This document shows positions 1-64,000 of a DNA stretch of 64,000 nucleotides, piece after piece. Both the position numbers and the translations under genes were made by a program. Position 1 is the first letter of the stretch, and each line of letters opens with the position of its first letter. The stretch is from Thiohalorhabdus denitrificans (GTDB taxonomy: Bacteria; Pseudomonadota; Gammaproteobacteria; Thiohalorhabdales; Thiohalorhabdaceae), in NCBI RefSeq assembly GCF_001399755.1, contig NZ_LJCP01000007.1, positions 1 through 64,000 of the forward strand, given 5' to 3'. Below the pieces are notes generated by a model that was not told the DNA's origin, ran no database searches, and worked only from the letters and a program-made list of their open reading frames with translations.

Positions 1-86
1 TCCCATTCCGAACTCGGCAGTGAAAACGCGGCGCGCCGATGATAGTGCGGGGCCTCCCCGTGCGAAAGTAGGTCACCGCCAGGCAT
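1..86 (+). rRNA. rrf: 5S ribosomal RNA, 3' part (5' end outside window)
   Basis: The sequence is the 3' three quarters of a bacterial 5S rRNA. It begins in the conserved TCCCATTCCGAACTCGG loop and ends in the typical GTAGGTCACCGCCAGGCAT. The 5' strand lies outside the window, so the window opens at the end of an rRNA operon. The 3' end is set by analogy with known 5S molecules. No tRNA follows before the terminator. Confidence 0.93.
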
Positions 87-93
87 TTACGAT

Positions 94-125
94 AAGCCCC
101 CGGGTACGCCCCGGGGGCTTTTTTT
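94..125 (+). terminator. rrn operon rho-independent terminator
   Basis: An 11-bp GC-rich stem (AAGCCCCCGGG pairing with CCCGGGGGCTT, loop of about 5 nt) runs directly into a seven-T tract ending at 125. It sits 8 nt after the 5S 3' end. It lies only 19 nt before the birA start codon. Confidence 0.93.
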
Positions 126-144
126 ATGCACCGGCGAGGCCGAT

Positions 145-981
145 ATGGCCGCATTTGCGCAAGGCTTCCTCCTCGACACGGGCAGTCCGGATCGGCTCCA
201 GACCGATGCCCTCCGCGCCGAGTTCCTCCGGCTGGGAAGCCCGGAGGTGGAAGTCGTGGTCCATTCCCGGGTCGATTCCACCAACGCCCTCGCCCAGCGA
301 ATGGCCGCGGAGGGCCAGGGCCCCTGGGCCCTCATCGCCAGCGAGGAGCAGTCGGCCGGCCGCGGACGCCGGGGGCGCCAGTGGGATTCCGGCCGGGCGG
401 GCGACCTTTACCTTACCCTCCTGGCCCCCCTGCCCTTCCCGGCTGCCCTTAGGCCCTGGGTCCCATTGGTGGCCGGGCTCGGCGCCTGGGAGGTCCTGCG
501 GGAGGCGGGGGCCGGGGTGGTACTGAAATGGCCCAACGACCTGCTCGGTGATGACGGGGCGAAGCTTGGCGGGATCCTGGTGGAAAACGCGTCCTGCCCA
601 CCGGGGCCCGGCGCCCTTGCCGTGGGCGTGGGGATCAACGTCAACTCCCTCTCCCTCCCGGAGAATGCAACCTCCCTTGCGCGGATGACGGGCCGCCGCT
701 GGAACCGAAATTCCCTTTCGGGAGCCATAGCCTCGCGAATTATCCAGTGGTTAGCTTGTCTGGCCCGGGAGGGTCCGCAGAAGGTCCGGGAGGCGTGGAC
801 CCGGGCCTGCCCCTGGTTGGGGGAAGCGGTGGTGGTACTCACCGAAGGCGGTTCCGTGGAGGGACGTTTTGTCGGTCTCGACGAATCGGGGCGTATGGTA
901 TTGGACACAGGGGCCCATGGCCTGGAAGCCTTTTCTGCCGGGGACGTCTCCCTCCGGCGCCTGTGGGGGGCATCGCATTGA
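145..981 (+). CDS. birA: Biotin--[acetyl-CoA-carboxylase] ligase, no DNA-binding domain
   Basis: Cytoplasmic enzyme that activates biotin with ATP and transfers it to the biotin carboxyl carrier protein of acetyl-CoA carboxylase. The 278-residue product has the ligase signatures in order: DSTN at 44-47, SAGRGRRGR at 70-78 (biotinyl-AMP loop), KWPND at 128-132, KLGGILVE at 140-147, then the C-terminal SH3-like domain. It is shorter than the E. coli repressor-type enzyme (321 residues). The roughly 35 residues before DSTN resemble only the end of the winged-helix and linker region, so it is probably a group I enzyme that does not repress bio genes. The start is the ATG at 145, preceded by GAGG at 136-139. 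It is followed by coaX with a 4-nt overlap. It has no room for its own promoter after the rrn terminator. Confidence 0.92.
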   Translation: MAAFAQGFLLDTGSPDRLQTDALRAEFLRLGSPEVEVVVHSRVDSTNALAQRMAAEGQGPWALIASEEQSAGRGRRGRQWDSGRAGDLYLTLLAPLPFPAALRPWVPLVAGLGAWEVLREAGAGVVLKWPNDLLGDDGAKLGGILVENASCPPGPGALAVGVGINVNSLSLPENATSLARMTGRRWNRNSLSGAIASRIIQWLACLAREGPQKVREAWTRACPWLGEAVVVLTEGGSVEGRFVGLDESGRMVLDTGAHGLEAFSAGDVSLRRLWGASH

Positions 982-1730
982 TCCTGGCCGTTGATGTCGG
1001 CAATAGTCGCGTTCGGCTCGGGCTTGTCGGGGACCGAGGAGTCGGCCCATTGGCCCGCGTCCCAACAGACTCCCCTTCCCTGGAGGAAGACTTCAGGGGG
1101 GCTCTGGAACGCCTGGTCCGGGGAAGGGCTGGGATACCGGTGGGTTTGGCCTCCGTGGTGCCGCCTGTAACCGAAAGGCTTCGGGCACTCCTGCAGGCGG
1201 ACGGCCGGGAGGTGATGGAGGTAACGCCCGAGTCGGTGGCCGGGATGCGAATTGGCTATGCCGATCCCGGCGAGGTTGGCGCGGACCGCCTCGCCAATGC
1301 GGTGGCGGCCACCCGACACTTCGGAGCGCCGGTGATCGTCGTGGACGTGGGTACCGCCGTGACCCTGGAGCTCGTCGACGGGGTAGGGACCTTCTGGGGC
1401 GGGCCGATCTTCCCCGGGCCCGGGCTGGCGCGGAAGGCGTTGGGTGAACACGCAGCGCGGCTGCGGGGCCATCTCCGTCACCAAGGGATGCACGGGCTCC
1501 TGGGCGACTCAACGGCGGCCTGCTTGGCGGCCGGAATCGGGCAGGGCTATCCGGCCCTCATCGAGGGCCTAGTGGGGCGTGCCCGAGAGGAGATTGGCTA
1601 CGAAGCCCCGGCGGTCCTTACGGGGGGCGGTGCGCCCGCCCTGGGAGGGACGTGTCGGGGGATCACGGCCTGGGATCCCCTGCTGACCCTTCGGGGGGTG
1701 GCCGCCTTCGCCGAACCGGCCCTCCCTTGA
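978..1730 (+). CDS. coaX: Type III pantothenate kinase
   Basis: First enzyme of coenzyme A synthesis; it phosphorylates pantothenate and is a feedback-resistant member of the ASKHA superfamily. The 250-residue protein starts with LILAVDVGNSR (phosphate-binding loop and catalytic Asp at about residue 6). It then shows GADRLANAVAA and VVDVGTAVTLE, as in CoaX. I chose the TTG at 978, which overlaps the birA stop (TTGA) and has a G-rich ribosome site (GTGGGGGG) just upstream. The reading frame is open further upstream but that part does not resemble the family. The birA-coaX pairing is common and the 4-nt overlap implies translational coupling. Confidence 0.92.
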   Translation: MILAVDVGNSRVRLGLVGDRGVGPLARVPTDSPSLEEDFRGALERLVRGRAGIPVGLASVVPPVTERLRALLQADGREVMEVTPESVAGMRIGYADPGEVGADRLANAVAATRHFGAPVIVVDVGTAVTLELVDGVGTFWGGPIFPGPGLARKALGEHAARLRGHLRHQGMHGLLGDSTAACLAAGIGQGYPALIEGLVGRAREEIGYEAPAVLTGGGAPALGGTCRGITAWDPLLTLRGVAAFAEPALP

Positions 1731-1756
1731 GGGAAGGTGCCCGGATTGGATAAGCT
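1727..1756 (+). promoter_or_regulatory. Candidate sigma70 promoter for the tRNA-tuf cluster
   Basis: TTGAGG (1727-1732) and TAAGCT (1751-1756) are separated by 18 nt and lie 10 nt before the first tRNA. The -35 overlaps the coaX stop codon. The -10 is a weak match, so this is a candidate only. Confidence 0.4.
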
Positions 1757-1766
1757 ATTACCCCTT

Positions 1767-1842
1767 GCTGGCGTAGCTCAGCTGGTAGAGCAGCTGATTT
1801 GTAATCAGCGGGTCGCAGGTTCGACTCCTGTCGCCAGCTCCA
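1767..1842 (+). tRNA. thrU: tRNA-Thr (anticodon TGT)
   Basis: A full cloverleaf of 76 nt. The acceptor GCTGGCG pairs with CGCCAGC, the anticodon loop is TTTGTAA with anticodon TGT, the T-loop is TTCGACTC, and CCA is encoded. It is first in a cluster that matches the enteric thrU-tyrU-glyT-thrT-tufB order except that glyT is missing. Confidence 0.96.
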
Positions 1843-1893
1843 GGCCTTGACATTACGGCCCATGGCCATTAACTTTTCATGCTTCCCATCGCT

Positions 1894-1978
1894 GGAGGGG
1901 TACCCAAGCGGCCAAAGGGAGCAGACTGTAAATCTGCCGGCTCAGCCTTCGGGGGTTCGAATCCTCCCCCCTCCACCA
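1894..1978 (+). tRNA. tyrU: tRNA-Tyr (anticodon GTA)
   Basis: A class II tRNA of 85 nt with a long variable arm. The acceptor GGAGGGG is present, the anticodon loop is CTGTAAA with anticodon GTA, the T-loop is GTTCGAATC, and CCA is encoded at 1976-1978. Confidence 0.96.
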
Positions 1979-2000
1979 GACAAGCAGGCGAAAGCCTCAG

Positions 2001-2024
2001 CGCCGATGGCCCAGGCCATCGGCG
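2001..2024 (+). other. Perfect hairpin between tRNA-Tyr and tRNA-Thr
   Basis: CGCCGATGGC and GCCATCGGCG form a 10-bp stem with a CCAG loop. It sits in the 100-nt spacer where enteric genomes carry tRNA-Gly. No downstream T-tract is present, so an RNA-processing or stability element is more likely than a terminator. No tRNA-Gly remnant can be recognised in the spacer (1979-2078). Confidence 0.6.
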
Positions 2025-2078
2025 GATTTCCTTCGGATGGCGAAAAAAGCGGTTGCCGGGGTGCGACGCCCCGCTCAA

Positions 2079-2154
2079 GCCCACGTAGCTCAGTCGGTAG
2101 AGCACACCCTTGGTAAGGGTGAGGTCCTTGGTTCAAGTCCGAGCGTGGGCACCA
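2079..2154 (+). tRNA. thrT: tRNA-Thr (anticodon GGT)
   Basis: A 76-nt cloverleaf. The acceptor GCCCACG pairs with CGTGGGC, the anticodon loop is TTGGTAA with anticodon GGT, the T-loop is GTTCAAGTC, and CCA is encoded. It directly precedes tuf as in enterics, so the elongation factor and its tRNA substrates are probably co-transcribed. Confidence 0.96.
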
Positions 2155-2206
2155 TTCTTAATTGTACTGGCATTAGGGTGCACGATCCTCGAAGGGGAGT
2201 TAGTCG

Positions 2207-3397
<1,191 letters not shown>

Positions 3398-3421
3398 CCC
3401 GGCTACCTGAGGAAGCAGTAA

Positions 3422-3577
3422 ATGCGTGAACTGATAAGCTTCGCTTGCGGGCAGTGCGGGCGCCGGAATTACACCGGCGACAAGAATAAGCGCAACACGC
3501 CCGACAAGCTGGTGTTCCGGAAGTACTGCCGCTTTTGCCGGACGCACACGGAGCACCGTGAGGATAAGATCAAATAG
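3422..3577 (+). CDS. rpmG: 50S ribosomal protein L33, zinc-binding form
   Basis: A 51-residue L33 homologue with a four-cysteine zinc ribbon (C9-x2-C12 and C36-x2-C39). The E. coli protein has no such cysteines. The ATG at 3422 follows GAGGAAG. It lies 24 nt after tuf and just before tRNA-Trp and secE, the common tuf-rpmG-trnW-secE order. It is too short to be found by length alone, but the sequence is unambiguous ([16 protein letters not shown]). Confidence 0.94.
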
Positions 3578-3603
3578 GGCGCTCGGCGCCCTGACCGGTT
3601 TGC

Positions 3604-3680
3604 AGGCCAGTAGCTCGAATTGGCAGAGCAACGGACTCCAAATCCGTGGGTTGGGGGTTCGAATCCCTCCTGGCCTGCCA
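3604..3680 (+). tRNA. trpT: tRNA-Trp (anticodon CCA)
   Basis: A cloverleaf of 77 nt. The acceptor AGGCCAG pairs with CTGGCCT, the anticodon loop is CTCCAAA with anticodon CCA, the T-loop is GTTCGAATC, and the 3' CCA is encoded. A seven-T run follows at once (3681-3687), probably part of the RNase trimming region or a weak terminator. Confidence 0.95.
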
Positions 3681-3744
3681 TTTTTTTGGGATAGGGCCGC
3701 ACCTTCCCTTCCGCCCAGCACCCCGAACCAATCCGGGCATCCAG

Positions 3745-4098
3745 ATGACCGATAAGCCAAAAATCATCCTAGCCGTTGCCGTTTTCGCGGCGGGCGTGCT
3801 CGGTTATTACTTCCTCGGGGCGCAGGCCATGACGGCCCAGGGCGGGTGGATGCGCTATGCGGCCATTGCGCTCGGCGCGGTAGCCGGCGCGGGCATCTAC
3901 GCCAGCACCGATCAGTTCTCCCAGTTCCGTCGGTTTGTCCGGGAGGCCCGTGTCGAGCTCAGCCGCGTGGTCTGGCCGACCCGCCAGGAGACGCTCCAGA
4001 CCACCGCCGTCGTCATCGGCATGGTGCTGTTCGTGGGTGCCTTCCTCTGGGTCGTGGACTGGGTCGTCTTCACCGCCGTCCGTTACTTGATGGGCTAG
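3745..4098 (+). CDS. secE: Preprotein translocase subunit SecE
   Basis: Inner-membrane subunit that clamps SecY in the SecYEG channel. The 117-residue protein has three hydrophobic segments (about 7-25, 34-54 and 85-115), the longer three-helix form typical of Gammaproteobacteria. The conserved amphipathic stretch ([20 protein letters not shown]) lies before the last helix. The ATG at 3745 was chosen because upstream codons are within or next to tRNA-Trp. nusG follows after 9 nt. Confidence 0.93.
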
Positions 4099-4107
4099 GA
4101 GGCCCGA

Positions 4108-4641
4108 ATGGCCAAGCGCTGGTATGTGGTCCACGCCTATTCCGGGTACGAGAAGAAGGCCAAAGCCATGCTGGAGGAGTCCATTCGCCAGCACGGCCTG
4201 GAAGACTACTTCGGCCAGATCCTCGTGCCGACGGAGGAGGTGGTCGACGTCACCTCTAGCTCCAAGGGTACGGCGGAGCGCAAGATCTTTCCGGGCTACA
4301 TGCTCGTCGAGATGGAGATGAGCGAGAATACGTGGCACCTGGTCAAGGACGTGCCCCGGATAACCGGTTTCGTCGGCGGCAAGGCCGGGCAGCCCCATCC
4401 CCTTCCCGAAAAGGAAGTCCAGGCCATCCTCCAGCAAATCGAGGAAGGTATGGAGAAGCCGCGGCCGAAGGTCACCTTCTCGGTGGGCGAGGCCGTGCAT
4501 GTGATCGACGGGCCTTTTTCGGGCTTCAACGGGGTGGTGGAAGACGTCAATTACGACAAGAGCACCATCCAGGCATCGGTTACCATCTTCGGCCGACCCA
4601 CCCCGGTCGAGCTGGAGTTCAATCAGGTCGAAAAGGCCTGA
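4108..4641 (+). CDS. nusG: Transcription termination/antitermination protein NusG
   Basis: Binds RNA polymerase beta' and links it to Rho or ribosomal S10. It is 177 residues with an N-terminal NGN domain (KRWYVVHAYSGYEKKAK) and a C-terminal KOW domain (FSVGEAVHVIDGPFSGFNG). The ATG is preceded by AGGAGG, 9 nt after secE. The genome also encodes its partners Rho and S10 in this window. Confidence 0.97.
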   Translation: MAKRWYVVHAYSGYEKKAKAMLEESIRQHGLEDYFGQILVPTEEVVDVTSSSKGTAERKIFPGYMLVEMEMSENTWHLVKDVPRITGFVGGKAGQPHPLPEKEVQAILQQIEEGMEKPRPKVTFSVGEAVHVIDGPFSGFNGVVEDVNYDKSTIQASVTIFGRPTPVELEFNQVEKA

Positions 4642-4704
4642 TCGCTGAGGAAACGGGGGAGCCATCCCAAGCCACGGCCCGAACGGCCGTCCGGAGAGTA
4701 ATCC

Positions 4705-5133
4705 ATGGCGAAGAAAATCGAAGCGTACATCAAGCTGCAGGTCCCCGCGGGCCAAGCTCAGCCTAGCCCCCCGGTGGGTCCGGCCCTGGGCCAGCACGGC
4801 CTGAACATCATGGAGTTCTGCAAGGCGTTCAACGCCCAGACCCAGGAGATGGAGCAAGGGCTGCCGGTACCGGTGGTGATAACCGTGTTCGCCGACAAGT
4901 CCTTCACCTTTACCACCAAGACCCCGCCGGCCGCCATCCTCCTGCTGAAGGCGGCGGGCTTGAAGGGCGGGAGCTCCAGCCCCCTGACCGACAAGGTGGG
5001 CAAGGTCTCCAAGGCGCAGGTGGAGGACATCGCGCAGACCAAGATGCCCGACCTCAACACGAACGACCTGGCCACCGCGGCCACCATGATCGAGGGCACC
5101 GCCCGATCCATGGGCATTGAGGTCGAGGGCTAG
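4705..5133 (+). CDS. rplK: 50S ribosomal protein L11
   Basis: Part of the GTPase-associated centre on 23S rRNA. It is 142 residues, the usual length, with the conserved [20 protein letters not shown]-terminus and the proline-rich C-terminal RNA-binding domain. Ribosome site GGAGAG lies before the ATG. The 63-nt spacer after nusG holds a small ACGGCC...GGCCGT hairpin. rplA follows after 9 nt. Confidence 0.97.
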
Positions 5134-5142
5134 GAGGGGACC

Positions 5143-5838
5143 ATGGCCAAGCAAGGAAAGCGCATCAAGGACCTGAATCAGCAGGTCGAGAAGGGTCATC
5201 CTTACGGTCTCGACGAAGCGGTACAGCTGGCGAAGAACACCAGCAAGGCCTCCTTCGACGAATCGGTGGATGCCTCCTTTAACCTGGGGATCGATCCCCG
5301 GAAGGCGGACCAGATGGTCCGCGGCACCGTAACCCTGCCCCACGGCACCGGCAAGACTACCCGGGTGGCGGTCTTCGCCGAGGGCGCCAAGGCGGACGAG
5401 GCTCGCGAAGCGGGGGCGGACTATGTCGGTCTCGAGGACCTGGCCGAGCAGATCGAGGCCGGCTGGACCGATTTCGACCGCGCCGTGGCCACGCCCGACT
5501 CCATGCGGGTTGTGGGCCGGCTCGGCCAGATCCTTGGTCCCCGGGGTCTGATGCCCAATCCCAAGGTGGGCACGGTTACCGACGATCTGGCCAACGTGGT
5601 AGCCCAGATCAAGGCCGGACAGGTGGAATACCGGGCCGACAAGGGCGGCATCGTTCACCTTCCCATTGGCCGGGCCAGTTTTGACGACGCGGCCCTGCAG
5701 GAGAACCTGAGGGCGGCGGCGGACGCGCTGGTACGCGCCAAGCCCGCTGCGGCCAAGGGTAAGTATCTGCGTAAAGTAAGCATTTCCACCACCATGGGTC
5801 CCGGGATCCAGGTGGATACTTCCTTCGCCCGCCTCTAG
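5143..5838 (+). CDS. rplA: 50S ribosomal protein L1
   Basis: Forms the mobile L1 stalk of the large subunit and, in enterics, represses the rplKA mRNA. It is 231 residues with the signature region [23 protein letters not shown] lies directly upstream of the ATG, 9 nt after rplK. It is followed by the L10 leader. Confidence 0.97.
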
Positions 5839-5889
5839 GGCGAGGGGCGTCCCGTTCCAACGGGATATGCGACGGCACCGGCCCTCCGG

Positions 5890-5975
5890 GGCCTGGGCCG
5901 TCGAAGACCGCAGGTGCCCGAGCGTCCCTCGGGCTTAAACCACCGGCCTGCCGAGACGGCGGTGCCGTTCGTGGC
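5890..5975 (+). promoter_or_regulatory. L10(L12)4-binding leader of rplJL
   Basis: The stretch contains GAAGACCGCAGGTGCC, a small CGAGGG-type hairpin, and GGCCTGCCGAGACGGCGGTG. The two outer blocks can pair and match the conserved kink-turn arms of the E. coli L10 leader (GAAGACCGCAGGTG and GGCCTGCGTAGACGGTG). In enterics the L10-L7/L12 complex binds here and blocks rplJ translation. Boundaries are approximate within the 190-nt spacer after rplA. Confidence 0.8.
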
Positions 5976-6028
5976 TCCCTTCCAGGGGGACGGCGAGCGG
6001 ACCGCGAAACCGAGTAGGGGGATCAGCC

Positions 6029-6553
6029 TTGCTGAACCTGGAGCAGAAAAAGGCGGTCGTCGCCGATCTGCGCGCCCGTTCGGAGGCCGCCCAGGCGGCG
6101 GTCCTCGCCGACTACCGCGGGCTGACGGTGGACGAGGTCACCGACCTCCGCGCCCAGCTCACGGCGAGCGGCGTGTTCTTCAAGGTGGTGAAGAACAACC
6201 TCGCCAAGCGGGCCGTCGAGGGCACGGACATGGAGCCCCTCACCGAGCACTTCTCCGGCCCCACGGCCATGGCCCTCTCCGAGGACCCCGTGGCCGCGGC
6301 CAAGATCCTCACGGAGTTCGCCAAGGACCACGAGGACCTGGAGATCAAGGTCGGGGTGCTGCAGGGCAAGTCCATGTCCCAACAGGACTTGGTGGCGCTG
6401 GCTCAACTGCCGGACCGGCACACGCTGCTCACCCAGCTTGCCGTCGGGCTCAATGCCCCGGCTACCAAGCTGGCCCGCAGCCTGAACGCCGTTCCGGCGA
6501 AATTCGCCCGTGCCCTGGCCGAGGTTCGCGACCAGAAGGGCGAGGCCGCCTAA
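6029..6553 (+). CDS. rplJ: 50S ribosomal protein L10
   Basis: Base of the L7/L12 stalk. It is 174 residues, matching the family. The start is a TTG at 6029, 6 nt after AGGGGGA; the N-terminus LNLEQKKAVV fits the family and there is no better ATG. A weak start under leader control suits autoregulation by the L10 complex. rplL follows after 48 nt. Confidence 0.95.
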   Translation: MLNLEQKKAVVADLRARSEAAQAAVLADYRGLTVDEVTDLRAQLTASGVFFKVVKNNLAKRAVEGTDMEPLTEHFSGPTAMALSEDPVAAAKILTEFAKDHEDLEIKVGVLQGKSMSQQDLVALAQLPDRHTLLTQLAVGLNAPATKLARSLNAVPAKFARALAEVRDQKGEAA

Positions 6554-6601
6554 CCGTCCGCACCGATTTTCCATTTTTACCCATTGGAAGGGAGCCGTAT
6601 C

Positions 6602-6979
6602 ATGTCCCAGGAAGAAATCCTGAACGCCATCGAGAACATGACTGTCCTCGAGCTGTCTGAGCTTGTGAAGGCCATCGAGGAGAAGTTCGACGTCTCCGCG
6701 GAGGCGCCTGCCGCCGTGGCCGCTGCCCCCGCCGCCGGCGGTGGCGGCGAGGCCGCTGCCGCCGAGAAGGACGAGTTCGACGTTCTCCTCACCGGCGAGG
6801 GCGAGAAGAAGGTGCAGACCATTAAGGTCCTGCGCGAGGTCACCGGTCTCGGCCTCAAGGAAGCCAAGGAGATGGTGGAGAACCTGCCCGCCACCCTGAA
6901 GGAAGGCGCCTCCAAGGACGAAGCCGAGGAGATCAAGTCCAAGATGGAGGAAGCTGGGGCCCCGGTGGAGCTCAAGTAA
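6602..6979 (+). CDS. rplL: 50S ribosomal protein L7/L12
   Basis: Multi-copy stalk protein that recruits translation GTPases. It is 125 residues: dimerisation domain to about residue 33, an Ala/Gly-rich hinge ([18 protein letters not shown]), then the globular domain with the conserved [12 protein letters not shown] helix. The ATG at 6602 lies 8 nt after GGAAGGGA. An in-frame upstream ATG (6584) is on the wrong side of that site and is rejected. Confidence 0.96.
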
Positions 6980-7317
6980 CCCGCCTGCAGTTTCCGGTTT
7001 CTGCAACCGGTCGAAGCGGCTGGCGACCCGCGTATGGGGCGCCAGCCCTTCTGTGTTTCTGGCCAAAGGCTTCCGGACGCCCATTCGGCCCGGGGCCGCG
7101 GAGCCAGCCGTCGATGTTTTGTTGCGCCGATCCGGAGGGTTGGTGGCGGGCCTGAAGGCCCCCGCCGCAACATGCGCGCCACCCGGGAAGCCCCCGGTGG
7201 AGCCTTTCGGCCGCGGGCAGGTTCCCCACCTGTCGCCAATGCGGTTCCGAGGTCTGCGCAGCGGCCTATGACCGACCCCGCGAACGGCACGAGCCTTCCA
7301 CTCCCGCAGGAGTAGCC
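6980..7317 (+). other. rplL-rpoB spacer with attenuator-like hairpin
   Basis: This 338-nt spacer carries no gene. At 7018-7047 an 8-bp stem (GGCTGGCG/CGCCAGCC) is extended by an inner ACCC/GGGG helix and followed by CTTCTGTGTTTCT. The placement matches the rplL-rpoB attenuator of enterics, which reduces rpoBC transcription relative to the stalk genes. The remaining 3' part is GC-rich with no feature I recognise except the rpoB ribosome site (CAGGAG). Confidence 0.6.
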
Positions 7318-11388
<4,071 letters not shown>

Positions 11389-11495
11389 CCCCGGCGCATT
11401 CCGCGGTGGGACCGGCGGGGGGCCGGTCCCTTCGGGCCGGCGGTAGCCCCGCCGGCGACCGCATCCAGGCGTAAAAGGCGCCAAGGAGGATGACC
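11389..11495 (+). other. rpoB-rpoC spacer with two tandem hairpins
   Basis: Two perfect GC hairpins follow one another: GGGACCGGC/GCCGGTCCC (11408-11430) and GCCGGCGG/CCGCCGGC (11436-11456). No T-tract follows, so they are not terminators. They may protect or cleave the mRNA between the two polymerase genes. The rpoC ribosome site AAGGAGG is at 11483-11489. Confidence 0.6.
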
Positions 11496-15638
<4,143 letters not shown>

Positions 15639-15660
15639 CCCGCGGCCGGTAACGGACGCG

Positions 15661-15683
15661 CCGGCGGGCCCGCGGCCCGCCGG
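15661..15683 (+). other. 10-bp GC hairpin after rpoC
   Basis: CCGGCGGGCC and GGCCCGCCGG pair around a CGC loop, 22 nt after the rpoC stop. The following bases (GCCCTTACC) are not a real T-tract. It may act as a 3'-end or processing structure, or a weak terminator, just before the next promoter. Confidence 0.55.
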
Positions 15684-15692
15684 GCCCTTACC

Positions 15693-15721
15693 TTGACAGT
15701 ACGTTGGACGCAAACTACAAT
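15693..15721 (+). promoter_or_regulatory. Strong sigma70 promoter of the str-S10-spc-alpha supercluster
   Basis: TTGACA at 15693-15698 (6/6) and TACAAT at 15716-15721 (5/6) are separated by exactly 17 nt. It lies about 55 nt before the leader's ribosome site and is the best promoter match I found in the ribosomal region. Confidence 0.9.
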
Positions 15722-15734
15722 TCCCCGCTTTCCC

Positions 15735-15767
15735 ATGACGGGCCGATAGCGGCCTGTCATTTATTTT
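15735..15767 (+). promoter_or_regulatory. rpsL leader hairpin, attenuator candidate
   Basis: ATGACGGGCC and GGCCTGTCAT form a 10-bp stem (one G-U pair) with a GATAGC loop, followed directly by TTATTTT. This terminator-like structure lies in the 5' leader between the strong promoter and rpsL, so it could attenuate the whole supercluster or serve as a protein-binding site. Its role is inferred. Confidence 0.65.
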
Positions 15768-15783
15768 GAAGGGAGCGAGTCGC

Positions 15784-16155
15784 ATGCCGACCATCAACCA
15801 GTTGGTGCGCAAGCGGCGCAAGAAGGTCGAAGAGAAGAGCAATACCCCCGCGCTGGACTCCTGTCCGCAGCGCCGTGGCGTATGCACCCGGGTTTACACC
15901 GCAACGCCCAAGAAGCCGAACTCGGCGCTGCGCAAGGTGGCGCGCGTGCGGCTCACCAACGGCAAAGAGGTGAGTACGTACATCCCTGGTGAGGGGCACA
16001 ACCTCCAGGAGCACTCCGTTGTCCTGGTGCGCGGTGGCCGGGTGAAGGACCTTCCGGGTGTGCGCTATCACGTGGTCCGCGGTGCCCTGGATACCGCCGG
16101 GGTGAGCGACCGCCGGCAGGCACGCTCGAAATACGGCGCCCGGCGCCCGAAGTAG
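15784..16155 (+). CDS. rpsL: 30S ribosomal protein S12
   Basis: Decoding-centre protein, 123 residues. The loop [10 protein letters not shown] is the streptomycin-sensitive type, and the second loop reads [14 protein letters not shown] chose the ATG at 15784 ([10 protein letters not shown]), downstream of GAAGGGAG, over an upstream in-frame codon at 15766. First gene of the supercluster. Confidence 0.97.
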
Positions 16156-16638
<483 letters not shown>

Positions 16639-16688
16639 CGCGGAAGAAATCCGAATTTTGTACGTAGACGGACCAAGAGGCTCCCGCC

Positions 16689-18788
<2,100 letters not shown>

Positions 18789-18820
18789 GCGAACGGACCG
18801 CTTGAGGGGAGGGACACGCC

Positions 18821-20011
18821 ATGTCCAAGGAGAAGTTTGAGCGCACCAAGCCGCACGTGAACGTGGGCACCATTGGTCACGTGGACCACGGGAAGACCAC
18901 CCTGACGGCGGCCATGACCAAGGTTTTGTCCTCGGAGTACGGCGGCGAGAGCCGTGAGTTCACGGACATCGACAACGCCCCCGAGGAGCGTGAGCGGGGC
19001 ATCACCATCGCCACGGCGCACGTGGAGTACGAGACCTCCAACCGCCACTACGCGCACGTGGACTGCCCCGGGCACGCCGACTACGTGAAGAACATGATCA
19101 CCGGCGCGGCGCAGATGGACGGCGCCATCCTGGTGGTCTCCGCGGCCGACGGCCCGATGCCGCAGACCCGGGAGCACATCCTGCTGGCCCGCCAGGTGGG
19201 CGTGCCGCAGATCGTGGTGTTCCTGAACAAGGCCGACATGGTGGACGACGAGGAGCTGCTCGAGCTCGTCGAGATGGAAGTCCGCGAGCTGCTCGACGAG
19301 TACGACTTCGCCGGCGACGATACGCCGGTGGTCGTGGGCTCCGCCCTGAAGGCCCTGGAAGGGGACACCGGGGAGCACGGCGAGGAGGCCATCAACAAGC
19401 TGGCCACCGCCATGGACGAATACATCCCCACCCCGGAACGCCCGGTGGACCAGGACTTCCTGATGCCCATCGAGGACGTGTTCTCCATCTCCGGCCGCGG
19501 CACCGTGGTGACCGGCCGTGTGGAGCGGGGCAAGATCCACACCGGGGACGAGGTGGAGATCGTCGGCCTCAAGGACACCGCCAAGACCACCGTCACCGGC
19601 GTCGAGATGTTCCGCAAGCTGCTCGACGAAGGCGAGGCGGGTGACAACGTGGGCTGCCTGCTGCGGGGCATCAAGCGCGAGGACGTGGAGCGCGGCCAGG
19701 TGCTGGCCAAGCCCGGCTCCATCACCCCGCACACCCGTTTCAAGGCCGAGGTCTACGTCCTGAAGAAGGAAGAGGGCGGCCGCCACACGCCGTTCTTTGC
19801 GGGCTACCGGCCGCAGTTCTACTTCCGGACCACGGACGTTACCGGCACCTGCACCCTGCCCGAGGGCACGGAGATGGTGATGCCGGGCGACAACGTGACC
19901 ATGGAAGTCAACCTGATCGCTCCCATCGCCATGGAGGACGGCCTGCGCTTCGCCATCCGCGAGGGCGGTCGCACCGTGGGCGCCGGCGTGGTCGCCGAAA
20001 TCCTGGAGTAA
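18821..20011 (+). CDS. tuf: Elongation factor Tu, copy 2
   Basis: Second EF-Tu gene in the classical fusA-tuf position, 396 residues. It is identical to copy 1 (2207-3397) at nucleotide level across codons 3-305 as far as I can align by eye. It differs mostly in domain III, where it reads [15 protein letters not shown] and MEVN, and ends EILE. The start ATG follows GAGGGGAGGG. The stop is only 7 nt from rpsJ, so the S10 operon has no space for a promoter or leader of its own. Confidence 0.98.
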
Positions 20012-20018
20012 ATTCCAT

Positions 20019-20336
20019 ATGGCCGTCGTAAAACAGCAAAAGATTCGCATCCGCCTCAAGGCCTACGATCACAAGCTTCTGGACCATTCGGCGGCGGAAA
20101 TCGTCAATACGGCCAAGCGTACCGGGGCCCGTGTGCAAGGCCCCGTTCCGCTTCCTACGCGGGTGGAGAAGTTCACCGTCCTGCGGTCCCCTCACGTGGA
20201 TAAGCGCGGCATGGACCAGTTCGAGTGCCGCACCCACAAGCGGCTGCTGGACATCGTGGACCCCACCGACCAGACGGTGGACGCCCTGATGAAGCTGGAC
20301 CTGGCGGCCGGCGTCGACGTACAGATCAAGCTCTAG
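20019..20336 (+). CDS. rpsJ: 30S ribosomal protein S10
   Basis: Head protein of the 30S subunit and NusG/NusB partner. It is 105 residues with the signature [15 protein letters not shown] and [13 protein letters not shown]. The N-terminus (MAVVKQQ) is slightly extended. The ATG follows the tuf stop by 7 nt with no clear ribosome site of its own, suggesting translation coupled to tuf. Confidence 0.96.
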
Positions 20337-20348
20337 CGGGATCAGCTC

Positions 20349-20984
20349 ATGGCTATCGGTGTAATCGGAAAAAAGATCGGGATGTCCCGTGTGTTCACCG
20401 AGACCGGGGAAAGCGTTCCCGTGACGGTGATCGAGGTGACCCCCAACCGCGTCACCCAGGTAAAGGAACCCGGACGGGACGGCTACGCGGCGGTACAAGT
20501 GGCCGCCGGGGAGCGGAAACCCCATCGGACGCCCAAGCCCCTCGCCGGCCACGCGGCCAAGGCCGGGGTCGCTCCAGGCCGAATCACCCGGGAGTTCCGT
20601 CCCGCCGAGGGCGAGGAGCTTCCCGAGACCGGTGGGACCCTGGAGCTGGACCGGTTCGAGTCGGGTCAGCGCGTGGACATTAGCGGCATTACCAAAGGCC
20701 GAGGCTACGCGGGGACGATGAAGCGGTGGAACTTCGGCGGAGGTCCCGCTACCCACGGTGCCCACAAGATCCACCGCAAGGCCGGCTCGATCGGGCAGAT
20801 GCAGGACCCCGGTCGGGTGTTCAAGGGCAAGAAGATGGCCGGGCAGATGGGCGGACGCAAGACCACCCAGCAGAATCTGGAAGTGGTCCGGGTGGACACG
20901 GAGCGCAACGTCCTGCTGGTGCGGGGCGCGATACCCGGCGCGAAGGACTCCGACGTCCTCGTCCGCCCCTCCGTAAAGGCGTAA
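20349..20984 (+). CDS. rplC: 50S ribosomal protein L3
   Basis: Early-assembly 23S rRNA binder near the peptidyl-transferase centre. It is 211 residues with the conserved GIGKKIGMSRVF-type start (here GVIGKKIGMSRVF) and MAGQMGGRKTTQQNL. It lies 12 nt after rpsJ. The gene is followed by a long structured spacer, unlike the tight spacing elsewhere in the operon. Confidence 0.97.
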   Translation: MAIGVIGKKIGMSRVFTETGESVPVTVIEVTPNRVTQVKEPGRDGYAAVQVAAGERKPHRTPKPLAGHAAKAGVAPGRITREFRPAEGEELPETGGTLELDRFESGQRVDISGITKGRGYAGTMKRWNFGGGPATHGAHKIHRKAGSIGQMQDPGRVFKGKKMAGQMGGRKTTQQNLEVVRVDTERNVLLVRGAIPGAKDSDVLVRPSVKA

Positions 20985-21213
20985 TTTTCCGAGGGGGTCA
21001 GAGCCCGGCCCCTTCATGGAGAAAACAGGAAATTCAGCGCTAACACCGGGAGGTGGTCCTTGCCCGGGAGTGCGCCGCAAGTGCGGTCGCACGAACCGAC
21101 ACCGACCCGGGTAAGGGATGGGCGCGTAGCCGGTCCGGTACCAACCGGCCGGCGCGCCTCTGCGAATCGCAATCGAGTACCCCGGTGACTACGGCGGGCT
21201 GAAAGGGAAAACC
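20985..21213 (+). promoter_or_regulatory. Structured rplC-rplD spacer, possible regulatory RNA
   Basis: This 229-nt spacer has no supported gene. It can fold into a complex hairpin: CCCGGG 21063-21068 pairs with CCCGGG 21106-21111. Inside it, GTGCGCCGC (21070-21078) pairs with GCGG-T-CGCAC (21083-21092), closing an AAGT tetraloop with one bulged T. A second hairpin follows at 21121-21158: GGCGCG/CGCGCC, then GCCGGT/ACCGGC. The rplD ribosome site (GAAAGGGA) is just after. The E. coli S10 leader, where L4 binds, lies before rpsJ. Here no such leader fits before rpsJ, so this element next to rplD could be its functional substitute. That role is inferred. Confidence 0.6.
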
Positions 21214-21831
21214 ATGCAGATCCCAGTAAAGACCCCTACGAACGAGGATAAGGGCACGGCCCAACTGGCCGACGAGGTCTTCGGCGTCCCCTTCCGCGAG
21301 GGGCTGGTCCATCAGGTGGTTCAGGCCACCCTGGCCGGACAGCGGACCGGGAACCACGATACCAAGACCCGTGGCGAGGTGGCCGGCGGGGGGCGCAAGC
21401 CCTGGCGCCAGAAGGGTACCGGGCGCGCCCGGGCCGGTACCATCCGCAGCCCGCTGTGGCGTGGCGGCGGCACGGTTTTTGGCCCGACGCCGCGCTCCTA
21501 CGCCCAGAAGGTGAACAAGAAGATGCGGCAAGGGGCGCTCCGTTCGATGCTCTCCGAGCTCGCACGGCGGGAGGAGCTGCTCGTGGTGGAGGACCTCGGG
21601 GTGAAGGAAGGAAAGACCCGGGAGCTGGCCAGCACCCTCAAGGCACTTGAGGCCGAGGATGCCCTCGTCATCACCCCCTCGGGCGATGAGGCCGTTGCCC
21701 GCGCCGGCGGCAACCTGCCGCGGGTGGCCGTGATGCCGAGCAACCAAGTCGGGGCCCTCGCCCTGGTGTCGCACGCCAAGGTGGTGACCACCGAGAGTGC
21801 CCTGCGCGAGCTGGAGGAACGCCTCTCATGA
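21214..21831 (+). CDS. rplD: 50S ribosomal protein L4
   Basis: 23S rRNA binder lining the exit tunnel and, in enterics, repressor of the S10 operon. It is 205 residues with the tunnel loop containing [17 protein letters not shown]. The ATG at 21214 follows GAAAGGGA. It overlaps rplW by 4 nt (ATGA). Its position directly after the structured spacer makes autoregulation plausible. Confidence 0.97.
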
Positions 21832-22124
21832 ACCACGAACGGCTGACCCAGGTGCTGCGTGCGCCCATCGTCACCGAGAAATCCACGCGGCTCCGCGCCG
21901 AGGGCAACCAGATTGCCTTCGTGGTGGCCCCCGATGCCACCAAGCGGGAGATCAAGAAGGCCGTGGAGGATCGCTTCGGGGTCGATGTGGAGAAAGTCCA
22001 GACCGCCAACGTGAAGGGCAAGCCCAAGCGTTTCGGTCGCATCCAAGGGCGCCGGAAGGATTGGAAGAAGGCCTACGTCCGCCTCAGCGAGGGGCAGGAC
22101 ATCGACTTCTTCGGCGCGGAATAA
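21828..22124 (+). CDS. rplW: 50S ribosomal protein L23
   Basis: Located at the tunnel exit, docking site for trigger factor and SRP. It is 98 residues with RAPIVTEKSTRL and the basic loop KGKPKRFGR. It starts within the rplD stop (ATGA overlap), which couples translation. Confidence 0.96.
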   Translation: MNHERLTQVLRAPIVTEKSTRLRAEGNQIAFVVAPDATKREIKKAVEDRFGVDVEKVQTANVKGKPKRFGRIQGRRKDWKKAYVRLSEGQDIDFFGAE

Positions 22125-22139
22125 GGGTAGGAGCCTCGA

Positions 22140-22967
22140 ATGCCGACCAAGAAACGCAAACCCACCTCTCCCGGGAGCCGTTACCGGATCACGGTGCTGC
22201 AGCCGGAGCTCCACAAGGGAGAGCCGGAAAAGAGCCTCATCGTCAAGAAGACCCGGACCGACGGCCGCAACGACGGCGGACGGATCTCGGTGCGGCGGCG
22301 GGGCGGAGCGCATAAGCGGCGCCTGCGCATCGTCGATTTCAAGCGGGACAAGGACGGCATTCCGGGGCGGATTGAGCGCCTGGAATACGATCCCAACCGC
22401 AGCGCTCATTTGGCACTGGTGGTGTACGGCGACGGCGAAAAGCGTTATATTATTGCGCCTCGCAACATCAAGGTGGGCGACCAGATCCAGTCTGGCGAGG
22501 AAGCGCCCATCCGCCCGGCCAATTGCTTACCGATCCGGAACATCCCTACCGGGACGGTAATCCATAACGTCGAGCTCAAGCCCGGTAAGGGCGGCCAGAT
22601 TGCCCGCTCCGCCGGAGCCAGCGCCCAGCTGCTCGCCCGCGAGGGCCGGGAGGCCCAGATTCGCATGGCCTCCGGCGAGGTCCGCCGCGTGAGCGTTGAC
22701 TGTCGTGCGGTAATCGGCGAGGTGGGCAATTCGGACCACGCCAACCAGGTGCTTGGCAAGGCGGGCGCAAGCCGTTGGCGGGGTCACCGGCCCAAGGTGC
22801 GGGGCGTTTCCATGAACCCGGTCGACCACCCCCATGGTGGCGGCGAGGGGCACACCAAGGGCGGTCGTCACCCGGTGACCCCCTGGGGGCAGCCCACCAA
22901 GGGCCACCGTACCCGCAACAACAAGCGCACGGAAAAGCTGATCGTCCGTCGCCGAAAGAAGAAGTAG
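22140..22967 (+). CDS. rplB: 50S ribosomal protein L2
   Basis: Essential for subunit association and peptidyl transfer. It is 275 residues with the conserved [17 protein letters not shown] motif holding the functional His, and a basic C-terminus. GTAGGAG precedes the ATG. 15 nt after rplW. Confidence 0.98.
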
Positions 22968-22994
22968 GCCCGCGCGGCAAGAGGGAGCGTATCG

Positions 22995-23270
22995 ATGCCT
23001 CGTTCAATCAAGAAAGGGCCCTTCGTCGACGACCACCTGGTGAAAAAGGTGGAAACGGCCTCGGCGGGGGGCGACAAGAAACCGATCAAGACCTGGTCGC
23101 GGCGTTCGACGATTACGCCGGAGATGATTGGTCTCACCATCGCCGTCCATAACGGTCGGCAGCACATCCCGGTGGCCGTCAACGAGAACATGGTCGGGCA
23201 CAAGCTCGGGGAATTTGCCCCTACCCGCAATTTCCGGGGGCATAAAGTGGACAAGAAGGCGCGTCGGTAA
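22995..23270 (+). CDS. rpsS: 30S ribosomal protein S19
   Basis: 30S head protein that contacts S13. It is 91 residues with [14 protein letters not shown] and the C-terminal [24 protein letters not shown] lies upstream. Its stop overlaps the rplV start by one base (TAATG). Confidence 0.97.
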
Positions 23271-23617
23271 TGAGTGAAGAAAAGCTTGAAGCACGGGCCA
23301 TAACCCGGTCAGTGCGGCTTTCTCCGCGCAAGACCCGTCTGGTGGTGGACCAGATCCGCGGCAAGCCGGTCGAGAAGGCGCTGGAATACCTCACCTTCGA
23401 GCGGCAGAAACCGGCCCACTACGTCCGCAAGACCCTGGATTCCGCCATCTCGAACGCAGAGCACAACGAGGGGCTGGACGTGGATCAGCTCGTCGTCAAG
23501 GAAGCGTTCGTGAATGAGGGCCCGGCCCTGAAAAGGTTTCGGCCCCGGGCGATGGGACGGGCCACCATGATCCAGAAGCCCACCAGCCACATCACCATCG
23601 TGGTGGCGCAGGCATAA
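23270..23617 (+). CDS. rplV: 50S ribosomal protein L22
   Basis: Exit-tunnel protein, 115 residues. It has [15 protein letters not shown] and the beta-hairpin end [17 protein letters not shown]. The start is coupled to the rpsS stop (TAATG). 13 nt before rpsC. Confidence 0.97.
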
Positions 23618-23630
23618 AGGGACGCACGCT

Positions 23631-24305
23631 ATGGGACAGAAAGTCCACCCGATCGGGATGCGCCTGGGGATCGTCAAGAATTGGGATTCCCGCTGGCTGG
23701 CGGAGCGCAAGGAATACTCCGACCAGCTCGCCGAGGACATCCGGATCCGCAACTTCATTGAGGACCGGCTCCGGCATGCCGCCGTCTCCAAGGTGGTGAT
23801 CGAGCGCCCGGCCCGTAACGCCCGGATCAGCATTTATACCGCGCGTCCGGGCATGGTGATCGGCAAGAAGGGCGAGGACATCGAGAAGCTGCGCCGTGCG
23901 GTGCAGAAGCTCTCCTCGGAGCAGATCCATATCAATATCGAGGAGATCCGCAAGCCCGAGACCGAGGCCATGCTGGTGGCGGAGAACGTCGCCCAGCAGT
24001 TGGAGCGGCGGGTCTCCTTCCGGCGGGCCATGAAGCGCGCCGTGGGTAACGCCATGCGGCTCGGTGCCCAGGGCATCAAGATCTCCGCCGGCGGACGCCT
24101 TGGTGGCGCCGAGATCGCTCGCACCGAATGGTACCGGGAAGGCCGCGTGCCTCTGCACACCCTGCGCGCCGATATCGATTACGGTCTGGCCGAGGCCAAG
24201 ACCACCTACGGTGTGATCGGCGTGAAGGTGTGGATCTTCAAGGGCGAGGTGCTCGAGGAGCAGGAAACCTCCGCCTCCACCTCCGCTCAGGCCCAGGCCG
24301 GCTAG
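23631..24305 (+). CDS. rpsC: 30S ribosomal protein S3
   Basis: mRNA-entry protein with a KH domain. It is 224 residues with [14 protein letters not shown] at the start and the KH loop [12 protein letters not shown] short Ser/Ala/Gln-rich tail ends the protein. 13 nt after rplV. Confidence 0.97.
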
Positions 24306-24324
24306 GCGCACTGGAGAAGAGGCC

Positions 24325-24741
24325 ATGCTACAGCCGAACAAGACCAAGTATCGGAAGCAGCAAAAGGGGCGCAACCGCGGCCTGGCGTACCGGGGCGACA
24401 AGGTCAGTTTTGGGTCCTACGCCCTGAAGGCCACCGGGCGCGGTCGGATCACCAGCCGCCAGATCGAGGCCGCCCGTATCGCCATCACCCGCCACATCAA
24501 GCGGCGGGGCAAGGTGTGGATCCGGGTCTTCCCCGACAAGCCGGTGTCCAAAAAGCCGGCGGAGGTCCGCATGGGCAAGGGCAAGGGCAACCCGGAGTTC
24601 TGGGTGGCCCAGGTGCAGCCGGGCCGGATCCTCTACGAGCTGGAAGGGGTTCCCGAGGACATCGCCCAGGAGGCCATGCGGCGCGCCTCCGCTAAGCTCC
24701 CCTTCAAGACCCGGTTCGTCAGCCGCGGCGGCGGAAACTAG
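24325..24741 (+). CDS. rplP: 50S ribosomal protein L16
   Basis: Lies near the A-site tRNA and is needed for final 50S assembly. It is 138 residues with [19 protein letters not shown] and [12 protein letters not shown]. 19 nt after rpsC with GGAGAAGAGG upstream. Confidence 0.97.
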
Positions 24742-24750
24742 GAGGCGGTG

Positions 24751-24954
24751 ATGGCGAGCAAAGTTGAGGAGATTCGGAACCTGAGCGCGGAAGATCGGGC
24801 GCAGAAGCTCAAGGACCTGCGGGACGAGCAGTTCAACCTGCGCTTCCAGCACAGCACCGGTCAACTGGAGAACACGGCCCGGATGCGCCAGGTTCGCCGG
24901 GAGATCGCCCAGGTCAAGACGGTGATGAACGAACAGGTCGAGGCGGCGGAATAA
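24751..24954 (+). CDS. rpmC: 50S ribosomal protein L29
   Basis: Small two-helix protein at the tunnel exit, 67 residues, with the characteristic [20 protein letters not shown]. The ATG at 24751 lies 5 nt after GGAGG (24741-24745). A GTG one codon upstream (24748) is possible but too close to the ribosome site. One nucleotide separates it from rpsQ. Confidence 0.95.
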
Positions 24955-24955
24955 C

Positions 24956-25219
24956 ATGGCTCAGGAAACCCGTAAGCGCCGGATGAATGGCGTCGTGGTC
25001 AGTAACAAGGGCGAAAAGACCGCCGTGGTCCGCGTGAATTACCGGCGGCCGGACGAGCTCTACGGCAAGTACGTGCGGCGCTCCACCAAGCTCCACGTCC
25101 ACGACCCGGAGAACACCTGCCAGGAAGGCGACTTCGTGACCGTCGAAGAGGCCCGGAGGGTCTCCAAGAACAAGGCCTGGCGCCTCGTGGAAGTCGTGGA
25201 GAAGGCCGTCCAGGTCTAG
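24956..25219 (+). CDS. rpsQ: 30S ribosomal protein S17
   Basis: OB-fold 16S rRNA binder, 87 residues. It has the RKRRMNGVVVSNKGEKTAVV start and the KLHVHDPENTCQEGD loop. It begins 1 nt after the rpmC stop, so translation is coupled. Confidence 0.96.
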   Translation: MAQETRKRRMNGVVVSNKGEKTAVVRVNYRRPDELYGKYVRRSTKLHVHDPENTCQEGDFVTVEEARRVSKNKAWRLVEVVEKAVQV

Positions 25220-25249
25220 GCCGCGCCGAGCCCTGAGGGGAGATAGCTA

Positions 25250-25618
25250 ATGATTCAGATGCAAACCCGTCTAGGGATTGCCGATAACAGCGGGGCCCGC
25301 GAGGTACAGGCCATCAAGGTGCTCGGCGGCTCCAAGCGGCGATTCGCGAACATCGGCGATGTGATCAAGGTGACCGTCAAGGAGGCCGCCCCCCGCGGCC
25401 GCGTCAAGAAGGGCGGGGTCTACAACGCGGTGGTGGTCCGCTCCGCGAAGGGCGTGCGGCGGCAGGACGGTTCCGTGATCCGGTTCGACCGGAACGCGGC
25501 GGTCCTGCTCAACGACTCCCTCGAGCCGATCGGCACCCGGATCTTCGGTCCGGTTACCCGTGAGCTCCGGTCCAAGAACTTCATGAAGATCATATCCCTG
25601 GCCCCGGAAGTCCTGTAA
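25250..25618 (+). CDS. rplN: 50S ribosomal protein L14
   Basis: Intersubunit-bridge protein, 122 residues, beginning [19 protein letters not shown] and ending [12 protein letters not shown]. It corresponds to the first gene of the spc operon in enterics. Here the 30-nt spacer after rpsQ leaves little room for a separate promoter. Confidence 0.97.
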
Positions 25619-25638
25619 AGCCCGCGGGAGAGTGGCAG

Positions 25639-25959
25639 ATGCAAAGAATTAAGAAAGGCGACGATGTGGTCGTCCGCAGCGGGAAGGACGCCGGCAAGCG
25701 CGGCACCGTGCAACGGGTTCTCCCCCGGGATAACCGGGTGGTGGTCGCCAACGCGAACATGGTGAAGCGGCACGTCCGGCCCAACCCGCAGGCAGGAATC
25801 GCGGGGGGGATCCAGGAGCGGGAGGCAGCCTTGGATTTGTCCAAGGTGAACCCCTTCTGCCGGACCTGTAACAAGGGTGTCCGGATCGGATTCAAGACCC
25901 TCGAGGATGGTCGCAAGGTTCGGGTATGCCGTTCCTGCGGCGAGGCATTGGACAGTTAG
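25639..25959 (+). CDS. rplX: 50S ribosomal protein L24
   Basis: Early-assembly initiator with a KOW motif ([19 protein letters not shown]). It is 106 residues. The C-terminal part carries two CxxC pairs (CRTCNK and CRSCGE), as in many L24 proteins. 20 nt after rplN. Confidence 0.96.
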
Positions 25960-25970
25960 GAGTGTCGGCG

Positions 25971-26513
25971 ATGCAAGCCCGGTTACAGCAGCGCTACAAG
26001 GAGGAGCTCGCTCCCCGGCTGTTGAAGGAGTTCGGCTACGCCAGCCCCATGCAGGTTCCCCGGCTGGATAAGATCACCATCAACATGGGGGTCGGGGACG
26101 CCGCGCGGGACCGCTCCGCTCTGGATAACGCCATGGAGGAGCTGACGGCCGTCACCGGCCAGAAGCCCATGGTGACGCGGGCGCGGAAGTCCGTGGCCGG
26201 TTTCAAGATCCGGGCTGGCATGCCGGTGGGGTGCAAGGTCACGCTGCGGCGCGAGCGGATGTACGAGTTCCTCGAGCGCTTCATTCAGGTGGCTTTGCCC
26301 CGGATCCGCGATTTCCGCGGCCTGAACGGCAATTCCTTCGACGGCCAAGGCAACTATGCCATGGGCGTGACCGAACAGATCATCTTCCCCGAGGTGGATT
26401 ACGAGAAGATCGATCGCGTCCGGGGAATGGACATCATCTTTTCCACGACGGCACCCACCGACGAGGAAGCCAAGGCCCTCCTCGACGGTTTCGGTATGCC
26501 GTTCCGGAACTAA
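25971..26513 (+). CDS. rplE: 50S ribosomal protein L5
   Basis: 5S rRNA-binding protein, 180 residues, with [17 protein letters not shown] near the start and [10 protein letters not shown] at the end. I chose the ATG at 25971, 8 nt after AGGAG. An upstream in-frame ATG (25926) lies inside rplX and lacks family similarity. Confidence 0.96.
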
Positions 26514-26533
26514 GTAAAGAAGTGAGGTAGGCC

Positions 26534-26719
26534 GTGCCACGGAAATCGTTAATCGCCAAGGCCAAGCGCAAGCAGAAGTTCACGGTGCGGGAATACAACC
26601 GCTGCAACAACTGCGGACGTGCGCGCGCCTATTATCGGAAGTTCGGACTGTGCCGGCTCTGCCTCCGGAAGCACGCCCTGAAGGGCGAGGTTCCGGGCGT
26701 GACGAAGTCCAGCTGGTAG
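26534..26719 (+). CDS. rpsN: 30S ribosomal protein S14, short zinc-binding type
   Basis: Head protein of the 30S subunit. At 61 residues it is the short zinc form (C24-x2-C27 and C40-x2-C43) found in Thermus, Gram-positives and others. The usual gammaproteobacterial S14 is about 101 residues without this ribbon. The start is GTG at 26534 after GAGGTAGG. It occupies the normal position between rplE and rpsH, so it is the main copy and not a stress paralogue. Confidence 0.95.
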
Positions 26720-26732
26720 TGGGGGCTGAGCA

Positions 26733-27131
26733 ATGAGCATGACCGACCCTATCGCCGACATGCTGACCCGTATCCGCAACGGGCAGATGGCCGAAAAACA
26801 CACGGTCAGCATGCCGGCCTCGAAGCTGAAAACCGCCGTCGCCCGCATCCTTCAGGAGGAAGGGTTCATCGCCGGCCATGAGGAGCACGACGAGGGGAAC
26901 GGTAAGCGCACCCTTACCGTCGAGCTCAAGTACTTCAAAGGCGAGCCGGTGATCACCTACCTCCAGCGGGCGAGCCGCCCTGGCCTCCGCCGTTACGCCG
27001 GCGCCGACGAGATCCCCAAGGTCCTCCGCGGCCTGGGGGTGGTGATCCTCACCACGTCCAAGGGCGTGATGACCGATCGCCAAGCGCGGGCCGAGAACAT
27101 CGGCGGCGAGCTACTCTGCACCGTCTACTGA
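26733..27131 (+). CDS. rpsH: 30S ribosomal protein S8
   Basis: Central-domain 16S binder and, in enterics, repressor of the spc operon. It is 132 residues, starting [18 protein letters not shown], with a C-terminal [14 protein letters not shown] motif. 13 nt after rpsN. Confidence 0.97.
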
Positions 27132-27144
27132 GGGGAACGGACCC

Positions 27145-27675
27145 ATGTCCCGTATCGCAAATGCCCCCGTGCGGGTCCCGGAAAAGGTCGAGGTCAAGAT
27201 TGAGCCCGATACCATCCGAGTGACGGGCCCCCAGGGCGAGCTGGAGCAGCCCGTGCACCCGCGGGTCCGCATTGAGGAGGAGGAAGGCGCCCTGCGCTTC
27301 CGCCCCACCGACACCTCCCGGAAATCCGTGGCCTTCGCGGGCACCATGCGCTCGCTGGTGAACAACATGGTCACCGGCGTCAACGAAGGCTTCGAGCGGC
27401 GCCTGGAGATCAACGGGGTCGGTTACCGCGCCGACGCCAAGGGCCAGACCCTTAACCTGCAGCTTGGCTTTTCCCATCCGGTGGCCTACGAGATCCCGGA
27501 AGGGGTGTCCGTCTCCGTGGAGGGCAATGCGGTGGTGGTTCGCGGGGCGAGCAAGGAAGCCGTCGGTCAGGTTGCCGCCGACATCCGCAGCTATCGGCCT
27601 CCCGAGCCTTACAAGGGCAAGGGAATTCGCCTCGCGGATGAGCGCATTATCCGCAAAGAAGCCAAGAAGAAGTAG
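27145..27675 (+). CDS. rplF: 50S ribosomal protein L6
   Basis: Lies near the GTPase centre. It is 176 residues with two L6 folds, and the end [14 protein letters not shown] is diagnostic. The ATG follows GAGGGGAA. 13 nt after rpsH. Confidence 0.97.
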
Positions 27676-27683
27676 GCGGAGCC

Positions 27684-28046
27684 ATGAGCAAGATCACGAA
27701 GAATCATCGCAGGCAACGGCGCGCCCGCAAGGCCCGCGCGAAGATCCGCGAGCAGGGGAAAGCTCGGCTGGCCGTTTTCCGGTCCTCCAAGCACATCTAC
27801 GCCCAGATCATCGACGACCAGCAGGGCCACACCCTGGCGAGCGCGTCCACCGTGGACACGGAGCTCGCCAAGGACCTGACCCAGAGCGGCAACGTTGAGG
27901 CCGCCAAAAAGGTGGGCGCTACGCTTGCCGAGCGGGCCAAACAGGCCGGGGTCGGCGACGTGGCCTTTGACCGGGGCGGGTTTCAGTACCACGGCCGGGT
28001 CAAGGCCCTCGCCGAGGCCGCGCGCGAGAACGGCCTGAAGTTCTAG
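27684..28046 (+). CDS. rplR: 50S ribosomal protein L18
   Basis: 5S rRNA binder of the central protuberance. It is 120 residues, with [17 protein letters not shown] and [20 protein letters not shown]. 8 nt after rplF. Confidence 0.97.
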
Positions 28047-28060
28047 AAAAGGAGACGGTT

Positions 28061-28573
28061 GTGGCAGGCGCGAATCCAAAAGCCGACACCCCGGCGGACG
28101 ATCTGCAGGAAAAGCTGGTTAACATCAACCGCGCGGCCAAAGCCGTCAAGGGCGGTCGCCAGTTCCGGTTTGCGGCCCTCGCTGTCGTTGGCGACGGCGA
28201 AGGAAAAGTGGGCTTCGGTCGGGGCAAGGCCCGGGAGGTGCCCGACGGCATCTCGAAGGCCATGGATCAGGCCCGCAAGCACATGCGGCACTATCCCCTG
28301 CATGGGGATACCCTCTTCCACACCGTGGAGGGGACCCACGCCGGCGCCCGCGTCCTTCTCAAGCCCGCGAGCCCTGGTACCGGCATCATCGCCGGCGGCC
28401 CGGTGCGCGCCGTAATGGAGGTGATGGGGATCAAAGACGTCCTCGCCAAGTCCCTCGGGTCGTCGAACCCGGTGAACGTGGTGCGGGCCACCTTCGATGC
28501 CCTGGACCAGATGGTCAGCCCGGAGCAGATGGCCGCCAAGCGGGGCAAGCCCGTGGACGAGATCTGGAGCTAG
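28061..28573 (+). CDS. rpsE: 30S ribosomal protein S5
   Basis: Fidelity protein at the mRNA entry. It is 170 residues with [18 protein letters not shown] and the [16 protein letters not shown] end. The start is GTG at 28061 after AAAGGAGA. Confidence 0.97.
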
Positions 28574-28578
28574 AGACG

Positions 28579-28764
28579 ATGGCAGGTACCATCCGGATAA
28601 CCCTTACCAAGAGCCCCATCGGCTCGAAGCAGAAGCACCGCGCCACCCTCCGTGGGCTGGGGCTGCGCCGGATGAACCATACCGTGGAGCGGGAGGACAC
28701 CCCGCAGGTCCGCGGCATGGTCCGCGCGGTCGCCCACCTCGTGCGAGTCGAGGAGCCAGCATGA
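28579..28764 (+). CDS. rpmD: 50S ribosomal protein L30
   Basis: 61-residue L30 with [20 protein letters not shown] and [11 protein letters not shown]. It starts 5 nt after rpsE and overlaps rplO by 4 nt (ATGA), so all three are translationally linked. Confidence 0.96.
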
Positions 28765-29201
28765 AGATCAACGAGCTGAAGCCGGCACCGGGTAGCCGCA
28801 AGGCGCGCAAGCGGGTCGGCCGGGGGGAGTCCTCGGGCTGGGGCAAGACCTCCGCTAAGGGCCACAAGGGGCAGAAGGCACGCTCCGGCGGCTCCATCAA
28901 GGCGGGCTTCGAGGGCGGGCAGATGCCCCTGCAGCGCCGCCTGCCGAAGCGAGGCTTCCACAACCGCTTTGCCGAGCGCTACGCGGAGATCCGCCTGGAT
29001 CACCTGAACGCCTTTGAGGACGGGGCCGAGATCACCGAGGAAACCCTGCGCCAGGCCGGGATCATGAAGACCGCCGACCGCTGGGCCAAGCTGCTGGGCT
29101 CCGGGAACCTGGAGCGGCGGGTCACGGTGAAGCTGAGCAAGGTTACCGGGGGCGCCCGGAAAGCCGTGGAGGGCGCTGGCGGCACCGTGGTGGAGGGCTG
29201 A
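28761..29201 (+). CDS. rplO: 50S ribosomal protein L15
   Basis: Late-assembly 50S protein, 146 residues, starting [20 protein letters not shown] with a basic glycine-rich N-terminus. The ATG at 28761 overlaps the rpmD stop. The longer reading frame upstream runs through rpsE and rpmD and is not real. Confidence 0.96.
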
Positions 29202-29352
29202 TCCCCTCCCCTTCCCCGTTTCACGCGGCCGGGAAGGGTGCCCCGGCCCGACGGCAGGGGGCTGAGCGCCCCCGCCTGCCGGCAGCCAATGGCCGTCCCC
29301 TGGGGACGGTTCGCAAGCGCTGGAATTCCTCATGAACAAGGCGGGATAACCC
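29202..29352 (+). other. rplO-secY spacer with three hairpins
   Basis: 151 nt without a supported gene. Hairpins are GGCCGGG/CCCGGCC (about 29227-29248), GGCAGGGGGC against GCCCCCGCCTGCC (about 29253-29280) and CCGTCCCC/GGGACGG (about 29292-29309). A four-codon ATG...TAA frame lies just before the secY start and is probably chance. There is no T-tract, so transcription is expected to continue. Confidence 0.5.
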
Positions 29353-30696
29353 ATGGCAGTCGGGAGCAGCCTCGGCGGGCTCGCCCAGGTCGGTAACCTG
29401 ACCAAGGTCGACGAGCTCAAGCGGCGAATTCTGTTCGTCCTCGGCGCCCTGATCGTGTACCGGATCGGCGCACATATCCCCACCCCGGGCATCGACCCCG
29501 ATGCGCTGGCGAACTTCTTCAGCCAGCAGCAGGGGTCGATGCTCGGGCTGTTCGACATGTTCTCCGGGGGGGCCCTGTCCCGGCTGACGGTTTTCGCCCT
29601 CGGCATCATGCCGTACATCTCCGCCTCCATCATTCTCCAGCTCGGGACGGTGGTTTCACCCAAGCTGGAGCAGCTGAAGAAGGAGGGGGAAGCCGGGCGG
29701 CGGAAGATCAACGTCTACACGCGCTATCTTACGGTGGCCCTGGCCACCTTTCAGGGGCTGGGCGTATCCATCGCCCTGGAGTCCATGGAATCCGGCGGTA
29801 GCCAGGTGGTCCTCGATCCGGGCTGGGGCTTCCGGGCCACCACTGTGATCACCCTGGTGGCCGGAACCACCTTCCTGATGTGGCTGGGAGAGCGCATCAC
29901 CGAGAAGGGCATCGGCAACGGCATCTCGCTGATCATCTTCGCCGCCATCGTGTCCGGATTGCCTTCGGCCCTGTACGGCACCCTGGAGCTTGCGCGCACC
30001 GGGGAATTCCAACCCTTGTTCGTGCTGTTCCTGCTGCTGATGGCGCTGGCGGTGACCGGTTTCATCGTCTTCATGGAGCGGGCCCAACGACGGATCACCA
30101 TCCAGTACGCCAAGCGCCAGGTGGGGCAGAAGATGTTCGGCGGGCAGAGCACCCATCTGCCCCTCAAGGTGAACATGGCCGGGGTGATTCCCCCCATTTT
30201 CGCCTCCAGCATCATCCTGTTCCCGGTGACCGCGGCCAATTGGTTCGGGACCTCGGAGGGCATGGGATGGCTGCAGCGGGCGGCGGAGGCCATCTCCCCC
30301 GGTCAGCCGCTGTACGTGGTGCTGTATTCCATCGCCATCATCTTTTTCTGCTTCTTCTACACGGCCATTGTCTTCAATCCCCGGGACACGGCCGACAACC
30401 TGAAGAAGTCCGGTGGCTTCATCCCGGGTATCCGGCCGGGGGAGCAGACGGCCAACTACGTGGATCGGGTGCTGACCCGGCTGACCTTCTTCGGTGCCCT
30501 GTACGTGACCGCCGTCTGCCTGCTTCCCGAGTTCCTGATCGTTAACTGGAACGTTCCCTTCTACTTCGGCGGAACGTCCCTGCTGATCATCGTGGCGGTG
30601 ACCATGGATACCGCCAACCAGATCCAATCCCATCTGGTCTCCCATCAGTACGAGGGTCTGATGCGGAAGGCGCGACTGAAAGGTGGACGAGGCTGA
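29353..30696 (+). CDS. secY: Preprotein translocase subunit SecY
   Basis: Channel-forming subunit of SecYEG in the inner membrane, 447 residues with ten predicted transmembrane helices. Family marks include [26 protein letters not shown] and the cytoplasmic loop with [15 protein letters not shown]. Its partner SecE is encoded at 3745-4098. Its stop overlaps adk by one base. Confidence 0.97.
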
Positions 30697-31346
30697 TGAC
30701 CCGAATGGTCCTACTTGGCCCTCCGGGGGCCGGCAAGGGAACCCAGGGGCAGATGCTCTCCCAGCGACTGGGCATCCCCCAGATCGCCACGGGCGACATC
30801 TTGCGCAACGCGGTGGCCAACGGCACCGACATCGGGCTGAAGGCGAAATCCTACATGGACGCCGGGGACCTAGTTCCCGACGAGATCATGGTGGAGATCA
30901 TCCGGGAGCGCCTCCAGGAGCCCGATGCCCAACAGGGCTACATCCTGGACGGCTTCCCTCGGACCGTTGCCCAGGCCGAGGCCCTGGACGAGATGCTCGA
31001 GGCCATCGGCCAGCGGCTCGATCGGGTGGTCCACGTGGACGTGGATAACGAGACACTGGTGGAACGGCTTTCCGGGCGGCTGATCTGCCGGGATTGCGGG
31101 GCCACCTACCACGTCCGCTTTCATCCGCCCGCCAAGGACCGGGTATGCGATGAATGCGGGGGCGAGCTCTACCAGCGCGAGGACGACCAGGAAGAGACCG
31201 TCCGCTCGCGTCTGGAGGTGTTCGCCGAGCGCACCCAGCCCCTTGTGGATTATTACCGCCAGCAGGGGATCTACCACAAGGTGGACGGGGATCGGGAGCC
31301 CGAGACGGTGCTTGGCGACATCCTTCGGCTCACTGAGGCAGGGTAA
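30696..31346 (+). CDS. adk: Adenylate kinase with zinc-type lid
   Basis: Catalyses ATP + AMP to 2 ADP. It is 216 residues with the P-loop GPPGAGKGT, the AMP-site GFPRT and a LID domain holding C131-x2-C134 and C151-x2-C154, the zinc-binding form. E. coli Adk lacks these cysteines. The start ATG overlaps the secY stop (TGATG). An ATG three codons later (30705) would also fit. The secY-adk-infA-rpmJ order is as in Gram-positives and not as in enterics. Confidence 0.95.
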   Translation: MTRMVLLGPPGAGKGTQGQMLSQRLGIPQIATGDILRNAVANGTDIGLKAKSYMDAGDLVPDEIMVEIIRERLQEPDAQQGYILDGFPRTVAQAEALDEMLEAIGQRLDRVVHVDVDNETLVERLSGRLICRDCGATYHVRFHPPAKDRVCDECGGELYQREDDQEETVRSRLEVFAERTQPLVDYYRQQGIYHKVDGDREPETVLGDILRLTEAG

Positions 31347-31355
31347 CGAGGACGT

Positions 31356-31574
31356 ATGGCCAAGGAAGATACCATCGAGATGCAGGGCGAGATCGTGGAG
31401 ACCCTGCCCAACGCCACCTTTCGGGTGGAGCTGGAGAACGGCCACGAGGTGATCGCCCACATCTCCGGAAAGATGCGGAAGAACTACATCCGGATCCTCC
31501 CCGGGGACAAGGTCACCGTGGAGCTCACCCCCTACGACCTAAACCGGGGCAGGATCACATACCGGGCGAAATGA
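31356..31574 (+). CDS. infA: Translation initiation factor IF-1
   Basis: A-site blocker during initiation. It is 72 residues with a single S1/OB fold ([20 protein letters not shown]). It lies 9 nt after adk, before rpmJ. In E. coli infA is elsewhere in the genome. Confidence 0.96.
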
Positions 31575-31612
31575 TCCGGACGTGAGGCCGGTCGGGACTG
31601 AGGAGAGAAGCG

Positions 31613-31726
31613 ATGAAAGTGCGTGCGTCGGTTAAGCCGATCTGTCGGAACTGCCGTGTGATTAAGCGCAAGGGCCGGGTCCGGATCATCTGCTCCGATC
31701 CGCGGCACAAGCAGCGGCAAGGTTGA
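31613..31726 (+). CDS. rpmJ: 50S ribosomal protein L36
   Basis: 37-residue zinc-ribbon protein. The sequence [20 protein letters not shown] has C11, C14 and C27, and His32 is the fourth ligand. The ATG at 31613 follows GAGGAGAG. It is too short to be found by length, but identity is clear. It is followed by the leader of the alpha-operon genes. Confidence 0.95.
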
Positions 31727-31764
31727 CCGCAGGGCGGTTGCTGGCCTAAAATTCATTCTTTTCC

Positions 31765-31783
31765 CTCCGCCACGCAGGCGGAG
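31765..31783 (+). promoter_or_regulatory. Hairpin in rpmJ-rpsM leader
   Basis: CTCCGCC and GGCGGAG form a 7-bp stem with an ACGCA loop in the 90-nt spacer before rpsM. In enterics S4 binds a pseudoknot in this region and represses the alpha operon. I cannot show the same fold here. Confidence 0.45.
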
Positions 31784-31816
31784 CGGATGGATATGTAGCG
31801 AATACGAGGAATACCT

Positions 31817-32173
31817 ATGGCCCGCATTGCAGGTGTCAATATCCCCGTGCGCAAGCGGGTGGAGATTGCCCTGACCTACATCTATGGGGTAGGTCACACC
31901 CGAGCGAAGGAAATCTGCCAGCAGGCCGGGGTGGACCCCTCCACACGCGTCAAGGATCTCACCGACAGCGAGGAGGTGGCCATCCGCGACACGGTGAACG
32001 GGTACACCGTGGAGGGCGATCTGCGCCGCGAGGTGACCATGAACATCAAGCGCCTCCGGGATATCGGCAGCTACCGGGGAATCCGGCACCGGCGAGGCCT
32101 GCCCGTTCGGGGCCAGAACACCAAGAACAATGCGCGCACCCGGAAGGGGCCGCGCAAGCCGATCAACCGCTAG
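31817..32173 (+). CDS. rpsM: 30S ribosomal protein S13
   Basis: 30S head protein that contacts the P-site tRNA and 50S. It is 118 residues, with [20 protein letters not shown] and the C-terminal [18 protein letters not shown]. Confidence 0.97.
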
Positions 32174-32203
32174 TGCGGCCAGCACAGAGGCAGTGAACGG
32201 GAA

Positions 32204-32602
32204 ATGGCAAAGCAACAGCGCCGCGCCACGCGCACGAAGAAGAAAGTCAAAAAGAACGTAGCCGAGGGGGTGGCCCACATCCAGGCCACCTTCAACAATA
32301 CCTTGGTGAACATCTCCGACCGGCAGGGCAACACCCTCTGCTGGTCCACCCCGGGCGCCACGGGCTTCAAGGGCTCGCGTAAGAGCACGCCCTTTGCCGC
32401 GCAGGTCGCGGCGGAGCAGGCCGCCAGGGTGGCGCAGGAGCACGGGATCCAGAGCCTGGATGTGGAGGTGAAGGGACCGGGGCCGGGTCGGGAGTCGGCC
32501 GTTCGCTCCCTGCACGCGGCGGGTATCAAGATCACCAGCATCCGCGATGTGACCCCCCTGCCCCACAACGGCTGCCGGCCGCCGAAGAAGCGTCGGGTGT
32601 AA
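32204..32602 (+). CDS. rpsK: 30S ribosomal protein S11
   Basis: Platform protein of the 30S subunit, 132 residues. It has [19 protein letters not shown] and [13 protein letters not shown]. It ends with the basic [11 protein letters not shown] motif. Confidence 0.97.
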
Positions 32603-32629
32603 CCAAACAACGAGGGTGTGGAGTTAGCC

Positions 32630-33256
32630 TTGGCGAAATATACCGGTCCCAAATGCCGCATCTGCCGTCGGGAGGGCGAGAAGCTCTACCTGAAGGGCGA
32701 GAAGTGCTACACCGACAAGTGCGCCATCGAGAAGCGCCCCTACCCGCCCGGAGAGGCGGGCCAGAGCCGGCGGCGGCAGTCGGAGTTCGGTCTCCAGCTG
32801 CGTGAAAAGCAGAAGGTGCGCCGTACCTACGGCCTCATGGAAGATCAGTTCCGGCGCGTGTACAAGGAAGCCGCTCGGCGCAAGGGCAATACCGGCGAGC
32901 TGCTGCTGCAGCTCCTGGAGCGGCGCCTGGACAACATCGTCTATCGGATGGGCTTCGCCAACTCCCGCGCCGAGGCCCGGCAGGTGATCCGGCACAACCA
33001 GGTCCAGGTGAACGGCGGCCGGGTGAATGTCCCGTCCTACCAAGTCAACGCCGGGGACGAGATCGTCGTGGCGGAGGGTGCGCGCCAGCAGGGCCGCATC
33101 CAGGGGGCCGGCCAGCGGGCCGAGGACCTGGGGCGGCCCGAGTGGCTGCAGGTGGACGCCGGAAACTTCAAGGGCACGGTGAAGTCCATCCCCGAGCGTT
33201 CGGAGCTTTCCTCCGCGGTCAACGAGCACCTCATCGTGGAGCTTTACTCCAAGTAA
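32630..33256 (+). CDS. rpsD: 30S ribosomal protein S4, zinc-binding type
   Basis: 16S assembly initiator. About 208 residues. The N-terminus MAKYTGPKCRICRREG carries C9, C12, C26 and C31, the zinc site known from Thermus S4 and absent from E. coli S4. I chose TTG at 32630, 6 nt after GGAG (32620-32623). The GTG at 32618 would add MELA, which does not fit the family. The S4 RNA-binding domain (RLDNIVYRMGFANSRAEARQ) is intact. Confidence 0.93.
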   Translation: MAKYTGPKCRICRREGEKLYLKGEKCYTDKCAIEKRPYPPGEAGQSRRRQSEFGLQLREKQKVRRTYGLMEDQFRRVYKEAARRKGNTGELLLQLLERRLDNIVYRMGFANSRAEARQVIRHNQVQVNGGRVNVPSYQVNAGDEIVVAEGARQQGRIQGAGQRAEDLGRPEWLQVDAGNFKGTVKSIPERSELSSAVNEHLIVELYSK

Positions 33257-33366
33257 GGGGCTGCCGGGCGCAAGCCGCCCGGTGACCCCCTCCGAGCCCG
33301 ATGCGGCGGGGCCCGTTGCGCGGTCCCCGCTCATCCCTTCCAGATCGTCGAGAGGGAGTGGCGGCC

Positions 33367-34377
33367 ATGGCGGACGCCTTGATTACACCGGACAACATCG
33401 AGATCGAGCCCAATGGGAATCGCGGGGCCAAGGTGACCCTCGAGCCGCTGGAGCGTGGCTACGGGCATACCCTCGGTAACGCGCTGCGGCGGATCCTGCT
33501 GTCCTCCATGCCGGGGACGGCGGTCACCAAGGTGCAGATCGACGGGGTCCTTCACGAGTTTGGGTCCATCGAGGGCATCCGCGAGGACGTGGTGGACATC
33601 ATCCTCAACCTCAAGGGTCTCACGGTGGCCATCTCCGGCGACCACGAGGAGATTACCCTCCGCCTCAGCAAGGACAGTGAGGGGGTGGTTACCGCCGCCG
33701 ATTTCGAGGTTCCCGCCGACGCCGAGGTGATCAATCCGGACCTGGAGATCGCCCACATCGCCTCGGGCGGTAGCCTGAGCATGGAGGTAACCGTGTCGCG
33801 GGGGCGGGGCTATGAGCCCGCCGCCCTTCGGGAGGATGACGGCAGCTCCACTATCGGCGTGATCCCCGTGGACGCCACCTACACGCCCATCACTCGTGCC
33901 ACCTACAAGGTGGAGAACGCCCGGGTGGGCCAGGTTACGGACTACGACCGGCTGATTCTGGAGGTGGACACCGACGGCGGCCTCTCCGCCGAAGAGGCGG
34001 TCCGGCGCGCGGCCGAACTACTTCGTAGTCAGCTGAACATCTTCGTGGAGTTGGCGCCCTCCGCCCCGACCGAGAGCCGCGAGGGCGAGCGTTCCGAGGT
34101 TGATCCCAACCTCCTCAAGAGCGTCGACGATCTGGAGCTCTCCGTGCGGTCGGCCAACTGCCTGAAGGCGGAGAACATCCGGTTCACCGGGGACCTGGTC
34201 CAGAAGACCGAGCAGGAACTGCTCAAGACCCCCAACTTCGGGAAGAAGTCCCTGAACGAGATCAAGGAGGTGCTAGCCTCCATGGGTCTTTCCCTGGGCA
34301 TGAAACTGGAGAACTGGCCGCCCGACAACCTCCCCGAGCTGGAGGAGGAGGGCAACGGCGACCAGCAGGTCGGCTGA
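33367..34377 (+). CDS. rpoA: DNA-directed RNA polymerase subunit alpha
   Basis: Assembly scaffold of RNA polymerase, 336 residues. The N-terminal domain has the [20 protein letters not shown] motif. The C-terminal domain has [13 protein letters not shown] with the DNA-contacting arginine, and [12 protein letters not shown]. The ATG at 33367 lies 8 nt after GGGAG. An upstream frame opening at 33301 has no family match. Confidence 0.97.
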
Positions 34378-34430
34378 ACGGCCGACACCGGCGGCCGAAG
34401 CCGGACAAGGAATCATAAAGGGACTCAAGC

Positions 34431-34817
34431 ATGCGTCACCGCAAATCCGGTCGGAAACTGAATCGCCGCGCCTCCCAGCGCAAGGCCCTGCTTCAGAACC
34501 AGGCCAAGTCGCTGATCGAGCACGAGCGGATCACCACCACGGTGCCCAAGGCCAAGGAGCTCCGCCGCTACGTGGAGCCCATGATCACCAAGGCCAAGGA
34601 GAACACCGTGCACCGCAAGCGCCTGGCCTTCGCCAAGCTGCAGGACCGGCGGATCGTGGGCAAGCTCTTCGATGACCTCGGGCCGCGGTTTCAACAACGC
34701 TCCGGCGGCTACACGCGCATCCTGAAGGCGGGCTACCGCGAGGGCGACAACGCCCCCATGGCCATCATCGAGCTCGTGGATCGCCCCGAGGCGACCGAGG
34801 CTGCCGAGGCCGAGTAA
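34431..34817 (+). CDS. rplQ: 50S ribosomal protein L17
   Basis: Exit-tunnel rim protein, 128 residues, starting [20 protein letters not shown]. Last gene of the supercluster, followed within 25 nt by a strong terminator. Confidence 0.97.
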
Positions 34818-34841
34818 GGTCTCCATCGCCTAGCTGGGGAG

Positions 34842-34876
34842 AAAAGGGCCGGGTCCTGCGGGGACCCGGCCCTTTT
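34842..34876 (+). terminator. Terminator of the ribosomal supercluster
   Basis: AAAAGGGCCGGGTCC pairs with GGACCCGGCCCTTTT (15-bp stem, loop of about 5 nt). The A/T ends make it active in either direction. It lies 25 nt after rplQ. Confidence 0.93.
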
Positions 34877-34905
34877 GGTTCGTCCCCCTACATGAGGAGG
34901 GAGCC

Positions 34906-35640
34906 ATGTCCCAACCAGTCATCGCGCTGTTCACGGATTTTGGGGTCAGCGACCCCTATGTGGGGCAGATGCATGCCCGGCTCGTCGCCGAGGCCCCCCA
35001 GGCGCGGATCGTCGACCTTCACCACTACGCCCCGGCCTTCAGCCCGGGTCCGGCGGGGCTCCTTCTCGAGGCCCTCGTTCCCCATCTGACCCCGGGATCC
35101 GTGGTGGTGGGGGTAGTGGATCCCGGGGTCGGCACCGCGCGGGGCTCCCTGGCGCTCGCCACGGACGAGCACTGGTTCGTCGGCCCGGACAACGGGCTTT
35201 TCGCCTCGGTGCTCGAGGCCCGCGAAGGGCGGTGCTTCCGGCTCCGGGAGCCCGAAGGGGACGGCCTTTCCGTCAGCTTCCACGGGCGCGACCTCTTCGG
35301 ACCGGCCGCCGCCGCCCTGGCCCGGGGCGATCGGATGGTCCTCGGGGAGGAGGTGGCGGAGCCGGTCCGCGCGGAAGCACGACGGGATGCGGTCCTCTAC
35401 GTGGATCACTATGGCAACCTGATGACGGGGCTGGTCCCACCCGAGGACGGCGGGGCCCGGTTGCGGGTGGAGGGGCGGAACATCCCCTTCGCGCGAACCT
35501 TCGGGGAGGTGGGGCCGGGGGAGCTGTTCTGGTACCGCAACAGCCTGGATCGCGTGGAGATTGCGGCGCGGGAAGGCTCCGCGGCGAAGCGGCTGGGCGC
35601 CGGAACAGGGACGGCGGTCGCCTGGATTGGGGGCGTGTAG
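34906..35640 (+). CDS. SAM hydroxide adenosyltransferase (DUF62 family)
   Basis: Members of this family hydrolyse S-adenosylmethionine to adenosine and methionine using an activated water, and are related to bacterial fluorinases and chlorinases. The 244-residue protein shows TDFG at 10-13, the DPGVG loop, GPDNG, FHGRD, DHYGNL, and the C-terminal YRNSLDRVEIAAREGSAA, all typical. There is no halogenase-type signature that I can recognise. The ATG at 34906 follows GGAGGG. It stands alone between the supercluster terminator and the next gene. Its physiological role is unclear. Confidence 0.88.
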   Translation: MSQPVIALFTDFGVSDPYVGQMHARLVAEAPQARIVDLHHYAPAFSPGPAGLLLEALVPHLTPGSVVVGVVDPGVGTARGSLALATDEHWFVGPDNGLFASVLEAREGRCFRLREPEGDGLSVSFHGRDLFGPAAAALARGDRMVLGEEVAEPVRAEARRDAVLYVDHYGNLMTGLVPPEDGGARLRVEGRNIPFARTFGEVGPGELFWYRNSLDRVEIAAREGSAAKRLGAGTGTAVAWIGGV

Positions 35641-35801
35641 GGCGTTCGGTAACACGTTGCGGGGATCCCGCCCTGTGGGTTCCTTGGCCGCAAAGGACCC
35701 GTTCCTCTCGCCTGCCCTACGGTCTTCTAAGGATGGGCCCCGGTTCCCCCGTATTGACCGGGTCCTGGCCCCAGGTGACCGTGGCCCTGAGGAGGCGGGT
35801 T

Positions 35802-36554
35802 ATGAAGGCACAGAGTTTATGCCCCATCGTTTGCCTGGGGATGGTGGCCGCGACTCCCGCCGTTGCGGCGGGGGACCGGGGCCCGGTCACCGTGGAGGTT
35901 GAGGGCGGCGGCGTCTGGTTCAGCGGCAACGACGTCCGGGTGCCCGGCGATTCGGGCACCCGCTTCGACCTGCTCGACCTCACGGGCACCGGCGCGAACG
36001 GCTTCTACCGCATATACGGCGCCTGGGACTTGACCCGGCGGCACGGGCTGCGCCTGGGAATTGCGCCCCTGAAGGTAAGTGGCACCGGGAAGCTCGGGAA
36101 GCGGACTCGTTTTGCGGGCACCACCTTCGATCCCGGACGGACCAAGGCCACCTACCGCTTCAGCACGTACCGGCTCACCTATCGGTATACCTTCGCGGAA
36201 GGACCCCGGGCGGCCTGGCGAATCGGCTTTACCGGGCTGGTCCGTGACGCCAAGATCCAATTGGAGCAGGACGGGCAGCGGGCCCGCGACACCAATGTGG
36301 GCTTCGTTCCCCTGCTGCATCTGTATGGCCGCGTCCGCCTCACGCCGGACTGGGATTTTGTCCTGGATTTCGACGGCCTGGCCGCTCCCCAGGGGCGCGC
36401 CCTGGACCTGGGCCTGAAGGTGGTGCGGGATGTGGGCAGGAACTGGCAGGTGGGCGCCGGGTACCGGACCCTGGAGGGTGGGGTGGACAACGACGAAGTC
36501 TACAACTTCGCCTGGCTGCACTACGGTTTCGCCTCATTGGCCTACCGCTTCTGA
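35802..36554 (+). CDS. Outer-membrane beta-barrel protein candidate
   Basis: A 250-residue protein with a likely signal peptide (MKAQSLCPIVCLGMVAATPA, cleavage after AVA at about residue 22). The mature part is rich in alternating aromatic/polar strands (for example YRFSTYRLTYRYTF and LHYGFASLAYRF). It ends in Phe, the classical outer-membrane assembly signal. The ATG follows GAGGAGG. I do not recognise a family. The preceding 161 nt (35641-35801) show no clear promoter. It converges with the rnf operon. Function unknown. Confidence 0.7.
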   Translation: MKAQSLCPIVCLGMVAATPAVAAGDRGPVTVEVEGGGVWFSGNDVRVPGDSGTRFDLLDLTGTGANGFYRIYGAWDLTRRHGLRLGIAPLKVSGTGKLGKRTRFAGTTFDPGRTKATYRFSTYRLTYRYTFAEGPRAAWRIGFTGLVRDAKIQLEQDGQRARDTNVGFVPLLHLYGRVRLTPDWDFVLDFDGLAAPQGRALDLGLKVVRDVGRNWQVGAGYRTLEGGVDNDEVYNFAWLHYGFASLAYRF

Positions 36555-36561
36555 GAGGGGG

Positions 36562-36581
36562 CGGGGCCCTGGAGGGCCCCG
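36562..36581 (+). terminator. Hairpin between convergent barrel gene and rnfE
   Basis: CGGGGCCC and GGGCCCCG form an 8-bp stem with a TGGA loop in the 35-nt gap between two convergent genes. There is no T-tract on either side, so termination is likely but not certain. Confidence 0.5.
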
Positions 36582-36589
36582 GCGGCGCC

Positions 36590-37303
36590 TCAGGTGGCCT
36601 CGGGCTTTATCTCCGGGGCGGCCGGGGCCTCCGTGGGCTGCGCCTCGCGGCGCTCCTCCACCTTCGCGTTGACGATGTTCTTCAGGGCCAGGAGGAAGCC
36701 GAGCACCAGAAAGGCCCCCGGGGGCAGGATCATGAGCAGGAAGCTGCCGTAATCGGGAATGACGGTGGTCTCCATCCATGCCCAGGCCGGCCCGAACATG
36801 TTCCCCGCCCCCGAGAACAGGGTGCCGTTGCCGAGCAGCTCCCGGATCATCCCCAGGACGAGCAGCACGCCGGTGAAGCCCATTCCCATCATGAAGCCGT
36901 CCCAGGTGGCCAGGGGCACGGGGTTCTTGGAGGCGAAGGCCTCCGCCCGACCCAGCAGGGTGCAGTTGGTCACGATGAGGGGCACGAAGAGCCCCAGTAC
37001 CTTATGCAGGTCGTGGAAGTAGGCGTTCATGAGGAGGTCCACCGCCGTGACGAAGGAGGCGATGAGGATCACGAAGGTGGGGAGGCGGACCTCCTCGGGG
37101 ATCGCGTTCCGTACCAGGGACACTGTGGCGCCGGATAGGGTCAGCACCAGGGTGGTGGCCAACCCCATGCCCAGTCCGTTGACGGCCGTCCCGCTCACTG
37201 CGAGGAGGGGACACAGGCCCAGCAGCTGAACCAGAACCGGGTTCATGTCCCACAGGCCGTTGCGCCCGACCTTCTTCACTTCGTCCAGGGTGATCTCGCT
37301 CAT
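36590..37303 (-). CDS. rnfE: Ion-translocating oxidoreductase subunit RnfE
   Basis: Integral membrane subunit of the Rnf complex, which couples electron flow between ferredoxin and NAD to ion transport. It is 237 residues with about six transmembrane segments, including NPVLVQLLGLCPLLAVS and FVPLIVTNCTLLGRAEAF, which are typical of RnfE and its paralogue RnfA. A charged Ala/Pro/Glu tail follows. Last gene of the operon. Confidence 0.94.
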   Translation of the reverse strand: MSEITLDEVKKVGRNGLWDMNPVLVQLLGLCPLLAVSGTAVNGLGMGLATTLVLTLSGATVSLVRNAIPEEVRLPTFVILIASFVTAVDLLMNAYFHDLHKVLGLFVPLIVTNCTLLGRAEAFASKNPVPLATWDGFMMGMGFTGVLLVLGMIRELLGNGTLFSGAGNMFGPAWAWMETTVIPDYGSFLLMILPPGAFLVLGFLLALKNIVNAKVEERREAQPTEAPAAPEIKPEAT

Positions 37304-37333
37304 TGCTCCGTCCTCGGGGTGTCCCGCCGGGGT

Positions 37334-37981
37334 CTAGGGCTGGCTCCCCTCGCCCGGCTCCCCCGTCGTTGGCTCGGCAAACAGGGCGGCGTTGCCCCGC
37401 CGCTCATAGAATGTAAGGGCCCGCTGTACGGCCTTCACCACCGCGCGCGAGGTGATAGTGGCGCCGGTCATCTGGTCGAAGGCGCCGTTGTCCTTCTTTA
37501 CCTTCCACTCGCTGGCGGGCGGGTCCCCCAGGGACCGGCCCCGGAACTGCGTGATCCAATCGCTCTTGGCCACCTCGATGCCGTCGCCCAGGCCGGGAGT
37601 CTCGGCGTGAGTGATCGTACGGACCCCCGCCAGGGTCCCGTCGCTCCAGATGGCCACCAGGAGCTGGATGTCCCCATTGTATCCATCGGGGGCGACCACC
37701 CGGAAGGCGGCGGCCACGGGCTCCTCGTCCTGGCGCGCCCGGTAAACCGTGACGGGTCCGGGGATGCCCAGATGGGCGCGGTCCCGCACCTGGATGGTGT
37801 CCTCGAGCAGGTCGTTGTCGAAGCGGTCGTCCGGGATGAGCTCATGGAGCTGGGACAGCCGGTCGGCGCGCTGGTTGGCCTGAATGGTGGGCTCGGTCAC
37901 CTCCTTGGTGCCCGCGAGCAGCCCGGCGCCCACCACGGCGATCACGGCCAGGATGGCCCCGACGATCCCCACCTGCCTCAT
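37334..37981 (-). CDS. rnfG: Ion-translocating oxidoreductase subunit RnfG
   Basis: Periplasm-facing flavoprotein anchored by one N-terminal membrane segment (residues about 4-24). It is 215 residues. The motif TGATITSRAVVKAV holds the threonine that carries covalent FMN in this family. It overlaps rnfD by 4 nt. Confidence 0.94.
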   Translation of the reverse strand: MRQVGIVGAILAVIAVVGAGLLAGTKEVTEPTIQANQRADRLSQLHELIPDDRFDNDLLEDTIQVRDRAHLGIPGPVTVYRARQDEEPVAAAFRVVAPDGYNGDIQLLVAIWSDGTLAGVRTITHAETPGLGDGIEVAKSDWITQFRGRSLGDPPASEWKVKKDNGAFDQMTGATITSRAVVKAVQRALTFYERRGNAALFAEPTTGEPGEGSQP

Positions 37982-39078
37982 TCCCCGCCCCCCAGCGGCG
38001 GGCCCCCGGCCCGTTCCTTGCCAAACACCCGGGGCCGGGTGAAGTGGTCAATCAGGGGCACGCAGGCGTTCATCAGCACAATCGCGAAGGACACCCCTTC
38101 GGGGTAGCCGCCCCAGGTGCGGATGATGTAGGTGAGCGCCCCGCAGCCCAGGCCGAACAGGATCTGCCCGCGCGGCGTGGTGGGGCTGGTGACCATGTCC
38201 GTGGCGATGAAGAAGGCCCCGAGTAGCAGGGACCCGTTGAGCACATGGTACAGCGGTCCCGCGAAGGCGTCGGGGTCGTACACGTGGAAGATGAAGGCGA
38301 GCGCGGCGGTCCCCGCCACCATGGCGCCGGGGATGCGCAGGTCGATGACGCCGCGCCACCACATGTACAGCCCGCCGAGCACGATGAGCACCGCCGAGGT
38401 CTCCCCGGCGCTCCCGGACAGGGTGCCGAACAGGGCCATGGTGTGGTCGTAGCCCTGCGCCAGGATCTCATCCACGGTGCGGTTAAGGGTCAGCTCGGTC
38501 TTGAGGTGGCCCAGGGGGGTGGCGGCGGAGGTCGCGTCGGGCGTCAGGGCGAGGCCTTGCTCGCCCAGGAACGTGACCCGCAGTCCCTCGGTGAAGGACA
38601 GGGCGCTGTCCGAGAACAGGGGGCGGATGGCCGGCCAGGTGGAGAGCTGCTGGGGAAAGGAGATCAGCAGCATCACCCGCGAGATCATGGCGGGATTGAA
38701 AGGGTTGGCGCCGAGGCCGCCGTACACCTGCTTGCCAACGCCGATGGCGAAGGCGGCGCCCAGCACCGCGATCCACCAGGGGGCGGAAGCGGGCAGGGAC
38801 AGGCCGAGCAGCAGACAGGTGACCACGGCGCTGCCGTCCGTGAGCGCGGGCCGGACCGGCCGGCCCATGAAGCGGAGGGCGAGGGCCTCCGTGGCCAAGC
38901 CGGCGGCCAGGGTGGTCAGGAGCATAAAGACCACCGGCCAGCCGAACAGGTACACGGAGAACAGGGTCACGGGCACCAGGGCGATGATTACCGTGGCCAT
39001 GACGCCGGAAACGCCCCCGCCGCCATGGGCGTGGGGGGAGCTGGGGGTGGCCAGGGGAGCGGTGTTGGACTGCGCCAT
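37978..39078 (-). CDS. rnfD: Ion-translocating oxidoreductase subunit RnfD
   Basis: Membrane flavoprotein with covalent FMN on the threonine in DMVTSPTTPRG. It is 366 residues with many transmembrane helices, including GGLGANPFNPAMISRVMLLI, typical of RnfD/NqrB. It starts 9 nt after rnfC. Confidence 0.94.
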   Translation of the reverse strand: MAQSNTAPLATPSSPHAHGGGGVSGVMATVIIALVPVTLFSVYLFGWPVVFMLLTTLAAGLATEALALRFMGRPVRPALTDGSAVVTCLLLGLSLPASAPWWIAVLGAAFAIGVGKQVYGGLGANPFNPAMISRVMLLISFPQQLSTWPAIRPLFSDSALSFTEGLRVTFLGEQGLALTPDATSAATPLGHLKTELTLNRTVDEILAQGYDHTMALFGTLSGSAGETSAVLIVLGGLYMWWRGVIDLRIPGAMVAGTAALAFIFHVYDPDAFAGPLYHVLNGSLLLGAFFIATDMVTSPTTPRGQILFGLGCGALTYIIRTWGGYPEGVSFAIVLMNACVPLIDHFTRPRVFGKERAGGPPLGGGE

Positions 39079-39087
39079 GCGGGCCCT

Positions 39088-40704
39088 TTACTTCGGCTCT
39101 TGCTGGTCGGATCCGGGGGAGGGCTCCCCGCTGTCGGCGGTGGCATCCTCGGGGCCCGCGGCCTCTTCGCCGCGCATGGACCGCCGCTTCTCCGCGGCCT
39201 TCCGAGCGGCGGCCTCGCGGGCGTCGCCGGATTCCCCCTTGCCCTCCTCTTCCTTGGCGGAGGCCTTCTTCTTGGCGCGGCGTTTGGCCTCCTTCTCCTC
39301 CTTCTCGCGCTGGAGGCGGGCATCGCGCGCCTCGGTGCGGCGCCGGGCGATGTCCGCCTTCTCCTTCTCCCGCTCCTTGGCCTGGATCTCGCTCTTGGCG
39401 TAGCGGTAGTAGTGGACCAGCGGCAGGTGGGACGGGCAGACGTAGGTGCAGCACCCGCACTCGATGCAGTCGAACAGATCGTAGTCGGCGATCCGCTCGA
39501 ACTCCTTGTTGCGGGCCAGGTTGTACATCTCGTTGGGCATGAGGTTCACCGGGCAGGCGTCCACGCAGGCGCCGCAGCGGATGCAGGGCAGGGCCAGCGC
39601 CCCGTCCACCTCTGCCCGGGCCTGGAAGATCAGGCCGTTGGATTCCTTGACCACCGGCGCCGTGGTGGCGTGCAGGGCCGAGCCCACCAGCGGCCCGCCC
39701 ATGATCAGCCGGCCCAGGTCCGTGTAGCCGCCGCAGGCCCGGGCCACCTCCTCGATGGGCGTGCCCAGGCGAACCAACAGGTTGGCCGGCTCCGCCAGCG
39801 CCGCCCCCGACGCGGTCAGCACCCGCTCGACAAGTGGCTCGCCGTGCACCACGGCGCGGTAGATGGCGTAGGCGGTGCCCACGTTCTGGTTGACCACCCC
39901 CACATCGGCCGGCAGGCGGCCGCTCGGCACCTCGCGGCCGGTGATGGTCTGGATCAGCTGCTTCTCCGCGCCCATGGGGTAGCGGTTCTCCACCATGACC
40001 ACATCGACCATGGGCCACCCCGCCGCCGCCTCTTGCATGGCCGCGAAGGCCTCGGGCTTGTTGGCCTCGACCCCCACCACGATGCGCTCGGCGCCCACCG
40101 TGTAGGCGATGATGGAGCCGCCCTGCAGGATCTCGCCGGCCCGCTCGCGCATGAGCCGGTCGTCGCAGGTGAGGTAGGGCTCGGATTCGCCGCCGTTGAG
40201 GATGACCGTGTCCACGGCGCGGTCGGGGCCCGGGTTCAGCTTGATGAAGGAAGGGAAGCCGGCGCCGCCGAGGCCGACGATGCCCGCTTGGCGGACCAGG
40301 GCCCGGATCTCCCCCGGCTGGAGGTGCTCGAAGTCCGGGTGGGGCTCCAGGTCGGTCCACTCGTCGCGGCCGTCGGCCTCGATGGTGACGGCTGGGGCCG
40401 ACAGCCCCGAAGGATGGGGCGCCGGATAGTCCGCCACGGCGGTGACCGTGCCGGAAGTGGGGGCGTGCACGGGCACCGAGACGAAGCCGTCGGGCTTGCC
40501 GAGCACGTCCCCCTTGCGCACCCGGTCGCCGGCCTGGACCACGGCCTGGGCGGGGTTGCCGATGTGCTGGCTGAGGGGGACGTGGAGGACCTCCGGCACG
40601 CCGAGCTCCCGGATGGGCCGCCCGGCGGTGGCCTCCTTGTGCTCGGCGGGGTGGATGCCGCCGTGGAAGAGCCCTTGCAGGATGGGGGTGTCGTGGTCAG
40701 CCAC
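39088..40704 (-). CDS. rnfC: Ion-translocating oxidoreductase subunit RnfC
   Basis: Soluble NADH/flavin-binding subunit, about 538 residues. It has a Gly-rich [10 protein letters not shown] loop and two 4Fe-4S motifs, [13 protein letters not shown] and [14 protein letters not shown]-terminal tail of roughly 110 residues is rich in Lys, Glu, Arg and Ala and probably coiled coil. I chose GTG 40704 ([11 protein letters not shown]), which overlaps rnfB by 8 nt. The TTG at 40734 would add ten residues lying within rnfB. Confidence 0.9.
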
Positions 40705-41275
40705 CGGCGGTCGCCACCTTCCTGTCCGGTTCAATCTCGGGGGCTGCGGCGGACAGCTCGGGGTGCCGCCATTTCCAGTTCTCCAGGGTCTCGGGGATGG
40801 GCACCATGAGGATGCAGTCCACCGGGCAGGGCTCGATGCACAGCTCGCAGCCGGTGCAGGCCTCCTCGATCACCGTGTGCATCTGCTTGGGGGCGCCGAC
40901 GATGGCGTCCACCGGACACGCCTGGATGCACAGGGTGCAGCCGATGCATTTGTCCTCCTCGATGATGGCCACCGAAGGCGGCCGCTCCTCCCCCTCCAGG
41001 CTGGGCGGCTCCACGCCGAGCAGTTCGGCCAGCTCCTCCACCGTCTCCTGGCCGCCCGGCGGACAGCGGTTGATCTCCGCCTCGCCCCGCGCGATGGCCT
41101 CGGCGTAGGGCCGGCAGCCCGGGTATCCGCACTGGGCACACTGGGTCTGGGGGAGGCGCTGGTCGATCTCCTCCACCAGGGGGTCCTCCTCGACGGCCAG
41201 CTTGCGCGAGGCGTAGCCCAGGAACAGGCCGATGGCAAGCGACAGGGTGCCCAGGCTGAGAATGGCAGCCCACAT
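40697..41275 (-). CDS. rnfB: Ion-translocating oxidoreductase subunit RnfB
   Basis: Ferredoxin-like subunit that takes electrons from the soluble pool. It is 192 residues with an N-terminal membrane anchor and the [15 protein letters not shown] cluster. Two 4Fe-4S motifs follow, [15 protein letters not shown] and [14 protein letters not shown]. The ATG at 41275 starts 49 nt after rnfA. Confidence 0.94.
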
Positions 41276-41324
41276 GCAGGTAACCTTTATGTCTATGGCG
41301 TAACGGCCCGGCGCCGTCGGGTTG

Positions 41325-41906
41325 CTAGATGCGCACCAGGCCGGTGAAGCCCATGAATCCGAGCGAGAGCAGGCCGGCGGTCACCAGTGCGATGGCCGAC
41401 CCTCTGAAGGCTATTGGAACATCCGCCAGCGCGATCCGTTCCCGGATGCCGGAAAACAGGATCAGAACCAAAGAGAAGCCCAGGGCGGCGCCGAAGCCGT
41501 AGACGGCGCTCTCCAGGAAGCCGTGGCCCTGCTGCTGGTTGAGTAGGGTGACGCCCAGCACCGCGCAGTTGCTGGTGATCAGGGGCAGGAAGATGCCCAG
41601 CACCTGGTAGAGCAGCGGGCTGGTCTTGCGCACCACCATTTCGGTGAACTGCACCAGGGCGGCAATGAGCAGGATGAAGGACAGGGTGCGCAGGTAGCCC
41701 AGGTCGAAGGGCGAGAGCAGGAAGTGGTCGATCGCCCACGAGCTGACGGAGGCCAGGGTCAGTACGAAGGTGGTGGCCAGGGCCATGCCGACGGCGGTCT
41801 CCAGGCGCTGCGAGGTGCCCATGAAGGGACACAGGCCCAGGAACTTCACCAGCACGAAATTGTTCACCAGGACGGTGCCCACGAGGATCGCCAGGTAGTG
41901 CGTCAT
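41325..41906 (-). CDS. rnfA: Ion-translocating oxidoreductase subunit RnfA
   Basis: First gene of rnfABCDGE, 193 residues with six transmembrane segments. Diagnostic stretches are [16 protein letters not shown] and [18 protein letters not shown], and the protein is related to RnfE. I placed the start at 41906 (ATG ACC CAC), with AGGA 5 nt upstream, rejecting a longer frame that runs through the promoter region. Confidence 0.95.
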
Positions 41907-41985
41907 GGCTGTCCTGCCTTGCTGCCGGCTGCCCGGCGGCCGGCCAGGGCCCGCCGTGGTCTGGGGTAGAGATGTCGCATTGGAT

Positions 41986-42014
41986 ATATTAGAATTTGCT
42001 AAACCAAGGGTCAA
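41986..42014 (-). promoter_or_regulatory. Sigma70 promoter of the rnf operon
   Basis: On the minus strand TTGACC (42014-42009) and TAATAT (41991-41986) are 17 nt apart, an excellent match. The predicted 5' leader before rnfA is about 70 nt. It faces away from apbC in the same 245-nt intergenic region. Confidence 0.82.
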
Positions 42015-42097
42015 GGCGCCGGCCCCGTTTTCGAGCCGGTGCCCGGATAGTATCATGTCCGGTTTATCAGCCGAGAAGTCCCCCGAATTCGATCCAT

Positions 42098-42122
42098 AAT
42101 CCTGACCAATAGGGTCAGGTAA
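42098..42122 (+). promoter_or_regulatory. IscR type-1-like operator upstream of apbC
   Basis: CCTGACC and GGTCAGG form a perfect 7-bp inverted repeat around AATAG. The GAC and GTC cores are separated by 7 nt. Scored by eye against the IscR type-1 consensus (ATASYYGACTR, three W, YAGTCRRSTAT), 19 of 25 positions agree. It lies 30 nt before the apbC start codon and adjoins a -10-like CATAAT (42095-42100) with no good -35. IscR represses Fe-S biogenesis genes through such sites in enterics. Control of apbC by an Rrf2-type regulator is inferred. Confidence 0.55.
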
Positions 42123-42151
42123 ACGCGCGTATTTCGCAAGGAGTCGAGGCC

Positions 42152-43243
42152 ATGGCAACCCCGACCGAAGAGGCCATCTGGGAAGCCCTACGGCAGGTGG
42201 AAGACCCGGATTTTGAAAAGGACGTGGTCTCCCTGGGCTTCATCCAGGACCTGGAGCTCAAGAAGAACAAGGTCAGCTTCACCTTCGGCCCGGATACCCC
42301 GCTGTGTCCCGGCCGCAAGGAGGTGGGCGAGAAGGCCCGCGCCGCCGTGGAGGCGGTGGAGGGCGTGAAGAAGGTGGACGTGACCATGGAGGGCCGCATC
42401 CGGGCCCACAAGGTCCAGCAGGGCGTGCAGCTGATGGAGGGGGTCAAGAACGTCATCGCCGTGGCCTCCGGCAAGGGCGGCGTGGGCAAGTCCACCACCG
42501 CCGTGAACCTCGCCCTGGGCCTGGCCGCCTGCGGCGCCAAGGTGGGCATCCTCGACGCCGACATCTACGGGCCGAGCATCCCCCGCATGCTGGGCGTATC
42601 CGGCAAGCCCACCTCCAAGGACGGCAAGACCCTGGAGCCCAAGGAGGCCTACGGCCTCAAGGCCATGTCCATCGGCTTCCTCATCGACGAGGAGACCCCC
42701 ATGGTGTGGCGCGGGCCCATGGTCATGCAGGCCCTGGAGCAGCTGCTGGGCGATACCAACTGGGGCGAGCTGGACTACCTGGTGGTGGACCTGCCGCCCG
42801 GCACCGGCGACACCCAGCTCACCCTCTCCCAGAAGGTGCCGCTCACCGGCTCCGTGATCGTCTCCACGCCCCAGGACATCGCCCTGCTCGACGCCCGGCG
42901 CGGCTTCCAGATGTTCGAGAAGGTGGGCGTGCCGAGCCTCGGCATCGTGGAGAACATGTCCCTGTTCATCTGCCCCAACTGCGGCGAGGAAACCGACATC
43001 TTCTCCCACGGCGGCGGCCAGCAGTTCGCCGACGACTACGGGGTGGAGTTCCTGGGCTCGGTGCCGCTCGACGCCGGGATCCGCGAGCAGGCCGACACCG
43101 GCCACCCCACCGTGGCCGCGGCCCCCGATTCCCGGCAGGCCGAGATCTACCAGACCATCGCCAACGCGGTGGCGGTGGAGATCGCCAAGCAGGGCGAGGA
43201 CCACACCCACAAGTTCCCCAACATCTCCATCCAGGCCGACTAG
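42152..43243 (+). CDS. apbC: Iron-sulfur cluster carrier protein ApbC/Mrp
   Basis: P-loop ATPase that binds and passes 4Fe-4S clusters to apoproteins. It is 363 residues: an N-terminal MIP18/DUF59 domain (about 1-90), then a ParA-like domain with the deviant Walker [12 protein letters not shown], and the CPNCG pair near residue 275 for cluster binding. AAGGAG lies 8 nt before the ATG. It is transcribed away from the Fe-S-rich rnf operon, and a terminator follows. Confidence 0.95.
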
Positions 43244-43268
43244 GGCCTGCGGAGAGGAGAGCAGCGCA

Positions 43269-43299
43269 ACGGCCCGGCGGGGATCCCGCCGGGCCGTTT
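43269..43299 (+). terminator. apbC terminator
   Basis: ACGGCCCGGCGGG pairs with CCCGCCGGGCCGT (13-bp stem, GAT loop) followed by TTTG. The T-tract is short but the stem is perfect. Confidence 0.75.
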
Positions 43300-43378
43300 G
43301 CTGTGGCGGCCCCGACGGGGCAGGCCTGCTAGAATGCGCTGCCAGCGAATCCATTTCCGAGGCAAGGGCGAGGGAGCC

Positions 43379-43951
43379 ATGGCCATCAAGTCCGACCGCT
43401 GGATCCGGGAGATGTCCCGCGAGCACGGCATGATCGAGCCGTTCGTGGACGGGCAGGTGAAGGAGCACGCCGAGACCGGCGAGAAGATGATCTCCTACGG
43501 GCTGTCCAGCTACGGCTACGACATCCGCGTGGCCGACGAATTCAAGGTGTTCACCAACGTACGCAACGCCATGGTGGACCCCAAGGCCTTCAGCGAGGAC
43601 AGCTTCGTGGACTTCCAGGGGCCGGAGTGCGTGATCCCGCCCAACAGCTTCGCCCTCGCCCGCACCCTGGAGTACCTGCGCATCCCGCGCGACGTGCTCA
43701 CTATCTGCATCGGCAAGTCCACCTACGCCCGCTGCGGCATCATCGTTAACGTCACGCCGCTCGAGCCGGAGTGGGAGGGCCACGTGACCCTGGAGTTTTC
43801 CAACACCACCCCCTTGCCGGCGAAGATCTACGCCAACGAGGGCGTGGCGCAGATCCTGTTCCTGGAGTCGGACGAGGCCTGCGAGGTCTCCTACGCCGAC
43901 CGCGCCGGCAAGTACATGGGCCAGTGGGGGGTTACCCTGCCCCGTTCCTGA
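43379..43951 (+). CDS. dcd: dCTP deaminase
   Basis: Deaminates dCTP to dUTP, which Dut (next gene) then hydrolyses to dUMP for thymidylate synthesis. It is 190 residues, with [20 protein letters not shown] (catalytic Glu and phosphate-binding loop) typical of Dcd. The ATG at 43379 follows GAGGGAG. A TAGAAT (43330-43335) could be its -10. It converges with dut. Confidence 0.95.
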
Positions 43952-43990
43952 GCCCGCCTCCGGGCGCAAACCCCGGCCGGGCGTCCCACG

Positions 43991-44458
43991 TCACACCCCG
44001 GAGCCGACACCGGTGGAGCCGAATCCGCCCCCGCCCCGTGCCGTCTCGTCCAGGTCGTCCCGGGGCTCCCACGCCACTCGGGTGACGGGGGCCACCACCA
44101 ACTGGGCCATGCGGTCCCCGCGCGCTAGGGTGACTGGCTCCGCCCCCAGGTTGATCAGGATGACCTTGATCTCGCCCCGGTAGTCGGCGTCGATGGTGCC
44201 GGGGGTGTTGAGCACTGTGACCCCCTGCTTGGCCGCCAGGCCCGAGCGGGGCCGCACCTGCGCCTCGAAGCCCGGCGGAAGCGCCATGGCAACCCCCGAG
44301 GGCACCAGGGCCCGCTCACCGGGGTCGAGGGTGAGCGGCTCCTCCACGGCGGCCAGCAGGTCCACGCCGCTGGCGTGGTCGGAGGCGTACTCGGGCAGGG
44401 GCAGGTCTCCCGCGTGGTCCAGTTGCACGATGGGTACCTGGAGGGGGGAATGGCTCAT
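43991..44458 (-). CDS. dut: dUTP diphosphatase
   Basis: Trimeric dUTPase, 155 residues with all five motifs: [38 protein letters not shown] and [10 protein letters not shown] chose ATG 44458 (MSHSPLQVP) preceded by AAAGGAG. coaBC lies 122 nt upstream on the same strand, as in many Gammaproteobacteria. Confidence 0.95.
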
Positions 44459-44580
44459 GGGGCTCCTTTCGGCGCAGGCAGGGCCGGGGGAAAACGGTGC
44501 GAGCACGGGCGGCTTGGCGCCCTGGGAACCATAGGGGGTTTGGGGCCGTTAGGCAATGCGCCGGTGCGGGGAAGGCGCGG

Positions 44581-45798
44581 CTAGGCCAGACGGGGGGCGA
44601 TCCGGGCCAGCAGGGCGCGGGCCACCTCATGCTTGGTGCCGAAGGGCAGGGTCTCCTCGCCGTCGGGGCCGAGCAGGGTGACCCGGTTGGTGTCCGCCTC
44701 GAAGCCGGCGTCGGCCTCGGTAACGTCGTTCACCGCCAGCCAGTCCGCCCCCTTCGCGGCGCGCTTTTCCCGGCCGTGGGCCAGGGCGTCGTGGGTCTCG
44801 GCGGCGAACCCCAGGGTCACGGGGCCGTTATCCAGGGCGGCCACCGCGGCGAGGATGTCCGGGTTGGGGGTGAGCTCCAGGGCGAAGCCCCCCTTGCCCT
44901 TGCGCTTGCGATCGAGCCGTTCGGCGGGTTTGTGGTCGCTCACCGCGGCGCAGCCAACGAACAGGTCCGCGTCCGCGGCCCGCTCCTGTACGGCGTCCAG
45001 CATCTCTTCCGCGGTCTCCACACGCACCGTGTCCACCGCCACCGGATCGGGGAGCGCGGTGGGCCCGCTCACCAGGGTCACTGCTGCGCCGAGCTCGGCG
45101 GCGGTGGCCGCCAGGGCGTAGCCCATCTTCCCCGAGGAGCGGTTGCTCACGAACCGCACCGGATCCAGGGGCTCGCGGGTGGGCCCGGCGGTAATGACCA
45201 CCCGTTTTCCCGCCAGGGGCTTGACGGCCAGCCGGATGCGCAGGTGCGCCACCAGCTCGGCGGGCTCCAGCATGCGGCCGGGGCCCTCCTCGCCGCAGGC
45301 CTGGTCGCCCGCCGCCGGGCCCAGCAGGGTGACGCCGTCGGCTTCGAGCTGCTCGGCGTTGCGCCGGGTGGCGGGATGGGCCCACATCCGATGGTTCATG
45401 GCCGGGGCGGCGAGCACCGGTGCGGTGGTGGCGAGGTGCACCGCACCGAGCAGGTCGTCGGCCCGCCCCTGCACCAGGCGGGCGAGGGTGTCGGCGGAGG
45501 CGGGGGCCACCAGCAGCGCGTCCGCCCAGCGCGCCAGGGCGATGTGGTCCATGGCCGACTCCTCCGCCGGGTCCAGCAGGGCGGTGCGCACGGGGGCGCC
45601 GCTCACCGCCTGCAGGGCCATGGGGGTGACGAAGTGGGCACCCCCTTCGCTGAGCACCACGCGCACCTCCGCCCCTGCCTCGCGCAGCCGGCGCACCAGC
45701 TCCGGGGCCTTGTAGGCGGCGATGGAGCCGGTGACGGCGAGCAGGACGCGGGCCCCCGCCAGGGGGTCGGTGCCGGGGTTCTCCGGGGGTTGGCTCAT
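44581..45798 (-). CDS. coaBC: Bifunctional phosphopantothenoylcysteine decarboxylase/synthase
   Basis: Converts 4'-phosphopantothenate and cysteine to 4'-phosphopantetheine, two steps of CoA synthesis after CoaX. It is 405 residues. The N-terminal CoaC flavoprotein has VTGSIAAYK, the active His at about 85, PAMNHRMW at 132-139 and the Cys in ACGEEGPGRM (167-176). The C-terminal CoaB has ITAGPTREPLDPVR and SNRSSGKMG. Confidence 0.95.
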   Translation of the reverse strand: MSQPPENPGTDPLAGARVLLAVTGSIAAYKAPELVRRLREAGAEVRVVLSEGGAHFVTPMALQAVSGAPVRTALLDPAEESAMDHIALARWADALLVAPASADTLARLVQGRADDLLGAVHLATTAPVLAAPAMNHRMWAHPATRRNAEQLEADGVTLLGPAAGDQACGEEGPGRMLEPAELVAHLRIRLAVKPLAGKRVVITAGPTREPLDPVRFVSNRSSGKMGYALAATAAELGAAVTLVSGPTALPDPVAVDTVRVETAEEMLDAVQERAADADLFVGCAAVSDHKPAERLDRKRKGKGGFALELTPNPDILAAVAALDNGPVTLGFAAETHDALAHGREKRAAKGADWLAVNDVTEADAGFEADTNRVTLLGPDGEETLPFGTKHEVARALLARIAPRLA

Positions 45799-45814
45799 GG
45801 CGGGCGCCCCGGGC

Positions 45815-46024
45815 TCAGTGACCGCGGCCGGGGACGCGGTCCAGGACGAGCCCCAGCAGCAGACCGGCGCCCAGTCCCACCCAGCCCGCCGTGGACGGGG
45901 CCAGGGGCACCACCTCGCCGCGCGCCAGTGCCCACAGGCCCACGAAGCCCACCAGGGCGAGCAGGGCGGGCGGGATCAGGCGGTCGAGCAGGTTGCTGAC
46001 CGGGTTGGACTGGGGGTCCGTCAT
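45815..46024 (-). CDS. Small two-helix membrane protein, unknown
   Basis: A 69-residue frame (ATG 46024, GGAG about 9 nt upstream) with two hydrophobic segments (LIPPALLALVGFVGLWALA and GWVGLGAGLLLGLVLD). It lies 16 nt before coaBC and 25 nt after the transporter on the same strand, so it is probably co-transcribed. I do not recognise a family. The codon use fits its neighbours, which supports a real gene. Confidence 0.6.
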   Translation of the reverse strand: MTDPQSNPVSNLLDRLIPPALLALVGFVGLWALARGEVVPLAPSTAGWVGLGAGLLLGLVLDRVPGRGH

Positions 46025-46049
46025 GCCGAAGCTCCGGGTCGCGAAAGGG

Positions 46050-47609
46050 TCACCATAGCAGGCCGGGCCACACATGATAGAACATCAGGGTGAGCAGCGC
46101 TGTAAGCACCGCGGTCATCACCAGGTTGAGCACGATTCCGGCCCGCAGCATGTGCGCCTGGCGCAGGTAACCGGAGCCGAAGGCCACGGCGTTGGGCGGC
46201 GTGGCCACCGGCAGGGCGAAGGCGAAGCTCGCCGCCACGCCGCCCGCCACCGCCAGGAACACCGCCGCGCCGGTCTCGGACAGGCCCAGCGTGCCGGCCA
46301 GCAGGCCGCCGATGCCGATGAGCAGCGGGGCGATGATGGTGGCGGTGGCCGTATTGGAGGTGACCTCGGTGAGGAAGATCACCAGCAGCACCACCGCCCC
46401 AACCAGCAGCACGATGGGGGCACCCGTGAGGGCGGAGAAGAAACCCTCCGCCACCCACTCCGTGGCCCCGGTGCGGGCGAAGGCGTCGGCCAGGCAGATG
46501 CCGCCGCCGAACAGCAGGATGGTGCCCCAGTCGATGGGCACCAGGTCCTCCCACTCCATGGTGTCCGCCAGCACCAGGGCGGGGATGGCGGCCAGGCCCA
46601 CCAGCACGTAGTAGAGCAGCCCCTGGTGGCCGTTGCCGGTGCCCAGCAGGTTGGCGCCCTCGCCGCCGAACAGGGTGGTGCGAGCGGCTTCCGGCAGCCA
46701 GTCCCCGGCCAGGAAGTCCAGGCCGCCGAGCACCCATAGGGTGGCGGTGACGGCGAAGATCCAGGCCACCCGGCGGCCGCGCGGCTCCAGGGGGCCCTCC
46801 TCCGCCAGGGTGCGCCCCGCTTCGGCCCGGGCGCCGGCCACATCCAGGTCCCCCGGCGGGTAGAGCCAATAGGTGAGCAGGTACCAGGCCAGCGGCAGGG
46901 TCACCAGGACGATGGGCAGGCCGATGAGCAGCCAGTCGGCGAAGCCGATGGAGTAGTCCAACAGCCGGTCCAGTTGCGCCGCCACCACCGTGTTGGGCGG
47001 GGTACCGATGAGGGTGGCCACGCCGCCGATGGAGGCGCCGTAGGCGGTGCCAAGCAGCATGGCCACCTGCAGGTTGGTAAAGGCGTGTGGAGGCTCGGCG
47101 TCGGTACGGACCCCGTGGCGGCCCACCACCTGGGCCAGGATGCCCACGGCGATGGGCACCATCATGGCGGTGGTGGCGGTGTTGGATACCCACATGGACA
47201 AAAAGGCGGTGGCCAGCATCACCGCCAGCACCAGCAGCCGCGGCGAGCTGCCCATGACCGCCAGCAGGCGCAGGGCGATGCGTCGGTCGATGCCGTATTT
47301 CTGCAGGGCGTTGGCCAGCATGAAGCCGGCGATGAACAGGAAGATCAGGGGGTCGGCGAAGCCGGCCAGGGCCGGCTCCATGTCGCCGTAGACGCCGAGC
47401 GCGGTGAGTAGCACCGGGATGGTAAGCGCCGTCACCGCCAGCGGCAGGGCCCCGGTGACCCACAGGAAGGCGGCGAAGAACAGGGTGGCCAGGGCGTACT
47501 GCCCCGCAGCGGACAGACCGGCGGGGGTGGGCAGGGCGCCGATGAGGGCGGTGCCCGCCGCGGCGGCGGCGAACAGCGCCAGTCTACGGGCGGCGGGGGT
47601 GCTGGCCAC
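46050..47609 (-). CDS. DASS-family anion/dicarboxylate transporter
   Basis: Polytopic inner-membrane carrier of the divalent anion:sodium symporter family (SLC13-like), about 519 residues. It has the paired SNT motifs (SNTATTAMM and TSNTATATI) and the paired GTPPN/ATPPN loops that bind substrate carboxylates and sodium in this family. I chose GTG 47609, 5 nt after AGGGGAG. The GTG at 47633 would add eight residues without a ribosome site. The substrate (dicarboxylate, citrate or sulfate) cannot be told from sequence. Confidence 0.88.
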   Translation of the reverse strand: MASTPAARRLALFAAAAAGTALIGALPTPAGLSAAGQYALATLFFAAFLWVTGALPLAVTALTIPVLLTALGVYGDMEPALAGFADPLIFLFIAGFMLANALQKYGIDRRIALRLLAVMGSSPRLLVLAVMLATAFLSMWVSNTATTAMMVPIAVGILAQVVGRHGVRTDAEPPHAFTNLQVAMLLGTAYGASIGGVATLIGTPPNTVVAAQLDRLLDYSIGFADWLLIGLPIVLVTLPLAWYLLTYWLYPPGDLDVAGARAEAGRTLAEEGPLEPRGRRVAWIFAVTATLWVLGGLDFLAGDWLPEAARTTLFGGEGANLLGTGNGHQGLLYYVLVGLAAIPALVLADTMEWEDLVPIDWGTILLFGGGICLADAFARTGATEWVAEGFFSALTGAPIVLLVGAVVLLVIFLTEVTSNTATATIIAPLLIGIGGLLAGTLGLSETGAAVFLAVAGGVAASFAFALPVATPPNAVAFGSGYLRQAHMLRAGIVLNLVMTAVLTALLTLMFYHVWPGLLW

Positions 47610-47783
47610 GGAGACTCCCCTGCGGTGGGCCACGAAAGTCGGAAGAAAACGTCAACAAGCCAAGAAGCGGAGAACCGCAAAGGACGCCAAAGGCGCCAAG
47701 GGCAGCGGGGGTTGCAAGAATACCTTTTTGAGCAATGGGATGCAGCGGTTGGCTTTGCTCGGCACCCGGGGAGTGCTCCGGAA

Positions 47784-47810
47784 GGTCGCGGCGGGGGCCG
47801 CCGCTCCTAC
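47784..47810 (-). repeat. 27-bp REP-like palindromic repeat, copy 1
   Basis: GGTCGCGGCGGGGGCCGCCG followed by CTCCTAC. It is the exact reverse complement of copy 3 (47918-47944) and contains an internal GCGGC...GCCGC palindrome. It resembles the short intergenic repeats common in high-GC Gammaproteobacteria. Confidence 0.8.
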
Positions 47811-47874
47811 CACGGAGCTGAATCGAAGGTGTAGAAGGGACCTCCAGGTTGCGACAATCTCGTTTGGCCTACCC

Positions 47875-47900
47875 GGTCGCGGTCTGGAGACCGCTCCTAC
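47875..47900 (-). repeat. REP-like repeat, diverged copy 2
   Basis: Same GGTCGCGG...CCGCTCCTAC ends as copies 1 and 3, but the centre reads GGTCTGGAGACC. The centre is replaced by another palindrome, which suggests selection for stem formation and not for exact sequence. Confidence 0.75.
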
Positions 47901-47917
47901 ATTGACTGGATAGGCCC

Positions 47918-47944
47918 GTAGGAGCGGCGGCCCCCGCCGCGACC
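47918..47944 (+). repeat. 27-bp REP-like palindromic repeat, copy 3
   Basis: GTAGGAGCGGCGGCCCCCGC followed by CGCGACC. It is a perfect inverted copy of 47784-47810, so the two can pair over 27 bp and enclose copy 2. Confidence 0.8.
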
Positions 47945-48026
47945 ACCAACCCGGGCCTCCCGGTTCTTGGCGCCTTGGCGTTTTCGGTATCCTCCCCGCC
48001 CAACCAGCCCGAAAGAGCCAAGAGGC

Positions 48027-50363
48027 ATGGCCACCAGGAAAGCCCACGCGCATACGCCCCTGGAGCGAGTGCTCGCCGATCTGGAGGGCCAGGACCGCTT
48101 CCGCCGGGAGCGGGCCCACTACCGCTACGTGCCGCCGCGGCCGGCGACGTACGGTGACCTGGACCTCGATCCGCGCCTTGCCGAGGTGCTGGCCGCCGGC
48201 GGAATGGAGCGCCTCTACACCCACCAGGCCGAAGGGGTGGCGGCGGCGCGCCGCGGCGAGCACGTGGTGGCCATGACGCCCACCGCCTCCGGCAAGAGCC
48301 TCGTCTACAACCTGCCGGTGCTGGAGGCGGCGCTGGCGGACCCCGCCGCCCGGGCGCTGTACGTCTTCCCCCTGAAGGGCCTGGAGCAGGACCAGGTGGG
48401 CGGCCTCAACGCCCTGGCGGGCGAGCTGGGCCTGCATCCGGCGCCGGGAGCCCGCGAACAGGGGCCCCTGCAGGCGGCGGAGGTCTATGACGGCGACACC
48501 CCGGGCCACCGCCGCACCAAGATCCGCCAGCAGCCGCCCACCGCCCTGTTCACCAACCCGGACATGCTCCACCTGGGCCTGCTGCCCCACCACGACAAGT
48601 GGGCGGAATTCTTCGCCAACCTGCGCTATGTGGTGGTGGACGAGATCCACACCTACCGCGGGGTGTTCGGCAGCCACGCCGCCCAGGTCTTCCGCCGCCT
48701 GCGCCGGGTGGCGCGCCACTATGGCGCCGAGCCGCAGTTCATCGCCTGCTCGGCCACCATCGCCAACCCCGCCGAGCTGGCGGAGACCCTGCTCGGCGTG
48801 CCCTTCACCGCGGTCACCGAAAGCGGCGCGCCGGCCGGCGGCAAGCACTTCTATTTCGTCCGCCCCGAGGCCAGCCCCTACACCACCGCCACGGACCTGT
48901 TCCTGCGCTGCCTGGAAACGGGCCTCAAGTCCATCGCCTTCACCCGCGCCCGGCGCGCCACCGAGCTGGTCTACCAGTGGGCCGCCGAGCGCGGCGGGGC
49001 CCTGGCCGAGCGCATCAGCCCCTACCGCGCGGGCTTCCTGCCCGCCGAGCGCCGCGCCATTGAGCAGCGCCTGTTCTCCGGCGAGCTGGACGGCGTGGTC
49101 TCCACCTCCGCCCTGGAGCTGGGCGTGGACATCGGCGAGCTGGACGCCTGCGTGCTGGTGGGCTACCCGGGTTCGGTGGCAAGCACCTGGCAGCGCGCCG
49201 GGCGGGTGGGCCGGCGCGGGGAGGACGCGGTGATCTTCCAGGTGGCCGGCAACGACGCCCTGGACCAGTACTTCATGCGCCACCCCGAAACCTTCTTCGA
49301 GCGCAGCCATGAGGCCGTGGTGGTGGACCCGGCCAACCCGCGCCTGCTCGGCCAGCATCTGCCCTGCGCCGCCGCCGAGCTGCCCCTGCGCGGCGACGAT
49401 CCGGTCTACGCCGGAAAGGATCCGGGCCCCTTCCAAGAGGCCTTGGCGGGCCTGGAGGCCGACGGCGGCCTGCGCCGCGAGGGGGACACTTGGTACGCGG
49501 TCTTGCCCAGCCCCCACCGCGCCGTGGGCATCCGTGCCATCGGCTCCGCCTTCCGCATCCTCGACGAGGCGGGCAAGCCCCTGGGCGACCTGGACGGCGA
49601 CCGGGTGCTGCGCGAGGTCTTCCCTGGCGCGGTCTACCTGCATCGGGGCCGGAACCACCGCATCGTCGAGCTGAACCTGGAGGGCCGCTACGCGGTGGCC
49701 CGCCCCGCCAAGGTCCACTACTACACCCGGGCCCTGTCCGACGAGGACACCGACATCCGCGAGACGAGGCGCCGGCGGCGCGGCAACCGGCTCATCCCCC
49801 ATTTCGGCGACCTGCGCATCACCCGCCGCGTCACCGGCTACGAGCGCCGCCGCACCTCGGATGGCAAGCGCATCGGCACCCACGACCTGAGTCTTCCCGC
49901 CACCACCTTCGACACCGAGGGGCTGTGGCTGCCGGTCACCGGGGACGCGCAGACGGCCATCCGGGAGGCCGGCGCCGACCTGCCCGGCGCCCTGCACGCC
50001 GCCGAGCACGCCCTGATCAAGATGCTGCCGCTGTTCGCCCTGTGCGACGCCACCGACGTCGGCGGCGTCAGCTACCCCCTCTACCCGCCCCTGAACGGCC
50101 CGAACATCTTCGTCTACGACGGCTACGAGGGCGGCATCGGCTTCTCCCGGCGCGGCTTCGAGACCCTGGGCGACTGGCTCATCGCCACCCTCCAGGCCCT
50201 GCGGGAGTGCCCCTGCGACGCGGGCTGCCCCTCCTGCGTGCAGGACCCCCAGTGCGGCAACGCCAACGAGCCCCTGGACAAGCACGGCGCCATCGCCCTG
50301 CTGGCCCATTGGCTGGGGGAGCCAGCGGCCGCGGGTCCCGCGGCCCGCCGGGCAACGGCTTAA
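48027..50363 (+). CDS. DEAD/DEAH-box helicase with C-terminal DUF1998 (MrfA-like)
   Basis: Superfamily 2 DNA helicase of about 778 residues. Motif I is TPTASGKS, motif II DEIH, motif III SATIANPAE and motif VI QRAGRVGRRG. The C-terminal DUF1998 zinc module has CPCDAGCPSCVQDPQCGN. B. subtilis MrfA, with this domain set, is a 3'-5' helicase for mitomycin-type damage with the exonuclease MrfB. No MrfB-like gene is adjacent here. The start is uncertain; ATG 48027 has AAAGAG about 9 nt upstream. It is monocistronic with a terminator behind it. Confidence 0.9.
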   Translation: MATRKAHAHTPLERVLADLEGQDRFRRERAHYRYVPPRPATYGDLDLDPRLAEVLAAGGMERLYTHQAEGVAAARRGEHVVAMTPTASGKSLVYNLPVLEAALADPAARALYVFPLKGLEQDQVGGLNALAGELGLHPAPGAREQGPLQAAEVYDGDTPGHRRTKIRQQPPTALFTNPDMLHLGLLPHHDKWAEFFANLRYVVVDEIHTYRGVFGSHAAQVFRRLRRVARHYGAEPQFIACSATIANPAELAETLLGVPFTAVTESGAPAGGKHFYFVRPEASPYTTATDLFLRCLETGLKSIAFTRARRATELVYQWAAERGGALAERISPYRAGFLPAERRAIEQRLFSGELDGVVSTSALELGVDIGELDACVLVGYPGSVASTWQRAGRVGRRGEDAVIFQVAGNDALDQYFMRHPETFFERSHEAVVVDPANPRLLGQHLPCAAAELPLRGDDPVYAGKDPGPFQEALAGLEADGGLRREGDTWYAVLPSPHRAVGIRAIGSAFRILDEAGKPLGDLDGDRVLREVFPGAVYLHRGRNHRIVELNLEGRYAVARPAKVHYYTRALSDEDTDIRETRRRRRGNRLIPHFGDLRITRRVTGYERRRTSDGKRIGTHDLSLPATTFDTEGLWLPVTGDAQTAIREAGADLPGALHAAEHALIKMLPLFALCDATDVGGVSYPLYPPLNGPNIFVYDGYEGGIGFSRRGFETLGDWLIATLQALRECPCDAGCPSCVQDPQCGNANEPLDKHGAIALLAHWLGEPAAAGPAARRATA

Positions 50364-50367
50364 TGGT

Positions 50368-50396
50368 CCCGGGCGGGAGCCGGGCTTTTCCCTTTT
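50368..50396 (+). terminator. Helicase gene terminator
   Basis: CCCGG and CCGGG pair over a 7-nt loop and are followed by CTTTTCCCTTTT. The stem is short but the T-rich tail and position right after the stop support it. Confidence 0.5.
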
Positions 50397-50403
50397 GGAG
50401 AAT

Positions 50404-50418
50404 CCCCGCCGAACGGGG
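50404..50418 (-). terminator. Hairpin after the LOG gene
   Basis: CCCCG and CGGGG pair around CCGAA just after the minus-strand stop at 50428. There is only a weak T-tract on the minus strand. Confidence 0.4.
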
Positions 50419-50427
50419 CGTTGGCCC

Positions 50428-51009
50428 TCAGGCCTGCTCCGGGCCGATCCAGCGGTGGGCGGGCGCGGGACGGGCGGTGGCGAGGGCCTCCAGCAGGGTC
50501 TCCGGCTCAGGGGCCTCGGCCAGCAGGGCGCGCTGCTCCGGGCGCAGGAAGCCCTCCGTGACGGTCTCGTCCAGGAAGCGGATCAGGGGGTCGTAGTAGC
50601 CGGCGGCGTTGAGCAGCCCGCAGGGCTTGGCGTGCAGGCCGAGCTGGGCCCAGGTGAAGACCTCGAACAACTCCTCCAGGGTGCCTATGCCCCCGGGCAG
50701 GGCGATGAAGGCGTCGGCCAGCTCTGCCATGCGCGCCTTGCGGGCGTGCATGGAGTCAACCACCTCCAGGTCGGACAGCTGGTGGTGGGCGAGCTCCCGG
50801 GTGCACAGGGCTTCGGGAATCACTCCGACCACCTCTCCCCCCGCTCCCAGGGCGGCATCCGCCAGCACCCCCATGAGCCCGGTGTGGCCGCCGCCGTAGA
50901 CCACCCCAATGCCGCGGGTTGCGAGGCGGCCTCCGAGCGCGGCGGCCGCCTCGGCGTAGGCGGGCCGGTTACCGGACCCGGAGCCGGCGAAGACGCAGAT
51001 GCGTTCCAT
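50428..51009 (-). CDS. LOG-family nucleotide phosphoribohydrolase
   Basis: Releases a base from a nucleoside 5'-monophosphate; plant homologues activate cytokinins. It is 193 residues with GSGSGN near the N-terminus, MHARKARM and the signature PGGIGTLEE at 105-113. Bacterial members are often annotated as TIGR00730. The ATG at 51009 follows AGAGGGAA. Its true bacterial substrate is unknown. Confidence 0.9.
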
Positions 51010-51049
51010 GGCTTCCCTCTTTAGTAGGTTGGCGTTGGCCGGCCGCGGT

Positions 51050-51544
51050 CTAGGGGCTCTCCGGGGAGGTCGGTCGGCGGTTGTACCAGCGCCCCAGGAA
51101 CACCAACAGGAGGGCGGCCAGATTGGGATACCACACCCAGGGCTGGGCCCAGGAGACCCCGTCCACCGTGTAGCCGGACAACGGCCACAGGAACGGGGTG
51201 GGGAAGTAGGCCGCCGTGTGGGTGGGGATGTCCACCAGGATGTGCAGAGGCCAGGCCAGCATGGCGAACCCCAGCGGACGGTTGTAGCGCCAGGCCAGGG
51301 CCGCGCACAGCCCCGCCACCAACAGGCTGTGGCCCCAGGCGTAGTTGGCGAACACCCACCCCGGGAGGAGCTCCAGCGGCGGCGGGCCGTCGTGGCCGCC
51401 GAATTGGCCGGTGAGTAGCCGTCCGGTGAACCAGGGCCCGAAGGAGACCAGGTCGGGGAAGGCGCCGAAGAACAGGGCGGTCTTTATCCGGCCGCGGAAG
51501 CCGAACAGCCCGCCGCCCCACAGGGTGTGGCTCAGGGTGTCCAC
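51050..51544 (-). CDS. Membrane-bound metal-dependent hydrolase-like protein (DUF457-like)
   Basis: A 164-residue inner-membrane protein with about four hydrophobic segments. Conserved His/Asp motifs are [22 protein letters not shown] and HILVDIPTH, like YdjM/DUF457 proteins that are thought to bind metal. Catalytic activity has not been shown for most members. It lies 40 nt upstream of the LOG gene on the same strand. Confidence 0.75.
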
Positions 51545-51620
51545 GTCGGGTCCGCGCTCCTGCGTCGCTGGGAACCCGCTCGATCCTGCCGCGGCCCAGC
51601 GCCGGGCGCAAGAGGAGCAG

Positions 51621-52202
51621 TCAGATCCAGAACTGCGGGTAGCGGCGGTTTTTGGGCAGGTTGTTCACCAGCAGCCCCACCGCCAGCATGAGCATCGCCC
51701 CCGTGCCGGCGGGCACCAGCGCGAACAGGTAGCCCAGCTCGTGGACCTGCTCGCTGCCGATCACCGCGATCAGGGCGGTGGCGCCCCCGGGCGGGTGCAG
51801 GGTGCGGGTGGCGTGCATGGCGGCGATGGCGGTGGCTACGGCCGCCGGAATGGCCACGGAAGGTAGGTCGCCGAGCAGCTGGTAGCAGGCCACACCCACC
51901 AGCGCCGATACCACGTGGCCGCCCACCAGGTTGCGCGGCTGGCCCAGCGGGCTGCGGATGGCGCCGAAGACCAGCACCGCCGATGCGCCGAAGGAGCCGA
52001 TGAGCAGCATCAGGTCGCTGCGGGACACCATCTGCATGTGCAGCTCGGCGATGAGGGCCATGCCGAGGAAGGAGCCCAGCCACGACCAGCCGATCTCGGC
52101 CAGGGGCACGCGCGGGGGGGCGTGGGTGGCGCCGCGCATCTTGAGGAAGTATACGAGCAGTCGCCGGAAGGGACGCCCCTTCCGCCAAAGGATGCCTTGC
52201 AT
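51621..52202 (-). CDS. HPP-family integral membrane protein
   Basis: 193 residues with four to five transmembrane helices. It has GSFGASAVLVFG, SPLGQPRNLVGGH and the name-giving HPPGGATALIAV motif. Cyanobacterial and chloroplast HPP proteins transport nitrite; the substrate here is unknown. It lies 14 nt after the CBS-domain gene, which often accompanies HPP proteins and may regulate it. Confidence 0.88.
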   Translation of the reverse strand: MQGILWRKGRPFRRLLVYFLKMRGATHAPPRVPLAEIGWSWLGSFLGMALIAELHMQMVSRSDLMLLIGSFGASAVLVFGAIRSPLGQPRNLVGGHVVSALVGVACYQLLGDLPSVAIPAAVATAIAAMHATRTLHPPGGATALIAVIGSEQVHELGYLFALVPAGTGAMLMLAVGLLVNNLPKNRRYPQFWI

Positions 52203-52216
52203 GTCGGTATGGTTCC

Positions 52217-52843
52217 CTAGGGGGTCTGACTGCCGGCGGAGAAGGCGGTGAAGACGGATTCCACCAGGTCCCAGCGGGACACGATGCCGGCCAGCCGGTC
52301 CTCATCGTCGAGCACGGGGAGGCGGTTCACCTGCCACTCCGCGAACCGGGCGGCGATCTCGGGCAGGGGGGTGTCCTCCCGGAGGGTGGCCACCTCCCGG
52401 GTCATTATGTCCGTCGCCACATGGGCGTAGGCGTGCTCCTCCGCCCCGGCTGTGGCCGGCAGGATCTCGATGACGGTGTGGTCGCCCTCCTCGCGGGCGT
52501 GGGTGACGAAATCGTGCTCCGAGACGATGCCCGCCACCCGTCCGCGCTCGTCCACCACCGGCAGTCCGGAGATGCGGTGGCGGATCATCAGCCCCGCCAC
52601 TTCCGTGAGCGGCGTGTCCGGGGTCACTGTGACCACGGCCCGGACGAGGAGGTCCCGTGCCCGCAGCGCCCCGCTGAGGCGCTGCAGGGCGTGGCGGAAG
52701 GCGAGGTGGTAGATCTCCCGGAAGTCCTCCGGGGTGATGTCTATATAGGCGCGGATGGCCGTCATGGCCGTCTGGATGTCCTCCTCCGTGAGCTCCACCT
52801 CCACGGGGGGGACCCGGCCGCTGCCTTCTCCTGAACCCGGCAT
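52217..52843 (-). CDS. Tandem CBS-domain protein
   Basis: 208 residues with two CBS modules (about 60-125 and 140-205; motifs GLPVVDERGRVAGIVSEHD and VNRLPVLDDEDRLAGIVSRW). These modules usually bind adenine nucleotides. A helical N-terminal part (ITPEDFREIYHLAF) precedes them. I chose ATG 52843. A TTG at 52876 would lie at or upstream of the predicted transcription start. It forms a likely operon with HPP, the DUF457-like gene and LOG. Confidence 0.85.
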   Translation of the reverse strand: MPGSGEGSGRVPPVEVELTEEDIQTAMTAIRAYIDITPEDFREIYHLAFRHALQRLSGALRARDLLVRAVVTVTPDTPLTEVAGLMIRHRISGLPVVDERGRVAGIVSEHDFVTHAREEGDHTVIEILPATAGAEEHAYAHVATDIMTREVATLREDTPLPEIAARFAEWQVNRLPVLDDEDRLAGIVSRWDLVESVFTAFSAGSQTP

Positions 52844-52878
52844 GGGGAAAAATATCCTGATATTAGAATGAAGCAAAA

Positions 52879-52884
52879 ATTATA
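52879..52884 (-). promoter_or_regulatory. -10 element of the CBS-HPP operon
   Basis: A perfect TATAAT on the minus strand, 35 nt before the CBS-gene ATG. No good -35 lies 16-18 nt upstream, so activation or an extended element may be needed. Confidence 0.45.
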
Positions 52885-52980
52885 CATCATTGAGAGGGTG
52901 AGGGGAGACCGGCCTGTCCCCCGTGCGGGCGGAACGTGCTAGTGTCCTGATGATGAAGGGGAGGCGAGAAAGGGGAGCCT

Positions 52981-53655
52981 ATGGCGATCACCGACTGGCC
53001 GGCGGAGGCCCGGCCCCGGGAGAAACTGACGGAGCGCGGGCCGGAGGCGCTCACCGACGCCGAGCTGCTGGCCATCTTCCTGCGCACGGGCACCCGCGGC
53101 CGCTCGGCGGTGGACCTGGCCCGCGACCTGCTGGAGCGCTTCGGCGGGCTGCGGCCGCTGCTAGCGGCGGACGAGGCCGCCTTCTGTGCCGCCCCGGGCC
53201 TGGGGGCCGCCAAGTACGTTCAGCTCCAGGCGGTTACGGAGATGACGCGCCGCTACCTGGCCGAGGGGCTGTTCCGGGACGAGCCCATCGAATCGGCCCG
53301 GGCGGCGCGAGACTACCTGACCGCCCGGCTGCGGGAGCGGGCCCGGGAGGTGTTCGCGGCGCTGTTCCTGGATACCCGGCACCGGGTGGTGGCCTTCGAG
53401 GAGTTGTTCCAGGGCACCATCGACGGCGCGGCGGTGCATCCCAGGGAGCTGGTGAAGCGGGCCCTCCACCACAACGCCGCCGCGGTGATCGTGGCCCACA
53501 ACCACCCCTCGGGGGTGGCCGAGCCCAGCGCCGAGGACGAGCGGATCACGGCGCGGCTGCGCCAGGCCCTGGAGCTGGTGGAGGTGCGGCTGCTGGACCA
53601 CTTCGTCATCGGCGACGGCGAGGCGGCGTCCTTCGCCCAGCGTGGTCTCCTCTAG
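52981..53655 (+). CDS. radC: RadC family (JAB/MPN domain) protein
   Basis: 224 residues with an N-terminal helix-hairpin-helix part and a C-terminal JAB1/MPN metalloprotease-like domain containing VAHNHPSG at about 173 and the following SAED. The name stems from an old repair phenotype; the real function is unsettled. The ATG at 52981 lies after AAAGGGGAG. Confidence 0.92.
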
Positions 53656-53759
53656 GAGTGCCCCGTCTGCTATCCCTGGGCGGGAACCTCCCCGAGCCAA
53701 GGGGATAGGCCGCAGAAGACGGGTCCGTTCCGGGACATCCATCGCGTAGGGAGGTAGCC

Positions 53760-54962
53760 ATGAACGGGGGCATCCGCCTGGGCAGCGTAGCGGGCATCGA
53801 GGTTCGCATGGACTGGAGCCTGCTGGTGATCTTCCTGCTGATCCTGGTCAGCCTGGGCGCCGGCACCTTCCCCGCCCTGCATCCCCAGTGGGCCCTTGCC
53901 ACGTCGTGGGCCACGGCCCTGGTGGCCGCCGTGCTGTTCTTCGCCTCGGTGTTCCTGCACGAGCTGTCCCACGCGCTGGTGGGACGGGTCTACGGCATAA
54001 CCGTGCGCCGCATCACCCTGTTCATCTTCGGCGGCCTGGCGCACATGGAGAACGAGCCCCGCCACTGGCGCGGCGAGCTGCTCATGGCCCTGGCGGGGCC
54101 GGTGACCAGCCTGGCTCTGGGGGTGGGCTTCCTCCTGCTCGGCGGGCTCGCCCTGGGCCCGGAAGGGCTGGATCCGGAGCGGCCGCGGGAGAGCCTGGCC
54201 CGGATGAGCCCGGTGGCCACCCTGCTGTTCTGGCTGGGCCCGGTGAACCTCATCCTCGGCGTCTTCAACCTGGTGCCGGGCTTCCCGCTCGATGGCGGGC
54301 GCGTGCTGCGGGCGGTGATGTGGGGGATCACCGGCAACCTGCGGCGCGCCACGCGCTGGGCCTCCCGGGCCGGCCAGGGCTTCGCCTGGCTGCTGATCCT
54401 CACGGGCGCGGCCCTGATCCTGGGGGCGCGCCTGCCCGTCCTCGGCGCGGGCCCGGTCAACGGCCTGTGGCTGGCCTTCATCGGCTGGTTCCTGCACAAC
54501 GCCGCCCTGGCCAGCTACCGCCAGCTCCTGGTGCGGGAGGCCCTGCACGATGTCCCCGTGCGCCGGCTCATGGAGGCGGACCCGGTGGCGGTTCCCCCCG
54601 ACATGACCCTGGGGGCGCTCGCCGACGGCCCCTTCGAGGGGGCCGGCCAGCGGGTCTTCCCGGTGGTGGACAACGGGCGGATGGTGGGGCTGGTGGGGTG
54701 GCCGGAGGTGCGGACCCGCGACCGCGAGGCGTGGGAGCGCGTGCGGGTGGCCGAGGTCATGGTGCCGGAGGAGCGTGTGGCGCGGGTGGCCCCCGGGCAG
54801 GAGGCGGAGGAGGCCCTGGCCGTCCTGACCCGGGCGGGAGTCAACCAGCTACCGGTGGTGGAGGACGGGCGGGTGCTCGGCCTGCTGCGGCGGCGGGACC
54901 TGCTCCATTGGGTGGCCCTGCACGGCGACCCCGAGCTGGCGGACCTGGAGCGGGGCGGCTAG
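53760..54962 (+). CDS. Site-2 protease family zinc metalloprotease with CBS domains
   Basis: Intramembrane protease of the S2P/M50 family, 400 residues. The zinc motif HELSH is at 67-71, and the third ligand lies in NLVPGFPLDGGR (170-181). About five to six transmembrane helices fill the N-terminal 240 residues. Two CBS modules form the C-terminal part (about 265-385). The ATG at 53760 follows GGGAGG. Such CBS-bearing S2P proteins lack the PDZ of RseP, so it is not the sigma-E protease. The substrate is unknown. Confidence 0.9.
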   Translation: MNGGIRLGSVAGIEVRMDWSLLVIFLLILVSLGAGTFPALHPQWALATSWATALVAAVLFFASVFLHELSHALVGRVYGITVRRITLFIFGGLAHMENEPRHWRGELLMALAGPVTSLALGVGFLLLGGLALGPEGLDPERPRESLARMSPVATLLFWLGPVNLILGVFNLVPGFPLDGGRVLRAVMWGITGNLRRATRWASRAGQGFAWLLILTGAALILGARLPVLGAGPVNGLWLAFIGWFLHNAALASYRQLLVREALHDVPVRRLMEADPVAVPPDMTLGALADGPFEGAGQRVFPVVDNGRMVGLVGWPEVRTRDREAWERVRVAEVMVPEERVARVAPGQEAEEALAVLTRAGVNQLPVVEDGRVLGLLRRRDLLHWVALHGDPELADLERGG

Positions 54963-56032
54963 CGCCGCCTCCGGCCCCGCACCATGCGGGCCAGACCGCG
55001 GTCCGAGGGCGGCAGGAGCAGCAGCCGCAGCAGGATGCGGTAGACCTCGCCGCGGGGGACCTTGATGGTGTCCTGGGCGTCCAGGAGGCGCTCGGGCTGG
55101 GCCTCGATGCGGTCCAGGGTGCGCTTCGCCAGGACGGCCGGCAGGGCGGCCGCTGCCCGGCGCCGGAGCCAGCGGTGGGGCAGGTGGTGGAAGAATTCCA
55201 GGCCCGCTTCCAGATCGGCGTGGGCCGCGGCGATCTGGGCGTCCAGGAGCGGGCGGAGGGGGCCGTGGGCGTCCGGGAAGAACAGGTCGCGTGGCTCCAG
55301 GCCATGGGCGGACAGGCTGCTCTCCGGCAGGTAGCAGCGGCCCTGGCGAATGTCCTTGGCCAGGTCGCGCAGCACGTTCACCCGCTGCAGGGCCTTGCCC
55401 AGGCGGACGCCGGCCTGCTCCATATTCTGCAGGTCCAGCCCGGTGATGCGGTGGGAGGTGGCGGCCAGCTCCTTGGCCCAGTAGCCGCCCACGCACCCGG
55501 CGTTGCCGTAGAGGTAGTCCTCCAGGGCGGGCTCGTCGGGCAGGGCCACCACCCGCTCGCCCGCCTCGGCGAAGCGCCCCAGGTCCTCGCGCATGGCGCC
55601 GATCAGGGTCACCGCCACCTCCCCCGCCCGCTTGCGGGCCGGCACCTCCATCTCGCTCACCCAGCGGGCCACGTCGGGAAGGCGCTCCAGCAGGGTGCGC
55701 TCCTGCGGACCGCCGCCCGGGCCCAGGGGGGCGGGCTCCAGGGTGACCGGCTCGCCGCGGGCCAGCCGGGTGGCCGTGTCCTCCAGGGTTTCCAGCACCC
55801 GCAGGCGCGCGGCGGGGTCCACCGCGTCGGTGTCGGCCACGGTGTCCGCCGCCCGGGCGAAGAGGTAGGCGCGGGCGAAGTGGTCGCCCATGGCGGGCGG
55901 CAAAAGGCGCAGGGTCAGCGCGAAGGAGCGCGCCAGGACGTCCAGCAGCTCCTTGGGGTCCGGGGCCTCTTCCAGCCTCGCGTATTCAGCACTGTTGTCC
56001 GAAATGGCTCGCCTTCTCCCGGAAATAGGCAC
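54959..56032 (-). CDS. Squalene/phytoene synthase family protein
   Basis: Head-to-head prenyl transferase joining two isoprenyl diphosphates. About 357 residues. Two Asp-rich motifs are present, DTVAD at 63-67 and NVLRDLAKDIRQGRCYLP later on, both in the right place. Product (squalene or phytoene) is uncertain, and no shc/hpn or crt gene is adjacent. The start is GTG 56032, inside the GST gene, because no later ATG, GTG or TTG precedes the conserved part. The stop overlaps the convergent protease gene by 4 nt. Confidence 0.85.
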   Translation of the reverse strand: MPISGRRRAISDNSAEYARLEEAPDPKELLDVLARSFALTLRLLPPAMGDHFARAYLFARAADTVADTDAVDPAARLRVLETLEDTATRLARGEPVTLEPAPLGPGGGPQERTLLERLPDVARWVSEMEVPARKRAGEVAVTLIGAMREDLGRFAEAGERVVALPDEPALEDYLYGNAGCVGGYWAKELAATSHRITGLDLQNMEQAGVRLGKALQRVNVLRDLAKDIRQGRCYLPESSLSAHGLEPRDLFFPDAHGPLRPLLDAQIAAAHADLEAGLEFFHHLPHRWLRRRAAAALPAVLAKRTLDRIEAQPERLLDAQDTIKVPRGEVYRILLRLLLLPPSDRGLARMVRGRRRR

Positions 56033-56639
56033 GCAATTGGGCTTCGAAGTCCTCGGGGACGGACCCCGGGATGCTCGGGCGCTCCGCCAGGGCCTGCCAC
56101 CAGGCCCGGACCCGGGGGAAGTCCCCGTAGTCGGACAGGTCCACGATCCGCTCCAGGATGGCGAAGCGCTGCAGCAGGGGCGCGTAGGCCGCGTCCACCA
56201 GGGAGAAGCCCTCGCCGTTGAACAGGGGTCCGGTGATGGCCTCCTCGAGGCGGGCGAGGCGGTGCTCCGCCTGGTGCCACCGGTCCTCGAACCCCTTGGC
56301 GTCCTCCGCGATCATCATCTGGAACTGATCGAAGATCAGCTGCTCGCCGAAGGCGATCCAGGCGCGGTTGTGGGCCCGCCGCACGGGGTCTTCCGGGTGC
56401 AGGTCGCCCTCGGTCACCTCGTTGACGAACTCGCTGATGACCGCCGACTCGAAGATCACCTCCGAGTCGTCCACGCGGAGCACCGGCACCTTGCCCTCGG
56501 GGCTGATGGCCAGGAACCAGTCCGGCTTGTCGGCCAGGTCGATATAGGTGGTTTCGAACGCCGCGCCCTTCTCCAGCAGGGTGATGATGGAGCGCTGGAC
56601 GAACGGGCACAGTGGAAAGCTGATCAGCTCGAGCTTCAT
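55986..56639 (-). CDS. Glutathione S-transferase family protein
   Basis: 217 residues. The N-terminal thioredoxin-like domain has a CPFVQR motif at 11-16 (omega/beta-type Cys), the cis-proline GKVPVL and the ESAVI glutathione contact. An all-helical domain follows. The ATG at 56639 is preceded by AGAGGTAGGGAG. Its 3' end overlaps the squalene-synthase start by 47 nt, so the pair is translationally coupled. Confidence 0.88.
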   Translation of the reverse strand: MKLELISFPLCPFVQRSIITLLEKGAAFETTYIDLADKPDWFLAISPEGKVPVLRVDDSEVIFESAVISEFVNEVTEGDLHPEDPVRRAHNRAWIAFGEQLIFDQFQMMIAEDAKGFEDRWHQAEHRLARLEEAITGPLFNGEGFSLVDAAYAPLLQRFAILERIVDLSDYGDFPRVRAWWQALAERPSIPGSVPEDFEAQLRAYFREKASHFGQQC

Positions 56640-56780
56640 GGGCTCCCTACCTCTCTCCAGGACGGGGCTAGTTTAGGGACAAACCGGGGCCTTGCCCACC
56701 CCGGGGAACGGTCGGCAACGGGGGGGCGGGCGGCTACAATAGGGCCCACCTTGAGCCCACCCATGCGAAGGAGGCCCGGC

Positions 56781-57560
56781 TTGAAGATCGCCACCTGGAA
56801 CGTGAACTCCATCCGCACCCGCAAGGAGCATGTGCGGGCCTTCCTGGAGGAGCACCGTCCCGATGTCCTGGGGCTGCAGGAGATCAAGGTGACGGACGAC
56901 CAGTTCCCGGCGGCGTTCTTCGCCGAGGCGGGCTACCGGTCCACGGTGTACGGCCAGAAGACCTACAACGGGGTGGCCTTCCTGGCCCGGGAGGGCTTCC
57001 ACGAGGCCGCCGACGTGGCGCGGGGCTTTCCGGACGAGGGCGAGGACGCCCATTCCCGCCTGATCGCCGCGCGCTTCGGCCCCGTGGTGGTGGTCAACAT
57101 CTACCTGCCCAACGGCTCCGAGGTGGGCTCGGAGAAGTACGCCTACAAGCTCGACTGGATGCAGCGGCTGCGGGAGTGGCTGGACGCCACCTACGGGGCC
57201 GAGGAGCCGGTGGTGCTGGTGGGGGACTTCAACGTCGCCCCCGAGGACCGCGACGTTCACGACCCCGAGGCCTGGCGCGGCCGGGTCCTGTTCTCCGAGC
57301 CGGAGAAGGAGGCCCTGGAGGCCATCCGGGCCTGGGGCTTCACCGACTGCTTCCGCCTCCACCACGAGGACGCCGGCCGGTTCTCCTGGTGGGACTACCG
57401 CATGAACCAGTTCCGCCGCGACATGGGTCTGCGCATCGACCACGTCTGGGCCAGCCGCCCCGCCGCCGAGGCCTGTTCCGTTTGCGACATCATCGTGGAA
57501 CCGCGCCGCTGGGAGCGGCCCTCGGACCACGCGCCGGTGGTGGCCGAGATCGACCTCTAA
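56781..57560 (+). CDS. xth: Exodeoxyribonuclease III (AP endonuclease)
   Basis: Base-excision repair enzyme cutting at abasic sites. It is 259 residues starting MKIATWNVNSIRTRKEH, with N7, E34, GDFNVAPEDRDV, LRIDHV and the C-terminal SDHAPV catalytic His. I start at TTG 56781, 6 nt after a perfect AAGGAGG (56768-56774). The ATG at 56763 lies before this ribosome site and adds six unrelated residues. Confidence 0.93.
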   Translation: MKIATWNVNSIRTRKEHVRAFLEEHRPDVLGLQEIKVTDDQFPAAFFAEAGYRSTVYGQKTYNGVAFLAREGFHEAADVARGFPDEGEDAHSRLIAARFGPVVVVNIYLPNGSEVGSEKYAYKLDWMQRLREWLDATYGAEEPVVLVGDFNVAPEDRDVHDPEAWRGRVLFSEPEKEALEAIRAWGFTDCFRLHHEDAGRFSWWDYRMNQFRRDMGLRIDHVWASRPAAEACSVCDIIVEPRRWERPSDHAPVVAEIDL

Positions 57561-57566
57561 AAAATT

Positions 57567-57747
57567 TAACCGCCAAGGAAAAACGGAAAAGGCAAAGAAG
57601 GCTCGGTAGCACCTACATCCAGGGTTGGCAATTGGTAATGGGGTGGTAATCCACCCATTGCCTGGCTACCTGGACCTTTTCCGTAGCTTTTAGCCGTTTC
57701 TTGCTGTCTTTGGCCGTTCTTGGCGCGCTTGGCGTCCTTGGCGGTTA
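57567..57747. repeat. 181-bp imperfect palindromic element between xth and maeB
   Basis: The ends are a perfect 13-bp inverted repeat (TAACCGCCAAGGA at 57567-57579 and its complement at 57735-57747). Inside, ACGGAAAAGG pairs with CCTTTTCCGT, and AATGGGGTGG with CCACCCATT at the centre. The whole element could fold into one long stem. It fills the gap between two convergent genes and shares CTTGGCGC..CTTGGCGT with 47963-47984. No coding capacity. The family is not identified. Confidence 0.75.
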
Positions 57748-57754
57748 GGTGCCG

Positions 57755-60019
<2,265 letters not shown>

Positions 60020-60043
60020 GGTGGGTCGCGTCGCTCCGTCGGA

Positions 60044-60568
60044 TCAGGGCAGGTAGATGCGGCGGTCGGCGAAGCCGGCGTGCTCCAGGGCATCCACCGC
60101 CACCGGCACCTGGGCGGCGGGGAGGGTGATGACCAGGAGCGTCCCGCCGTCGGTGACATGGGTCTGCCAGAAGGGGGCGTCCTCCTTGGGGATCCCCAGC
60201 TCCTCCAGCTTTTCGGTCTGGTCGCCCTGGAACAGGTCCAGGTAGAAGCGGGCGAACCAGCCCCATACGGCGCCGATGGCCACCACCCCCGGCAGCCACA
60301 GCCAGTGGAAGCCGGTGGCCCACAGCAGCAGGCCCAGGGGCAGGGCGTATAGGGCGCCTTTGCGCGCCCAGAGCCACGGGGAGGTGAGCTGGCCGAAGTG
60401 CTCCGGGGCCTGTTCCGCGTCCACGCCGCCGGGCAGCTGCTGGTGGAAAACCCGGATGTGGCGCCCCTCGATGCCGGCCTCGGTGAGGGCCGTGACGGCC
60501 TGCCCGGCCGCGGGCAGGTCGGGGGTGGTCAGCACCACGCGGTGGCTGAGCTCGCCGTGCTCGGTCAT
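60044..60568 (-). CDS. Uncharacterised membrane protein with DUF1269-like fold
   Basis: 174 residues. A ferredoxin-like segment at each end (RVVLTTPDLPAAGQAVTALT and GTLLVITLPAAQVPVAVDAL) encloses two transmembrane helices (about 66-110). This layout resembles stress-related DUF1269/GSP17M-type proteins. It overlaps the nuclease gene by 4 nt at its start and lies 24 nt upstream of maeB, so the three may be co-transcribed. Function unknown. Confidence 0.75.
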   Translation of the reverse strand: MTEHGELSHRVVLTTPDLPAAGQAVTALTEAGIEGRHIRVFHQQLPGGVDAEQAPEHFGQLTSPWLWARKGALYALPLGLLLWATGFHWLWLPGVVAIGAVWGWFARFYLDLFQGDQTEKLEELGIPKEDAPFWQTHVTDGGTLLVITLPAAQVPVAVDALEHAGFADRRIYLP

Positions 60569-61428
60569 CGCACCGCCTCGATCTGTGCGGGGTGGTGGAT
60601 GCGGACGGCGGGCGTGCCCTCGTGCAGCCGGATCCAGCCGCGCACCACCACGGTTCGTGCCTGCAGCGCCTCGAGGGCCTTGCCGGCGTCGGCGAAGGCC
60701 TCGGCCCGGTCCTTGCGCAGGATGGCGACGAAGTCCTCCGCGAAGCGCAGGTAGACGTATTTGCGAGCCGTATCTACCGTTTTCACACGTCCGCGGATGC
60801 GGCGAAAGGAGTTGCGCAGGTCCCGGCCGCTATCGGCCCCCTGGACCTCGTAGCGGGACAGGGCCCAGATGCCGCGCCGGTCCCGGCGGGCCTGCCGCTC
60901 GGCGGCGAAGTAATCCGCCACCCGGGAGAGGTTGGGCGGGTGGACGGCCACGTGGGCGTGCCCGCGGCGCAGAAGCAGGGCGTTGACGCTGGTGCCGTCG
61001 GCGGTGAAGACGTGGGCGAGGGTCCGATCGTAACGGTCCGTCTCCTCCGCCCCCCGCTCCAGCCGCACCCTGCGGCCCGCCAGGAGGTCGCGCAGGAAGC
61101 GCCGGGCCTCCGGTCCCCCGCGCTGCGCCGGATCGCCCCCGTGGGCCACCTCCGGGGCGTTGAGGCCGATGAGGCGAACCCGGGTGCCGTTGGCGAGTTC
61201 GAGGGTGTCTCCGTCCAGCACCCGCTCTACCTCCCGAAGCTCCCCGGCCTCGGCCGGATCCGGCTTCGTTCCGGCGATCCGCTCCGCCTGCGGGGGCGGA
61301 CGGTCGCCGTAGTGGACGGTCCCGTCCTCATCCTCCCAGCGATAGACCTCGCTGCCCGGGGCCCCTGGCGCCGGGAGCAGGACAAGCAAAAAAAGGGCGC
61401 CCGCCGGCGCCCTTTTCCACATGCCCAT
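60565..61428 (-). CDS. DUF4124-thermonuclease fusion protein, exported
   Basis: 287 residues: signal peptide (about 1-25), a DUF4124 segment (YRWEDEDGTVHYGDRPP), then a staphylococcal-nuclease domain (about 65-190; VLDGDTLELANGTRVRLIG, LNAPE, ETDRYDRTLAHVF). A C-terminal module of about 90 residues follows that could be an OB fold. Predicted secreted or periplasmic calcium-dependent nuclease. Start ATG at 61428 or 61422. Codons 3-14 coincide with the rpmE terminator (61388-61416). Confidence 0.85.
   Translation of the reverse strand: MGMWKRAPAGALFLLVLLPAPGAPGSEVYRWEDEDGTVHYGDRPPPQAERIAGTKPDPAEAGELREVERVLDGDTLELANGTRVRLIGLNAPEVAHGGDPAQRGGPEARRFLRDLLAGRRVRLERGAEETDRYDRTLAHVFTADGTSVNALLLRRGHAHVAVHPPNLSRVADYFAAERQARRDRRGIWALSRYEVQGADSGRDLRNSFRRIRGRVKTVDTARKYVYLRFAEDFVAILRKDRAEAFADAGKALEALQARTVVVRGWIRLHEGTPAVRIHHPAQIEAVR
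61388..61416 (-). terminator. rpmE terminator inside the nuclease start region
   Basis: On the minus strand AAAAGGGCGCC pairs with GGCGCCC and TTTT around a GGCG loop, followed by a seven-T tract (61394-61388). It is 31 nt after the rpmE stop and overlaps the first codons of the downstream nuclease gene, which it should attenuate. Confidence 0.8.
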
Positions 61429-61446
61429 CCCGCCGGGCGCGGCCGG

Positions 61447-61659
61447 CTACTGGTCGCCGGCCTGCTGGCCGTACTTGCGGCGGAACTTCTCCACCCGGCC
61501 GGCGGTGTCCACGATCTTCTGCTGCCCGGTGAAGAAGGGGTGGCAGGCCGAGCACACGTCCACGTGGATGTCGCCCACCGTGGTCCGGGTCTCGAAGCTG
61601 TGGCCGCAGGCGCAGCTCACCGTGGCGGGTTGGTATTCGGGATGGATCCCTTCCTTCAT
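61447..61659 (-). CDS. rpmE: 50S ribosomal protein L31, zinc-binding form
   Basis: 70 residues with CACGH and [10 protein letters not shown] cysteine pairs, the zinc-replete C+ form as in E. coli RpmE. The ATG at 61659 follows GAAGCG-type sequence. It has its own promoter (61705-61733) between it and rho. Confidence 0.95.
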
Positions 61660-61704
61660 CGCAGGGCCCTCGAAGCGCTGTAATCGCCGTTGGAAAAGCT
61701 TTAT

Positions 61705-61733
61705 AGGATATAAGGAATTGCCGCGCCCCGCAA
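61705..61733 (-). promoter_or_regulatory. Candidate rpmE promoter
   Basis: Minus strand TTGCGG (61733-61728) and TATCCT (61710-61705) with a 17-nt spacer. The -35 begins just after the rho stop codon. Confidence 0.6.
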
Positions 61734-61734
61734 G

Positions 61735-62991
61735 CTAGCGGTTCATGCTGGCGAAGAAGTCCTCGTTGTCCTTGGTGGCCTTGAGCTTCTCCTGCAGGAA
61801 TTCCATGGCCTCGTTGGAATCCATGGGGTGCAGCAGCCGGCGCAGGATCTGGGTCTTCTGCAGCTCCTCCTGGGTCATGAGGAGCTCCTCGCGGCGGGTG
61901 CCGGACTTGTTGATGTTGATGGCGGGGTAGAGGCGCTTCTCCGCCATCTTGCGGTCCAGGTGCAGCTCCAGGTTGCCGGTGCCCTTGAACTCCTCGAAGA
62001 TCACCTCGTCCATGCGCGAGCCCGTATCCACCAGCGCCGTGGCCATGATGGTCAGGCTGCCGCCCTCCTCGATGTTGCGGGCGGCGCCGAAGAAGCGCTT
62101 GGGCTTGTGCAGGGCGTTGGCGTCCACGCCGCCGGTGAGCACCTTGCCGGAGCTCGGCACCGTGGTGTTGTAGGCGCGCGCCAGGCGGGTGATGGAGTCG
62201 AGCAGGATCACCACGTCGTTCTTGTGCTCCACCAGCCGCTTGGCCTTCTCGATGACGATTTCCGCCACCTGGGTGTGGCGCTGGGCGGGCTCGTCGAAGG
62301 TGGAGGAGATCACCTCGCCGCGTACCGAGCGCTGCATCTCCGTCACCTCCTCGGGCCGCTCGTCGATGAGCAGCACGATGAGGTAGCACTCGGGGTTGTT
62401 GGCGGTGATGGAGTGGGCGATGGACTGCAGCATCATGGTCTTGCCGGCCTTGGGCGGGGACACCAGCAGGCCGCGCTGCCCCTTGCCCACCGGCGATACC
62501 AGGTCGATGACCCGGCCGGTGAGGTCCTTCGGGTCGCCGTTTTCCACCTCCATGCGCAGCCGCTCCTCGGGGAACAGCGGCGTCAGGTTGTCGAGCAGGA
62601 CCTTGTGCTTGGTGCTCTCCGGCGACTCGTAGTTGATCTGCTCGACCTTGAGCAGGGCGAAGTAGCGCTCGCTATCCTTGGGCGGCCGGATCTGGCCGGC
62701 CACCGTATCGCCCACCCGCAGGTTGAAGCGCCGGATCTGGCTCGGCGACACGTAGATGTCGTCGGGGCCGGCCTGGTAGGAGGCATCCGCGGCGCGCAGA
62801 AAGCCGAAGCCGTCGGAGAGGATCTCCAGCACCCCCTCGCCGTAGATGCTCTCACCCTGCTTGGCCCGGGCCTTGAGGATGTTGAAGATCAGGTCCTGCT
62901 TGCGCAGGCGGCCCACGCCTTCAATTCCCATCTCCTGGGCCAGCTCATTGAGGTCGTAGGCAGTTTGTGCCTTGAGTTCGTTGAGGTTCAT
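61735..62991 (-). CDS. rho: Transcription termination factor Rho
   Basis: Hexameric RNA helicase, 418 residues. The N-terminal Rho-N and cold-shock-like RNA-binding domain includes GFGFLR. The ATPase has PPKAGKT at 179-185 and the later [14 protein letters not shown]. Last residues SMNR. NusG (4108-4641) is its partner. A long C-rich leader precedes it, and trxA lies upstream as in enterics. Confidence 0.97.
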
Positions 62992-63323
62992 GGGTGCGAT
63001 TCGGTCCTGACTGCGTTTCCTGGATAGCGAGGGAGTTCGGGTCGGTGTGCTCGGGGTGGTCTCGGCTAGGGAATGGCCGTCATAGGCGGCGGAACGGCGG
63101 CGCCTGGGGGGAGCCGCCTCTTAGGGTATGTGATGGCCTACGCCACGGCGGCCAGGGGGTTGTCGGAAGATCCTGACGGGCCGGGCGAACGGCAAGCTTG
63201 CGGTTGGGGGCAGGGGCCCGGCGGACCGCCCTCTGGCGGCCTCGCGCTGGCCTCCGGCCCCGCCGGTGGTCCGGGTCGGGGGAAGGGCTCCCACTCCGCG
63301 GCAGGGGCAGCCCTGGGACGATG
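62992..63323 (-). promoter_or_regulatory. trxA-rho spacer, C-rich rho leader
   Basis: 332 nt without a supported gene. On the minus strand the 100 nt before rho are strongly C-over-G (for example GAGACCACCCCGAGCACACC), resembling rut sites. In E. coli rho is autoregulated by termination in its leader (rhoL). A short rhoL-like peptide is not apparent here. Confidence 0.45.
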
Positions 63324-63647
63324 TTACAGGTTTTCCTCGACGAAGGCCTGCAGCTGGGCCTTGGACAGGGCGCCCACCTTGGTGGCCTCGACGTTGCCGT
63401 CCTTGAACAGCATCAAGGTGGGGATGCCGCGCACGCCGTACTTGGGGGGCGTGTTGGGGTTCTCGTCGATGTTCAGCTTGGCCACCTTGAGCTTGTCGGC
63501 GTACTCGTCCGACACCTCGTCGAGGATCGGGGCGGTCATCTTGCACGGACCGCACCATTCGGCCCAGTAGTCCACCAGCACCGGTTTGTCCGCGTTCAGC
63601 ACTTCCTCTTCGAAGGTGCTATCGGTGACATCCAGAGTCGAGCTCAT
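63324..63647 (-). CDS. trxA: Thioredoxin
   Basis: Cytosolic disulfide reductase, 107 residues. The WCGPC active site is at 31-35, preceded by VDYWAE, and the cis-proline is in GIPTLMLF. The ATG at 63647 follows AGGAGGAAGG. trxA-rho order as in many Gammaproteobacteria. Confidence 0.97.
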
Positions 63648-63758
63648 CCCTTCCTCCTGCGCTGGACCGGACGTACGGGATATTTAACCGCCCGGTCGCG
63701 GTTTCGGTAAAGGGGGCGCAGCCTGCCGGCGGCCCCCAGCGGGCCGCGGTGCTTGGTC

Positions 63759-63787
63759 AATGTAAGGGGGTCGGGGGCGGCGGTCAA
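63759..63787 (-). promoter_or_regulatory. Candidate trxA promoter
   Basis: Minus strand TTGACC (63787-63782) and TACATT (63764-63759) with a 17-nt spacer, giving a leader of about 105 nt. The leader contains a GC-rich hairpin near 63719-63746. Confidence 0.6.
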
Positions 63788-63811
63788 CCCTGCCTTGGCG
63801 GGAGAGGGCCG

Positions 63812-64000
63812 TCAGACACGCCGTTTGGCGTCCACCAGCTCCTGGAGGGTCATGGCGTCGAGGATCGCTTTGCCCCCTTCGACCGCGGTGAAAAAGACGA
63901 AGTTCGGACGCCCCTGGCGCCCCCGGGCCGCCAGGTGGTCCGCCAGGCGGCCCAGGGTCTCCGGGGCGTAGCGCCCGGGTCCCTCCAGGCGGCGATACAC
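63812..64000 (-). CDS. C-terminal end of an unknown protein (truncated by window)
   Basis: 62 codons remain; the 5' end is beyond the window. The visible part is APETLGRLADHLAARG, then NFVFFTAVEGGKAILDAM and the end LQELVDAKRRV. The product is not recognised. The reading frame is open to the edge and codon use fits. It is upstream of trxA on the same strand. Confidence 0.6.
   Translation of the reverse strand: MYRRLEGPGRYAPETLGRLADHLAARGRQGRPNFVFFTAVEGGKAILDAMTLQELVDAKRRV

Follow-up and report, generated by a model that had tools for sequence, protein, structure and literature searches.

Feedback sites for ribosomal protein (r-protein) synthesis can lie between cistrons. In Escherichia coli, the S7 site is located between the genes for S12 and S7, and the S8 site between those for L24 and L5 (PMC2704228). 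L4 regulates the S10 operon of enteric bacteria; the protein is highly conserved, and its known feedback site is confined to some gammaproteobacteria, having been reported in the enterobacteria, Haemophilus and Vibrio but not in Pseudomonas (PMC10931766). Within the E. coli S10 leader, stem D is required for regulation by L4 (PMC10578931). L4 of E. coli also controls translation through the intercistronic tnaC-tnaA spacer (PMC7186457). In addition, r-leader candidates have been described for L2 in the Alphaproteobacteria (from rplB onward) and for L4 in the Archaeoglobi (from rplC and rplD onward) (PMC7247131).

The window, the 64,000-nucleotide stretch of DNA analyzed here, lies on contig C7 of its genome (G000), which the relatives of its L4 protein place in the Gammaproteobacteria. 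We compared this genome with two relatives from the same genus, G001 and G002, whose L4 proteins are 86% and 70% identical, respectively, to that of G000. Open reading frame calls place the rplC stop at position 20984 and the rplD start at 21214, leaving a spacer of exactly 229 nt. This is the longest gap from rpsL to rpsE; the remaining gaps from rpsJ to rpsE range from -4 to 30 nt, and rpsG and fusA are separated by about 50 nt. The preliminary description of a long spacer set among short gaps was therefore accurate. Equally, its statement that rpsJ follows tuf by 7 nt and has no leader was borne out, since the same 7-nt gap is found in G000, G001 and G002 and leaves no place for an S10-type (enteric) leader upstream of rpsJ. 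Many other members of the class that were sampled also have tuf directly before rpsJ, without a leader.

The sole other long gap in the region, the 145 nt between rpoC and rpsL (15639-15783), has a promoter-like site of its own. It contains a sigma70-like promoter, TTGACA-17-TACAAT (15693-15721), and downstream of this a 10-bp hairpin formed by AUGACGGGCC and GGCCUGUCAU (15735-15760), followed by UUAUUUU and then rpsL. The promoter and the stem are kept in G001, where the loop differs, and the site is possibly a str-operon promoter combined with a leader or attenuator.

Like the S7 (rpsL-rpsG) and S8 (rplX-rplE) sites of E. coli, the rplC-rplD spacer is intercistronic and its position would suit control of the downstream cistron; it differs from them in gene junction and in structure. 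The corresponding junctions of the window genome measure only 12 nt (rpsL-rpsG, 16155-16168) and 5 nt (rplX-rplE, 25959-25965), so neither holds the S7 or S8 feedback site that E. coli has there. The spacer also resembles the tnaC-tnaA spacer, which is intercistronic, about 220 nt long and the place from which L4 lowers downstream translation. However, that operon is unrelated, and binding of L4 is experimental there but only a candidate property of the element before rplD.

Pairwise alignment of the spacer with the 238-nt spacer found at the same rplC-rplD position in G001 revealed two conserved blocks on either side of a variable domain. The features are listed in Table 1.

Table 1. Features of the rplC-rplD spacer and its surroundings (positions in the window)
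Feature	Position	Strand	Basis or remark
rplC-rplD spacer with element	20985..21213	+	ORF ends; 229 nt
5' hairpin directly after rplC stop	20985..21023	+	Isolated-segment fold
Conserved 5' block GGAAAUUCAGCGCUnACACCGGGAG	21028..21052	+	Pairwise alignments; 24/25 identical in G001
Closing stem, 5' strand	21033..21041	+	UUCAGC with 21198-21203, GCU with 21193-21195
Inner helix, 5' strand CACCGG	21044..21049	+	Partner CCGGUG 21182-21187
Variable apical domain	21053..21181	+	About 130 nt, unalignable with G001; predicted to form several hairpins in both spacers
Conserved 3' block CCGGUGnnUACGGCGGGCUGAAAGGG	21182..21207	+	Pairwise alignments; 24/26 identical in G001
rplD Shine-Dalgarno AAGGG, adjoining closing stem	21203..21207	+	Sequence; pairing probabilities
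rplD (L4), presumed target	21214..21828	+	ORF; starts compared

As a neutral yardstick we used four-fold degenerate sites of neighboring genes, at which G000 and G001 are 62.6% identical. Against this value, the binomial probabilities of the observed identities were approximately 1.3e-4 for the 5' block, which lies about 160 nt upstream of the rplD start, and 6.8e-4 for the 3' block, both uncorrected for the choice of blocks. The comparison of sequences thus supports purifying selection on both blocks. At the start of rplD, the first 23 nt, which include two rare codons (CCA and GTA), were also identical in the two genomes, but this identity is of limited weight because it spans few degenerate sites, and is suggestive at most. 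None of the open frames in the G000 spacer is conserved in G001, and an upstream ORF or leader peptide was rejected on that ground.

The two blocks are complementary to each other. The core pairing runs from UUCAGC/GCUGAA through GCU/GGC and an asymmetric internal loop to CACCGG/CCGGUG. The 3' block supplies the 3' strand of each helix as well as the conserved nnUAC loop. The internal loop itself is conserved, as GCU-nA-CAC opposite GUG-nnUAC-GGC. The block-to-block duplex had a predicted energy of -23.3 kcal/mol in G000 and -21.1 kcal/mol in G001, values equalled or surpassed by 2 and 5 of 1,000 shuffles, respectively. The core belongs to the minimum-energy fold of G000. For G001 the outcome depends on how much of rplD is added: with 21 nt the core is the most stable fold, with 30 nt it is 2 kcal/mol less stable than the optimum, and with 60 nt its ensemble probability is low. 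The element is known from these two spacers only, and since all 15 core pairs are invariant between them, covariation speaks neither for nor against the structure.

We compared the folding energy of each spacer with that of dinucleotide shuffles. The G000 spacer had a predicted energy of -112.6 kcal/mol (z = -3.85; 1 of 200 shuffles was as good), whereas the G001 spacer was about as stable as its shuffles (z = +0.5). The apical domain behaved in the same way, being stable in G000 (z = -3.2) but not in G001 (z = 0.05). The label "highly structured" in the preliminary description is thus apt for G000 but does not name a conserved property, because G001 is not unusually stable; what is conserved is the complementarity of the paired ends, not overall stability. 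The hairpin that follows the rplC stop is also formed in G001, from a different sequence, and its stability was reached by 0 of 300 shuffles in G000 and 24 of 300 in G001. A switch in which CCCUU of this hairpin pairs with the Shine-Dalgarno sequence is possible in both species but less stable than the best fold by 8.3 and 5.9 kcal/mol; it was rejected, and such pairing is likely to arise by chance with any purine-rich Shine-Dalgarno sequence.

The last base of the closing stem (21203) is also the first base of the Shine-Dalgarno sequence, approximately 10 nt upstream of the rplD AUG. The earlier suggestion of an RNA element just before rplD is supported, in that conserved, complementary blocks abut the ribosome-binding site. 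R-leaders in general have a conserved RNA structure beside the start site of an r-protein gene, and such a structure is present here with two species as support. A search of the spacer returned no promoter on the + strand, and no terminator-like site was found on the + strand between 20900 and 21300. On balance, we consider it probable that the spacer is a lineage-restricted, intercistronic, cis-acting RNA of the r-protein leader type and a candidate for the control of rplD initiation. By analogy with known feedback systems, an r-protein from the same transcript, when in excess, would bind the conserved loop and stabilize the closing stem that ends on the rplD AAGGG, and 30S subunits would thereby be kept from starting on rplD. 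The genes from rplW onward would fall along with rplD, if they are translationally coupled, and the upstream genes from rpsL to rplC would be spared. The middle domain is a spacer that is free to vary.

The alternative that survives best is a structural element that acts without a ligand. Its paired ends may shield the transcript from Rho, or may be cut by RNase III or RNase E so that the mRNA from rplD onward acquires its own 5' end, with a stability and stoichiometry unlike those of rpsL-rplC. A long untranslated stretch within an r-protein operon would presumably need protection, both species have a 5' hairpin that begins with the rplC stop although its sequence differs, and the middle of such an element could vary provided that folding persists. 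However, the conserved unpaired nnUAC and nA, the GG bulge and GGAAA exceed what a plain double-stranded element would need, and we regard both the insulating and the processing version as fairly unlikely.

If a protein binds the core, L4 is the first candidate because rplD follows directly and L4 regulates the operon in enteric bacteria (PMC10931766). Judged only from position it is the most likely ligand, an assignment that we make tentatively. Aligned S10 leaders share a conserved hairpin apex, CC-RAUY-K-GG, which we take to be stem D (HD) and which was present in all four aligned leaders from the class. The S10 leaders upstream of rpsJ in three gammaproteobacterial genomes have the same HD apex as E. 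coli. This HD core was sought in the spacers of G000 and G001 and was absent from both. Local alignment of both blocks with the 23S rRNA of E. coli and G002, which assesses sequence likeness only, gave scores no better than those of shuffles. The 23S rRNA gene was not found in the assemblies of G000 or G001, and contig C7 starts within a 5S rRNA gene; the rRNA operons have therefore probably been collapsed or lost at contig ends. A likeness between the core loop (nnUAC/nACAC) and residues of the E. coli S10 leader and 23S rRNA, noticed by eye, was rejected because those residues are not conserved in the four S10 leaders, whose conserved hairpin, HD, lies elsewhere.

The suggestion that the element is a relocated S10 leader is not supported by these comparisons, since neither spacer shares the HD core of the four aligned S10 leaders, no terminator follows and the likeness to 23S rRNA is not significant. 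Like the E. coli S10 leader, the element is a structured non-coding RNA of this gene cluster for which L4 is the presumed ligand; unlike that leader, it lies before rplD rather than rpsJ and has no HD core, no terminator-like site and no sequence similarity to it. If the element responds to L4, the RNA involved differs from that of the S10 leader. The element would then be a new class of L4-responsive RNA, born in the S10 cluster of one gammaproteobacterial genus without the enteric-type leader. It would split the fused str-S10-spc cluster in two, with L4 controlling the downstream part and the upstream part left uncontrolled, a proposal that we put forward as doubtful.

A different ligand (L3, L23, L2, S10 or a small molecule) could bind the core and control rplD instead. 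No sequence feature points to L4, the blocks have no significant match to the L4 region of 23S rRNA or to the S10 leader, and L2 has been proposed for an r-leader inside the alphaproteobacterial S10 cluster (PMC7247131). Against this, the element lies directly before the gene for L4, the known enteric regulator of the operon (PMC10931766), and we consider another ligand quite unlikely.

The distribution of the element is narrow. In G002 the rplC-rplD spacer is only 14 nt. Outgroup spacers were measured from the rplC stop to the matched portion of rplD, so that their lengths are upper bounds: they were at most 58 nt at 27 other gammaproteobacterial loci and at most 104 nt at all 42 measurable loci among 43 further ones. 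Absence of the spacer from relatives, which the preliminary description had named as grounds for doubt, is thus the case for all relatives except G001. The simplest account of these sequences is that the element was gained in the lineage of G000 and G001. That G002 manages without it counts against a regulatory role.

A protein search of GTDB 220 contigs returned no close relatives of the genus. We built a covariance model of the element and ran it on 369 genomes at class level and 398 at phylum level; the former yielded G000 and G001 only, with one copy in each, and the latter no credible match, the remaining matches being chance-like (E of 0.005 to 0.4). No copy was found in the viral contigs searched. 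At the Rfam gathering threshold, tRNA and 5S rRNA alone were reported in the window, and a search of both spacers against Rfam 15 with E up to 10 gave only chance-level matches. The earlier surmise that the RNA is new agrees with these searches, which gave neither an Rfam match nor a relative outside the genus, and the element is probably a lineage-restricted RNA that has not been described previously. The L2 and L4 candidates of PMC7247131 are similar in lying in or before the S10 cluster, in their narrow distribution and in having been found by comparative genomics. They belong to other lineages, however, and Rfam 15 gave no match to either spacer.

Its absence from G002 and all outgroups implies a recent gain, as would be expected of a neutral or decaying insertion, such as an old mobile element or duplication whose ends are inverted repeats by chance; inverted-repeat ends around a variable interior do look like a small transposon. 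However, a repeat or mobile element was rejected because there is a single copy in both G000 and G001. Furthermore, a shared remnant would not hold its ends at 92 to 96% identity beside an unalignable middle, and these ends are not plain inverted repeats but contain an asymmetric loop that is conserved, making such an origin very unlikely. It is hardly credible that this is ordinary spacing, with the 3' block a ribosome-binding region and the 5' block a local coincidence: the starts of r-protein genes are commonly conserved and a four-fold identity of 0.626 weakens the significance of any single block, but the distant 5' block is conserved as much as the 3' block and the complementarity of the two exceeds that of shuffles in both species.

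Should the spacer be the regulatory RNA that we propose, r-protein feedback would have been reinvented at a new site, rplD, recently and independently. G002, which has no such element, would provide a natural control, and the genus may offer a second RNA from which to learn how L4 recognizes its targets.
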